NCBI GenBank assembly: GCA_905250025.1
Contig: CAJNOJ010000099.1
Coordinates: 62,001-126,000 of the forward strand
Direction: 5' to 3'
DNA length: 64,000 nt
Source of the DNA: Adineta ricciae
Lineage: Eukaryota > Rotifera > Eurotatoria > Adinetida > Adinetidae
Shown: piece by piece, positions 1 through 64,000 of the stretch
How the letters are laid out: the number at the start of each line of letters is the position of its first letter
Numbering within the stretch: the first letter of the stretch is position 1
Made by a program: the position numbers and the translations under genes
Notes under the pieces: generated by a model
Told to the model about the DNA's origin: nothing
Databases searched by the model: none
What the model saw: the letters and a program-made list of their open reading frames with translations, nothing else

Positions 1-72
1 GTAATTGCACGTTTTTGGTTTGAATATATCAAATATTACATTTAGAAGAAAAAACAAAATATTACACTGTTT

Positions 73-1171
73 TTATAATTCTGCATATGGCTTTTTTCCG
101 CCGAGTTTTGCAACGAAACTTAACACTTCCTCTTCGATTTCTTTGTCCATTTGATCATAATCTGTTCGTTCGAAGTATTGTTCATCTTCTGGTACAATTC
201 GTCGTTTTTCATTCCATTGTTCACAGCCACTGAATGAAAAATCATAACCAGAACGATATTTAGGCCAACTTCGGTAGTGATTGATTCCTTGTACAGCCGC
301 TCCACTCATCATCATCACTGGTTGTGTTTTATCGATACATTCAGTCGTAGGCGCCATGTATCTAAAGCGAATCGCATGAAACAAATGATTTTCTAGGCGA
401 TTTTGTTTACTTCAACGTACCTAATTGTCAATCCACATCGTCTCCGATCACTTGTATTCGCGTCAGAACCATGAACGATGTTAGGATGGTGAATACTAAT
501 ATCTATGAGAAAGAAAACTTGGCTAACCGAAAGAAATACATTAGATTTTGCTTACCACCGGGTTCCAAAATCATATCGACAACATCGTTTTGATTAATAT
601 CCTCATCACGATGTGTATAACTACCCAGAACATTAGTAACCGACACATCTTCTTTCAAGTCAGTCAGTCCTTGCTTATGACTACCACGAATCACGCGTAG
701 ACAACCGTTTTCTCGATCACTTCGATCGACAGCTAACCACATTGTCAAGACATTCATTGGTTTCAACGGCCAATATGCGCCTATTAGTTCTCGATATTAT
801 TCTAAAAATCTCTTCTGAATAATGCGAAGCTCACCGTCTTGATGCCAAAGAACAGCCATGCCTGTTTTAGGTGGTTTGGAAAAGTAGTGCGACGAGAACA
901 GAGCAATTCCCTTATCTGGTTCAATGAAAGGTTTTCCAAAAATAGCGGCTAAATCTAATAAGCGTTGATCACTGACGAGTCGAATCCAAAATGGATCATT
1001 TCGCATGATTGGATGATGTAGATGTTCGCCTGGAATGGTTGGATATTTCTTTTGTAGGAAATCGACATGCTGTTGGCATTCTTTGACTAATTGAGCATCA
1101 ATGACATTTCGTATGATCGCATACCCATCACGTTCGTATTGCTCCACTAATTCAGAATATTGATTAGTCAT
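73..1171 (-). CDS. Phytanoyl-CoA dioxygenase (PhyH)-family protein
   Basis: Four exons on the minus strand: 1171-835, 780-556, 502-421 and 361-73, all with GT-AG introns and an exact sum of 933 nt (310 aa). The protein shows the PhyH-type Fe(II)/2-oxoglutarate layout: WHQDG supplies the His-x-Asp iron ligands (the first intron falls directly after this Asp, inside the Gly codon), and the third exon carries HHPNIVHGS, the likely second iron His. An Arg downstream (GLTIRYMAP) fits the 2-oxoglutarate-binding Arg. By family it should hydroxylate a small organic or lipid substrate; the substrate cannot be told. No signal peptide or peroxisomal tail is obvious. Start chosen at the ATG opening MTNQYSELVEQYERDGY, the usual start of this domain. 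It looks intact. Confidence 0.85.
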
Positions 1172-2364
1172 AGAAAAGAAGAAAACTTATCTGGAATGAG
1201 AGAATGATTCATGTATCTATTTATTTAACTTTTGGATTTAGAAGCAATACGTCTAAGTGACATAATGTAATGCGTGATGATAGTGTCAAAAGATTATTAT
1301 GAGAGAAACATGTAGATTTCAGGGAGGCATTCGAAACAAGAGGTACTATGTATAGTGATGGTATACAGAAGAACCAAACAAGGCGGTTGTCCCTCGTCGG
1401 TAGACGGAGAATTTGAAATAGTGAAAAAGAGAATACAAAGGTTTTATCTCTAGTCATATTCTTTTGAGTGTTGCAAGCAAAATGTAAATGAAAATGCTAC
1501 AATCATTAGAATACGTATCTCTAAAGATAGAGCTTATCTATTAGTTTGTGTGCCTTATGCACACAAATGACTAAACGAAGCGCATATAAATTAAGAAACT
1601 CTCGATAATACGACAATGCTATCAGATCTAGGTTAAATTGAGATTATGGCTTTCCATTTTATGTAACTAGCGCTTATATTCAAACGATTGCCGACATTGA
1701 GGTAAAGATAAGTGCCAACAAAGAATTCATTTCACACATTATGCCATTCATAAAAAAGTTAAGAATACGATTAGTAGTCTTGATTCGTTTCAAATTAAAT
1801 TTATCGAAAACTCGATTTAATCTATAGTCAGTAGATAGAGAAATCAAAGCACCCATAGTCAGACATCGTATCACACATGTCCAATGTCTTTTTCATCAAA
1901 TAAGTTTATACTGAGAAGTCACTTATTTGCGATGTGTGCGACGATAGAGACCCCACTGTTTTCTCTTAATTGGTAAATGAAATTGGCTTATGTATTCTCG
2001 ATAAATGATTTGGTACATCACTAGTAATTTGTTTGTTATGTGTTTTCACTATGTAAATGACACAGTAAATCAAAGCTATTACTGAGCGAACAATTTTGGT
2101 ACTTCGAACTAATGTCAAACACTTGACATATAGAAACCAGTATAATTTGAACAAACAAACCTGCGTCATCCTCATTCAGGAAATGATAGCTAAATGATCT
2201 TATTTATAACAAATATCAATTATGATAGTCGCACCGAACGCTGATATGAAACTTCGCGCGTAGATGATGAAGAAAACCTTATATACTATTTGTCTTCGTA
2301 GTAAATTCCATGTGTTGATGGCCTTCGATTAGATTTTATTTGAATGAATATAACGAAAAATAGC
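1172..2364. other. Gene-free stretch
   Basis: About 1.2 kb between the PhyH gene and the 3' end of the phosphatase gene. It is AT-rich, and the open frames in it show no recognisable domain. A roughly 30-bp stretch near 1897-1925 resembles another near 3707-3735 (shared core caaataagt then tactg), possibly a small dispersed repeat. Confidence 0.5.
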
Positions 2365-3254
2365 TTATTCTTCATCTTCGTCCTTCTTTTTTTCCAATTG
2401 TGTCTTCAATTCATACGATCCTGTTTTGTCGTTGAGTTCCAACACACAATATTCACAGTTCTTAAAATTTCTCCATTGCTGATGTTCTTCTACTGTCCAC
2501 TTGAAATATCTCATAAGAAAGAGTCTCATAAAAAGTCCGTGACTAACAATTAAAATATTATTAGCTCTGGGAGTTAGTCCGTTCATATTCTTCCGAAATA
2601 ATGTGTCGAGAAAGAGTGTACAACGATCATATACATCTGCTCCACTTTCACCATTAGTAAATCGAAAGTAAAAATCGCCGACTTTCTTACGTTCTATTAT
2701 TTCATTTCGACGAATGTCAGGATGAAGAAAATTACCCCATTCTTGCTCACGTAGTCGAGGATCTTCACGAACTTTGATGATTTGAGATGGTGAGAAAGAT
2801 CTGCAAACAAAACGTGTACGAATAGATTCATTGTATGATAATCTAGAGCTTTTGCCACAAATCATTATGTCATTCAGTCTTACTTTGAAATACCTTCATA
2901 GGTCTGTTTACTGCGTAAGTAAGGACTCAAATAAACGTAAATGTTCTCATTCGGATCATTGATCACTTCTTGCTTCAACTTTTTTCCAACTTCAACTGCT
3001 TGCTGCGTTCCTAGTTGTGTTAGACTAATGTGTGCATCTGGAGTTCGAGTATAGACACTTTCATCAACATTGCTTTCTGATTCGCCATGACGCACGAGAA
3101 CAATACGATGTGGACGCATGTAGATCTTCTTGTAATGATAAGTTAGAGCATTTAGATAAATAATCAATTGACCGAAGAAAAAACTACGTTTAACAGTGAG
3201 ACATGTAACGATGAAAATGACCAGAATCGCCAGGAAAATTCCGATAGCAGTCAT
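2365..3254 (-). CDS. Membrane-anchored histidine phosphatase (phosphoglycerate mutase-like)
   Basis: Two exons (3254-2884 and 2800-2365; 807 nt, 268 aa) joined by an 83-nt intron. Residues about 1-35 form a hydrophobic N-terminal segment (AIGIFLAILVIFIVTCLT), so the enzyme is probably a signal-anchored membrane protein. The catalytic phosphohistidine motif IVLVRHGESESN follows, then SPYLRSKQT, and the second catalytic His lies in IVSHGLFMRLFLMRYF. This is the histidine phosphatase superfamily, branch 1. The tail is acidic and Lys-rich. The substrate (phosphosugar, nucleotide or protein) cannot be predicted. The gene looks complete. The spliced junction reads YEGISK/SFSPSQ, which restores the domain. 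Confidence 0.8.
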
Positions 3255-3941
3255 CTAAATAATAGACCGTACTAGTCGTGATTTCTTCAGAATTAAAATG
3301 AGATTCAAATCCAGTTAATTTCTCTGATAATTGATAGAAACGTGTGGTGATACATTTAGGCGCGTAGTGTATGTAAAGACTATACTTGACTGTGTATACA
3401 CTGTGATGTCTATAGGTGAAGTATCACTTCTATAAATGCTATAACCACATGTTTTTATCCAATACTGTCACACATCAGTGAGTACGCGTTCTTTTTCCTC
3501 TTGTCTTTTTACATATGCAGATTCTCTCTTATTTCTTCTCTTCGTTTCTAATCTGTATATGTACTTTTATTTAATAGTAGTCTCTTCAATTATTTTTTGC
3601 TTCGAAAAACACTCAACTTCATGTGATCGATAGTTAATATAGTCAATGAAAAGGAAAAGATCCATAATTAACCATGAAAATGTCCATATGAAGTTGCTTT
3701 GTTGAGCAAATAAGTCTGTACTGGAGAGTCATTGATCTGGCTTTGCAAGTCATAATATTCTTAAGACTAATGCAGATAATAAAAAGATCCAATTTGCCGA
3801 TAAGTTATCAGTTACTGTCCGACTAGTAGAAGTGTTAGGAAGAAAACTTCGATATGAACAGATATACTAACTTACCAAGTGAATCGTGTGATAACCTTCT
3901 CCTTCTATAAAATAGTTTCAAACAATATCTTTCTACACTCG
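3255..3941. other. Gene-free stretch upstream of the phosphatase gene
   Basis: About 0.7 kb, AT-rich. It lies on the 5' side of the minus-strand phosphatase gene and may hold its promoter. I see no coding signal. It contains the second copy of the weak 30-bp similarity noted near 1897. Confidence 0.4.
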
Positions 3942-4364
3942 TCATCTCGTTTGTATAGGTGTTCGCGTTATGTATGTCAAAGATTCAGCATAGCAGCTAA
4001 TCAGAATCGTTCTGTACCTGATGGAATCTGGAGACGCATTGCCTATAAGCCGAAATATATGCATAGAAAATAGACATGCGGCTGCAGTAACGATGGGTAC
4101 GATTTCCGCTGCAGGACTTACAAAGACGATTGAGAACCCTTCACTAATTTGTAGTGGTATTCCAGTTGTTTCGATCACTATCAGAATGATACTTCCTTCT
4201 ACCACAATGCGCAGTAATCGATAAGCTTCATTGATATCTTCTATCGAACTTCAAAACTCATATGGATCAATAATTTCCCTTAATTCCACTGGAAGATCTG
4301 TTGAATAGCGTAAACCTCTCCAAAAACCTTCGAAGGCAACAGAAAACTCAATCACTATATCCAT
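3942..4364 (-). pseudogene. Interrupted hydrophobic protein remnant
   Basis: Reading the minus strand from the ATG at 4364 gives a protein-like frame (MDIVIEFSVAFEGFWRG) that runs into a TGA at 4253-4251 and then continues in the same frame through SSIEDINEAYRLLRIVVEG and two or three hydrophobic stretches to a stop near 3942. No intron removes the TGA. I do not recognise the family. It could be a decayed membrane-protein gene. Alternatively the first part could be a terminal exon of the NHL gene upstream: the AG at about 4355 would join its phase-1 donor at 4824 and stop at the TGA. No stop, frame or homology evidence decides between these. Confidence 0.3.
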
Positions 4365-4755
4365 GAGATATTATGGAACCGACATTCTACACTTACCTCG
4401 TATTTCTTTTATACAACACTTCTATCGATGTTGAGCGTTGAGAAAGCAAAACAAAGTTCAGAGGTGAAACGATCAAAGTATATTAGCATAATAATAGATA
4501 CTTAATGTGGACGATATCTAATGATCAATATTAATAATGAAGTCTTATGATATTTGTTTGAAATAGAAGGCAAAAAATTCACTTCGAAGACTGTTCGTAG
4601 CGTTAAAATAAAAGTGAGCTATATAATTAGTTAAGATTCAACCACGTCCCGACCGATAATACACAAAAGAGAATGATGATTCTAAATATATAAATGTTGT
4701 CGAGTGACAGAAAAGAATTTTTACAGTTGCATATGCTCACTTGAACATTGGAAAA

Positions 4756-5934
4756 TTAGCTAGAAATATAGCAAGAGTTATATGATCCGTGTGAATCCAA
4801 CAAAAGAGGTGTTTTCAGCTTACCTGTTGATGCGGATTTGCATGATGGACTTTCAAGTAGTTTGAATCGTTGAATGCGATGATTTGTGCTGTCACACACA
4901 TAAAGATTTCCATCACGGTCGAATGCCAAATCAGTTGGATAACGAAGTTGCTCGGCGCCATCGCCCTCACCTATTATACTCAGTTTGTCAAATTAAGTCT
5001 ATCGACCACTCGTTTGTATGAAATATACATACCGCGTCCTCCAACAAGCGTATCACCGGCTAATGCAGCGGGAAGCCACCGTTGAATTCGATGATTTCTT
5101 TTATCAGCTATGTAGAGAATTTTTGTTACTTCATCCACTTGTATGTTCATCGGTTCGTAGAGAAGATCAGCAGAGCTTCCATCCTGACCGGCACGCGAAC
5201 CTGCCACAGTTGGACCTTCGTTAGCGCCCATACTCCATTTTTGAACGTGATTCTTCTTCAAATCAGCTACATACACCGTTTGTTTTATTTCATCAACATA
5301 AATTCCACGTGGCTCATCAAGATTTCCATCAGTAAGTCCCGGTTGCTGTTCATGACCAGCAACAACGATGGTCGTATTTGTTTGTGGCGACCATTGATAT
5401 ACACAAGCATCCGACGCAGATGATAAATAAACGTTCTTATTTTTATCCAATGAAATACTAGAACATGAACGGCATTTATGTGCAAGTTTTTCACCATGAG
5501 TTGCGCCTTCAATCCATTTTTCAGCATAATAAGATGTGAATGTTACTATGTAAATAATGGGCTTGTTACTACTGTCGTCTGTATCAACATAAATATCGAC
5601 TGGCATCCACCAACTACCAGATGCTACAGTCACACCTTCACCGCTGGAAGAAGCATCCAATGAAAATTTCTGAACACGTTGATTACTAAAATCGGCTACA
5701 TATAATGTATTTGTTAATTTGTGAATAAAAATGCTTTGTGGAGTATAAAGTTGATGGGATGAATTACCAGCTACCCCAGTTCCAGCTATAGTAACGCCTG
5801 TAGTACTCCATTTCGTACATGCAGTAGTTTGAGATCGTACAATTGGTGCACAAATCACTGGAATAAACAATATAAGAGAAATTTTGGCTCTGTTGCTCTA
5901 TTAACTCACGAATATAGAAAAGCAAAAATTGCAT
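4756..5934 (-). CDS. Secreted NHL-repeat beta-propeller protein
   Basis: Exon 1 is only 25 nt (5934-5910). Spliced over a 52-nt intron to 5857-5033, it creates the signal peptide MQFLLFYILICAPIVRS. A third exon begins at 4970. The body carries NHL-type blades (LYTPQSIFIHKLTNTLYVAD; LDEPRGIYVDEIKQTVYVAD; LYEPMNIQVDEVTKILYIAD; LRYPTDLAFDRDGNLYVCD), each ending in an N-x-R-(I/V)-Q-(K/R) strand. NHL propellers bind proteins or glycans; a secreted one of this kind has no assigned role. The third exon either reads through to a stop at 4758-4756 (355 codons in all) or splices at the good donor after 4824 to an unidentified exon. It lies in the same NHL/caspase cluster as its neighbours. Confidence 0.75.
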
Positions 5935-6134
5935 GATCAACACAAGTTGTTGAAATTTTCTTGAACTGTTATATAATGATGAAGTGTGCGTAAGAAAAAT
6001 GTAATAATAACGAAACGCATTTCAAAAGACATATTTAAGAGATAAGATTACCATGTGTGTAAAAATGCGTTTATTTGCATTACACATAAAGTACATAAGA
6101 AAATAAAAGAAAACATCAGTTAATGCGGTATGAA

Positions 6135-8195
6135 TTAGACTTCTTTTATGAGTATACCATAGGCTCGAATATTTTCTGGATGTTTAACAACCCATATGTT
6201 AGCATCACTAGTGAATTTTACATCATCAGGATTGACAGCGACTTGTAACATCATCTTGAATTTTTTCGATCCATCTGTAGTATCTAGTTTCACTTCCCCA
6301 GCATATCCATTTTCTACAAAATTCGGAATGGGTGAACAGTACACACCAGGCCCATGAAGAGCATTTGTTGCTTTGGTGAATCCGCTTTTATGAATAATAG
6401 AAGTAACATCAACAGCTGCTGAGTTTGGATCACCGCCATCGATAGGTTTTGCATTTTTCGTTCCATGAAAAGCTCTGTACCAGTTTTGCGGACTTCCAAA
6501 TGGATGTAACCATTGATCGTCCGCATATTTACCTAAAACCTTCAATCCATACCTTGTATAACCAACTGGAGAAGTGTATTCCTTAGTACGACCAACTGGC
6601 CCAACTTGATGTTTTTCTGGACTAGTAAAAGCTCTATCACCACATTCATCAAATTGAGCTATATCAAATGATGGTCGAAATAGTAGTGGATGAATTTTCG
6701 CAGCAACAAAATCTTTGAATTGTTCTTTTAGTTTTTTAGAGAGATCTGCCAACTTTTTAATAGCTTTCTGTGCCAAATGCTTGACAGTATAGACAATATT
6801 AAACGATCCGACATAAACAGCACTCAGAGTAATATCATTTTTCTGGATACCATGAGCGTTTGCCAATTTGCTAACTATATCATCAAGAATAGGGTGCGAA
6901 TCGTTGTGTTCGATTGCTTGTTCCAATGTTTTGATTACTCTCAGATCAAAATGCTCATCCTTTGAATCTCTGTAGTCAATGAATTGCTTGTTACTATTCA
7001 ACTTCAAAATTAATGGTTTGTCTTCAGTGCCAAGGTCAGCTAAATTAGCGGATGCATCGTGTAGTTTGACATCGTCTCGCGAATCAAAAAAGACACATTG
7101 TTGATTATTGCTCTCCATTAAATTACTTAAAGCATGATAGAGTGTATGCTTGTCTGCTGGATTACCCGATGGTTGCTTATTTAACAACGAATCTGTGAGT
7201 TCATCAGCTTTTTGCATGTCGGGTGTATTTCGATTGATAACATCATCAAGATTCGGATAGTTATCGTAACAGTCTCGCTGTTCTTCTTGTTTTTTCAAGA
7301 GAGCCGGTATTTCACTGTCGTCCAAATCAGCCCATTCTGAAAAATTCAAACGACAACGGTTATACCGTGGATACAAGAGAACTTCATACTCATAATTAGT
7401 AAACACTTACTTTGACGTTCAACTTCGTTTAGACAAATATCGTCGTGCCGACGCAATCCGTTGAGCACTAATGGTCGCTGTTTATTATTACTCTCTTTCT
7501 CTACATCTTTGGTAATTTGACGAAAAAGATCACGAATACTGACATTTTCTTCTTGAACATTATTAAGTAAATGCTTGGTGAATAGATTGTTCCGAGTTGA
7601 TTCATTCGTGCCGCAGGCACACTGTATGAATAAACCATCTATTTTTGTCAGTCGGGGAAGATTCTCAGATCCATTCGCAGCTAAAAACATTTAAAAAAGA
7701 TATCATAGTTCTCTGAACCTAAATCTAGAGATGGTACTTGCCGCCCAACGTCGCACTACTTTGCAATGAATAAGTTCCGCACGAATCCAAAATGAAGATA
7801 TTCACAAAAGATGTGTTCTTTTCGACAAAACGCTCGAGATTTCGTTCGAGATCGACAGAAAAATCGGCGACATCCGTTCTCTGTTCAATCATACCATCGC
7901 TAGCAGGTATAAGGTAGTGTTTGTCCTTGACCCGATAGCAATGGCCGAAATAATAGAATAAAACCAAATCGCCATCTTGAATCGTGTTAGCGAAATCGAT
8001 AATCGCCGTAGCCATGTCATGTTTCCCTTTGTTACAGACAGTCGTCACTTGAAAGCCAATCTGTTTAAGTACATTGCTGAAGCTATTCGCGTCCGCTCCA
8101 ACATTCTGAAGTCGATCCTCTGGTCGACTATAATCGCCATTACTTAAAATTAACGCAATTTTTCGGAACTGCTGTTTACCAGTCGAGTATGTCAT
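6135..8195 (-). CDS. Caspase-like (C14) domain fused to an ADP-ribosyltransferase/PARP-like domain
   Basis: Three exons: 8195-7742, 7680-7411 and 7336-6135 (1926 nt, 641 aa). Residues 1-230 are a C14 caspase-like fold: RKIALILSNGDYS start strand, catalytic His in YYFGHCYR (about His85) and Cys in FILDSCG (about Cys139). The first intron needs a GC-AG donor (GCAAGT) to keep frame; a GT donor 4 nt further breaks it. After a linker comes a C-terminal domain of about 110 aa with AFHGTKN (His532), GPGVYCSP (Tyr574) and HPENIRAYG (Glu629). This is the His-Tyr-Glu spacing of PARP-type ADP-ribosyltransferases. The upstream in-frame extension starts with TTG and looks non-coding, so the ATG at 8195 was chosen by comparison with the two paralogues. 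The PARP-like call rests on motif order only. Confidence 0.7.
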
Positions 8196-8567
8196 GTTCG
8201 TGTTATATTTAAAAGAAATGCATTCTCCGTCGCTCTTATTTATAATCGCTGACGTTGACGATCTTATTATTTTCTCCAATTGTTATGATCCCGAAAATAA
8301 ACATGAGCAAATGCATGTATGTTGGAAAAAAGTATAACTTTTAAGTATTCTTTCAAGCATAAAAAAAACAAATATCAGAAAGACGCAGAATAGAAGCTGC
8401 ATAAATTATTTTTTCTTTTGTGTAGATGTTTTCAGGCAATACAAAAACTGAAAGAGAACGCATGTACACAACAAAAAAATATTTGTTAAGTAGGTGATTT
8501 TAATCACTATGTCTTTTTTTAGAACTTGGGGAAAATATTCCCCTCATTATTTAAGATTTCGACACCT
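8196..8567. promoter_or_regulatory. Shared upstream region of two divergent caspase genes
   Basis: A 372-bp gap separates the start codons of the minus-strand caspase-ART gene (8195) and the plus-strand caspase-NHL gene (8568). Both promoters must lie here unless untranslated exons extend further. The sequence is A/T-rich with several poly-A and poly-T runs. No specific binding site can be named. Confidence 0.45.
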
Positions 8568-10342
8568 ATGGCACTTCTTCACAATGAATCGACTATCAAT
8601 CGACGATTAGCATTACTTATTGCTAACAGCAAATATGAACAACAAGAGAATAGACTTGATGGTTCTATCGCCAAAGCAACAGAACTAAATGTATTACTCA
8701 CAGATATGAATTTTGAAGTTACATTTCTTGAAAATGTTGAAAAAAGCGAAAAACTTTTGGAATGTGTGATCAGATTCTGCGAAACCATTCAGAACGACGA
8801 TTTTGTCCTAATCTTTATTTCTGGCCATGGCTGTCAAGTTGATGGCACAAATTATTTAATACCTACAATGGATAGATGTGTATCCAATGACAGAGATATA
8901 CAATGTCTTGGTACACCCATTGCAACGCTGTTCAAATGGCTCAAGCGTAAAAATATATTCCGTATGTGTGCTATGATTCTAGACTGTTGCAGACCATATA
9001 ATCTATCGAGCGACCAGTCTCCTTTCTGTAAGAAACACGTCATCGGTTTTTATTAATGTAATTACCGAATTGATTCGATAATTTAGGGAAAAAAGAAGGT
9101 TTAACCCAACTGAAAGCACCACCAAATATGTTGATTCAATTTGCATGCGCTGCTAATAAAACAACTACTAGTAATCTATATATGGAATATTTATTAAGAA
9201 ATATCGTTGAACCCGATGTTAAAATTATCGATATCTTCAAAAATGTTCGAGATGATGTCTATCGAGCATCATATAAAACACAAAAACCGTTCACCATGTA
9301 CACTTGGGATGAAGATGAAGAAGTCTTTCTGCGAGAATCGATACATTGTATGTATACCAGAATAAAAGTTCCGATTGAGTTTTTCCATTTTATTGCAGCT
9401 AGAAGCAATATACCAAGACATGCTCGATGGAATACAAAAGGCCGTTGCCTAGTTGGTAATCATAATAACTGTTGCAGCTCTGGTTCACTGTTAGATCAAC
9501 TGAATTGTCCTCGTGGTATATTTCTAACACCTAGTAAAGCTTTACTCGTTGCTGACTCACTGAATCATCGTATTATGAGATTCAAAAATGGTATAAAGGA
9601 AGGGCAAAGAGTAGCTGGTAGAAGTATTGCCGGTTATGGATATAACATGTTATGGGAACCTAAACACGTCATTTTCTATCAGCAGCAACGCAAGAAAAGC
9701 TATATCATCTGTGATACACATAACCGACGAGTTGTTCAAATGACGCTTGGCAAGAATAATAAAAGCTTCAAAACAATTATTAATGATATTGTATGTTCTG
9801 GCATCGCCGTGGACGAGGATGGATTTCTCTACATTTCTGATAGTGAATATCATGAAGTGAAACGATATTCGCCTACAGGACGCAGCCATAGCATCACGGT
9901 GGCTGGCGGTCATGGACAAGGTTCCCGTCCTAATCAACTCAATCATCCCACTTATCTTTTTATTGGCCTAGATAAATCGATATACGTTTCCGATTCGTGG
10001 AACAATCGCGTTGTGAAGTGGAAAAAAGGAGCGAAAGAAGGTATTGTTGTTGCTGGTGGCAATGGAAAAGGAAAAAATCTTAATCAATTGGATTGTCCTG
10101 CAGGAATAGCGGTTGACAGTTTTGGAACAGTGTATGTTGCTGATCACTGGAATCATCGCGTGATGCGCTGGCAAAAAAGTACTTCTCAGGGAGATCTGAT
10201 CATTGGCAATCCATTTAGGTCAGGAGACGGACCTAAGCAACTCAACAGCCCCGAAGGTTTAGTTTTCGATGACGGTGGTGCGCTCTATATAGCTGACTCG
10301 TATAATCATCGGATTCAAAAGTACGACATCCGTTCGCATTGA
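8568..10342 (+). CDS. Caspase-like (C14) domain fused to a six-blade NHL propeller
   Basis: Exons 8568-9027, 9087-9347 and 9399-10342 (1665 nt, 554 aa); introns are 59 and 51 nt. The N-terminal 235 residues are caspase-like: RRLALLIANSKYE, catalytic His in FISGHGCQV (His87) and the Cys in ILDCCRPY (Cys141), so the protease dyad is present. The last exon encodes six NHL blades, each with a PxG(I/L)-x-D-G-x-LYV(A/S)D-x-x-NHR(I/V) pattern, which is the number needed to close a propeller. The expected role is a cysteine protease with a ligand-binding or oligomer-controlling propeller in place of a death-fold adaptor. Start is the first ATG in frame with the caspase strand; the upstream extension has no ATG. 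Paralogue of the gene at 12550. Confidence 0.8.
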
Positions 10343-10486
10343 TAAGTGTTTTGTATGAGCTCTCGCTCTGTATATCAATAAAAAAAACTCACTTTCATCT
10401 AGTACATCTGCCTAAACAGGTTCAGTTCGGTATTGCGCATATTTTTCCATACGATCGAATCTTTTCTCTGGCTATACGAGTAAATA

Positions 10487-10789
10487 TCAGTATACGTATC
10501 TGATTCCTGCAATAATCATGTTGCAAAACGGGAAAACGGAGCAAAAGAAGGTGCCGTGGTAGCTGGTGGTAATGGGAAAGGAAAGAATCTCAATCAATTA
10601 GATTGTCCTGCCGGAATAGTAGTCGATCGATTTGGAACAGTGTATGTTGCTGGCCACTGGAATCACCGAGTGATGCGCTGGTGCAAAGGAGCTTCCGCAG
10701 GTGACACCGCTAGCCATCCGAATGGCCCCCATTGTCAAGGATTTGATGAGAATGGTAATCTATATGTAGCCGATTCTGACAACCATTGA
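10487..10789 (+). pseudogene. NHL-propeller fragment, partial duplicate of the upstream caspase-NHL gene
   Basis: In frame from about 10487 this stretch reads two and a half NHL blades (VAGGNGKGKNLNQLDCPAGI, NGNLYVADSDNH), ending at TGA. It matches the last blades of the gene ending 145 bp upstream almost word for word, including VAGGNGKGKNLNQLDCPAG. It has no start, no caspase part and a spoiled first strand. It is best read as a truncated tandem copy of that last exon, degenerate at both ends. Confidence 0.75.
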
Positions 10790-11022
10790 ATCCAATTATT
10801 TACTATCGAGCAAAACTGCTAGAATGAAATATATAGGCCCGGTCTATTGTTGAACATGAAGAAGTTGAAAGCGTATTCTATGAGCTGCCCGATGAGCATT
10901 TTTTCTAGTGACCTGTCTTTCCCTTTTATTCACTGTTTACTTTGCTTAAGAGTGATTTGCTCAAGTGTGACGTTTACTCATACCGTACAGCCTTTTGCTG
11001 TTCTCACACAATAAAACAAAGA

Positions 11023-12039
11023 TAAATGCACCCAATCAAAACAGTGAAGACTTCTATCGTTGGTGAAGATCTCAAAGATATTCTTCGCTATGATGATCCA
11101 GTTATTGAACATGTCGAAAATGATGAAGAAGAAAAAACTTAGTAATATCATTGCGAGTTTCTGATCAATGCAAGAGAAGAGTTATGAAAAGCACAATCGT
11201 GGATTGTGCGGCAACTCAAGCATTTGTCAAAGGTATATTAACTGTACCAGCCAATTCACCGCCTGATCTAAGTCAAGAGCTGTTTATGTATACAGGAACA
11301 TATTCGGTTATCCTTAGATATGCAAGCGAACTAACTCAAATCGAATATATTCGATTATCAGCATCGTGAGAAATAGCTATGAAATTTTCAATGCCACGGG
11401 AACATAATTACGAGAAGACGAAAATACTTTTTCTTCAATAATACTTCTGTACTTGAATTAACCAATGCTACAGTTTGCTGTGATACCCAACGGTCGCATA
11501 ATTAATATTCTGATGATCCGGAATGGTTAAAAAAAAGCGTTGAAAGAAAGAGATGATTCACATACAAATAATTAGAACGAACCAAACTACTCAATACAAA
11601 TATTATGGAACAAGAGGTGTATTCACAAGCAGCGTATCGTTGTGGTTATTGGATCGTCAAATATGCCCTCTTTCCAGTTACTAAAGAGCAGTTGGCGACA
11701 AAATTTCAAAAAGTCAAACAAGCTAATCCGTCAACAATTCTCAGCGATTGGATACGACAATATTTTCATGCACATGCAGCTAAATACGATTTTCGTGTTC
11801 AGTTTTTGCAGCGATATCAAGCTACAACTAGTTGAAGATGCAAGTGTCGTCGAATGGTCGCGACTTTGGATATTCCCGAACAAGATGCGTTCGATCGTCA
11901 ATTTTCTCAATGGTAGGAAGATGCTGTTCGACTATTCGCATGGGGTGATCTCCATGAACAGTGTCCACTGGGATCAATAAATCGTATTCGTGTACGATTA
12001 TATGATGCAAGCAGCTATTTTCGAGCAGAAAAGAATTAA
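11023..12039 (+). pseudogene. Catalase-superfamily (heme, catalase-like) pseudogene
   Basis: Pieces in different frames follow the order of a catalase-like protein. ATG at 11023 opens MHPIKTVKTSIVGED with LRYDDPVIEHVENDEEE. Then comes AFVKGILTVPANSPPDLSQE with the RYASE motif (matching the KG-x-L-T-V and RYS regions), then YSQAAYRCGYWIVKYAL, FRVQFLQRYQATTVEDASVVEW, and in another frame ATLDIPEQDAFDRQFSQW, an internal TAG, and GSINRIRVRLYDASSYFR to a stop at 12037-12039. At least two or three frame breaks and stops are present and no intron repairs them. The family (small catalase-like heme proteins known from bacteria and fungi) and the loss of function are both fairly clear; foreign origin is inference. 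Confidence 0.65.
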
Positions 12040-12549
12040 GAGCCAGTTACATTTACCGCAAAGTATCAGTGCAATATCTGGCTCGAAACATAAACCATAA
12101 AACACATGGGAGCTCTACCAAACTTTGTAATAAAGTCGGAGAATCCAATCTGTGAAAACCGTTAAATGACATATCATTTACATAGAAATACGTAATTATA
12201 TGGTATTTTACAGTGGCTCGCATAACCGCATATAGAAATATTTCTTCATACATTTTATGCAATGTAAATAAAAGAGAGTATTTCGAGTGTGCGTGTGCTC
12301 ATACTGAAACGACAAAGTACAAACTTCTGTTGACAAGAATGAAACATACAATAAAAAAATACTATCGAAGACGCCGTCTTTTCCCCTCACCATAATATTA
12401 ACACAACTATTTTTTCTGTGACACACTGCGTAGTCGCATTGCGACTAAAATAACAATTATTTCATTTCCCATAGATCCCGTGTGTGTCTTGCCTCCTTCA
12501 ATTAGCTGAATTTATAAGCTCTTCGATAAGCTGTAGATAAAGATACAAT
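12040..12549. other. Gene-free stretch upstream of the second caspase-NHL gene
   Basis: About 0.5 kb, AT-rich, with no recognisable coding. It contains a small perfect palindrome around 12433 (gtcgca-t-tgcgac). Presumably the promoter of the gene at 12550. Confidence 0.4.
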
Positions 12550-14330
12550 ATGGCAGCTACGGATGCATCTGTTACTCAACGTCGAAAACTAGCATTAATC
12601 ATCAGCAATGGTAATTATAAAAGAAAGAAAAATAGAATCGATGATTCTATGATGAATGGCAGAGAACTTATGGACTTGCTCAACACGATTGGTTTCGAAG
12701 TCACTCTAAAAGAAAATCTTTCTACAAGCACAGATATAATGGTTGAAGTTAAAAATTTTGCAGAAAAACTCAAGGAAAATGATATAGTTCTGTTCTATTA
12801 TTGTGGTCATGGTTGGCAAGTCGATCAACAAAACTATCTCATTCCCACTGATGATACTCGGTTGGACATGAACACTATTCTGAGTTTGGGTGTTCCTGTT
12901 AATCGAATACTCACTCGCTTGGTAAACGAAATAGGAGCTGATGAAACACCGCCGCATTTGGTTATCTTCATTCTTGATTGTGGTAGACCCTATAGACTGG
13001 AAAACAGAGAAAGATCTATCGGTATTTAATATTTTGTTTCCCTAAAGTTATGAGTAACTTTTCCTTTAGATCAAATTGTACAACCACAAGATTTCCATGA
13101 TATGGATGCACCTCGCGGAGTACTGATTCTATTTACGCGTGAACCGAATAGAACAATTGGCAATAATCTATTTGCGGAACGTTTACTTGGAAGTATTACG
13201 CAAAAAAACGTGACCGTTGTCGATCTGTTCCAACGCATAGCAGACGACGTGTATTGCATCAGTGAAGGAAAGCTCCAACCGTTTCTTAGGTACCAATTAG
13301 AAGGTTACGAAAATATATATTTAAATAGAACAATCTATTGTGCGTACAAAATGAAATGAATTCTTGAGGATTTTAAATGCAAATATTTTTCTTGCTTTTT
13401 ATTTTATTGTTTTTTTAAGTGAGGAAATGGAAATCTAAAGGTCGTACTATTGCTGGTGGTGCTGAAGATTGCAGCGGTCCTGGTTCTGCATTGAACCGAC
13501 TTAATTGTCCTCGAGGTCTGACATTCACTCCTAAACAAGCGATTATCATCGCTGATACTTCAAATCATCGTATTCTCAAATACAATCCCAATGATATTGT
13601 CGGTCAGAGAATCGTCGGTCAAAATATACCGGCTCATCATGACCGTGCGTTATGTGCGCCTACGAACGCTATTTTTCATGAGCAATTGAAGAGTTATATC
13701 ATTTGTGATTATCAAAATCGCCGTGTTTTGCAATGGATACGTAAGAGACATGCTCGTTCAAAAGTGTTGATTGAAAATATTGCTTGCTATGGCATAGCCA
13801 TTGATCACGAAGGACATGTCTACATTTCTGACACTGAAAAACATGAAGTTAGACGCTACAGTGATTTTTCAAAACGAGGTGTCCGTGTTGCCGGTGGCGA
13901 TGGGCCAGAAGACAGCCTTCATCAACTAAATCATCCAACATATTTGTGTGTTGACTCGGAGAAATCTGTGTATATATCAGATTCGTGGAACAACCGTGTA
14001 ATGAAATGGAAAAAAGGTGCAAGATCAGGTATAGTCGTAGCTGGTGGAAATGGTCGGGGAGACAGTTGTACGCAATTGGATTATCCCACCGGATTGGCTA
14101 TCGATCAATGGTGTAATCTTTATGTAGCTGACCACTGGAATCATCGGATCATGCGCTTTCGTGATGGAGCATTAACAGGTGATATTATCATTGGCAATAA
14201 ACATCTTCCAAGAGATGACCCACGCCAATTAAACGGTCCTGAAGGTTTACTAATTGATAATGATGGAAATATCTATGTCGCTGACACTTATAACCATCGC
14301 GTTCAGAGGTTCGATATCAAAATAGACTAA
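12550..14330 (+). CDS. Caspase-like/NHL propeller protein with lost catalytic Cys
   Basis: Exons 12550-13021, 13070-13339 and 13420-14330 (1653 nt, 550 aa), with the same phase-1 intron positions as its paralogue at 8568. The caspase fold is complete (RRKLALIISNGNYK; His87 in YYCGHGWQV), but the active-site segment reads FILDCGRPY. Gly145 stands where the paralogue has the nucleophile Cys (ILDCCRPY). The neighbouring Cys144 is the preceding, non-nucleophilic position. The C-terminal exon encodes six NHL blades with intact NHR motifs. The protein is otherwise intact, so it is likely a pseudo-caspase acting as binder or regulator rather than a dead gene. Start at the ATG of MAATDASVTQRR. Confidence 0.8.
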
Positions 14331-14433
14331 TGTTTTCTAATTCGGCATCCATAACATTAAGCTAACTGGTACAAAATTTTTATTTTGAAGAAAAAAAACT
14401 AATAAAAACCGATAAAGTTTGTTTTGCTTTTTT

Positions 14434-16051
14434 TCAATTGAATTGAATAACAATTCCAATGTGTCTCGGTAATATAGTTAATTTCTGAACGTATCCACCG
14501 CTATTCACCTCTTGTCCGCCATCGACAAATGTCACCTGTTGTAACATACGAGCTACTATCACTTTGAGTTCAAATCGCGCTAAATCTTGTCCTAAGCACT
14601 GTCGATGTCCACCACCAAAGGGCGAGAACGCGTATGGATTATGATCTTTATCTTCATTGAGAAACCGCTCTGGATAAAATAAATCCGGATCAATTTTCCA
14701 GTAGCGTTTATCTCGACTAAGAGCCGATGTGGGAAGAAGAATTTGATCACCCTTGTATAATTGCACACCAGTTTTAGGTAGACGATCATCGACCATTACA
14801 GCTCGACTGGTTCCATCGATCGTTGGGGAATAACGAAACACTTCGTTGATGAAACAATCCAAATAACTCAATGAATCGATGTGTTCTAAGGTTATATATT
14901 GACCATTTGTTTTCGACATGATTTCTATCTTAAGTTTTTCTTGAATTTTCGGGTATTTACTCAATTGATAAATACACCAAGAAAGTGCTGTTGACGTCGT
15001 TTCATAACCAGCAATTAGAAATAGAAGCATCTCATCAAAGACTTCGCTACGCGATAAACCTAGGTAGAACAGAAAAATGGAAAGAGTATGATCCGTTGGA
15101 AGCGATTTACCTTTTTTATCTTCTTCTTGTTTTTGTGCTTCTATTTTTTCATCCATTTGTAACGAATGAACGAGCGAGGCGATTAATGATGTCTTCTTTC
15201 TTTCCTCTCTCCATTGTGGATTTTCATTTAGTTCTTGTTCCATCATATTTGAAAGGTATCGTTCCACAATTTGACGTGCTCGTCGATATTTCGAATTCCA
15301 TTTCATATACGTTGTAGATACAAGCCTTGGACTATAAATAATAACTCTGAATATACTCATAACGTCTTGTAATGCTTGTGTCAATTCATTTGCCTTGTCT
15401 GAATGTTGCTCATCGATAGTTTCCAAGTTATAATCGAAGGCGATTAAGCCGAAAATTTCTAGCAGAAGATTTTGAGATTGTTCGACAATGTCTTTATGGA
15501 TAAATTCAGATGGTTTAGCACGCCATCTATCCAAAATTTTATCGGTGGCATCGACTATAAGATTTAGATTTGCAGTGATCTTATTTCGACGAAATAACGG
15601 CATTGTTATTGCGCCATGCCGTTTGAACTTCGCTCCTAAGAGCAGAAGCATTTATGTAAGATAAATAAGTATAGAGAAAAAAAAATAAACGCTTACCGAT
15701 ATTGCAAATGATACTTTCGGGAATGAGAACACTAAATTTCTCGATAAATACTTGCCCTTGATCATAGATACTTCGATGAGTAAAAATATACTGGACATCG
15801 TCGATATCATGGACGACAATAAGCCGTACGAAACCTATCCAGTATTGATAAATGTCGCCGAATTTTTCTTTGAGTGATATATAGACTTCGGACGCTGCCT
15901 TTGTACCGAATAATAAACCGACTTGTATTAAATTGCCGAAAAATAAATGTGGTGATAGGCCAGGTAAATCATTACGAAGTGTAAAATACTTTATTTTGAT
16001 ATAGATTAGAATCAAGAGAAGAAGAGAACTCAGTAATAGAAGAAGCAACAT
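14434..16051 (-). CDS. Cytochrome P450 monooxygenase
   Basis: Two exons (16051-15697 and 15635-14434; 1557 nt, 518 aa). An N-terminal membrane anchor (MLLLLLLSSLLLLILIYIKI) is followed by the P450 fold. The I-helix oxygen-binding motif is AGYETTSTAL, the K-helix ExxR is NEVFRYSP, and the heme-Cys loop is FSPFGGGHRQCLGQDLARFE. It is a microsomal-type, ER-membrane enzyme needing a P450 reductase. The PERF motif (YPERF) is present. The overall layout fits the animal CYP3/CYP4-related clans, but I cannot assign a subfamily or substrate. The start is the ATG immediately before the hydrophobic anchor; a longer frame lacks ATG. Confidence 0.92.
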
Positions 16052-16125
16052 AATTCTATTGTATTCAAAAGATATTTTTAAAATGTGATCAAGAATCAAA
16101 AACAAGTGCAGATATACACATATTT

Positions 16126-16151
16126 TCTTTTTCTTTCTTTCTTTCTTTCTT
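16126..16151 (+). repeat. (CTTT)n microsatellite
   Basis: A run of about six CTTT units directly upstream of the P450 gene. Simple sequence only. Confidence 0.8.
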
Positions 16152-16299
16152 TTCTTGTTTTTACTCTTTCGGATCTATACAACGTGCGAAATAATCAGAT
16201 CAGTTGTGAATAATATTCAATAAGAAGGTATATCGTTTCTTAACTTATATTTGAACGATCACAAATAACTATTCAGCAAAAAAATATCATTCATAATTC

Positions 16300-17993
16300 T
16301 CAAGCACTGAGTAAAAAGTCACCACTGCTTGACGATCCACTACCAGCATAAACATAATAAAAGCTGAATGTGTAACTGTTCCCGATAATACTTGAGAATG
16401 TTTGTGTAAGATACTCAGTTTTGATTGTTGCTCCGCCTAAGTAGTAGAATGACCCAGCGAATGCAGTAAAATTATAACTGCCATACGAAATGCCACTCGA
16501 TGTTGATTCAACTGAGCCACTGCTCGTTGCACCACTTTGAACACAAAGTGTCCAAGATGAGAAGGTGCCAGTTTCGAAACCGCCATTTGTAAGCAGTTCT
16601 ACACTTGGTGCTGAGGTATCACGAATAGACACCCCATCGATACCGAAATAACCTAAATCCCTTCTTAGTGCAAAAATAATTCGCGTCACATTTGCAATGG
16701 CTACGTAAATAAACGACAGTTGTTGCCATGATAACTGTTGATTACAGTTATCACAGTGATATATCATCGTGATACCGGTCCAGGCTGATGTACACAGGTT
16801 GGACGTAATTGCTGTAAGCATGTTTAATTTATATTCAAATATTCATATTCTTTCAAAACTAGACTTACTAACAGTTGCTGCCGTAGTTGTGCTGGTAGTA
16901 GCTAGAGATACATGTTTTCATATTAACGTCTTTTCGATAATAACAGAAAACTCACTTGTAGTACTTCCTATGATGGATGACAAGACAGAAAAAAACATGT
17001 AAATATATAAATTCAACATCTTTTCAGTAGATCACGCTGAATAATCCACATGGAAATACATAAATGTCGGATAGCTAATTCCCAATACTTACCAGTGGTT
17101 AGTATTGTTACCGTTGTTGTTGTTGTTGTTGTTGTTGTTGTTATTGTTGACGATGTATCTTAAGTGAAAAAGAGATTCTTAAAAGCCGTAATACCACTAT
17201 TATTGAAAGTTTGAGAATCCTGATAAATTGGAATTAGACTTACTTTGTGTCTGAGTCGTTGGCCGATTTGTAGCAACTATTGTGAGTGGTACTGCAATAG
17301 CAACACCACAAATTAAAAGTATTGCTAAGCCAATAGCAAGAAAATATCGAACTGAATAGTTCTTAAAACATGATAATCTTTCATTTTTGTGCCGTTTTGT
17401 CTTTCCAATGGTATAAATACTTCGATAGTCATCGATGAGACATGATGGTGAAGTAGACTCCGATCCTGTAATTGGTGATTTCGAAAAATATGGTGAAGGA
17501 TTTGATATAAAGCGTGATTGTTGAGTGTGTGGCGAAGAGGAACAGTTACTTCTGTTATCCTACACATGGAATTGTAAGATAATAATGTAAATAATAAATG
17601 TTCAGATCGTTTTGCCTTTACTTGTAGGGATAGGGTAGCATGCGGTACATTTGACGATTGAACACGAGAGATATGTGTTATCGAGGATGTTGTCGGCGAT
17701 CTTTCGATACTTTTGTTCAATCTTACTGAAGAAACTTTTTTCGGTGCTGTTGAAAGTCCACCCACATTTTCTACGACCAAAGTTTGATTTTCTTTCTGTG
17801 TCGAGTTGAAATCAGTAACAACGGAGTGCACCCGATTCACACTGATATGCCCGTTATGAGTAGTACTTTTCGCCTATGTGAGAGAATTAATAGTTAACAC
17901 ACAGACTATTTTTGATTGAACAATTACATTACGATAGCTAGTTGATCGATATCTTCGTATTTTCGTTACTTTAACTGATGGAAAACGCTTCAT
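16300..17993 (-). CDS. Single-pass surface protein with Thr-rich stalk and jelly-roll-like ectodomain
   Basis: Seven exons (17993-17928, 17873-17622, 17559-17244, 17158-17093, 16967-16956, 16901-16869, 16811-16300) add to 1257 nt, 418 aa. The order is a basic Ser-rich cytoplasmic part, one TM helix (YFLAIGLAILLICGVAIAVP), a Thr-rich stalk from four small exons including a run of nine Thr coded by a TTG/CAA-type microsatellite, then a Cys-containing ectodomain ending in LLTNGGFETGTFSSW and SYTFSFYYVYAG. The last part resembles a beta-sandwich carbohydrate-binding-like fold. Exon 5 is only 12 nt. Topology is type II. Function is unknown; surface recognition or adhesion is a guess. A relative with the same TM and Ser/Thr layout lies at 34222. 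Confidence 0.7.
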
Positions 17994-18283
17994 GGTACGG
18001 ATGCTACAAATCACGAGCAGTGATTTCTAGTAGATTTATGTCAGAATGGAAGCAAAACAAAGAAACTTTATACAATTATTATCGAACGCAGTAGCTAATT
18101 AATATAATTTTTAATGCTTCTTTCTTTGTTATTGTCAGCAGTGCTTCGGCAACGTGCGTCATCAAGTGGATGAAGCGAATTTGACAGATGAATATGTATA
18201 TTGTGAAGCATCTCTTTCTTGTTTTTATTTGAATCGGTTTAAAAAATACTAAGAAAAACAACTGTATCAGTATCACATGAATG

Positions 18284-21200
18284 TTAGCTTTCTTCAGCAG
18301 TTGCCGAATTAGATATGCGATCCCGAATTTGATCAATAGATTCCAACAATATGGCCAAGAGAAGTGAAGTCCTACAAAAACAAACAAAAAAACAACCTAT
18401 GTTGAAGCCGACAAAAGAAAACATACTCGATATGATCATTATTAATTAGATATTCGAATAAGCTTTGACTTTGTTGCGCTTTGATCATCATAGTTATATG
18501 CTCCAACATATGTTTCTCTTTGTTTTCTGCCATCCATTCGAATGTTCGGTCATATAATGACTGAGTCTCATGGGTACTATTCAGAATTGCCATCCAAAAG
18601 AAAAGGTCAAGAGACGATACCGGATCTGCTTGACATAATCCGTTGGAAAGTTGTGTATATTCACCTGACCAATACAACATATGATAAATAACTTTGCTCA
18701 TTTCTAATACAAAACACAAAGACAGTAGACAAAAAGATTATTCACAAACAAATCGACGTACTTTGCTGTTTTATTCGTTCAATTAAACATGCCTTCTCTG
18801 GTAATGATGATAAATCTAGAGAATATAAATGTCTATTCAAGCAATCAATCTCATTTTGAATGAAATATACCTGAAATTGATTGACGATCTACTTCAGACG
18901 GCCACAACAAACGGTACGCTAACGAATTTACTAAAATCAAGACAGAACTAAATTGATCCTTGTAACAAATCACTTACATTCATTCATGATATCATTTGTA
19001 GATGAAATAGGACGACCATTTTGATCACCATTTATCTCACTTGTTGTTGTCTAAATGACCAAGTGTCGTGAAACAGCGCCTCTTTATTAAAACAAAGAAA
19101 GTTCTATTACCTTTGCTGCTCGTTTCTTTTCACGTTCCGCACGATTTGGTCTTGATTTATTATGTCTTTTCTTGTGGTCATTATTACTATTTGTCTCAAG
19201 TTCGTCGTCTTCAATCATGTTGCAAGGTAAGGGTTGATCAGCGGGCTGTGTATGATGTTCAATATGCCAGATATGTAATGATTGATCACGTGAGCCAGAT
19301 ATGATATAGTTTGCATCTGATGATGAAAAAATTAACGAAAGAACAGCATCGGAATGTTCAACATAAACTTTTAATGGACAACCAATCTCTACATTCCACA
19401 ACTAAAGTTAACAAGACTAGAATAGATTCAGAAGTCACGGGAAAGGACAACATACGCGAACAGTTTTATCCTGAGAACTTGATGCAAGAAGATGATCGAT
19501 TGATGGGCTCCATGCTAAACATTCAATGTCGCCAGTGTGACCTCGAAGATCTTTGAGAATACATGAGTTTGAATCTATCGAACAAAATAAACAATTGTAC
19601 AATCAGGTGACGAAAAACTTAACATTGATTACCTAGCGTATCGATTAATCGAATATTGTGCTTGTCATTGACAGCAAGCCAGTATTGTTTCGATGATACA
19701 TCTACTGATGAAAGTAGATATCGAGGGTGATAGTAAAGAATAGTTGGTAAACAGTTAATAGGAAGACGATGAACTGCTGATAATGATGGACATGAACGGA
19801 TAAGTAAAGTACTAAAAGCACAATTTTTCATGCTAAATTCTGTCAAAAATGGGGTTTTTACCTGTCAGAACAGATGACACATAAATATTTCTGATCATCA
19901 CTAAACGCTGCGTTCAATACTGAACTGGCACTCGACTAGAAGATTTTGCAGAAAAAGTTATTATCCATAGTTCTCACAATCCTTACTTCATTCACTAATG
20001 CTGTTAAATCCGTCGGTAAACAATTCTTCTCGGGACTGTCCCATCGATGAATTTTTCCATCTCCAACTGAATAAAGAATAGCCAATGTTCGATCCTCTGT
20101 AAAACTAGGTATTAGAGGACCCCATAGAACCTTCGCCGGCGATCCTGGTTGACCATATTTCCAATCGTAAACCACACGTGAACGTCCTGTAAGGGTATCA
20201 TACAACGCCACATGACCCATACGTGTTGAATAAGCAATTCGTCCTTCACGAACGATATGCCAAGCTAAATGGCACACATCAGCAGGAATTGCTTGCCAAA
20301 GAAACGAGAGCGATGGTGAACTCGGCAAAGATAAATCCAATACACCGATATTTCCTGTGTCAACACCTACTGCGATACAACCTGAAAATTATTCAAGCTT
20401 TTTTATGGAACCCGACACAGAAAACTAATTCTCACTTGTTTGTAATGGACATGCTTGGATGGCATTTATTGCACCGGGAATGGATACCAGAGAACTGATC
20501 ATTGTCGATGATGAAAGATCGTAAAGACACAACTAGAGACATATACATAATCACCAAAAATAAGCATTCCAATTCATGTAGCCTTACTTTTCGGTTGAAT
20601 GAATAAGTGAATAAAGTTTTTTCATCCTTGATTGCTAAGGAAAACACTGGCTTACCACCAGATACTGGTGGATTCACATTCAATTGAGATTTTTCTAAAT
20701 GTGATGAATGACGAACATCAATTTTGATCAAATAACCACTAGAATAGATTCAATTCGAGTCAATAGGAAATGGAACCTGCATCATTGTTCTTACTCAAGA
20801 TTTCCAGCTAGCAAAGTATCTGCATCCATCCATGCTAATGGATAATACGTTTTTGTTCTCAAATCATTCATATTTGTATTTTTCGGCTGTCTAACCAGCA
20901 TTAACTGACCAAGCATTTTGCCATTTGTATAATCGCAAACTTTGATACAACCGTGTCCATAACTGATGTAAAAAAGTGTACTTCGTTCTAAATCAAAGCA
21001 TGATTTTACGTTCGATTTGACAATAAAGAAAAGTACGATCATACCCAACGGACAATCAACATGAGAAAATTGAATTGAACAACAAGCCGTACTCGCTGTG
21101 TCTGGTGGTAATTTGTGTAACGGGTTGAGAAGATTTTGTTCGAGATCAACGTGGCAGATGCAAATGTAACCTGATTTGAATCTAAATTGAGAAAGATGTT

Positions 21201-21815
21201 TAATAAATAATCGAAGCGAGGTTCGTTTACGCAATTGCCATAATAAACTTCTGTTTATTTGCGAGAGCAAACAGTTGAACTTCATCGTTTGATTTGTCGG
21301 ATACAGATTGATTTTGGAGTTTAATTGACTTTTGATTCTTTTCATTCCATCGATAAATATTTCCATGTTCGTCTCCGATAATTAATTCTTCATCTGTTAA
21401 CCAGACTAAGGCATTTGGTCTCTGAAATGAAAAGAGACAAAATTCATTTTATTCTCCATCGTCTATTCCATTTAACCTACCTCAGGAAAATAAACTCATC
21501 TTTACTTACTCTTTGTAGGTTAAATGCGGCTCGTTTCTGGATTGTTTTTTCATGAATTGACCAAAGAATAACTCGAGAATTTGGTGCACCACCGGTTACT
21601 AATAGACCATAGATAGTCGGATGAAAAACCATACATGATAAAGATTTGGAATGCGGAGAATATTTCGTTAGAAATGATAGAGCTTGATTGGAAAACGAAT
21701 AAAGATATACTAAGGATGATGAAGTTGCTAAAGCCACGTGATCTGAACATGGAGAAATACAAATTGTCTGTCGACAAAATGGATTCAAAACACCGGGAAA
21801 ACATATCGAAGTCAT
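18284..21815 (-). CDS. GEMIN5: Gemin5-like WD40 protein
   Basis: Sixteen exons with consistent phases (first 21815-21510, last 18371-18284) sum to 2685 nt, 894 aa. Repeated WD40 blades are seen, for example VLWGPLIPSFTEDRTLAILY, DVCHLAWHIVREGRIAYSTR and LRGHTGDIECLAWSPS. After the propellers come NRAEREKKRAAK and an alpha-helical tail. The blade order, the ALCWHP-like/YDTLTG segment, the WGP-xx-P segment and the basic EKKR linker match Gemin5, the SMN-complex subunit that recognises snRNA Sm sites and the m7G cap. The C-terminal part is much shorter than in vertebrates. The start is tentative: a longer frame lacks a clear ATG, and a small upstream exon may be missed. The assignment is from memory of the vertebrate protein and needs a search. 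Confidence 0.65.
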
Positions 21816-22124
21816 TCTGTTCTTGTGTTTTTCGATGAAAATGTGCAATTCTAATTCTTTCAACACATTGACAACATTTTTATTGGTTATTCTCGTTTGG
21901 CCAATCACTGTTAATCGGTTTTAAAATGCATTAACACGTCATCTTGGATAGAGTGCGTCAATATTCACCTTTTTAAACGTCATTTCGATAGTAAAATGAA
22001 TTTCAAATCTATCGTCAAGAACCTGATTCCATAAAGTGAGAAAACGCCTATATAATGAAATCTCTTCATACAAAGAACTAAACTACTCACCCAATATTTC
22101 TTATGGCATCGAACGCGAATTCAC

Positions 22125-24496
22125 TTGGAATCGAACATTTGGAAAGCATGCGAAGGTCGTGCACGATGTGCTTCCATCATGCAATCGATTATACCAAATC
22201 ATCAATTAACACCAGGCGTCTTTCTTTGGTATGACGGACTGCAATGCCTATACAGCACGACACACCTCGAACCACAAGTTAAACTCCAGCCAGATGGTCA
22301 ATATCGATTAAATATCAAATTATGCGTTAATCGATGGTCGACAAAAGATATAAATGATTTCGTAAATGGCAAAACACGAATATATCCACACGATGCTGTA
22401 CGTGTCATTGAAATCCTTTTGAAACGTGCCATTCAAGTCGTGAAAAACAAATGTTATTTTCTTGCTAAACCGCGAGTTGAACTTCATAATGGTTTTGAAC
22501 AACGTCATGGATTTATTCAAACGCCCAATATTTCCTCTGACAGAATCACATTGAATATTCAAGCATCTCCCTCTTAGATTTTATCCAGCGACAATTAGGC
22601 TCGGATCGAATACCGACAAATCTTGATTTTCCTAGATTGAATAATCTGCTACGAAATTGTATCATTCTTACTAAACAATCCGATTGGAAAACAGAATATG
22701 AATTTGATAGTTTCGATTCTCGGCGTCCTCATGAAATTATCTTCGATTCAGGTGAAGCAATGACCGACTACTATGGACGATTGAAAATTCAGCTAACAAA
22801 ACTCGATCATCCTTGCATACAAGTCTATCGAAGAAATTACGAACGCCCATGCCATTTACCCTTGGAGCTTCGTAAAATCAAAGAGTGGACTATTTACAAT
22901 AAACCAGTAGGTAGCCATATATCTGGAAATAGCGAATATTTTATGAACTTTTAGTTACAGCGTAAACATGAACATGGAACGCATATTGTTATTATGATAT
23001 CAAAGACACATTGCAAGAGTGTGATTATAATTCCAACGCATTTTGTCAAACAATGCTCGACTTTTACGTCCACCAAGTATTCGATCAGGTCCTGATTATC
23101 ATGCTCGTGTTATTAAAAATCGGATATATTGCTTGACAAACATTTATTCGAGTCTAAACCAGTCGAAAAATTAGCGATCACCTATTTTGGCACAAATTTT
23201 GATGACCATAAAGCTAGCTTCAATAGATTTGCAGATATATTAAAAGAAGTATGCTCACCTGCGATGTTCAAATTATCAGACTTTTTTTACTTCATATGTC
23301 GGATGAAAAATCTTTGCGAATTTATTGTGAAAGTTTAGTTCGCAAAATCAATCATAAGAATGGTGGAATCAATACAGTTGTTGACTTGAGCATTGCCTTA
23401 AAAACTCGAAGCAATTCGAACGATTCGTATGTTTCTTGGCGCGGATGTGATACATCCGACGAATGTAACTCGTCAACATCCATTCATTGCCGGTAGGAGA
23501 GTTCGATGGATTGTTTTGAGAACGGCGAGCAAGCTTGCTTGATTTCAGCCATGGTTGGTTCGGGAAATTCTTCATGTTCAACAACAGCAGTTCGCGTTTG
23601 TAAACAATATCCCAAGAAAGGAAAGTGTTCGATTGAAACTATTCTTGGTGTATGACAGATGGCACAAGAATTATTAGAATACTATTACGAAATGAACAAA
23701 TATTTTTCAAATGAAGTGGTCTTCTATCGAGATGGTAGAAAAAGAAATCTTTCTAGATGAGTTCCTCGACAAATTACTCTTTTAGGTGTTGATGATGGAC
23801 AGTTTTCCAAAGTTTGTCACTACGAAATTCCAGCTATCTACCAAGCATTCGATCGTAAGTTCTTCAGACATGATTCTTGTCATATTCACTACAGTTTGCT
23901 TTATAGAAATATATGGTACTGAATCAAATCATCCATCTTTGGCATTTGTTATTGTCCAAAAACATCATAATACACGTTTTTTCACGTATCATCCCAATAG
24001 AAAGCTCCACAAGACAATATCAAAGAAATCACCCGAAGATACAGACAATATATCGATTGGTTGTGTCGTCGACACGACAATTGTTCCTCCGTATCAGAAT
24101 ACTTTTATTTAAATTCGCACAATGCATAACAAGAAGTGAATAATCCACCACCTTATCATGTTCTCGAGGATCAAACTGGTCTCACGCCGAATGAATTACA
24201 ATTATTAATCTATCATGTATGTTTTACTGATCCTCGGTCATCGTCATCGGAAGTAGTTCCATCTGTCGTCCATCAAACTGATTTAGCAGCATTGAACGCT
24301 CGAGATTCGTTTTGTACCGACGAAGAGTAAGAATTCTAAAAGGCGATATATTTTATTGACTGATTTATAATTTAGATCATCAACAATGCATGTGTCCAAT
24401 CGAAATCCAGTGTTGCAAAATCCAACTGCTGATGCATTGCATTATGAAATTTTACAAGTTCATCACAACTTGAAGAACAAACCTGTTCTTGGTTGA
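22125..24496 (+). pseudogene. Argonaute pseudogene, 5' truncated
   Basis: Argonaute domains appear in order but in shifting frames: linker region with WYDGLQCLYSTTHLEP; PAZ with MTDYYGRLKIQLTKLDHPCI and QVYRRN; RLLRPPSIRSGPDY; MID-like FESKPVEKLAITYFG; and PIWI with KINHKNGGINTVVDL, MFLGADVIHP, VVFYRDG, FVIVQKHHNTRFF and PYHVLEDQTGLTPNELQ. Three short introns near the 3' end still splice perfectly (for example after YRDG), so it was once a normal spliced gene. Frame breaks near 22562, 23040, 23130, 23260 and 23490, stops after the PAZ, and the missing N-terminal domain show it is dead. Its 5' end is squeezed against the divergent Gemin5-like gene. Confidence 0.8.
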
Positions 24497-24541
24497 GCGC
24501 TTTTTATTTTCCAATATAAATATTCGCAATACATTGTTATT

Positions 24542-25629
24542 CTATTTTTTCCTTAAAACTAAGAGAGTCGCATAAGTTTTCAAATCTCTTTCGTCAATAG
24601 TCTCTTTGACTTTTTCCTCATATAACTGCCAGAATTGGATCGATATATCTTCGATATCTTGACTTGATCGTCCATTACTTTGCAAGGCTTGTTTGAATGC
24701 TAATTCCGTTCCTGGTCGCATCAGCATTGTTAATGATCTAGCGTATTGATCACGCGTTAGATGCCCATGTTGATATTGATTGCAAACCGCTGATTTCAAG
24801 CAAACAAATTCAACTTTGACTAATTTCAACGAATGCCGATGGAATAATTCGAAATCAACACATTCCGACAGAGAACGTAAATAAAACGGGATAGTAAAAT
24901 GTAATAATTCATCGGATGTCAACAATGAGAGTAATTGAGCACATTGGTATATGAGATCAAAATGTGCATCAAAGTCCATGTCACCATTGTCGCCTACACA
25001 TGGAATATTCAATAGAAGAATCCCACCGGAGATCAATTCTCGCGAACGACAGGCAAGAAATGCATCCAGATCAAATTTCGATTGCTTTTGAAAGATTTTA
25101 CGTTCAGTAGGAGTGGCAAATCGAAAATAGCAGTGCTTAGCCAAATGACAAGGCTTTCGTGAAAGATAATGTAATGCAGCCGATGAAAAACCAATCGAAA
25201 TACTCTTGTCAGGAAAGCATTGTTCGTAGAAGGAACGACCCATAGCATAACCATAATAAGGATTCTCGTTGATAAGAAGCTGAAACATCTTTGACCAATT
25301 ATTTGTTGGTACATCTATATGAACGACGAAAGGTGTTCCGACGAATTTATTTGTTTGACGAAGATATTCAAGAATCGATTTCATCGTCTGAATAGAAGTT
25401 CTTCCATGAGAAGAACCGAAATCAGCAATAATAAAACTAGCAGCAGAACGTGAACTATGCAGCGCACTAATACCAGCATGAATCAACGATTGAATTGGAT
25501 CGTCGGATTTTGAATGAGCAATGACTTTTGTTCGTCGAAAGTTACAGCAAGCATACAAATAATGACGGAAATCTATGAAGATACATTAAAATATGTACTT
25601 GTATGAAGAGATTCGATATTCATACCCAT
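24542..25629 (-). CDS. SABATH-type SAM-dependent carboxyl methyltransferase
   Basis: The main exon 25572-24542 has no ATG near its start. A 53-nt intron (25625-25573) would splice it to a 4-nt coding exon ATGG, giving 344 aa beginning MDFRHYLYACCNF. The SAM-binding loop reads FIIADFGSSHG. Further family landmarks are HIDVPTNNWSKMF, FYEQCFPDKSISIGFSSAAL and HYLSRKPCH, matching the plant and microbial salicylate/jasmonate/theobromine methyltransferase family, which methylates carboxylates or amines of small molecules. Such genes are uncommon in animals, so transfer from a non-animal source is a reasonable inference. The start exon is inferred from splice signals only; the rest is well supported. 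Confidence 0.75.
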
Positions 25630-26137
25630 TCACGCTACGCGTCGCCTGATGTAGAAATGTTGTGCGACAATCTCTGTAGGACATTGCAAATTGACATGTC
25701 TTATTCCGGAAATGAGCAAACAAAGATAATAATTTCTTCTACACGAACGTATGAAAAAGAATTACATAAACAAATTCTAATTTATGCCACAGAGAAAACC
25801 AAAGAAGACAAATGGCGAAAGCGTGCCATTCTCCTTTCGCCTGTTGACTAATTGATTTACTCTTACTAGCAGACATGTCAAAGAAAAGGAATCGAGCAAG
25901 ACGACAGATAACTCCTAGCAGTTTGATTCGTCTTCTTGCGTTTTGAATGTCTGTGTCTTTTTGCTTCATATCGTGCTGATATTCATTCTCTAATTGGTAT
26001 ACGTATAAATTAGCCTTCAACTATCGTTAGAGTTCACTCTTTCCTTTTGTTAATTTTAAAATCTTCGATTGTGCTTTTTTTTATTCTCTTCCGTAAATAA
26101 AAATCACATAACAATATCTTTTGTTTTCTTTCAACTA
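25630..26137. other. Spacer between the methyltransferase and CHORD genes
   Basis: About 0.5 kb. A plus-strand frame starting with ATG at 25603 (82 aa) overlaps the likely 5' end of the methyltransferase gene but shows no known motif, so I do not call it. Otherwise nothing is seen. Confidence 0.35.
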
Positions 26138-27192
26138 TTAACTCAATTGTAACGGACGATCTAATCGTGGCCAGCTGAGTGCTTCGGCTTTCTTTAGATT
26201 AATTTCTATTTTCGTCTGTAGTAATTCCACAGTTGAACGATCAACATCAACTAATCCGAATAATTCCCATTCGTTGCAAAAACGTTTGGTTCTCGTATCG
26301 GTTCCAAATCGGGCATCGACTTTTAAACGACCCGCATTTAATTCGACTTGAGTTTGATCTGGACGTGGCATTTTTGCATAAATACTAAGTACGACCGATG
26401 AGCCTTGCTGATGAAAATCGTAACGGCATGATTTTTTCAATGTCTCAGGATCCTCTTCATCGGTCGATTCAGGTTTTTCACTTTGCCATAAATGTTCGCC
26501 TTCAGAACAACCAGGTTGAGCAGTAAACGATTCGAAATCGGTAGTTTTTTTTTGACAGCACGACCAGAATTTCATACCTGGTACGAATGTTTTATGTTAA
26601 CTATTACAGTTCAACAAGAGCAATCCTTACCTTCATGGAAAATTGGCACACCTGGATGAAATCTGCATGGTGTCGCTTGTTCTTCTTCAACGGTGGTATA
26701 TCGAGCACCACATGCAGCATGCTTGCACGGCGTTCCAGGTTTAATTTCATCGTTAATTTGTTCTATTTCATTTGTATTGGTCTTCGCTGTATTGGATAAT
26801 TTGTCGAGTGCGGTTCGTAGGCTTGCTCCGACAGTTAATTTCATTGGTATCAGTGGAGCATCTATCGGCGGTCGCTGAACATCAGGTGTTTGAGGTTTGG
26901 GCATTTCTTGCCGAGGAACAGGTTTGGATGTCGTCACCTGTGGCTGTTCATTAGATTGAGGAGCTACTGGCTCTTTAGGTTTATTGGGTTGATGAGGACC
27001 ACGTGTACAACCTGGCAGAGACAGAAATGTATTAAAATCGTGAGATTTCTTTTGACAACAAGACCAAATCTTATAAGCGTCATGAAAGTAAGGTAAACCA
27101 GGATGATACTGGCAAGCTGTATCATCTACAGATGGATCGTTTACTGAAGTAAAATTCTTTTGACAACCGCGATTATAGCAAAATTGTGTCAT
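26138..27192 (-). CDS. CHORDC1: CHORD-containing protein (CHORDC1/morgana orthologue)
   Basis: Two exons (27192-26631 and 26577-26138; 1002 nt, 333 aa). Two zinc-binding CHORD domains are plain: MTQFCYNRGCQKNF to IWSCCQKKSHDFNTFLSLPGC, and CKHAACGARY to KFWSCCQKKTTDFESF, both with the full Cys/His set. The end carries a CS (p23-like) domain (SVVLSIYAKMPRPDQTQVEL, CNEWELFGLVDVDRSTVELL). This is the metazoan HSP90 co-chaperone architecture, which binds HSP90 and takes part in centrosome and stress control. The Pro-rich linker between the CHORDs is typical. The intron falls between HEG and MKFWSCC inside CHORD 2. The gene looks intact and housekeeping-like. Confidence 0.93.
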
Positions 27193-27864
27193 ATCTGTCT
27201 ATGTATCTGAAATATTTTTCGAAAAGCAAACAAAGATCAAAATCAACACGATTATATTCGATCTTGCCGTGTCTGTCTTTTGTATACACACGTAAAAGAA
27301 ACTATGAATCACAATGTGATACTATTGGAAGAATAGAAGACAGAAAAAACGAACGAAGAGACCCCTTAGTAACATCAGATGTCGCTGTTCACTAGCATCT
27401 AGTAAAAAACTCGAAGCGAACTGATCAAGTTTGCACACTATTCTATATCATATGTACATGGTTCAATTCACTTTCTCGGCCAATTAATGCAAATCTGAGC
27501 CGCTTATAAATTCTTATAATAACTATTGTCGATCACTAGCCGAACGCGATTTTTCTCTCCACAGCACGTGTATTTACGTGACGGAAAGGTTGTATCTATC
27601 GATGACTCGAAAGTATAGTTGGAGCTTCCCAAGAGAAAATTTCACTGCCTTTCTTGCGTTACGTACTCTTGTCATCCAAATATTTTCAAAGAACAAGCAA
27701 TCGATGTTCATCTATCTCGGTTTATTTAAATGTGAATAACAATACTCACAGGATTTCTATTAAACATGAAGAAAAAAATTCTAAATAATAATATTTAACT
27801 GCTCAGCAATTAACAATGTCTGCTTCGAAATTTAGATTTATCAAAAATCGCAAAGAATAACCGG
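27193..27864. other. Gene-free stretch
   Basis: About 0.67 kb upstream of CHORDC1 and downstream of the next minus-strand gene. AT-rich, with no coding or structural signal I can support. Confidence 0.4.
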
Positions 27865-28902
27865 TTATCGATGAAGCGGATTTATAATATGTGGATTTTG
27901 TGGCATCTGCATGTGATAACCAAACTGATGAGACGGAAGTATTGAATTGTATCTTCTATGAGAAAAAGTGGGTTGATGATGTGAATACATGGAGTCACGT
28001 CGTACATGTTGTAGATGCTGACGAAAGTAATTATTATGCATAAAATTATTTGGTTGGAAAAAACCAAGTTGTCGATAATAGTTTCTGTCTTGTGTTCCAC
28101 TTTTCAGCTTGCTCTGAAAATGAGAAACAGATAAATGACATACTATTCATATGAATGTATCTTGAATACGTACTGCAGGTGTATTATTAGGTCTAACTGG
28201 AATAGGAAGTCTAGCAGCACCAGTTAAATTAGCATTTGGTTGTACTGACGGTGCTAGTTGGACAGGTACTCCTAACGTCCGCACTGGCACTGGCACTGGC
28301 ACTGTTGCTCGCACTGGCGTTGGTACTGCAGGCGATCCTGTAACTGGTGCTAGTGGTAATACCGGGGCGGGCACTTGCGTTGAACGTGCACTTATCTATG
28401 TATAGACCAAGTTATCTTCGCACTCGCTGTAGAAAGATATTATAAACTGTCAACTTACGATTTGATTGATTTCTACTTGATCTAATTGAGCATCTCTCTT
28501 GTCTTCCGGCGTAAGTGTATTGAATATATTGATTTGCAAGCCAAGAGAAAAATCGTTAACATACCGATCAAGATCGATATTTAGCTGATGAAATTTGTCA
28601 GCATGATTTTTATTCGCATATATGCGTGAGAACCATTTTTTACCGCCAAATTTGCCAATAAAAGTATCACAACCTTGCAAAAAGCTGTGAAAGCTTTCAA
28701 GTTGTGGTCGCATTGGCGAGTTCGCCATTTTGACAGCTGCCTGCCCAGTAAGAAATCCTGCAACGGTGTCCACGCGTTCAGCCAATCGTTTCGATTGTAG
28801 TTTATTTGCTTTTACTGTCAAAGCCGTGGTTTTCACTTTTTTCGCTGTCGTACCAATGGCAGAGAGAAGTTTATCGGAAACATCAACAGCAATGTTCGCC
28901 AT
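27865..28902 (-). CDS. MLKL/HeLo-like four-helix domain protein with proline-rich tail
   Basis: Three phase-0 exons (28902-28459, 28395-28174, 28113-27865) give 304 aa. Residues 1-148 are all-helical: a basic amphipathic start, KLQSKRLAERVDTVAGFL, then LESFHSFLQGCDTFIGKFGG, KKWFSRIYANKNH and FHQLNIDLDRYVNDFSLGL. The spacing (KRL-x-x-RV, a long F-x-x-FL helix, IxKF, then an N-x-L helix) is that of the N-terminal bundle of MLKL and related HeLo/RPW8-type domains, which in other organisms permeabilise membranes or act as adaptors. There is no kinase domain. Instead there is a Pro/Val-rich linker (VPVPVPVR) and a basic His/Tyr/Asn-rich tail. The domain call rests on pattern only. Confidence 0.6.
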
Positions 28903-31242
28903 TTGAACTGATCACAGATCTTATTCTGTTTACAATGATAAGTTAACTGATCTAAAAGTATACTATTTATACAGCAAGAGGTATAAGGGAGAAAACCAAC
29001 ATTGATATATGCTGTCATCGCTGACATAATTGCATATTTATACGATACTGTTTGTTCGAGAGAAATTGATTATTGACTCAATCGCTTGAAAATTTCACCG
29101 ATATCAGGTGACAATTAGATGTCGTACTGATTAGCGTGACGTGTTTTTAATGAGAAAGCAGTTGTTCACCTGACAACCTGTTGGAAATAGAATTTCAAAA
29201 GAATGCGATGATATTTCCGCGTCGATATCAAATAGAGCATACGAAATGAACTGACAATATGTAACTATATCATACGTATATATGCGAACAAGCCAGTCAA
29301 ATATTACTTGGAAAAATCACGTTTTTCTTTCTTTCACCTTATGTGTATGACTGTTTTCTTGTTTCAAAATCACACATATGATGCGAACAAAATATAGATT
29401 CAATCTCACACGTTTTATACGCTGATTCAGCCTTTATCATAGGTATTTTTAATAAAAAGAGAATCACAAGGAAAAATCATGAACTGTTTACAAGGGAAAA
29501 CAAGACAGGGAGCTAGAGGAAGTGAAATCTATTAGTAATAGAGCAATTATTACATTGCAACGTGCATTGCGCTCTCTAAACCAGTTGATATAAGTGTATT
29601 CATTCTTTTTGTAAATCAACTTATCAGAATGGATATGCATTGGAATTGATGGATGAGATTGTCTAGATAACCAATCGTCATCCTTTGAATTAGTGCGTTC
29701 TTTTTTAGTGTAGCCGATGCATCAGATAGAATAAATCCCTCAGTATGCTTGGCGAATATTTCTCTGAGATTCAATTGCGTACACTTTACTGTAGCAAAAA
29801 GTGGAAAATTGTCGACGGTGAAATCGTTTTTAGAGATCGTCGCAAACGAAAAAACGATTTGAATTTAATATGTGTAAAAGCTTCTTTTACAACTTTATTT
29901 GACGAGATCATAATTCATTTTTATACCAGTGATTTCGAGGTAATAATGTGGTTGAGCACAAAGTGAATTCTGTCGTATTGTATTCCACTAGATCGTTCAC
30001 CAGTTCAACAAATACGTTTTGTAGACTAGTTCAAATGAAATCTTTAACAAAGCTGATTTAATTTTAATTCCATTCGATTCGATAGAAAAATTCAGTATAA
30101 ACTGAGATCGATTACGGACTATAACGAAAATGTTTTTCTTGTCATACACATATGCATCAGGCGCTGGAAAACGTTTCAATGCAGTCTTTGAGATACCGGA
30201 AAAAGATTTCTATTTATTTCGATGTCTATAGTAACAAACTGATCTCGACTGGGGCAAAATAACAGTGCACCAAAACCCTTAATAGCAGCTGAAATACGAT
30301 GAAACAGAGTCGAAGTATTGCTTTTTTTCTCAGGATGCTTAGAATTTTAGAACTGTTCCCAAAACATATTCTTTAAGCTTGGTCAAAAACAATGCACTCG
30401 AAAAGATTAGAGGTTACTCTAAGAAAATTATTTATACGTGTTTTGTAGATATCCTGATTTGAAAAACACCAATTTGAGCGCATTGTAATCTTAGTCCAAT
30501 ATAGTACATATTATTTATCTAGAGAAATTCTTGGCCTGTCTTTTGAAAAATGCAACTATGCACGAGTGAACCTCAAAAATATCTGCAAAATACTGAGAGG
30601 CCCATTTCACCTGATAAACTCATAATTACTAAAAAGAGTCAAATAAAAAATCTATAGAGCGCCGCCCGTCAGATCCTTATTTCGCCACTGATCAATGGTA
30701 ATAGTATGTAAATATTAAATTGCTTTCGAACGACATCGCATTCTATGAGATACCAATTGAAATGAAATGTTATAAAACGGATGATAAACTCTGGATGCCT
30801 AGCTGTACTAAAGATACTGTACATATTATCTTTGGAAGGAATTTTGAGCAGCAGAGGATTTTCGCAATCCGATATTTTGTAATTATAAAGGTGTGTTTTG
30901 ATAATATACACACGTTTTATGGTGTCTGTCGAACGCGAAAGGTAGATACATCCGTTTGATATTGATTTGTTTACTTCTTTTTTCTCTTTTCAATCAGTTG
31001 CTAACAAAGCTAGATCAAGTACTAAAATAATATCATTCGCTACATTATCGCACTGGTGGTAATCTATAAAATGTCAAAAAGTTTAATTTATCGTTAACCT
31101 CGTATTCATTTGTATAAAAACTGCTACGCCTGTCACAATATCGCCCATTCTTTCGTGAATTCTGCCTTTACCGGTATTTTGTTAGTGAGAATACCCTCAA
31201 GATATTGGTTTCGCTTATTAAACTTCGAAAATTTCTGACTAG
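28903..31242. other. Gene-poor AT-rich stretch
   Basis: About 2.3 kb with only short chance open frames (for example 29745-29966) that match nothing I know. No repeats or terminal structures are obvious by eye. Confidence 0.45.
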
Positions 31243-31967
31243 ATGACTTCCTCTTTTACAACAATTACTATTTCTATTGTGATCGTATGCCTGCACTATA
31301 ACATCGCCATTGCAGCGAATGTGCAAGATCGTTCAAGTGTACGTTCACAGAAATCTTCTCGATTTTGATCTGTGAACTCAACACGCGGACGATAATTGAA
31401 AGTATACAAATATGTTACCATACTTCAAACGAGTTGAAACATTATCTTGATATGCGAGAAATCCAGATTACCATGGCAACGCAAGTTCTCTACATATCGG
31501 ACCGGGAAGTTACGAACTCGTAGAAGATAACTTTCTTGTTCGAGCTTGCGAAGCTCTGAGTATCAACTTTCTGGATAATTCAAACTGTGCTGAACAGATT
31601 GAATCAAACAAATGTGTAGGTGTAAGGTTCAAGTTTTGTTACGAAACTGAATTTCGATCGTAACAAACGAGCCAACAGTATGACTTGGTAGGATTTCCAA
31701 ACGAATGAAACATTGACAACATTTGCTATGAAAGAAGTTATCATTTCCATGTGCGCCCTTATGATCACCTCAGCTCCTTCTATTATCAGGTATTTAGGCA
31801 ATGCAACCGAACTGAATGCACTGGGTATTCTATTAGTTCACAATGTACCGTTGTGAATAATGGTGCATCGGATTTGTATAATGAGTAGCGTACTTGCATC
31901 GATTACCTCGGGTAATACCCAAGCTCCTCTTTATATGATTAGAGAGAAAACTGCTCCGATGATATGA
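31243..31967 (+). pseudogene. GMC oxidoreductase relic
   Basis: Scattered pieces in shifting frames retain landmarks of the glucose-methanol-choline oxidoreductase family: LPYFKRVETL, then (across a TGA) NPDYHGNASSLHIGPG and VEDNFLVRACEALSINFLD, then FAMKEVIISMCALMITSAPS followed by IIRYLGNATELNALGILL, then SVLASITSGNTQAP with LYMIREKTAPMI at the C-terminal signature. A signal-peptide-like frame (ATG 31243, MTSSFTTITISIVIVCLH) may be its old start. The FAD-binding N-terminal half, including the dinucleotide-binding loop, and most of the middle are missing. It is a small, heavily deleted fossil of a flavoenzyme; origin by transfer is possible but unproven. Confidence 0.6.
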
Positions 31968-32003
31968 GATAATGCTGTGAATAGTTCGAGTACGCTGTAC
32001 ATA

Positions 32004-32141
32004 ATGCCTCCAAAACATCGCATTATTCTGTTAATTATTTGCCTCGTTTTTATTCATGATATTCAGCAAGATACTGATGGATCGAAAGTTTACCATCTTC
32101 TTGATCGGTATCACAAATATTGTGTGAGAATAAATATTTAG
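32004..32141 (+). CDS. Possible 45-aa secreted peptide
   Basis: ATG at 32004 opens a short frame with a clean signal-peptide-like start (MPPKHRIILLIICLVFIHD) and a short polar tail, with an AATAAA-like motif overlapping its end. It could equally be a chance frame or debris 3' of the GMC relic. No family is recognised. Confidence 0.2.
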   Translation: MPPKHRIILLIICLVFIHDIQQDTDGSKVYHLLDRYHKYCVRINI

Positions 32142-34221
32142 ACCTTCTTTTATATTAGTATACGTAAAATCTATTTCATCACATATACGAATATTCGAAA
32201 ACAAAAAGAACGAAATCTTCCCTTACGTGAACTTTACTACATGAGTATCGATATAAAGATAACATTTTGCTATTGGCTAGTACAATATATGATCACATTG
32301 TTCAGATGCACTTGACCGATTTTACGTTCGATTATCTTACAGTTCATTGTTATTCTTATTTTTATGCATACCTATACATTCATTCAATACTGTTCGCTTC
32401 AGCAAGAGACAGTAAACCATCTGTCATCCGACTAAACATTTGTTTATATTATATGTTTGTTTTGGAAAGTTCGTCGTAGTCTGAAGGTATATTTGTACTA
32501 CCAAGTATAAAATAAACAGCAGTCAAGTCTGCGGTATATAAAGATATTTGAAAGTTCACTGTAAAAATATATATATCGATTTCTAGCTTTATCAATGCAT
32601 ATGTCCGAACTGCGAATCTATGCATCATACAAGCACAGATATTCGATAGAAAAGAAACTTTTTAGCTTACTTTCAATGTTGACAAGGCTATTTTACGATT
32701 AACTGTTTTTATTTTCGTTTTATAGGTGATCAAAACCGAGTCCTTAAGTACTCTCAGCACAGCGCCATCGTGTCAAAAAACTGATCCATTGAAATTGTAA
32801 TCTGTTTTCATTCCATACTTGGCATTGCCAGCGCATACCGTATGCCAATTGTTACAGTATTTACTCTATGCACACTGTAACGATTCATAGTTAGAATCCA
32901 GTTTTGTACTCACTCTTTTTGCACTTAGTTTCTACACCTCGAGCATATCAAGCTATATGCTCGGTACTAACCTTTTTCTCACAGCTGATGATCAGTTGAT
33001 TTTATATGGCGTGATACTATGCATTCCAAGGACTATATAAGGACTGAAGATTGTACAGTAGAGTGTGGTTGATTTTGGATAAGAAATAAACTCATTTCTC
33101 ATCAGCACCTTCTCTCGGATTAGTGAGCGAAGAAATTCGTCACACACACACATCTTTGTGTGAGTTTTCCGTCTATTAATGGAATTTAACACAAAAATAA
33201 ATTGAGCGATATGATTGAAATCTATCACCATCTTGAGGCGCGCTGGGTTTCTATAGTGCTGATTTTTATTAACAGGCTTATTTATAATAAAGATTGCATC
33301 GATTCGAAAAGAGCGTGAAGTATGTTGAACTGATAGCCTGTTTATTCGCTTCAGTCTGCTTCAATATGATGATTCCAATTACAAAACAAGGAATTCTCTC
33401 TTTTTTAAGAAATATCCCAATCGACATTTTTTGCTTGTTGCTTTTCCTAATTGCATGAAGGTTGTAAAAGGAATAAAAGTAGATCGGATTGTTTTCAATG
33501 TCTCAACTGACTAACTCAAGCATCAGTTTGCATACAAAAAGGGAAAACATGTATCTTTCATCTCACTAAGACAGTCCGTATCAAACTAATTTCTATCGTT
33601 TATATACATTACAGTGAAATTCTTAATCAGTCGTGTTAGTAGATTGTTTTCCTTGTTAGTAAATATGTTTGGCAACACTAAAATCACAGTCAGTATGTTA
33701 TTGTATAAATGAATTTACTTTTAAAAAAGCAAGTTTTATTCGCACGTTCTATTTGTTCACACTTTCCATCGACATTTTCTCTTATAGTCGATAAACTGAA
33801 GATATAAAGAAAATATTACCTCGATTTCAAAATTGTTTTGAAATTCATAAAAATCACACAGATATCACGTTCTGGACAAGATTCCGAGCTGCGACGTGAG
33901 AGTAGTATGTCATAGCTATTGATAAAAATGACGTAAATCGTGTGTTCTGTTTCAAATCAAAATACTTCGTGATGTACGAGATAGTTATAGATTCATTGTC
34001 AATATTATACGACAGATGATTGTAGCAGTTTCTACAACTTATAACGAGAGAGAACAGATTCACTTCTTTCACAGCTATCACGCGCTCGGCCTCCATTCAT
34101 CCTGAAAACTAAGCAATTAGCTCCACAGAAGGAACTACTGATTCAAAAAACAAATCAAGTGTAAGTTTATTGTAAAAAAGGTGACATTGTTTGTACAAGA
34201 CCGCCAAATACGTGAATTTCG
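32142..34221. other. Gene-poor AT-rich stretch
   Basis: About 2.1 kb without any open frame I can support. No tandem repeat, tRNA-like B box or terminal inverted repeat seen. Confidence 0.4.
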
Positions 34222-34643
34222 ATGATTTTGTCTAGAAACCAAAGAGAGAATTCAATGACGTCAAAACGACATATTCGCTTTGTATCGATATTACTGGGTG
34301 CGCTAGTTTTGATAGTGCTTATTATTACTATCCCAGTGGTACTTACTCGCAATCGTGCGACCAGCCAATCCAAAGAAAAGACGATGACTACTGTCAATAT
34401 TTCATGTAAGATATAACTTTTGTCCTTCTTTTTCCTAGTCTAGAAAACTGAATTTGTACGAAAATATCTTCAATACATCTCTTTACGAACTATTTAGCTG
34501 CTTCAATGACGACAGAGATTACCAAAACTCACAGTACAAATGATGTTGCATCCACTAGCCTATCATCAACTACCAATACTGACTCTAATCCAGTACCAAC
34601 GTTGATGATGGAAAGTACTGATTATGCTAGCGTCGAAAAATAA
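34222..34643 (+). CDS. Short single-pass membrane protein with Ser/Thr-rich ectodomain
   Basis: Two exons, 34222-34405 and 34498-34643 (330 nt, 109 aa). A short basic N-terminus (KRHIR) is followed by one TM helix (FVSILLGALVLIVLIITIPV) and a Ser/Thr-rich tail (STNDVASTSLSSTTNTDSN). The layout copies the start of the seven-exon surface protein at 16300-17993, but the globular C-terminal domain is absent. The frame ends just 26 nt before the left end of a hAT element, so it may be a gene cut short. The region beyond the element does not restore an obvious domain. Whether it is expressed cannot be told. Confidence 0.5.
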
Positions 34644-34660
34644 CCTCCCGATACGGCTAT

Positions 34661-34668
34661 GTTGGCAG
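34661..34668 (+). repeat. 8-bp target-site duplication, left copy (gttggcag)
   Basis: The 8-mer gttggcag directly abuts the left terminal repeat of the hAT element and recurs exactly at 36110-36117 on the right. Eight-base duplications are the hallmark of hAT insertion. Confidence 0.8.
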
Positions 34669-36109
34669 TAGTGACGTAATCAGAAATTCGTGGGTGGGTA
34701 GACGACGCCGCATTGACTTTGAAAATACTATATAATACAGGCATTGTAATGCAGCGTGTATCTTTGTCACATTGTCAAGAGATGATAGCCTATTTACCAT
34801 TAAGACTACGCTTTGTAAGTTACCTTTCTTTTTATTAAGTGCAAAAATATTCAAAAATGAAAAATTTTACTTCAACTGAATTCTAATATTCTTATGTAAA
34901 TTAGCAAAGTCAATATCAAAGTCGCGCTCCAGTGCTAAAACACAAAGATCAAAACAGTGATTATTTGAAATTGTGTTGCGCGTAGTTGATTTTATCAATC
35001 TCATCTTACTAAATACTCTCTTCCACGTAGTAGATGAAAATGGAATAGCCACAGCAGCAATGATAAGTGATATTATTACAGAAAATGCTTGTTTCAATGA
35101 TAATAAATAACAATAAAAATCAATAATACTTTCTAATTTCATATTTGAACCTGCCATCTTTGACTTAATTACTTGAATTTCACTGAATAATGAAGAAAGA
35201 TCTGCTTTCATTTATAATGCAAATGGTTTTAATATCTCAATTTGTAAAAAATGATCATCATCTAGACTAAATGCTGATATATCAATCTAAATTGCTATAT
35301 TATTATTAACGGAAAATCGATCATTCAAAAGGCATCACTCTGATGCTAAAACAAAAACAATGCATGTTTTCCTTCGAAAATATCAATAAGCACGTAATCC
35401 TCAACCAAAATAAACGCATCTGCACGTAATATATTTCATAAAGTGATTAATTTTACATACTCGATTCAATAAGTTACATCCACCACCAAAATGTCGGCAA
35501 TAATAACAGTACACAAGATTCTCTTTCACCAAGTATTCCGAACAAGCAAATGTTGAATACCAAGTTGAGCGAAATAATCGATTTTGTTTATCTGTTGCAT
35601 GTGAAGATAATTTTGGTTGAATAGGAGATTCTGCTGAAGAACGACTGCTATCTGCTAGAGTTAAAGTCTTTTCCATACTCATTGAAGGTTTTGTTGGTGA
35701 TAATGATGGTGTTGATTTGGTGAAGATGATAATGGTAATGATTCTGAAGTCTTATGAGATGTAAAGTTGGATGTTTCATCTAACCGATTAGTTTCAGAAG
35801 GCTGCGATCGATCATAGAAGTAGAACTATTAACTTTTTTGTTCTTGAAAGATGAACAAAAAGATGATTGAATAGAACCATACGATTCGGTTCTGTACTAT
35901 CTGACGACGGTAAAAGAAATCATATGTGACATAAAGTCCACCAGTTAGTATTGTCTTAAAGACGTCTCTCTTTTTCAGGTGATCTTTTAATTTTCAGAAT
36001 GCGTGTAACTCGTATATGAATTGAGTATTGGATAGAAAAAATTAGCTTGCTCACAAATCTCGGGTAGACACGCGCAGTCAATCCATGCTCCACCCTAGTT
36101 ACGTCATTA
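34669..36109 (-). mobile_element. Internally deleted hAT-family DNA transposon
   Basis: A 1441-bp element. Its left end TAGTGACGTAA and right end (reverse complement TAATGACGTAA) form an 11-bp terminal inverted repeat with one mismatch, flanked by the 8-bp duplication gttggcag. On the minus strand the element keeps two ends of a transposase: a TTF/BED-like zinc-finger start near 35682-35401 (FRSTWYSTFACSEYLVKENL, YCYYCRHFGGG) and a hAT C-terminal dimerisation segment near 35211-34867 (IPFSSTTWKRVFSKMRLIKS). The catalytic core between them is missing. It is therefore non-autonomous, but its near-intact ends suggest a fairly recent insertion. Confidence 0.85.
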
Positions 36110-36117
36110 GTTGGCAG
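36110..36117 (+). repeat. 8-bp target-site duplication, right copy (gttggcag)
   Basis: Exact copy of 34661-34668 immediately outside the right terminal repeat of the hAT element. Confidence 0.8.
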
Positions 36118-36379
36118 TGATAGCCATCAGTGTTCATACGCGTAGAGTTCGCACTGGTCAGATACAGATACAGTAACTGGGTAATTCTGCCAGTTTCAGC
36201 AGTCGAAGGTCTTTTTGTCCTTACTTTATGATAAAAAGATACGGCGCGATCTATGTTTTTCATCGCAGAATACTGATCTTATAGTTGAGTTGTCTACGCT
36301 CATACCTTCTTGTTCATGTGTTTTCTTATTAATCTCAATAAAATACAGACAAAAAAATTAACATACAAAAGGATTTGAT

Positions 36380-38107
36380 TCATTGCGGTGATGTTTTGCC
36401 GACATACTTGCCTTTTTTCCAGTATCCTAGTTTTCTACGGCCATCTGCAAAAGTTAACCGACCATAACCATGCATTTTTCCATTCAAAAACGCACCATCA
36501 TATTGACTACCACTGATCCAGACGAACACTCCATCACCACTCATTTTGTCATTGAACCAAGCACCAGCATATATGCTGCCACTTTTGTAGGTATAAGTGC
36601 CGTAGCCATGTTTTCTGTCATTGTCAAATTTCCCATCATAGAAATCACCATTTTTCCACCTTCGTTTTCCCCAACCTTGTGCTTTTCCATCTACGTAATC
36701 ACCTTTGTACTCATCACCGTCGTTAGAGTAAAATCTGCCAACAGCGTTTGGTTTTCCGTTTTCATGAAATCCTTCATAGCAAGTTCCGTTCGACCACATA
36801 CTTTTTCCATGACCGTAAGGTCTCCCAAGCAACCAGTTGCCTTCATAAACATAACCGCCACTACGGTAGAAAATGCCAAATTTCTGCATTCTACCACGCT
36901 CAAAATTTCCTTCATATCGATCACCATTGGAACATATCCAAACGCCCTTCCCTGTAGCTCGACTTTCAGCTTCATAGCCTTTGTACACCATTCCATCAAC
37001 ACTGGTATATTTGGCAAATCCATCTCTCTTACCATTTACCTGACTAACTTCATATATACCACCAGTCATAAATTTGATAGTCGAGATCACTCTGTTGTCT
37101 TCGTGTTTATTGTCTCTGTCGACTAATAATAAAAGAGATCGTAACATTTCAAAAGGAAATCCATGAATACCTGAGAAAGAAGACTTGCTTCTTGCAGTAT
37201 TTTCTGACGGTCGATATAAAACTGTACCATTATGCAAACCTTGATAAATTAATCAGTTTATTTGGTATAGTCGTAGAGGTAAGAAAAAATCTGGCTGTGT
37301 AACGACCGATATCAACAGTCGACAATTGAATTCATCGATAGTCCTGCTCATGTCTTCAACATAGTTTTAATACTCACTTATATCGTTTCTCGGCAACAAT
37401 CTTTGCGGTGAAATAGATTTATCAACTGACTGCGATGTTTCAGAGATGTCGGGGCAGATTTCTTTTAAAGATAACCGGGAAACGCTGTTTGTGTAAGAAT
37501 CGATAATGACGGTTTTAATTAATAGCCGTGTGCCTGGACATAGTAGTACTTCGTCCTCACCCGTATTAGCTGTAAAATTGCGTACATTCTTGCCGTTCAA
37601 AACTTCTATTGAACAAAGGCATAGGTTTTCATCGATTAGCTGTCTGATAAAACTGCTTGAGTATGAGCATGAACTAAAGTTCCACCAACTTATCTCTCTA
37701 TTCTTGTAGATTTTATTGGCAATATCTTTACGCATAGCACGGAAAAACACACCTTTAACAGACGGAAGTTTTTCCAAAGCAGTATTCAGTAATTTAAGAA
37801 AACCAAACCAAGGCGCAATCGAACCATATCTATCTGACGTTATTGTCTGATTTAACAGGTTATGTAAACTTTGTTCGCCCCATTCACTTGTGTAAAGATA
37901 TATAGCAGCGGATTCATCACCTGTGAGCTTGTATTGTGAGAAATGGTGACGTTTGGTTTCGGCCGTTTTCATGTGTTGGTGTAATCCTTCGACGGAAAGA
38001 ACCAAAGACTCGAGAGCTATTCCAAGCGGCAGAAGAGGTTGCTTCCTATAATACTGATAAAACAATGGTTCTCGTTCATTGTAGTATTCTTGAATAAACC
38101 GGCTCAT
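36380..38107 (-). CDS. Arginine-type mono-ADP-ribosyltransferase fused to eight MORN repeats
   Basis: Exon 1 38107-37378 and exon 2 37239-36380 (1590 nt, 529 aa), joined by a 137-nt intron with a strong GTGAGT donor. Residues 1-245 are an R-S-ExE ADP-ribosyltransferase: Arg123 in GVFFRAMRKDI, the Ser motif in WWNFSSCSYS (145-148) and GEDEVLLCPGTR with Glu184 and Glu186. It is like animal ARTC and the many bdelloid ART genes. The second exon encodes eight MORN units (RYEGNF, VYEGNW, CYEGFH, EYKGDY, FYDGKF, IYAGAW, QYDGAF and a weaker first), which bind membranes or lipids. No signal peptide is visible, so a cytoplasmic, membrane-recruited enzyme is likely. Separate genes are possible, but phase and splice sites support the fusion. 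Confidence 0.8.
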
Positions 38108-38202
38108 ATATTTCTTACGACAAAAATAGTGTATGTTTGTTGCTAGAGAGAATGAATTTTAAACAGTGGAGTTTTGTTAAATAGTCACATTTTTTTATTG
38201 AC

Positions 38203-38406
38203 TCACTCACAACAGAAAGGATAAAAGTGTTCTGTGCACGAAGTCAAATAACGACGGCAACGGTGAAAACCGTCTTGGTAGGAAGAAGGACAAAACATGT
38301 TGGTTTCATTTAACATCGAGCTCTCCACTATCAGCGTTACCAATAAGAGCGTATAATTCACACAAGCTCGATATGAAAAGCGCCAATTTTTTTCCCAAGA
38401 AATCAA
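38203..38406 (-). CDS. Possible small Cys-rich secreted peptide (partial model)
   Basis: The frame ends in NMFCPSSYQDGFHRC, RRYLTSC and PFCCE, with five Cys in the last 30 residues, after a hydrophobic stretch (YTLLLVTLIVES) that could be a signal sequence. There is no good ATG before the hydrophobic part, and an AATAAA follows the stop closely. An upstream exon is probably missing. No family recognised. Confidence 0.3.
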   Translation of the reverse strand: MISWEKNWRFSYRACVNYTLLLVTLIVESSMLNETNMFCPSSYQDGFHRCRRYLTSCTEHFYPFCCE

Positions 38407-38896
38407 TATTTCTTTTACTGGCCAATCGCATCTAGTGAAAGAAATGCCATATATTGCTTTGAATAGTAATGATGACAGCGTATTACTTCACCCTCCGATT
38501 GTACAGTTGATGCATAGATGTGAATGCAGAAGGATTGATTGTGACGATACTTTCGTGTAAAATCTGAATTAGGGAAGGAGATTGAGATACAACGAGTTAT
38601 CACTTATATAGCCTGTATATTCTTCAAGATTAAACACACAACCGTGTTTTTTCAAATTTTGTACGAAAACGTCAAACAAGACTGCGTTCGCAAGGCAGAT
38701 AGGGAACATAGGGCAAATGCTGATACGGTTTTAAAGAATTGGTTGCAAGAGGTTGACATATGTACAAATGCAATATTATATTAAATAATGATTTCGTTGA
38801 TTCATTCGTATCAAGAACAGTAACATTTACGAGAATATTCTCTTTTTCCAAGGACTGTTCTCGACGATTTTCAACATCGAGCGATGTTGTGGGCTT

Positions 38897-39823
38897 TTAA
38901 CCCAAGAACTTGAAGGTCAATTGTTTGATTTCCTGTCGAAACGCTTTTGACACACAGAGAAATACGAAAAAATTGTTGCAGTAAAATATATAATAGAAGA
39001 AACTGAGAAAATTATTTTCAAAATGACCCAAAGCTTGTTCGGAGAGTGTTGTCGTTTTATCCACCATGATTACTGCATATAGCAATGCCTCAAGGTCGAC
39101 ATAAACGATATCTTGACCAAATAAGCATCGAAGTAATTGAAAGTCTTTTTCATGCATTGCTCGAATTTGTTTTCGTTGTTGATGAGAAACGGAGCGAATT
39201 TGTCGGACATTTAAAAATGCCAAAACAGATAGAATAGTCATCGAAAGACAAATAAGAGTATTGATGATCATTACAGAAATGGCAATAAAAGACAAATAAT
39301 ATTCTGAAAGATTGTGATAACAGATAGAGTAGAAAGGGTAGATCTGTTGCATATTTGTTTTTATGATTATGTTAAAATGAAATATAAATCAAAATCTTAT
39401 ACTTATGCTAACTGAAAAGTATGCTAAACGTTTCGAGCTACATATAAAACATGTATCAATATTTTGCGAGGAAATTAACAAACGATCAATTGTTGCCAGA
39501 ATTAACACAGAAACTATGAGTATAGCGAGAACATGTGAAGAGTAGAAGAGAATTTTACACGATATAATATTCAGATTGGATACATTTATACGATATCCAG
39601 TGAGTAAAATGCTCGCAAGAATTGTTATATTGATGTACAATAAACTTAGGAAAAGACAAACTTTAAAATATAGTACACACATATTTGTACTCGAAGCTTG
39701 TTTCAGAAATACAAATGCACTCATGATAAAGAATATAGAAAGTAAATATTTATACGTAAACGTAGTAGTATCACTAAAAGTCTTGATGCAATAAGAATCG
39801 CAGATATCCATGATGTCTGTCAC
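38897..39823 (-). pseudogene. Rhodopsin-like 7TM receptor copy with a stop at the TM4 Trp
   Basis: A single frame covers a 7TM protein of the same family as the genes at 40366, 44090 and 59523: CVLYFKVCLFLSLLYINITI, ILATIDRLLISSQNI, SKRLAYFSVSIS, then TGA at 39391-39389, then the same frame continues (FIFHF) to NVRQIRSV, DFQLLRCLF and FVFLCVSKAFRQEIKQ. The paralogue has Trp where the TGA sits (GTAFWILF), at the position of the conserved TM4 Trp. Except for this TGG to TGA change the frame is open for about 308 codons, although the TM1 region is poorly conserved. It is most likely a recent pseudogene; a sequencing error or stop readthrough is not excluded. Confidence 0.7.
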
Positions 39824-40365
39824 ATGTTGAGGAAGACACTTTTTCGACTTCTTTACAGCTTTAGACGTCCTCTCATGTGACTTGTTATTTATATCTGAGT
39901 ACTCAATTTACCTTTCGTGTTTATACTTTAATATAAAAAATGGCTGGTCGATCCTATGATCAACTAAAGTTATGCGCATGTTATAATTCATCTTTGTTGT
40001 TTATATAAACGAAAAATTTATATAGTACAAGAACTTAACCAGAGGTTATTCGTTTTTCCTTTGTAAAATAATCCTTGCTTGCGGTGATCTTTTGCTGGAA
40101 ACGATTTTCATGGAACTATGTCGCTTCTAACGTCTAATCTCTTGAGGTGACACTAATCTAATCCAATCCTTTTGAATTTTGCGTATCGAAAACGTAGCAT
40201 TTTATGTTATATCGAAGATTATGAAAATAAGCATCTGAATAGTTTGCACCACGCAATCTAAAGTTTTTATAGCTATGAATAAATGCAGAATATGTGCACG
40301 TGATAACACGCGTGGTCTATTACTTTAATAGAAAAAAAATGAGATAATTTCATCATTATATAGAG
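39824..40365. other. Gene-free stretch between two 7TM genes
   Basis: About 0.54 kb, AT-rich, without recognisable coding. It separates two minus-strand paralogues and probably holds the promoter of the downstream copy. Confidence 0.4.
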
Positions 40366-41430
40366 TCAAGCTTGACAATCAATTATACTTATGGGCGCTT
40401 GAAGTTCTACCGTATTTCTTTTTGCTACCAATCGCTCGTTATGATTTTCTAAACGATATCTTGGTAAGTCCTTCTTAATGATCTTATAGATCAATCGTTT
40501 GACTTCCATTCGAAATGCTTTCGAAAGAGTAAGAAAAATAAAGAAGCCAGCGCAAAATGGTATATGGTGCGAAAGCACAGTGCATTGTACGAAAAAACTG
40601 TCGATTGCTAATTCTATAGGTGTATATACTAATGTATTCTTTACAAGTCCATATATAGCAGTTACAGTAGTTGCAAATGTGAAGATAATGTAAATAATAT
40701 CATGAGCAAGTAGGCAACGAAGCAGTTCGAAGTCTTTCTTAGTCATTGAGCGAATTTCTCGATGATTAGTTCGATGAATTAACCGGATGTGTCGTACGTT
40801 CCTAAATGATACGATTGATAGTGCTATCATAAGAACCGAAAAGAGAGTATGATAAATGACATATGAGTATGAAACGAAGGCTGTATAAACTCTCGCTGAG
40901 TAATCGAAATAGCACACGAAACGGTTCGGATAAATTTCTAGAATAATGCCCTTGACAAGTAAGTGCAAACTGAACAATATCCAGAAAGCTGTGCCTAATC
41001 CAATAGAAAAATAGGCCAAACGTTTCGAACTATACAGGCGCATGTCGATATTTTGCGAAGAAATTAGTAAACGGTCTACTGAAGAAAGAATAAGTATAGT
41101 TGGAAAAATATTTGCGAATACAAGTGATACATAGAGAAACAATTTACAAAGAACAGCATGATAAGATTGTATGCTAATTCCAAAACCATTCGAAAGTATT
41201 GAGAAAAGTAGTGTTGTATTGATATAACCTGTATTGCAGAGAAGGCAAAGATTAAAATAAAGAACGCAGACGTTTTTCTTCCAAGATCTTTTTGAAAAAA
41301 TCAATGCATTTATAATATTGACTATGTTACTAGTAACGTACAATATAGGAACAAAGTACCGGTAAGTGTATACGGGAATCTGTTCCAATAAATTTATATA
41401 GAAAAGATCATCTGAAGATATCGTAGCCAT
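40366..41430 (-). CDS. Rhodopsin-like G-protein-coupled receptor, orphan
   Basis: Single exon, 354 aa from the ATG at 41430 (the longer frame starts with TTG). Seven hydrophobic helices are visible. TM1 holds PILYVTSNIVNIINALIF, a Cys sits before TM3 (AVLCKLFLYVS), the DRY region is replaced by SSVDRLLISSQN, and TM7 ends in FFIFLTLSKAFRMEVKRLI with the basic helix 8. The family is the intronless, peptide-receptor-like group of four copies in this window. The DRY Arg is kept, so G-protein coupling is plausible; the ligand is unknown. The C-terminal tail contains no palmitoylation Cys cluster. Confidence 0.8.
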   Translation of the reverse strand: MATISSDDLFYINLLEQIPVYTYRYFVPILYVTSNIVNIINALIFSKRSWKKNVCVLYFNLCLLCNTGYINTTLLFSILSNGFGISIQSYHAVLCKLFLYVSLVFANIFPTILILSSVDRLLISSQNIDMRLYSSKRLAYFSIGLGTAFWILFSLHLLVKGIILEIYPNRFVCYFDYSARVYTAFVSYSYVIYHTLFSVLMIALSIVSFRNVRHIRLIHRTNHREIRSMTKKDFELLRCLLAHDIIYIIFTFATTVTAIYGLVKNTLVYTPIELAIDSFFVQCTVLSHHIPFCAGFFIFLTLSKAFRMEVKRLIYKIIKKDLPRYRLENHNERLVAKRNTVELQAPISIIDCQA

Positions 41431-44089
41431 GATGATGAACAGACGGTTTCTTGAAATGTAAATTTTAGAGTATGAAATCTTCTCTTCTCTCAAGCTTCTT
41501 TTTTTGAGATTCTGTTGTCATGATTTTAGGATAAGAAGATTATTCCTTGAGATAGGATTTTGAACATAGAAAATTACCGGTATTTATGCGAAGAAGCAAA
41601 CTGAGTCTGTCCTTTGAAAAAAGTTAGCTGAAAACAAATTGGTGATTCGATATTGCTTTACTTTTGTCCATCAATTACAATTGACGGACTTGCTCCGATG
41701 ATGTCAACGATTCTACTCAACATGAATAAACTGTCTTGTTCTTCGTTCTCTTCTCTTATATGAAAAAGCTATATGTATTACTAATGTTAATTATTAGATT
41801 AAATCTTCTGAGAGCTTAATTTCAGTATTTGAAAAAATTTTAATCCAAACTCTAATCCTGAATATTAATTGTAAAAGTAAGAAGACGCTCGCTACACATC
41901 CTTAAAACAAGTACATAGGTCGTGCTCCAAACACGTAAATCTTATGTAGAGAACTTGTCCCGATGACCCGTAAATCTTTAGGGCAAGTGGATATCTCATT
42001 TCGTCGTCTTATCTGATGTAATTAACTGTTACAGTGCGCTTTTCTCTATACACATCTTATGTTCACAAATCTGTTTTCATCAAGGGTGAAAACTTATCAC
42101 ATTCCCAGCAAACGCTAGAAGAGCATTACGGAAGAAATTCTAAAGTCCAAACAAGTTTCACTTTAAAAGATTATAATAGGATCAATCTAGGAGTAAGATC
42201 TCTTAAAAGTATCCAATAGCTTTTCAACTTGTGTGAGAATAGATGCTCTTACAAAAAAATGGATAGAAATTGATGATCTAATAAACTATCTCATATGCCA
42301 TGGCAACTTGAAGTTAGACATATCATTAGAAATGATGTAGAAAATAATGTAAAGTACAAAGTACAAATATTTAAGGATGCCATAGGGGTGCGAACTGCTT
42401 GGGCTTATACGAAGATAAGGCTTGAACAGTAGAAGAAAACGTTCTGAAAAACATCCGGCACGTTTTCCTCTCACTATTGTATACCACTTTGTGAAACGTA
42501 CTAAAACATTATTCATCATAGTATAGATCACAGTACCCTAAATGTAATGATAATCGCTGGAAAGCCATGTAAACTTTGTTGAATCATCGAATGAATCAAA
42601 TACAGTCTTGGTGCTTATTTTGCTTGGCATTGTCAAACAGCTCTGCACTATTCAATTTCTTGTGTCACATTGCTCAGGCACCTCTACTATTCAGCGTTTG
42701 CGAAATCAATAGTCAGCAATATAATCTCGCGAAAAATCTCGATATAGTCGATGCTTTTTCGAGTACAACAAGGTTACTTCAAAGTGAATCATTTCGGTAT
42801 AGCTTCGTACTCTTGAATACATTTTACGTTACAATAATTGACTAACCGTGTGTAAACATTCCTTGTTAAATCCACTCTATAATGGATAGCACGAGCATAG
42901 CTGATTACCGATATCTTGTTGTCGAGTTGAACGATGAAAAAATCGGATGGACCATATAACTCATATCGAGTACTTCTGGACGCGATGAGAAGTGTGAAAA
43001 AATAATTGCTTCGGACGATACTATTTGACCGTTCTCTGATATATTACATTTTGTTTCTAAAAGTTTTATCACAAAACGTTTCGCTTATTTATTGACTTCT
43101 ATCAATGCTTTCATAAGTTTGATTTATTCGTTGCATGTAGTAGTGACGCTTTAACTGTATCTTACTCTGAAAAAGTCAAGTCAAGTAATATATCGCAGCT
43201 CAAATTTGAAGAATGAACTGAATAGAGCACGCCAAATGATATCGTTCATGAATAAACAAAAAATTGTACATATTTCAGCTTTATCAATTTTATTTTAATT
43301 ACTTTGATATCGGGTTCACATGACACTATATAAATTCTGATGAGTTGCGGGATTATCTATACGTGTTACTAACCTAACGAAATATGAACAAATTAAAAAT
43401 ATTCCACTGCATTTCTTTAAAATTTGCTTTGCTTTACCGAGAACAGTAAAGATAAAGTGCCGTCTCTACTTGCATGCGTTGATTTAAACTAATATTGAAA
43501 TTATCTTAGATTATGATTGCTTTATCACACTTTAGACTGCATGTTTCTTTATTTATATATACATTCAATACCAAGCTGAAGAATTTTTTCGCAAACTTCT
43601 TTGTAGAAGTTTAATGGCATCGATCGATGACGATTATTCATTCACGTCAGACGTCAGCACGAATTCAAAATGGTGTGATCAGAATGAGTTTATTCACGAG
43701 ATACTTAAATATTATATTCATACAAAAAGCTAGTGTCATTTATAGGCACGTTGTTGTTCGTTTTTCTCAATTAGGAAGTTCGTTAGACAGCGACAAACTT
43801 AACGTATGTTTTTTGATTTTGTGAAATTATACAAGGTACGTACGCGCCGCCTACAGATTCGGTTTTCGCTTCAATACTCGTCAATACTATTTTGCGAAGA
43901 GAGAAAAAAAGCAAAGTTTGAATTACAGTTCAAACCAATGCATCTATGTGAGTTTTTATGGCTGATCACAGTTAATTCATGGTTCATAACTTCATATCTT
44001 CTATAATTAAAGTATTCTGTCTGCATGAGAAACTCCAGACATGAGACAAAAAATGCAGGTGCTTTAAGGATTTACATTATAATTTCAAA
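41431..44089. other. Long gene-free stretch between 7TM genes
   Basis: About 2.66 kb, AT-rich. The open frames at 42286, 42576 and 43627 show no motif, and I see no repeat structure. Confidence 0.4.
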
Positions 44090-45154
44090 ATGGCTTATTC
44101 CGATGGTTACGTCGTTCAACTTCTTATGAATATACCTATTTACCTTCATCAATATGTAGCTCCTATCTTGTATGTTATCGGCAATTTAGGAAATTGTTTA
44201 ACGGTTTTTATATTTCTGAAAAGATCGTGGAGAAAAAATGTTTGTGTTCTCTATTTTCTTGTTTGTCTCCTTTCAAATTCCATTTTTATCAATGCATCTT
44301 TATTGGGAACGATCTTTACTACTGGATTTCAAATCGATTTGACAGATTCGAATGAATTTCTATGTAAATTTTTTTATTACATTACTTTTCTTACATCTAT
44401 CTACTATCCGGTAACACTTATTCTTGCTTCAATTGATCGTCTCTTGGTTTCATCACAAAATGTTAGCGTACGCTTGTATAGTTCTAAACGTTTAGCTTAT
44501 CTTAATATTAGTATCAATACGGCTCTATGTATTGTGTTTTCTTTACATCTATTCATCAAAGTTCATATTCAACGAATACGTCCAACAGTATACAAATGTT
44601 ATTACGATCAATCTTCTTCATATCTGAATTTTTTCATTTATTCAACATTATTAATCAGTGTTCTTCTACCGCTGATTATGATTCTCTTATCAGTTCTTGC
44701 TTTTAAGAACGTTCGCCGCATTCAAGCAATTGCTCGTCAGCGGCGTCAGGGCATCCGATCTATGAATAAGAAAGATTTTCAACTGCTCCGATGTCTTTAT
44801 GTTCATAATATTATCTATATTATTTGCAGTGCATTAATTGTCATTGCCATCGGCTATGGCTTAAGATTAAAATATGAGACATCAACAGCTGTGGAACTAG
44901 CCATTCAGAATTTCTTGATGGGTTCTGGTACTTTTATTCATTATTTGCCTTACATATCGAATATTTTCGTTTTTATCTGTGTGTCAAAGGCGTTTCGAAC
45001 GGAGGTGAAACGTGTGATCCTCAAAATTTGCCATAGAGACTTGAATACAGTGCGAGATATAGAAGAAAACAACCAGCCTGAGGTAATTAGGAACAATATC
45101 GGATTAAATGCTATGATAAGTACCATCAATTTGAACACTCATCGAGAATTTTAA
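44090..45154 (+). CDS. Rhodopsin-like G-protein-coupled receptor, orphan
   Basis: Single exon, 354 aa, starting MAYSDGYVVQLLMNIPIY. Seven TM helices follow the same pattern as the gene at 40366: PILYVIGNLGNCLTVFIFLK in TM1, a Cys before TM3 (NEFLCKFFYYIT), LASIDRLLVSSQN at the end of TM3, KDFQLLRCLYVHNIIYII entering TM6, and NIFVFICVSKAFRTEVKRVI at TM7/helix 8. TM1 carries the GN of the classic motif. It is inverted relative to the two copies at 38.9-41.4 kb, so the three form a local family. Intact by all signs. Confidence 0.85.
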   Translation: MAYSDGYVVQLLMNIPIYLHQYVAPILYVIGNLGNCLTVFIFLKRSWRKNVCVLYFLVCLLSNSIFINASLLGTIFTTGFQIDLTDSNEFLCKFFYYITFLTSIYYPVTLILASIDRLLVSSQNVSVRLYSSKRLAYLNISINTALCIVFSLHLFIKVHIQRIRPTVYKCYYDQSSSYLNFFIYSTLLISVLLPLIMILLSVLAFKNVRRIQAIARQRRQGIRSMNKKDFQLLRCLYVHNIIYIICSALIVIAIGYGLRLKYETSTAVELAIQNFLMGSGTFIHYLPYISNIFVFICVSKAFRTEVKRVILKICHRDLNTVRDIEENNQPEVIRNNIGLNAMISTINLNTHREF

Positions 45155-45512
45155 TAAAAAGAAAGCCTTCTGATTGATAAATGTATACGATCTATTTCTT
45201 TATTAACAAATCAGAGACTCCTCTACAAAATGAAACAGTGGAGATCACGATTTGGTAGATGAATGCTACCCGATCATGATATTGTGATTAGTATATCGCT
45301 GACACGAAGATGCTTTCATAATTTTCGCAACGATTTACTCTTATGCAACATGTCGACCTTTACAGCAAGGTAGAACTGAGTATCTTTAAGGTGCTTTTTA
45401 TCTGCTCTTATTCTTAAGAATGGGAAAGCGATAAAAGGAGGAGACATGTGCCTGTTTCTACTGTTTCACCTGAAAGTAAATTATACGATATTCTTCTTCT
45501 TCTTAAAGACGG
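45155..45512. other. Spacer before the MFS gene
   Basis: About 0.36 kb. Presumably the promoter of the intronless transporter. Nothing else seen. Confidence 0.4.
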
Positions 45513-46820
45513 ATGGCAATTACGGACAAGTTAGAAGACTTCGTGGAACAAAGTATCGTCCGTATAACAGGCCAGAAGAATGAGGAAGTTACTGATATTC
45601 AACTTTCCGCCCAAAGTCAACGTGGTCTCGATTGGTTTTGTTTTTTCCTCTCTGATATTCTCAACGGTGTTGATTCTTTTTTAACTGTCTACCTTGCAGG
45701 CAAAAATTGGCAGCCACAACAGATTGGCTTTGCCTTGAGTGCTTCCAGTTTTACAACTATGATATCTCAAATACCAATCGGTGCCATAGTCGATAGTGTG
45801 CGTAATAAACAAGCGCTAATCACTCTAGGAGTTGTTGTCATACCCATCACTGCAATTATTTTCGCATTCTGGCCTTTGTTTTGGCTCGTTGTCTTAGGTC
45901 AAATTATGTTAGGTATTGTCGAGCCGATGTTTTGCCCTGCAATATCAGCCATTTCTTTGGGATTGGTCGGACAAACTCACCTGGGGACGCGTATCGGTCG
46001 TAATCAAGCTTATGGAGCAGCAGGAAATGTAGTCTCAGCTGTGGTCATGGGACTTCTTGGTTACTATGTATCTACTCAATCTATTTTCTTCTTTGTCGTT
46101 GGTATTTCCGTTCCAGCATTGATATCGCTTTCATGCATTCGCCGCCATGAAATCAACTATGAACGTAGTCGTGCTGCTAAACAGTGTGTAAATGGTATGA
46201 CAGTATTCACTTATCGACAATTACTGGTTCACATTTTTCATGATCGACGTCTTCTAATATTTTTCAGTTGTGTCATATTGTTTCACTTTGGTAATGCATC
46301 AATGCTTCCCAATATGGTTCAAGCGGTTGCTCGTGACCATTCACCTGGAGCGTCTTCGGTGTTTCTATCTGCATGTGTTGCTGTTACTCAATTCGTGAGT
46401 GCATCTTTGGCTGCATGGGTTGGACGTCGTGCAGATGTCTGGGGTCGTAAGCCACTATTACTGGTTGGGTGGGCTGCAGTACCTATACGTGGTTTTGCAT
46501 GTATCTTAACTCGCAATCCTATACTTTTAGCTAGTGTTGAAATTCTCGATGGGATTGCAGCTGCTGTCTACGCCGTGGTCATAGTTCTTGTAGTTGCTGA
46601 TTTAGCTCATAACACAGGCCGATTTAATCTTTTACTTGGCGTGCTTAGTGTGTCATCCGGACTCGGTTACACGTTGAGTAATTCAATTACGGGAATAATT
46701 GTTCAACGCTTCGGTTTCAATTATGGATACATGGTTCTATCAACGTTCGGTACAGCTGGATTTATTCTATTACGATTTGCAATGCCGGAAACATTATTAG
46801 TATCAAATACTATCATCTGA
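45513..46820 (+). CDS. Major facilitator superfamily transporter, intronless
   Basis: One uninterrupted exon of 435 aa with 12 predicted TM helices in two halves. The first half has QIGFALSASSFTTMISQIPI and the loop GAIVDSVRNKQALI (the place of the A-motif); the second half carries the loop GRRADVWGRKPLLLVGW, a well-kept A-like motif (G-x-x-x-D-x-x-GRKP). The style is that of bacterial drug/proton antiporter-type MFS_1 proteins. No signal peptide or intron is present, in contrast with the neighbouring spliced genes, and the base composition is less AT-rich. Horizontal origin is an inference. Substrate unknown. Confidence 0.85.
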   Translation: MAITDKLEDFVEQSIVRITGQKNEEVTDIQLSAQSQRGLDWFCFFLSDILNGVDSFLTVYLAGKNWQPQQIGFALSASSFTTMISQIPIGAIVDSVRNKQALITLGVVVIPITAIIFAFWPLFWLVVLGQIMLGIVEPMFCPAISAISLGLVGQTHLGTRIGRNQAYGAAGNVVSAVVMGLLGYYVSTQSIFFFVVGISVPALISLSCIRRHEINYERSRAAKQCVNGMTVFTYRQLLVHIFHDRRLLIFFSCVILFHFGNASMLPNMVQAVARDHSPGASSVFLSACVAVTQFVSASLAAWVGRRADVWGRKPLLLVGWAAVPIRGFACILTRNPILLASVEILDGIAAAVYAVVIVLVVADLAHNTGRFNLLLGVLSVSSGLGYTLSNSITGIIVQRFGFNYGYMVLSTFGTAGFILLRFAMPETLLVSNTII

Positions 46821-47198
46821 GAGAATAGCACACAAACTGTTCTTAGTGTACTCTTTCAAGACTGTATCTTGCTTTACATCAGAAACTTGCACACACTAAT
46901 TTTTAGACGTCATATACATTCCTGTGAACATCTTTAAGGGAAAAGTTCAAGAACTATTGCGCTACCGTCAAGTATTTTAGATAAAATGTGACAAAGCATT
47001 GACTTTTCGATAGTTTGCAAATACAACAGAAGCTTTAGCGACGTCAAAAGTTACTATATGCGTTTGTAGCAATTGTATTTGGACTCTTCTAGTAGTGGAT
47101 AGATTTAGCGAACGTAATGATCTGTGTGTCAGATAGTTTGCTTTTTATTCATGTTAATCTAAACGAAAAGTATCCGTAGATGTCATTCTGGTTGTTTT
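46821..47198. other. Gene-free spacer
   Basis: About 0.38 kb between the convergent MFS and polycystin-channel genes. Nothing supported. Confidence 0.4.
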
Positions 47199-49057
47199 TC
47201 ATGAAATAAACTGATTCTTACTCATTTTATCAAGCACTTCAATGAGCTGATCCACTTTGTCTGGAAAGTTTTCTATCGGATCATGATATTCAGATCGCAT
47301 CTGTTTGTCTTTCTTTTCGTATAATTCCCATCTAGATGGTTTTCTCCACCCTAAACAAAAAGTACACATATCATGAGAGACCAAATCACAGCTTATTTCA
47401 AATTACCCAATTGTCGAAGAAGTCTATCCCACATGAATTCGAACATTTCGAAATCAGTCTTGAAATCCACTCGGTTTCTCTCTCGAATCGAACGAAATCC
47501 ATCACTAATAATCGAAACGAACATCGTCATGCCAATAAACACGATTAGAAAGATGAACAGTGTAAAGCATATTGGGCCAAGAACGTCGTCAGCTGCACGA
47601 ATTTCACTTGCGTCAAACTTCATCAGGATCATTTCAAAGATCATCTGAGTCGTGCTGAACAGACTGGAACAAGTCAAAATTTTCGATGTAAAGAGAAGGT
47701 AAAATAGAGCAATAAAGGCCGTAACCATAATTGCGAATGATGCAGTGAAAAAGAAAAGATCTTTGCCGACATATCGAAGTGTATCACCAAGGAGTGAAAG
47801 ATGACGATGATATCGGCAAAAACGGAGCAATTTTATTGTGCCGAAAAAACAACAAAAGCCAAGCAAAAACGTTAATATATCATCCATATGTGTTGCGAAT
47901 TGTAGATTTACATATTCGTATCCTTTACTTCTATGAAACACACTGCCAATTCGTTTCATTTCATAGTATCGCCGTACATATATACCAATGCTTGCCCACG
48001 AACAGCAAATCATACCCCATTCGATATAGCACCAGAATTGTTGAAGATACTTCCATTTCATTTCACATACGGATTGAATTTCGATGATCATAAAGTAGAC
48101 GATGAATGCCATGTATATAATGCCAACAATCAAATCAAACATGGATGTGAAATCTATCAAAGCAAAAGAAGGATATACAGATATATAGAAGTTAGTTCGA
48201 ATAATCAAAGATAATAACCTTCGAAGTGGATTGAATGAGAACAGCTCGTGTTTTCGCATCAATCCATTCCAAATGATGTAGTGTAGAAAGATTACTTCGA
48301 ATGTCCGAAAGGCGACCACGAATTTCATAAACATATCCGCCACTGCCATATGTTGCATGTGTTCCCATGTACAAATATGTATCAGGCTGTTTGCCTTTTG
48401 TGTACACAAATGCGTTACGAATAGCTAAACTGTATTCGATTGCCGTAAGATTGCTATTAGTCCATCCCGGCTGATATGTTCATTGCTCTTCATTAAATAA
48501 ACTGTAATCACTCTCACATGTTAGGTTCGATCTTAGCCCAGATGAATGGACTTTGCATGATTCTACTCATTTACACGAGAGCAGGGTAATAATCAGTCAA
48601 GAAAAACATAGCAAACCTGAAGTAACACGAAGTTGTCTCATCGTTACCCAACCGACCAGTCAGTTCGACGTATCATTGGTAAAGCCTCTTAAATCTGTAG
48701 ATACTTTGTTGTTGTACCATTTGTGAGCTCGAATATTTTCGAGGAAACTATTCTCTAACCATAACCAATAGTCGTCAATTGTCGTAATCTATTTTGTTCA
48801 CATTTTTTAGTTCAATTACAAACGACAAATTAGAAAATGTTTACTTTCGTATAGTCATTCTGTGTGCGTCCAATATTCAAGAAAAACCGACGTAAATGAT
48901 TAGCTTGTAGGAAAGCATTAACATTTCGATTTGAACATGTTAAAATATATTCGTTCTTACCTGTCAATGAGGGGTTCGAAGTCGTAAGCAGAAGCCAATA
49001 AATTAGAACTTTCATTGTGTATATTGGACAAAACGACTCATTAAGCTTATTAGACAT
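47199..49057 (-). pseudogene. Polycystin (PKD)-type cation channel, degraded copy
   Basis: The channel part of a PKD protein is recognisable. It has a first TM (LIYWLLLTT) and SNRNVNAFLQANHLRRFFLN, then the polycystin ectodomain (TIDDYWLWLENSFLENIRAH; GSGGYVYEIRGRLSDIRSNL), TM2-6, the pore region FEMILMKFDASEIRAADDVL, and the C-tail on a spliced last exon (WRKPSRWELYEKKDKQMRSE). Introns splice well at 48837 and near 47390. It is broken: in-frame TGAs at 48662-48660 and 48482-48480 and a frameshift near 48220 between RAVLIQ and the YISVYPSFALID segment. The large N-terminal regions of PKD1-like proteins are absent. Non-functional as read, though few lesions are present. Confidence 0.75.
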
Positions 49058-49903
49058 ATGTACTCGTCAAATACCTACGGCATCTTGAGATATTATCTAA
49101 AATAATAGCATATGCTGAAGTCATGGATGAACGTAAACCAATCATTGAAAAATCTGTCTTGAGCTCAATTAACAACAGCAGCACTAAATTTCTTCCTCTA
49201 TTAACATTAAATTATGTAGTATGACTTACAGAATGGTACTGCAACAAGAAAAGCGCTGTCGTTTTATAGACCAAAAGTAAAATACAAAATATTTTTGAGT
49301 CAATCTGGAAACACATTAATTTATCATGGAAATATCAATTACCGTGTCACAGATTATGTTCTTTATGTGACTTTTTTGTTATTATGAAGTCAAATAGCAT
49401 GTTCCGACCAAAACTGATATTTTTTTGTTGCATAACTTGATGACCCGTATCAATTTACAATAGACATGTCGAATGAAACTCTGTTTCTTTTGCTTCCAAA
49501 ATCATGAATCAAAACTAAACATTTCAATAAAAAACTTGCAAATAGTTCTGTCGTCCACTAAAACTAACGGCGACGTTACAAGCGACAGATGAAAACTGTT
49601 TTATATTGATAAGATGTGCCCTATAATCATAACACTCTCAAGGATAGTTTTGTATTATTAAAGAATTACAAAACTCCATACGTCTGTGTTTGGATCACAC
49701 ATCGTTGATTCGTCCGAAATATTGAAGAATAACTTTCTTTCTTTTTTCATTCATTCTATGTGCTCTTCTTGCAGAACGAAAGAGCACGTGTTTCTACCTT
49801 GTCATAACAACATAATATAGTAATTTCACCACAGTATGTACTCATTTTATCATCTATTTCACATACTATTTCGAACCACCAAAAGTATTTTCTTGTCATA
49901 AAT
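49058..49903. other. Gene-free stretch
   Basis: About 0.85 kb, AT-rich, between the divergent PKD relic and the FAD monooxygenase. No coding signal. Confidence 0.4.
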
Positions 49904-51055
49904 ATGAAAATCAGTATTATTGGTGCTGGATATGCAGGTTTATCATCTGCATTACTTCTTTCTCGTCATCACGTAAATCGAATCACAGTCTACGATCGTT
50001 TCGATCGTGTTCAAACTATAGGCGCTGGTATTCTCATTCAACCGTCCGCAATCGAAATATTAAAAAGATTAGGTTTATATGAGCAGCTGATAGATCGCGG
50101 TGAAAAAGTTTATCATCTCGAGGGAATTAATCATCGTCGTCGACAAGTTTTTTTAACATCATATGATGATTATTCACCTAATTCTTTTGGTATCGGTATC
50201 CATCGTTCTCTACTCTTTCAATCCTTGTATGATAAATGTAAAATTCAATCAAATATTACATTTGAATTGTCAAGAGAAATCACATCTCTAGCTGATCTAC
50301 AATTAACCAATGATCTTGTCATTATCGCTAGCGGTTCACATTCAAAACTTCGAGATCAAGTACCTATCAAACAGACATATCAACCATATCCGTATGGCTG
50401 TTTGTGGACAACAATTGAAGATAATGAAATCTCACGTCACCGACTATGTCAATATCTACGGTATTCACAGGAAATGTTTGGGATTCTTCCATCCGGTCTT
50501 AATCATAATTCGAAACGGATTGTCAGTGTCTTCTGGAGTTTGCCTACTCGATTGAAAGCAACGTATTCTTTGGAAAATGTTCTCGAAAGAATGAAATACT
50601 ATTTGGATGATACACATTCCGATTTTTTTGAAAAACTCAAACGAGCAAATTATTCATTCGCGGTTTACGGCGATGTTTACATGCAACGATACGATCATGA
50701 AAATTTAGTTTTTATTGGAGATGCTGCACATGCAATGAGTCCACAATTAGGACAAGGTGCCAACATGGCGTTAATTGATAGTTACTTTTTAGATAAGTCT
50801 CTCCGAGAACATAATGACGACGTACGAATAGCTTTACAAATGTACACACACGTGCGAAGACGGCATTTGCGATTTTATAGTCAAGCAAGTAAGTTTTTAA
50901 CACCGTTGTATCAGAGTGATCGGCAAATATATGGACGCTTTCGCGATCTACTGTTTACAATTTCCAAACAAATTAAATTTTCACGGCGAATGTCAAGTGA
51001 AATTCTGTGTGGAAAAAGAATTAGCTGGATAAGAAATAAAGAAATTCAATATTAG
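49904..51055 (+). CDS. FAD-dependent monooxygenase (class A, PHBH-like), intronless
   Basis: One exon, 383 aa. The N-terminal FAD dinucleotide loop is MKISIIGAGYAGLSSALLLS, an Arg-containing GIGIHRSLLFQSLY segment follows, and the second FAD motif is FIGDAAHAMSPQLGQGANMAL. This is the family of p-hydroxybenzoate hydroxylase and related single-component flavin hydroxylases, which insert oxygen into aromatic or polyketide-like substrates using NAD(P)H. Such genes are abundant in bacteria and fungi and rare in animals. Lack of introns next to heavily spliced neighbours fits a transferred gene, but codon use does not stand out to the eye. Complete as read; substrate unknown. Confidence 0.85.
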   Translation: MKISIIGAGYAGLSSALLLSRHHVNRITVYDRFDRVQTIGAGILIQPSAIEILKRLGLYEQLIDRGEKVYHLEGINHRRRQVFLTSYDDYSPNSFGIGIHRSLLFQSLYDKCKIQSNITFELSREITSLADLQLTNDLVIIASGSHSKLRDQVPIKQTYQPYPYGCLWTTIEDNEISRHRLCQYLRYSQEMFGILPSGLNHNSKRIVSVFWSLPTRLKATYSLENVLERMKYYLDDTHSDFFEKLKRANYSFAVYGDVYMQRYDHENLVFIGDAAHAMSPQLGQGANMALIDSYFLDKSLREHNDDVRIALQMYTHVRRRHLRFYSQASKFLTPLYQSDRQIYGRFRDLLFTISKQIKFSRRMSSEILCGKRISWIRNKEIQY

Positions 51056-51661
51056 TCGATCTTTCTATGTTTTCGTTTATTGCAACTGTCATTAAAGTAT
51101 CAAAATCAGAAAAAATACATTCTATATTCTTTCCATAGAAACTCATTCAAAATAATACTTGAAATACCAAGACCGGGCGGAGAATATTTTATTATTATCC
51201 TTTACACATCGACGATAATGTCTTAAACTTATGGATCAATTGATCGTTTGTTAATCTCTTGTCGAAAAAGTAATCCTACTTTCCTATCAATACCCAAAAC
51301 CGACTGCTCGTAGATGACATATCGCATTGCATAATTTTATCGAATTCAGAGCGGAAAGATTAACGATAATTAATGGAAAAAACTTAATTAAGAGCCGATT
51401 TTAGCGAAAAACAATTAAAATCGAGAGATTAACTGGAAAGGAACCCCAAATTCTTGATTTCACTTGCAGTCGACTATGATCATGAACCGGTTAATTTTTA
51501 CGTGATATTTGATTACATGCATTTACACTGTTGATACAACACAAATTTCACAATTGTAATATTCAAGTTCGTCAATGACTGAGGTTCAACCATCGAATTG
51601 AAAACTCATAATAAACAAATTGCCAAGCTTTGCCTTATTTCTTTTCTATTTTTGTAATAAA
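51056..51661. other. Gene-free stretch before the foldback elements
   Basis: About 0.6 kb, AT-rich, nothing supported. Confidence 0.4.
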
Positions 51662-52016
51662 AAATGTTGCTCTGGCAGACTAGTTTTGCAACCGGCCTGC
51701 ACGTTTTCGTCATCGCAACATGTATTTGATCTAGTAAGATCATTTACCTCTTGGTATAAGTTGTAATAAGCAACTTTCCTCGGTGAGGGCGAGAGCACGA
51801 CATCTCTCGAGTCTCTACACATTACCCTTCCGTTCGGTCTCCCCCCAGCGCTATGTGACAAGACAAGAACGACGTTGTTCATTCGACATCACCGAGGAAA
51901 GTTGCTTATTACAACTTATACCAAGAGGTAAATGATCTTACCAGATCAAATACATGTTGCGATGACGAAAACGTGCAGGCCGGTTGCAAAACTAGTCTGC
52001 CAGAGCAACACTTTTC
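51662..52016. mobile_element. Foldback/MITE-like element, copy 1
   Basis: Two arms of about 121 bp (51666-51786 and 51890-52010) are almost perfect inverse copies of each other, starting gttgctctggcagactag and ending ctagtctgccagagcaac, with a loop of about 100 bp. No coding capacity. The arms are shared with copy 2 downstream in the opposite orientation: the loop sequences of the two copies are reverse complements. The length suggests an internally deleted form of copy 2. It would form a long stable hairpin when single-stranded. Confidence 0.85.
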
Positions 52017-52259
52017 ATCAAAATAAAGAAAAAAAATATTATCATCATTCATGCAAAACTTATTCGTATTTCATTCCATTGCATTGCCGTTGAGTATGGT
52101 CCATCTCCATTCTTTAATAAACATCAAAATGATAATTTCAATCTCTTTTCTCCATGATGACGTTTGTATTGTTGAACTGTTCTCATGAATTATACGCACC
52201 GTATGGCATAAGTGATATAATTTCTGTTAATACCTTTTCCCCTTTCAGTTTGATAAAAA

Positions 52260-52825
52260 GTGTTGCTCTGGCAGGCTAGTTTTGAAACCAGCCCGCACGT
52301 TCTCGTCATCGCAACATGTATTTGATCTAGTAAGATCATTTACCTCTTGGTATAAGTTGTAATAAGCAACTTTCCTCGGTGATGTCGAATGCACAACGTC
52401 GTTCATGTCTTTTCACATGGAGCCTGTTCGCGTATTATCCAATCACATCACATCTGCTTCTCCTTCTGTTCTTCTCTTTTTTTCTCTTCAATCAATTAAT
52501 TAATTGATCGGTTGATTAATCCATTTGTGTATGCTTCTGATTGCGTCCAATGCGATGATATTCTTTCTATTTGAAAGTAAGGAAACTTGACGAGAAACTT
52601 ACAGGTCGATGATGAGATTTGCGAAAAGTTCAGCAAGTTTTATGGAAGGCCAGAAGAAAGGGCGATGTGTAGAGACTCGAGAGATGTCGTGCTCTCGCCC
52701 TCACCGAGGAAAGTTGCTTATTACAACTTATACCAAGAGGTAAATGATCTTACTAGATCAAATACATGTTGCGATGACGAAAACGTGCGGGCCGGTTGCA
52801 AAACTAGTCTGCCAGAGCAACACTT
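52260..52825. mobile_element. Foldback/MITE-like element, copy 2
   Basis: Left arm 52262-52382 and right arm 52701-52821 carry the same long inverted repeat as copy 1. The inner flanks (gatgtcgaatgcacaacgtc on the left; gtcgtgctctcgccctcacc on the right) match copy 1 in reverse complement. The interior is about 215 bp longer than in copy 1. An open frame (52587-52832) crosses the right arm but only reads repeat sequence. No transposase is present. The superfamily cannot be assigned; any target duplication is short and A/T-rich. Confidence 0.85.
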
Positions 52826-53240
52826 TTCTTAAGTAACAGACAATAATGAAATAAAAATTTCTTGTCCCATATAACACAAGAGATGTCTTCTCAAATCGAC
52901 TATAATCTCGAACTAGTTGGTTTTTATGTAGTACGTGTTTGTAGTGCATTGATAAAAGCTGCTTCAGAGACATTGTTAGAACAAACAAAACATGCTTATA
53001 TCGGTTCATGTCTTGTTATGCGTATTTCATGAATAATTTTTAGTCAATTGAAATGACGTCAAGTTATAGTCCTTCAAAGTACATGATGCTAAGAAGGCCG
53101 TTTCACATCACTTCTCTCTGTTCAGAATGTCAATAATCCAAGCCTTGTCTTTTTTTATTATCGTCTACATGACTCATGTCGGAGTATTTATACTCTAGCT
53201 CTACGAACAGAAAATCATCGTAGAAACGAAATCGATTCTA
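52826..53240. promoter_or_regulatory. Upstream region of the C1 peptidase gene
   Basis: About 0.4 kb between the foldback element and the peptidase ATG. A TATA-like tatttatac lies about 55 bp before the start (near 53186), which could fit a short 5' untranslated region. Confidence 0.35.
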
Positions 53241-54952
53241 ATGCCTGAGAAGCAATACATTGTTGACCCTGTGACTGGTGATCGTTATCGTGTAGGAGGA
53301 TGCATTATTAGCAGTCAACCGTCGGATCTTCCAAAATTTGGTGTTACACGAACACTTTCGAACAAACATCTTCCATCATCGGTTGATTTACGGCAACTTA
53401 TGACACCTGTTGAATCCCAAGGTGAACTCAACTCATGGTATGCATTGTCTCTGGATTCTCTTCACAGAATTATAATTTTTTTTCTTTTATTTTTATTTCA
53501 GTGTCGGAAACGCGGTTGCTGGTAAGTTATTTCTCTTTGACGTCTCACTTCGTATGCCTACGTCTTCTTTCAGGTGCCTATGAATTTCTAATGATGAAGA
53601 ATTTGAAAAAACACATCGATATGAGTCGGCTGTTTATCTATTATGTTAGCCGTAAGAAAGACACACCATCATGTAATCACTTAGTTGATGAAGGTACTAC
53701 TATTCGAAGTGCGATTGCTGCATTAACTGAATACGGCTGTTGTAAAGAAGAATCGTTGCCTTATAATCCTGCATATGTGAATCGTCAACCACCAGCTCAT
53801 TGTTATATCGAAGCGAAAAATTATCGTATATCCGAAGCCATGAATGTTCAATTAGATTTAAACGAAATGAAAGCTTGCTTAGCGGAAGGATTTCCATTTG
53901 TATTCGGCCTTCAAATATTCAATTCTTTTGCAACAGCAGGATCTAATGGTGGACGCGTGTCGATACCTGAACCTTACTATGAATCACAAGCTGTTCAACA
54001 CGGTTGGCATGCAATGTTAGCCGTTGGATACAGTGATCCTTCCCAATGTTTTCTAGTACGAAATTCTTGGGGCGAAGATTGGGTGAGTACATGATAACTT
54101 GACTCGATAGACGAAATTTTATGATGCAGTTCTCTTTTATTCTAGGGCGATAAAGGTTATTGTTACATTCCCTATACGTATATGTGTACTCCAGCGCACT
54201 GTCAAGATTTACATGCGATTAAAATTGTAGAAAACGGTCAACACAAACACAATGATATCGATATATCAAATCCATATCACTGGAGCATTGATAGTGATAA
54301 GAAATTCTTTATTCCAACTGACTATCTTCATCATGATATTGGATATAAATTCTTTTGGAAATTCAATGATACATTCGATTATTTCAATTCCGTTTGGAAT
54401 AATAGTCAGCTCGAAAATTTCAATTCCCTTTGGAATAATAGTCACCTCGAAAATTTCCAATTGGACAAAATCTTCTCGAAAAAGTATTTTCCACAGGAGA
54501 AACGCGCAACACAAAATGCTCAAACCACATCGTTTGTTCTTTGGATCGATAGAAAAACTCACGATCAAGCGCTAATCGAACAAAAAATGGTCAATGAACA
54601 TATTCACTTTGACTTCTGTGAAACTATGTCAAAAGCCGAACACCATCTATTAACACATGCCAAGAAAATCAAAGCATCATCATCATTTCAAATCATCTGC
54701 CGTGGATACTATAAAGACGAAAATAAGAATCCGTTGGATTTATTAAAATTTTTACATCATCATCACTTACATCGTGTACCTGTTACTGTGTTTACCCAAG
54801 ATGTAGACGGTTTAAAAATGCATTTACAACATGGGGCATTATCTATGGATATTCACGATTGGAAACAACGGCTATTCATCACGAATAGTTCCCAAGAATT
54901 AATTAATCACATGAAACAGAATATCATCGAGGTAGATGCGTCGAATAAATGA
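53241..54952 (+). CDS. Papain-fold (C1) cysteine peptidase with unassigned C-terminal domain
   Basis: Four exons: 53241-53437, 53502-53521 (20 nt), 53574-54082 and 54146-54952 (1533 nt, 510 aa). The catalytic Cys codon TGT is split by the first intron, giving SQGELNSCVGNAVAGAYEFL. The His is in QHGWHAMLAVGYSD and the Asn in VRNSWGEDWGDKGY, so the C1 triad is complete. There is no signal peptide or long propeptide; the opening (DPVTGDRYRVGGC) and the NSCVGNAVAGA style resemble bacterial-type C1 peptidases. The C-terminal 170 residues form an extra alpha/beta domain (FVLWIDRKTHDQALIEQKMV; QIICRGYYKDENKNPLDLL; RVPVTVFTQDVDGL), perhaps a degenerate receiver-like fold. A 12-residue tandem duplication precedes it. 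Confidence 0.8.
54383..54454 (+). repeat. Tandem 36-bp duplication inside the C1 peptidase gene
   Basis: Two in-frame copies (54383-54418 and 54419-54454) code FNSVWNNSQLEN and FNSLWNNSHLEN. They sit in the linker between the protease and the C-terminal domain. Confidence 0.85.
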
Positions 54953-55299
54953 GTTCTTTTCGAATATTTGTAATAAATATTGAATTCAAATACGATGTTT
55001 CCTTCCTTGGTTCTCAAATCGTCTTTTTTTTACATGCATTACACAAGTAAAAATGCATAACATATGCAGTATAAAATATAATATTCAGGTGGATTGGAAT
55101 CCGAGTAAAGATTTTACGAGTAGGAAGCTAAAACATGCCTATCAGGAAAACGTCAATCCACTGTTTGCTACAGGTGTTAGAAAAATTCAGTTGCTAAACA
55201 TATTGGCGTAGGCTAAAAAACGAACGCGTTCAAATGAGAAAACAACTTCATTAATTGACATCGTCGTTTCTAAAGTATTTTGATACAAAAGCATCATCC
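54953..55299. other. Spacer before the three-module membrane gene
   Basis: About 0.35 kb, AT-rich. Probably contains the promoter and 5' untranslated region of the next gene. Confidence 0.35.
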
Positions 55300-58200
55300 A
55301 GTACGTACTTTTATATATAAATTAGAATGATTGTGCGTTCATTCTTTTTTATCTAGTGTCGAATAGTATTCGACGTATTGCTGAATTTTCAAGAAAATCA
55401 GCGAGAAGCGTGAAGAACATCAATCTATTTCCTTCAGTGCCTCCATCGGTAGATGCACATGATCTTCAAAACGAACGAATTGCAACAGTATTGTTTCTCT
55501 CACTATTCCTACTTTCGATTATAGTACTTTTTCAATACAATTCTCATCTGACTGTCCTACAAACGAATACTTTTGCCACACCAACATTTGAACAATACGA
55601 ACAACTCAATTCGACTCATTCACAAACACTCACCTGTCCCTGCAAACATACATCCATCGACTATCACCATTTCCTTCGTATCGAATACACATTACATCAA
55701 GTATGCACCAGTGTGTACGTGTCATCACAATGGATCGAATATCTCTATCATTCACATGATAACAAGAACATCTTCGTGGAAGATTTTCGTAAGTCAGGTG
55801 TTCACAGTTTCCAAGCGTTGAGTATGTTGTGTGAACTGATCAATCGAACGATATCGGAAAGCCTGGTCCAACTAAGATCTAACAAATATATTAGCACAAG
55901 TGCAACATCTTCTAACCTATTTGATTCACAAATCCGAACACTTATCGATCAATTCAGATCATCGGTAACAAACAACTTTCTTCATTCGTTGAATATCATT
56001 CGTAGCACAACACAATCCAATAGATTGTATTCAACGATGAAAACTAATCACAACTTCGATCTATCGATAAGTTCAGTACAAATAGGTAATTGTAGTTGTG
56101 CCAACACATCGACTTGCATTCAACCATTCGGAATATATAACTATCCAAATACTGAACCATTAGTTTTGATAGATAATTTCTATCGCGGTTGCTATACGAT
56201 GGAAGCACTTCTACAATCGACCCTCGAGTGCTGGTATAATCAAACATGTCTGGATCTTCTTCAATCAAATATTCAATCTTCTTCTTCACAATGGAATTTA
56301 ACAGCCCTCCACTCATCAAAATCAATCCATTACTTTAGTAATTCGACAGTACAAGATTTACTCGATGAGCTAATGATTGAAATATGGAAAGCATCGATCG
56401 TGTACGAAAAATATTACATGCAATGTCAACCACAAGAATGCACTTATGTCTATAAACAGAAATATGGATTGTTTCGAAGTATTACCGTTTTTCTTGGATT
56501 GCTTGGCGGACTTACCGTTGTTTTAGCAGGCGTCATACCATTAACAGTTAAATTGGTCAGGAGAAAACGACGAGTAGCAGCAGCAGCAGCCGTTGAAAAT
56601 GGTGAGTAGATCGATTTTAACAACGATTATGCAGGATTTCTTTTCGAATTCTAGGAACGTCTATTGTTCGATCAAATCCTTGCTATTTTCAAAGATTAAT
56701 AATACACCTCAGAGCATTAAACTTTTTCCCGTCAACACCTCCGTCTACCGATGAATATGATCTTCAAAATGAACGGATATCAACGAGATTATTTATTCTA
56801 TTAGTTATACTCTCATTCACCATACTTTGCATATGTAACTCGTTGAGTGCTACTATTGAAACAAATACGATCGAAGCACCAACTCGAAAACGCTATGAAC
56901 ATTTGTATGCAATCTATGCTCAAACTCTTTCATGTACGTGCAAACAGATATGCATAGATTACCGCAAATTCATCTATGTCAACCATACATCTCATCAGAT
57001 ATGCGCAAGTCGGTTCGTTACTCCAGAATGGATTGATCATATCAATATGTTTGAAAATGATACGATAGCTGTAGAAGATGTTGAATATTCAGGCACATAC
57101 ATTTTTCAAGCACTACGCATGATATGCCAATTGGTAAATCGAACTATCTCGGATAGTTTGAGTCAGTTCTTTTCGCAACAATATATTAGTACAAGTGTAA
57201 CGCCGTCTCATTTATTACAATCACAGATTCAAACAAATTTTAAGCAAGTCCGCTTATCGACAACAAATAATTTTCTTCTTGCACTTGATACTGTTCAAAG
57301 TACGACACAAGCAAACGCTTTATTGTCAGCATTATTAACAAATTATCATTCACCGATTACGACGGATAATGCAACAGTTGAATTTAATCCAAGATATTAT
57401 GGCAACTGTAGTTGTGCTATTAGAACGACATGTGTCACCGAATTTTCAACATATGTCAATACCAATAAAACGTCAGTTACCACAATACCTGGTTTATATA
57501 GAGGTTGTTATGTGTTCGAAGCACTTCGTCAATCAACGCTCGAATGTTTATTTAATGAAAAGTGTGTTCGGCAATTTCATTCGATCAATGCTACAGCTCT
57601 TCATTTATCATTACCAACCAAATACCGTATCAATTCGACAGTTGAGCAGCTACTCGAAGAGCTGATGATTGAACACTGGAATTTATCTGTTATATATGAG
57701 TATTATTATGATAGTTGCCAACCGATTCGGTGCAGTTATATTTATACTGCAACTCATGGTGTGGTTTACCTTATAACTACATTGATGGCATTGATAGGCG
57801 GTCTAGCTGTTGTTTGGAAGGCAATAGTTCCAGTTGTGATCAAGTTAATAAGAAGACGAAGACCAGTGCCAAACGAAGGAGTTGGTAAAGGAAGACGACT
57901 ATTCTCTCAGAAGAAAATGTAAAGCTTGATTCCTTTTTAGATATTCATCAGAGAACGCAAGTAGCGATCTTACGACAAGAAGTAATTAATTTCCTCCGAA
58001 TATTCCATTTATTTCCGCCAACAACACGGCTCGATAACCGGCAACGAAATCGAAATGAACAAAAATTTGTCAAAGTTTTAGTTTATCTTCTAGTTCTACT
58101 ACTGACGGTACTTCTCTTATACAATTCTCTTTCTACAATCGTGGAACCAGTCAGCGTCACCACACCAACATTTGAACAATACGAACAACTCAATTCGACT

Positions 58201-59220
58201 CATCCACAAACACTCACCTGTCCCTGCAAACATACATCCATCGACTATCACCATTTCCTTCGTATCGAATACACATTACATCAAGTATGCACCAGCGTGT
58301 ATGTGTCATCACAATGGATCGAATATCTCTATCATTCACATGATAACAAGAACATCTTCGTGGAAGATTTTCGTAAGTCAGGTATTCATAGTTTTCAAGC
58401 GTTGAGTATGTTGTGTGAACTGATCAATCGAACGATATCGGAAAGCCTGGTCCAACTAAGATCTAACAAATATATTAGCACAAGCATGACGCCATTCAGC
58501 TTATTTCAATCCCAAATTGATTCGTTTGTTAGTCAGTACAGATTATCTGCGACACAAAGTTTTCTTCTTTCATTCGATTTAATACGAAACACCACTCAAT
58601 CAAATACGTTACTATCCGCTTCGTCAACGAATTATGCACTTCATTATCTAAGTACATCCAGTTTTTCAATTCTACATTCAAAATCCTATTCAAATTGTAC
58701 ATGTGAAATCAATCCGACCTGTGTCCAATCATCTTCAGTTTACAATTCATCTGGTCAGTTCTCGATTCCCGGCTTTTACTACGGATGTTATACCATTGAA
58801 GCGCTTCTTCAATCGACGCTCGAATGTTTCTTTAATGAAGCCTGTATAAATAAACTCCTGTCATCTATTAATTCGGTTTCATCGATCAGAATCGCGACTC
58901 TCAACTCAGCATTGCTAAGTCGATATTCTACGAATACAACGATACAACAATTGCTGAACTCCTTAATGATCGAACAGTGGCAACTCGTTACGAAATATAA
59001 AGATTATTACGCACAATGTCAACCATCTGAATGTATTTATACCTATTCACGAACGAGCAACGCGATTTACATCGCGACTACATTACTAGCGCTGTTCGGT
59101 GGTTTGATCACATTTTTGAAGATCGTCATCCCAGTCTTAGTCAAACTTATCGAATGGATCAATCGAAGATCTAGAAGACGACAGAGAATACAGCGAGTTG
59201 CTATTATTTCCAACGAATAA
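55300..59220 (+). CDS. Large membrane protein of three tandem two-TM, Cys-rich modules
   Basis: Three similar blocks are joined in frame by 53- and 56-nt introns: exon 55357-56601, 56655-57884 and 57941-59220. Both junctions keep phase 1, and the full model is 1251 aa, so this is one gene rather than three. Each module has a short cytoplasmic part, a TM helix (for example VLFLSLFLLSIIVLF), an ectodomain with spaced Cys (TCPCKH, HQVCTSVYV, NCSCA, FYRGCYTMEALLQSTLECW, QCQPQECTY) and N-glycosylation sites, then a second TM and an Arg/Lys-rich loop. The first exon may be a single A at 55300 spliced to TG at 55357, making a split ATG; this is inferred. Function unknown. Confidence 0.7.
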
Positions 59221-59522
59221 ATTAAATATTTATCAATTAAACTATGTTGCTAGAAGAAAACTAATTGAAACTTGCTTCGTAGGTGTTCTTTTGCATATTG
59301 TGTGTTGGAAAATACTTAATCAAACCATGACAAAACTATACTCGTTGCCGATGCTCTTTTCTAAATTAAATTTGATCTTCTCCGTGAATTATTAAACAAG
59401 TCATGAACAAAAACCATCTGCTTACACGTTTTCACCTCTTCCTTTCGGAAAACTCTTTTCCTGTGAGAGCAAACTAAAAAATAAAAATAAACTCAATAAC
59501 CATTCATTTTTTAGCATACTGA
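59221..59522. other. Spacer
   Basis: About 0.3 kb, AT-rich, nothing supported. Confidence 0.35.
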
Positions 59523-60527
59523 ATGTTGACTTCACAGACGTTACACATTATCATCGTTTTTCTCTACCGTTACGCTAATCCATTGATTCTTGTTCTTGGT
59601 AATCTAGGAAATACTTTGAGCATAATCATATTCTCCCAAAAATATTGGAATAGATATGTTTGTGTATTCTACTTCAAAGTTTATCTCATCCTCAGTTCGC
59701 TCTATTTGAATTCAACTATTCTCAGTTTTACCTTCCTTATTGGTTTTGACATCAACATATCGGATTCCAATATATTCTTATGTAAATTTTTCTACTATTT
59801 GCCTTGCTTTGTCCTAACGTTTTTGCCAACGATGCTGATTTTTGGGTCAATCGATCGTTTGATAATCTCTTCGCAAAACATCCACCGACGAACTTATCAT
59901 TCGAAATGTTTAGCGTATATTTTCATTAGTTTGAGTGCACTATTCTGGCTCCCGTTTACTACTCACATATTCGTGAAAATCAATCTTCGGAAAAGGGAAT
60001 CTTCTGTTGAACACTGTTCTTATGAACCAAATCAATTTCATTTCGCTTATGTTTATTACTCATTATTGATTAGTGATCTCTTCTTCGTGACAATTCTGTG
60101 TATTCTATGTTTAGTTTCTTTCAAAACAATCCATCGGATTCAAAAACATTCCGATACTCAACAAAGATCGGTGACGAAAAGAGATTATCAATTACTTCGT
60201 TGTTTATTCGTTTACAATGTAGTTTATATCTTAACGAATATTTCTTCAACAATTTATGCAGCTTACAATGAAATCACCCGGAAAGAAAGCCGAACGGAAT
60301 CACAACAAGTTTTTCAAAACTTCTTTGGTGACTTGTTCACTTTCATTGGTTTCATGTTTTATGCTAGTAGCTTTTTCATCTTCTTCGTCATATCAAAATC
60401 ATTTCGACGGAAAATCAAACAATTCTTCGATAAACCACTGGAAAATAACAACCAAATTATCCTTGGGAAGAAGCCTAATGACTATAGACAAAAGACAGTT
60501 ATTGCATCGAATATTACTCATGTGTAA
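59523..60527 (+). CDS. Rhodopsin-like G-protein-coupled receptor, orphan
   Basis: Single exon, 334 aa, MLTSQTLHIIIVFLYRYANP. TM1 keeps PLILVLGNLGNTLSIIIF, a Cys precedes TM3 (NIFLCKFFYYLP), TM3 ends in FGSIDRLIISSQNI, TM6 starts after KRDYQLLRCLFVYNVVYIL, and TM7/helix 8 is SSFFIFFVISKSFRRKIKQF. It belongs to the same family as the genes at 38.9-45.2 kb but is a separate branch with a shorter third loop. The TM4 segment has SLSALFWLPF, with the Trp that is a stop in the copy at 38897. Intact. Confidence 0.85.
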   Translation: MLTSQTLHIIIVFLYRYANPLILVLGNLGNTLSIIIFSQKYWNRYVCVFYFKVYLILSSLYLNSTILSFTFLIGFDINISDSNIFLCKFFYYLPCFVLTFLPTMLIFGSIDRLIISSQNIHRRTYHSKCLAYIFISLSALFWLPFTTHIFVKINLRKRESSVEHCSYEPNQFHFAYVYYSLLISDLFFVTILCILCLVSFKTIHRIQKHSDTQQRSVTKRDYQLLRCLFVYNVVYILTNISSTIYAAYNEITRKESRTESQQVFQNFFGDLFTFIGFMFYASSFFIFFVISKSFRRKIKQFFDKPLENNNQIILGKKPNDYRQKTVIASNITHV

Positions 60528-61234
60528 CATATCTTAAAAATAAATAATTTTACCTAAATTACCTATTCTATGTTCTAATAACAAGGATAGTTTTTGTCAT
60601 GAATCATCAAAGCAAAGCGATCACCCGTCCATATTATTTCTTGTTTGATAATTAAGTAATTTAAAAGCATTTTCATCTTTCGTAGGGCCGTCCGCGACTC
60701 GATTAGTCATGGAAAACACAGTTCGTGTTTATCATGTAATTCGTGGTGTGCATATGCAGATCGTTATTTGTAAAGAATTCCTCTGCCATGTGATTATGCG
60801 GTATAGACCATGTGAAGTCATGCCTCTAGTCGAATAAAATGCCGCTGGGTTGAAAAATACGCCCTCTAAAACATATCTACACGAATTTCTTTGATTTTTC
60901 AACGAATAACCTTTCAGTCAACAAATGATTTTGAGTTTCGTTTAGTCATTCTCTTGAAAACAAAATTTGAAACAACACAGAAGTAATACTTTGTTTGCTT
61001 ATATATATGTCAATCGTGCACATGTTACACACTTTTTCTTCCTTCTATACTCGAGTGATGACATCATCGCCGGCGCGAAAATCACGCATTGTACTCTCAC
61101 ATAAATACCTGTGCACATCTAAAACATGCGTCTTTTCGTTTTTCGAACTATATTTGTTAATTGACGTGTTGGTAATCAAATTATGACTCGGAAGTAAGGT
61201 CCAATATAGTTCTTCATGCTCTTGAACTCTTCTG
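60528..61234. other. Gene-free stretch upstream of the F-box gene
   Basis: About 0.7 kb, AT-rich; an ATG-starting frame of 41 codons near 60710 has no recognisable content. Confidence 0.4.
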
Positions 61235-62990
61235 ATGATCTCTAGTTCATCGGTTCGTTGTATCGAAGACTTATCCAACGAAATTTTCTACAATGAAATA
61301 TTCGAGTATCTCGAAGATTATGATATCTATCAGTCGTTTTCGAATCTTAATCTTCGTTTTCAAAATCTACTCTCTGGTTTACGTTTACGACTTAAAATTA
61401 ATATATTTGATTTATCCAAACAAGAGAAATCCATTGAGAAGTCAAACGGTAATCTCAATGCAATCGAAAAGTAAACTTGTTTTTCTTAATCGATTCACAA
61501 TTTTCGCTGTTGTACTTTGCAGCCAAGTATTGAACGATTTCTCCTTTCATTACTATATCGAATCTCTGTGTTCTATCGATGTCAAATCCAATGATATCGA
61601 AGAGCAGTTATTAATATTACGGACGATTCTACAAATTTGCTCTCTGAAAATTTCGATCAAAGGCGAATTCAAATGTCTGACTTCCCTCTACAAATCGATA
61701 TTTCAAATGTCATCTTTGAAGTACGTGAAAATCTCCTACGACCAATACAATCCGTACATTCCGTTACCGTTCGCTCAGAAGAATCAATCGAGTGCAATTG
61801 AACATCTCGATATTGATCATTCATGTCGAGTGCTCAATCTAATGGCTATGCTTTCCTATACACCACATCTATCTCGCTTAACGTGCAGAGGATTAGTCGA
61901 TTATGATCCATGTCTCGACAGAATGATCGTAGCAGTTCCGAAATTAACATATATTTCTATCCGAACGTATCTGACGTGCTTTGATGAATTTGAAATATTG
62001 ATGAAAACGATTGCAAACAAAGTACAACTATTACGAGTGAATATCCCCATCGGGAAAGGTTACCTCAATGCTCGACGATGGGAACGATTGATCACTCGCT
62101 CGATGCCAAACTTGAATCGATTTTATTTGCAGTATTACGAAGCATGTGACGAATATTTTCGAGATCAAAACTATTGCCCTTTAGTTCGAGATTTTCGTAG
62201 TGCCTTCTGGATTGATCGAGGATGGATTTGTAGATTATCGTTTATTATTGCTGGTACATTTTCCAGACAAATGCTATTTCGCATCACACCGCTGAGGTAG
62301 ATATGAGTTTGTTTCCTATTCGATGAAGACTATTCTTTGAATACGTTTAGAAAAATGTCGAATGAGCTGATGATTTTGAATGACTTCTCACCAGATACAT
62401 TAGCCAGAGAATTATGCTTATCCGCGAGAATCGTTATCAAAGAAAATGCTTTCGATTGTTGCCCACGTTTGGTTCTACACGATATTATCCCTTCATTCTC
62501 TTTCATTCAATTCACTCATTTAAGTCTACAACGTGATGGTTTTCATGTAAAAGACTTTCTCAAGCTACTGTCTTTGTTGACTCATCTGGAATCAATCGAA
62601 TTAAAAAGTTTATTATTAATGAGACAAACCAATTTTTCTCCCGAAGAAGAAAACCTGCTCAATACATTACCAAGAATTAATAAAATTATTCGAGTCACGA
62701 TCTTATCAGCTACAGAATTGATACAAGTTCAGTTCCTCATCAATTTATGTCCACGAGTGCAACAATTAGAAATTCACTGTACAGATGCGATCGATATCAC
62801 AATGTTGGCTCAACTTGTACTAACCAAAAATTGTCGAGCAATACCACATTTGACTAGTTTGCGTCTATGGACTCCGAACATCAGTGCTAGACGAGTTGAT
62901 AGGTTACTAAAGATGGTCGCTTCTAAAAAAGAAAGTTCGGGTTATACAATTAAGCATCTGGTCGATCAAGTTTGGATTACCTGGAAATGA
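61235..62990 (+). CDS. F-box protein with LRR-like body
   Basis: Three exons: 61235-61470, 61523-62296 and 62351-62990 (1650 nt, 549 aa). The apparent frameshifts at 61470 and 62296 are removed by clean 52- and 54-nt introns. The F-box is near the start: CIEDLSNEIFYNEIFEYLED with YDIYQSFSNLN, which is bdelloid-style. It would link the protein to Skp1 in an SCF ubiquitin ligase. The rest is a leucine-rich, irregular repeat body (ITLHFRG-like LTHLSLQRDGF, LKLLSLLTHLESIELKS, CPRVQQLEIHC) likely to bind substrates. Such F-box genes form huge families in these animals. Start chosen at the ATG before the F-box. Confidence 0.8.
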
Positions 62991-63841
62991 GAAGTTAAAC
63001 TAATGATTGATTGTAATGAATGTGAAAACTTGTGTGGTGCGGTCCCATTGTACGTCGTTTTGGTGAATTCATAGAAATAATTTAGTTTATCCAGAAAATA
63101 AAAATAAATTACGTTCATCTACGATTTATTTCTATGAGTTTCATATTTCTATGAACTACTTTGACTATCGTAATGTCCGTTTTCAAATCTAATTGATCTC
63201 TCATCAGAACTACGTTCGGTAACTGTTTCAATAGAAAATACTTTCATAAATTAAGTTTTTGGGTTAATCTTTCGTGTTCATATTGAGCGGATACAGCGAG
63301 AAAATAGCAGATCGAGTGACAAACCTTACGAGGTGCTATCTATCTCACTGGATCGCACACAATAACCACCTGACGAGAATGACTAATCGCACAGTATGTC
63401 TCATACGTAGAAATTATATTTTCAATACCGTGCGTGCATCACTACAACGGATGAATATCAGCAAGCACAAACTAAACATATACATCATTCTTCATTTTCG
63501 ATGTTTTGAGGGGTACACACTTTCTCTTGTGTTCGTTCAACTCAAAATTAAACTCCGAACATGTGAAAAGAACTTCTCGATCACTGTAATGGTCTATCAT
63601 CCAAAGTACAAAATTCCTGCGTTTATACTAGTATTTTTTTGATTGGCATTCGTATGACTGAAATTATCAGTAGGACTTGGTTAGAAATCAGTTATGAAAG
63701 AAATACGTTCAATGTATAGAACTCCGTTTATATTTATTCGATCATTTTTATAAAAGATATTGTCATTATTGTAAATCTTAGTCCAGACTATTTTCATTAA
63801 AAAAAAACATGTCTAAGAAAAGCATCGATACAAAAATTTGA
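62991..63841. other. Gene-free stretch
   Basis: About 0.85 kb. A plus-strand frame (63274-63642) has no recognisable domain and is probably chance. Otherwise AT-rich spacer. Confidence 0.4.
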
Positions 63842-64000
63842 TCAATAAAAGAATCGAATTGCAAAAAATGCTGCTACCATTCCCGTCAAAAGTTTAACAT
63901 TGAACATAGCTGATGTTGATCCGTTGCATAAATCACCTTTGCAACAGAGATATGTCGAGCCGACAGGATTGCAATCTCTACCAGCACTACCTTTTACTAT
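63842..64000 (-). CDS. Ly6/uPAR-like GPI-anchored protein, C-terminal exon (partial)
   Basis: The minus strand from the window edge reads a last exon ending at a TGA (63844-63842). It carries GRDCNPVGSTYLCCKGDLCN, the closing C-(x)n-CC-x4-CN signature of a three-finger (Ly6/uPAR) domain, and then a hydrophobic tail (LLTGMVAAFFAIRFF) of the kind that is replaced by a GPI anchor. The signal peptide and first fingers lie beyond 64000. Ly6/uPAR proteins are small surface proteins modulating receptors, channels or proteases. It is only 52 codons here, so the assignment rests on the signature. Confidence 0.6.
   Translation of the reverse strand: MVKGSAGRDCNPVGSTYLCCKGDLCNGSTSAMFNVKLLTGMVAAFFAIRFFY

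What the first reader, a model, noticed from the sequence alone, without database searches (positions are those of the whole stretch)
6135..14330. Caspase module with exchangeable last exon: NHL propeller or ADP-ribosyltransferase
Three caspase-like genes share a two-exon protease module whose exon boundaries are at the same places and all in phase 1. Exon 3 is a six-blade NHL propeller in two copies and a PARP-like His-Tyr-Glu domain in the third. A phase-1 boundary between protease and effector exon is ideal for exon shuffling. Caspase-NHL and caspase-ART fusions are not standard animal caspase architectures. The set may form an innate-immune or cell-death module, which is inference.
Basis: partly seen in the sequence, partly recalled or inferred. 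Interest (0 to 1): 0.9.

Follow-up and report, generated by a model that had tools for sequence, protein, structure and literature searches.

The report
Paracaspase genes with swappable last exon
In a bdelloid rotifer, a family of caspase-like genes keeps the same two protease exons but carries different last exons (a propeller, an ADP-ribosyltransferase or a coiled coil), a mix-and-match design better known from bacterial conflict systems than from animal caspases.

Summary
The organism is Adineta ricciae: the model of gene A equals its NCBI protein P0001, 641 aa. Genes A, B and C share a two-exon C14 protease module; both introns of each gene are phase 1 at matching places. Exon 3 of B and C is a six-blade NHL propeller. 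Exon 3 of A ends in a PARP-like ADP-ribosyltransferase with His-Tyr-Ile, not His-Tyr-Glu.

It is not a local oddity. I classified 19 such module genes in this genome, with four kinds of last exon (ART1, NHL, coiled coil, a second ART) or none. The module-ART fusion is annotated in three further bdelloid species. NHL exons without a caspase also start in phase 1 (17 of 18 scored).

New points: the module of B is nearest MALT1 by sequence. The catalytic dyad is incomplete in 11 of 25 module rows, gene C among them. All five ART1 genes stand head-to-head with a second module gene.

Exon shuffling is supported. An immune or cell-death role remains inference, and published expression data give mixed, mostly unfavourable signals. 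C14 expansion in bdelloids is in print; these architectures appeared in no paper that my searches listed.

The parts
7742..8195 (-). Gene A exon 1: start codon and first part of the C14 protease module (His in FGHC, Cys in DSC)
   Evidence: splicing; PF00656 1.3e-16; dyad
7411..7680 (-). Gene A exon 2: second part of the protease module, phase 1 at both ends; intron 1 is GC-AG
   Evidence: same splice choice as NCBI protein P0001
6135..7336 (-). Gene A exon 3: helical part, alpha/beta part and C-terminal PARP-like ART
6138..6659 (-). ART domain of gene A (exon-3 residues 226-399); H290 at 6465-6467, Y332 at 6339-6341, third position I380 at 6195-6197
   Evidence: PARP fold; H 62/62, Y 62/62, third position I/V/Y/T/L, never E; that position set by motif
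6660..7334 (-). N-terminal 225 residues of exon 3: helical part plus an alpha/beta domain (ferredoxin/SEA-like arrangement, weak) with a conserved G-S hairpin
8196..8567 (.). 372 bp between the start codons of genes A and B (head-to-head)
8568..9027 (+). Gene B exon 1: C14 protease module with complete His/Cys dyad (SGHG, DCCR)
9087..9347 (+). Gene B exon 2, phase 1 at both ends
9399..10342 (+). Gene B exon 3: six-blade NHL propeller; preceding intron 9348-9398 is 51 nt and has no stop
12550..13021 (+). Gene C exon 1: C14 protease module, Cys nucleophile replaced by Gly (DCG)
13070..13339 (+). Gene C exon 2, phase 1 at both ends
13420..14330 (+). Gene C exon 3: six-blade NHL propeller

Best explanation
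A lineage-specific family of paracaspase-like genes is built as a constant two-exon protease module (both introns phase 1) plus one exchangeable phase-1 last exon. SHOWN by sequence: the layout, its recurrence, four kinds of last exon, repeated loss of catalytic residues, and the head-to-head pairing of all five ART1 genes found here. INFERRED: last exons were exchanged by recombination in the second intron. The module works as an activation or dimerisation switch, as a protease where the dyad is intact and as a pseudo-protease scaffold where it is not. The last exon supplies the output or aiming part: a mono-ADP-ribosyltransferase in gene A, a ligand- or RNA-binding propeller in B and C. The likeliest working order is that binding through a partner assembles the modules, intact members cleave themselves or a neighbour, and the ART domain is thereby placed or released to modify its targets.
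For: Splicing and phases. Gene A equals NCBI protein P0001 and the C180b gene equals P0028; module-ART fusions are annotated in three other bdelloid species. Genome survey of exon-3 kinds. Module tree and AU tests. NHL exon tree: C453 NHL exons group with NHL exons lacking a caspase (98/94), apart from the other five (100/98). Phase-1 acceptor in 14 of 14 fetched caspase-NHL genes and 17 of 18 other NHL genes scored. PARP fold; two weaker relatives of the exon on contig C197 (E 5e-12 and 2e-11) reach the PF00644 cut-off. dN/dS below 1: 0.03-0.62 for the module in 7 of 7 pairs, 0.08-0.38 for exon 3 in 4 of 4. In both ART pairs exon 3 is the more constrained part (0.24 against 0.51; 0.19 against 0.56). 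Incomplete dyads in 11 of 25 module rows, against 2 of 24 scored other rows.
Confidence: 0.6

Rival explanations
1. The fusions are gene-prediction artefacts: a caspase gene happens to sit upstream of an independent NHL or ART gene.
For: The NHL unit and the exon-3 ART unit also occur without the module; no RNA was seen here.
Against: Intron 2 of B has no stop, so exons 2 and 3 are one ORF. A phase-1 junction at the same place was found in 13 genes by script, over introns of 50-486 nt, and three other bdelloid species have the module-ART fusion annotated. NHL exons start at a splice acceptor.
Confidence: 0.05
2. Each architecture arose once by an ordinary fusion and was then copied; there is no continuing exon exchange.
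For: AU tests do not reject one origin of ART1 (p 0.11), of the five core NHL genes (0.20) or of the coiled coil (0.37); the five core NHL exons form one clade (100/98).
Against: Four exon kinds within one clade still need at least three changes. The C453 NHL genes need a separate one (p 0.0003). NHL also occurs in a distinct three-exon caspase clade and close behind ART and B-box-like parts.
Confidence: 0.3
3. A degenerating family: module genes are losing protease function and the last exons carry the remaining use, so no proteolytic mechanism need be sought.
For: The dyad is incomplete in 11 of 25 module rows; dN/dS of the module is higher than that of exon 3 in both ART pairs; one C561 ART exon carries a stop.
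Against: Intact dyads persist in 14 of 25 rows, including A and B. dN/dS of the module stays below 1 even in dead pairs (0.19 for C140/C112; 0.51 and 0.62 for the C180 pairs; no significance test). The Asp before the Cys is invariant in the 15 rows. In both NHL pairs the module is the more constrained part.
Confidence: 0.2
4. One reading: an innate-immune or cell-death module in which caspase and ART are the executors.
For: ART, caspase and propeller domains are recurrent parts of conflict systems (PMC8195603, PMC7159879, passages). C14, NHL and ART domains are numerous in this genome. A metacaspase match and a caspase-like match are among genes upregulated against a fungus (PMC11258130, passages).
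Against: Few C14 genes changed on fungal challenge, mostly downwards (PMC11258130). Bdelloid authors argue that apoptosis is unlikely (PMC10809525). Many members lack the nucleophile.
Confidence: 0.3

Closest known systems
MALT1 paracaspase (C14)
   Same: All 10 distinct solved sequences that match gene B's module at E <= 0.01 are MALT1; His and Cys of B align with GHG and DMC of MALT1
   Different: No Pfam death or Ig domain was reported in the scanned exons; C-terminal NHL or ART instead; nucleophile often lost
Bacterial EACC1 systems
   Same: A constant N-terminal caspase with up to 50 alternative C-terminal domains (PMC7159879, passages)
   Different: Animal genes with introns, exchange at a phase-1 intron; the EACC1 partner gene was not looked for
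Oyster DED-TRADD-N expansions
   Same: A constant N-terminal part with PARP14-like ART or WD40 propeller at the C-terminus (PMC8195603, passages)
   Different: Here the constant part is a C14 protease and the propeller is NHL
Bdelloid Peptidase_C14 expansion
   Same: The same domain family: 101 and 69 proteins in A. vaga and A. ricciae (PMC11258130, passages)
   Different: The passages read give no fused partners; the words NHL and ADP-ribosyl do not occur in its main text
Mono-ADP-ribosylating PARPs (PARP10, 14, 15, 16)
   Different: Below Pfam detection in gene A; own 225-residue N-terminal part
TRIM-NHL proteins
   Same: C-terminal six-blade NHL propeller
   Different: No Pfam RING or B-box in B and C; protease module instead

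Membership tests
Peptidase C14 (caspase superfamily) | Pfam PF00656 over the curated cut-off | tested here: met
   Exon 1 of A, B, C: 61.5, 54.3, 62.3 bits against 21.4
Peptidase C14 (caspase superfamily) | His/Cys catalytic dyad, genes A and B | tested here: met
   GHC/DSC and GHG/DCC
Peptidase C14 (caspase superfamily) | His/Cys catalytic dyad, gene C | tested here: not met
   GHG/DCG; Cys replaced by Gly
MALT1-type paracaspase | Nearest solved structure by sequence | tested here: met
   10 of 10 sequences at E <= 0.01, best 1e-06, tested for gene B only
MALT1-type paracaspase | Death domain and Ig domains | tested here: not met
   None reported at E <= 0.1 in Pfam scans of the exon frames of A, B, C
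Animal caspase (C14A) | QACxG active-site pentapeptide and CARD/DED prodomain (recalled definition) | tested here: not met
   Active site reads DSCG, DCCR, DCGR; no prodomain hit
PARP / ARTD | PARP catalytic fold | tested here: met
PARP / ARTD | Pfam PF00644 cut-off for gene A exon 3 | tested here: not met
   No PF00644 match at E <= 10; 3 of 62 aligned members match at E <= 1, best 4.1e-4, below the cut-off
PARP / ARTD | His and Tyr of the triad | tested here: met
   62 of 62 each
PARP / ARTD, polymerising type | Glu at the third triad position | tested here: not met
   I 51, V 7, Y 2, T 1, L 1 of 62; position set by motif
Arginine ART (PF01129) | Pfam match of gene A exon 3 | tested here: not met
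   No match at E <= 10
NHL propeller | PF01436 over cut-off, six blades | tested here: met
   110 and 121 bits against 20; six motifs each
TRIM-NHL | RING and B-box | tested here: not met
   None reported in B or C
Bacterial EACC1 system | Partner gene with EACC1 transmembrane domain | not tested
   Not searched for
TRADD-N | TRADD-N fold of the middle part of exon 3 | tested here: inconclusive
SEA domain | SEA fold and a self-cleaving G-S hairpin | tested here: inconclusive

The most novel reading that the evidence does not exclude
An animal counterpart of bacterial variable-effector caspase systems: an ADP-ribosyltransferase executor carried on a paracaspase, kept head-to-head with a second, often catalytically dead paracaspase that acts as its sensor or restraint, with both partners diversified by swapping phase-1 last exons.
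Probability: 0.2. Interest if true: 0.88.

Novelty: new variant of a known kind. Interest (0 to 1): 0.62.

Why it matters
A constant caspase with many alternative C-terminal domains is described for bacteria, chiefly multicellular ones (PMC7159879, passages). Finding the same logic in an animal, with the exchange point visible as a phase-1 intron, lets exon shuffling and the recruitment of effectors to a caspase fold be studied directly. The repeated loss of the nucleophile offers natural separation-of-function alleles: what does a caspase-ART protein do when the caspase cannot cut? In animals whose authors report no p53 and argue that apoptosis is unlikely after radiation or desiccation (PMC10809525, passages), that bears on what caspases are for besides death.

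Tried and rejected
Sequence-only detection of the ART in gene A: Pfam at E <= 10 and PDB with the single exon or a 62-row profile gave nothing relevant. Only the fold comparison and a related domain (L039; 16 of 17 PDB rows PARPs, best E 0.029) did, besides the C197 link to PF00644.

A search for wider partners of the module by protein similarity was thin: 3 proteins and 16 (where only the 7997 candidates sharing most words were scored). The absence of caspase-NHL proteins of other species from those lists is not evidence of absence.

The middle part of exon 3 as TRADD-N or SEA: not decided. Foldseek's top rows there (dystrophin complex E 0.048, eIF2) are weak. The weak Erf4 (12 of 62 members) and Globin (4 of 62) matches were set aside. 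The same scan saw C14 in 10 of 62 members at E <= 1; 7 of the 62 have it precomputed, the other three were not looked into.

Automatic splice choice failed for genes B and C of the window (already spliced), chose a wrong intron 1 for C453a/b (corrected), a wrong second acceptor for C303 and wrong sites for the four coiled-coil genes. The C303 acceptor and the four coiled-coil junctions (phase 1) I read by eye from the printed DNA; these are less certain. For C561b ART the intron-1 acceptor chosen is weak. The C561 NHL gene needs no intron 1, since its frame is open. In one search two of 20 other NHL loci had no anchor and were dropped; in three of the 32 scored (L002, L081, L092) the NHL frame is only 155-161 aa and the site lies inside the propeller. 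Without those three the count is 29 of 29 phase 1, and the one exception (L081) is among them. L059 had no data at the Cys column. In the tree the one- and three-exon caspases are matched segments strung together, not spliced models. L028, L064 and L069 gave no module hit and were not followed; L070-L072 gave fragments and were left out. Of 81 C14 matches (counted exon by exon) only those within the loci were classified. A further module gene on C561 (start 45069) is cut off by the contig end before its last exon and is not among the 19.

Papers: searches (bdelloid+caspase+NHL repeat; bdelloid+immune+expansion+NHL; NHL repeat+caspase domain+domain architecture) found 0 papers; one (rotifer+caspase+ADP-ribosyltransferase) found 1, seen by title and start of abstract. 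Searches were seen as listings, some of them only the top rows (20 of 33, 25 of 205, 10 of 12, 8 of 598 in 36, 70, 73, 84). I read passages of PMC11258130, PMC8195603, PMC7159879, PMC10809525, PMC12220480 and PMC3846280. No paper was read whole and no supplement was seen.
Full report
What is there. The window is contig C99:62001-126000 of a 130-Mb assembly held as G000. The spliced model of gene A (641 aa) equals an NCBI protein of Adineta ricciae, P0001, letter for letter, so the species is that bdelloid rotifer. Genes A (minus strand), B and C (plus strand) each have a two-exon C14 protease module followed by one last exon. All six introns are phase 1 and 48-80 nt long. Intron 1 of A uses a GC donor, and the NCBI model made the same choice. 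Intron 2 of B has no stop, so exons 2 and 3 of B are one open frame.

The protease. Pfam C14 is far over its cut-off in exon 1 of all three genes. Against the solved structures the module of B matches only MALT1 at E <= 0.01 (10 of 10 distinct sequences, best 1e-06), with SGHG opposite AGHG and DCCR opposite DMCR. The nucleophile is therefore the second Cys of DCC. On that basis A (DSC) and B (DCC) keep the dyad and C (DCG) does not. Over 25 module rows (19 A. ricciae, 6 other bdelloid proteins) 11 lack Cys or His; over 25 other C14 rows 2 do and 1 has no data. Parsimony needs at least four state changes within the module rows. Fisher's p of 0.008 ignores relatedness and is only descriptive.

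Recurrence. In this genome I classified 19 module genes, counting A, B and C: five with the ART1 exon (A; C180 twice; C561 twice), seven with NHL (B; C; C364; C329; C561; C453 twice), four with a short coiled coil (C180 twice; C140; C112), one with a different ART exon (C303) and two with no further exon found (C290 twice). A twentieth, on C561, runs off its contig. Intron 1 is phase 1 in 18 of the 19; the C561 NHL gene has none. Intron 2 is phase 1 in 13 of 13 genes spliced by script and in the four coiled-coil genes read by eye. A sixth ART1-type exon on C611 has no module in the 1.4 kb held in front of it. Several of these are near-copies on the same contig, so they are not all independent. 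Of 120 listed relatives of A's exon 3 (129 found) eight carry PF00656, A itself among them: A. ricciae 2, A. vaga 4, A. steineri 1, Rotaria socialis 1. Others carry the exon with a SAM domain (P0005), a ubiquitin domain (P0079) or no recognised partner, also in the foraminiferan Reticulomyxa.

Exon exchange. In the module tree the 21 core rows (ART1 11, NHL 5, coiled coil 4, second ART 1) form one clade with 100/99 support (100/98). Four kinds in one clade need at least three changes. The seven two-exon NHL genes as one clade are rejected (AU p 0.0003). One origin is not rejected for the five core NHL genes (0.20), ART1 (0.11), ART1 plus the second ART (0.28) or the coiled coil (0.37). Genes B, C and the C561 NHL gene are long branches, so their places are unsure; one intronless caspase (C238) falls beside C453. 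In the NHL exon tree the five core exons are one clade (100/98), while the C453 exons sit with NHL exons that have no caspase (98/94). A separate clade of three-exon caspases also carries NHL (10 of its 11 rows). The best-scoring acceptor of the NHL exon, chosen without regard to phase, is phase 1 in 14 of 14 fetched caspase-NHL genes and 17 of 18 other NHL genes. Those others are the 20 fetched, chosen among 218 matches, less two without an anchor; paralogy makes the counts dependent. The parts upstream of those other NHL exons include an arginine-type ART (PF01129 3.4e-9 in L084, 48 bp from the NHL frame), pentapeptide repeats and a weak B-box-like match (E 0.0013); that they belong to one gene was not tested. 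So the last exon is the portable unit, and the module is one of several partners. Penelope elements copying an intron-bearing gene in A. vaga (PMC3846280, passages) are one possible agent; nothing here tests it.

Selection. In near-copy pairs dN/dS is below 1 for the module (seven pairs, 0.03-0.62) and for exon 3 (four, 0.08-0.38; one of them over the first 250 codons). In both ART pairs exon 3 is more constrained than the module (0.24 against 0.51; 0.19 against 0.56); in both NHL pairs it is less so (0.38 against 0.30; 0.08 against 0.03). No significance test was made.

Pairing. Each of the five ART1 genes in this genome lies head-to-head with a second module gene. The start codons are separated by 372 bp in the window (A/B), 394 and 422 bp at the two C180 sites, 280 bp at one C561 site and 303 bp at the other. 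The partner is NHL or coiled coil (cut off at the second C561 site). Its dyad is complete in B and incomplete at the four other sites. The C180 and C561 sites are duplicated segments, so this is three independent settings at most. Tandem inverted duplication could explain it without function.

How it most likely works. Shown: layout, recurrence, loss of catalytic residues, pairing. Inferred: the module assembles or cuts, the last exon acts or aims. The nearest working analogy is the bacterial EACC1 system, where authors propose that a constant caspase is activated and deploys variable C-terminal effectors by self-cleavage (PMC7159879, passages). In a related bacterial setting they report that about 70% of effector-position caspases are inactive and may be regulators or peptide binders (same passages), which resembles the losses here. 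Against an inducible immune role: in A. ricciae few of 69 C14 proteins changed on fungal challenge, mostly downwards; for it, a metacaspase match and a caspase-like match were among upregulated genes of foreign origin (PMC11258130). Against classical apoptosis: PMC10809525, which also reports many PARP genes raised after radiation, so a stress role is open.

Novelty. C14 and NHL expansions in bdelloids are in print (PMC11258130; PMC3846280). I saw no paper on caspase-NHL or caspase-ART fusions in bdelloids in the listings of searches, which cover open-licence PMC papers only and were partly capped. Fused proteins such as P0001 and P0028 are already in NCBI as unnamed or hypothetical. I rate this a new variant of a known kind.

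Noticed in passing
window 10484-10789 (+): Partial NHL copy behind gene B; 10486-10695 is 80% identical to 9976-10185. No protease module between it and gene B; probably a decayed duplicate.
   Followed up: partly
window 4980-5897 (-): A divergent NHL frame with a signal-peptide-like start lies just downstream of gene A; end branch 3.78 in the NHL tree.
   Followed up: partly
window 24542-25585 (-): SAM-dependent carboxyl methyltransferase (PF03492, 3.7e-34), a family I recall from plants; possible horizontal gene transfer.
   Followed up: no
window 37367-38158 (-): Arginine-type ART (PF01129, 9.5e-6) in the same window.
   Followed up: no
L084 942-1676 and 1-894 (-): Arginine-type ART frame about 48 bp before an NHL frame with a phase-1 acceptor: a possible ART-NHL fusion.
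   Followed up: partly
L025 (contig C99:33684-35417): A PARP-like ART domain lies about 0.7 kb before an intronless C14 gene on the same strand; whether they are one gene is unknown.
   Followed up: no
P0121: An A. ricciae protein of 633 aa that reads as two C14 modules in a row; gene or annotation fusion unknown.
   Followed up: no
G000 genome: Very many ART domains: 152 PF00644 matches and 150 PF01129 matches (the 150 of 553 candidates that were scored), counted exon by exon.
   Followed up: no
L035 (contig C611): ART1-type exon without a protease module in the 1.4 kb before it; 1409 bases of the locus read N.
   Followed up: no
exon 3 of gene A, residues 174-184 (window 6783-6815): G-S between two strands (G 56, S 48 of 62), recalling the self-cleavage hairpin of SEA domains (recalled); unexplained.
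   Followed up: no
P0108, P0113, P0119: Relatives of the ART1 exon in the foraminiferan Reticulomyxa filosa: ancient family or gene transfer.
   Followed up: no
P0123: An A. ricciae protein of 156 aa, 88% identical to gene A over 24% of its length, on a 5-kb contig; perhaps an allele missing from this assembly.
   Followed up: no
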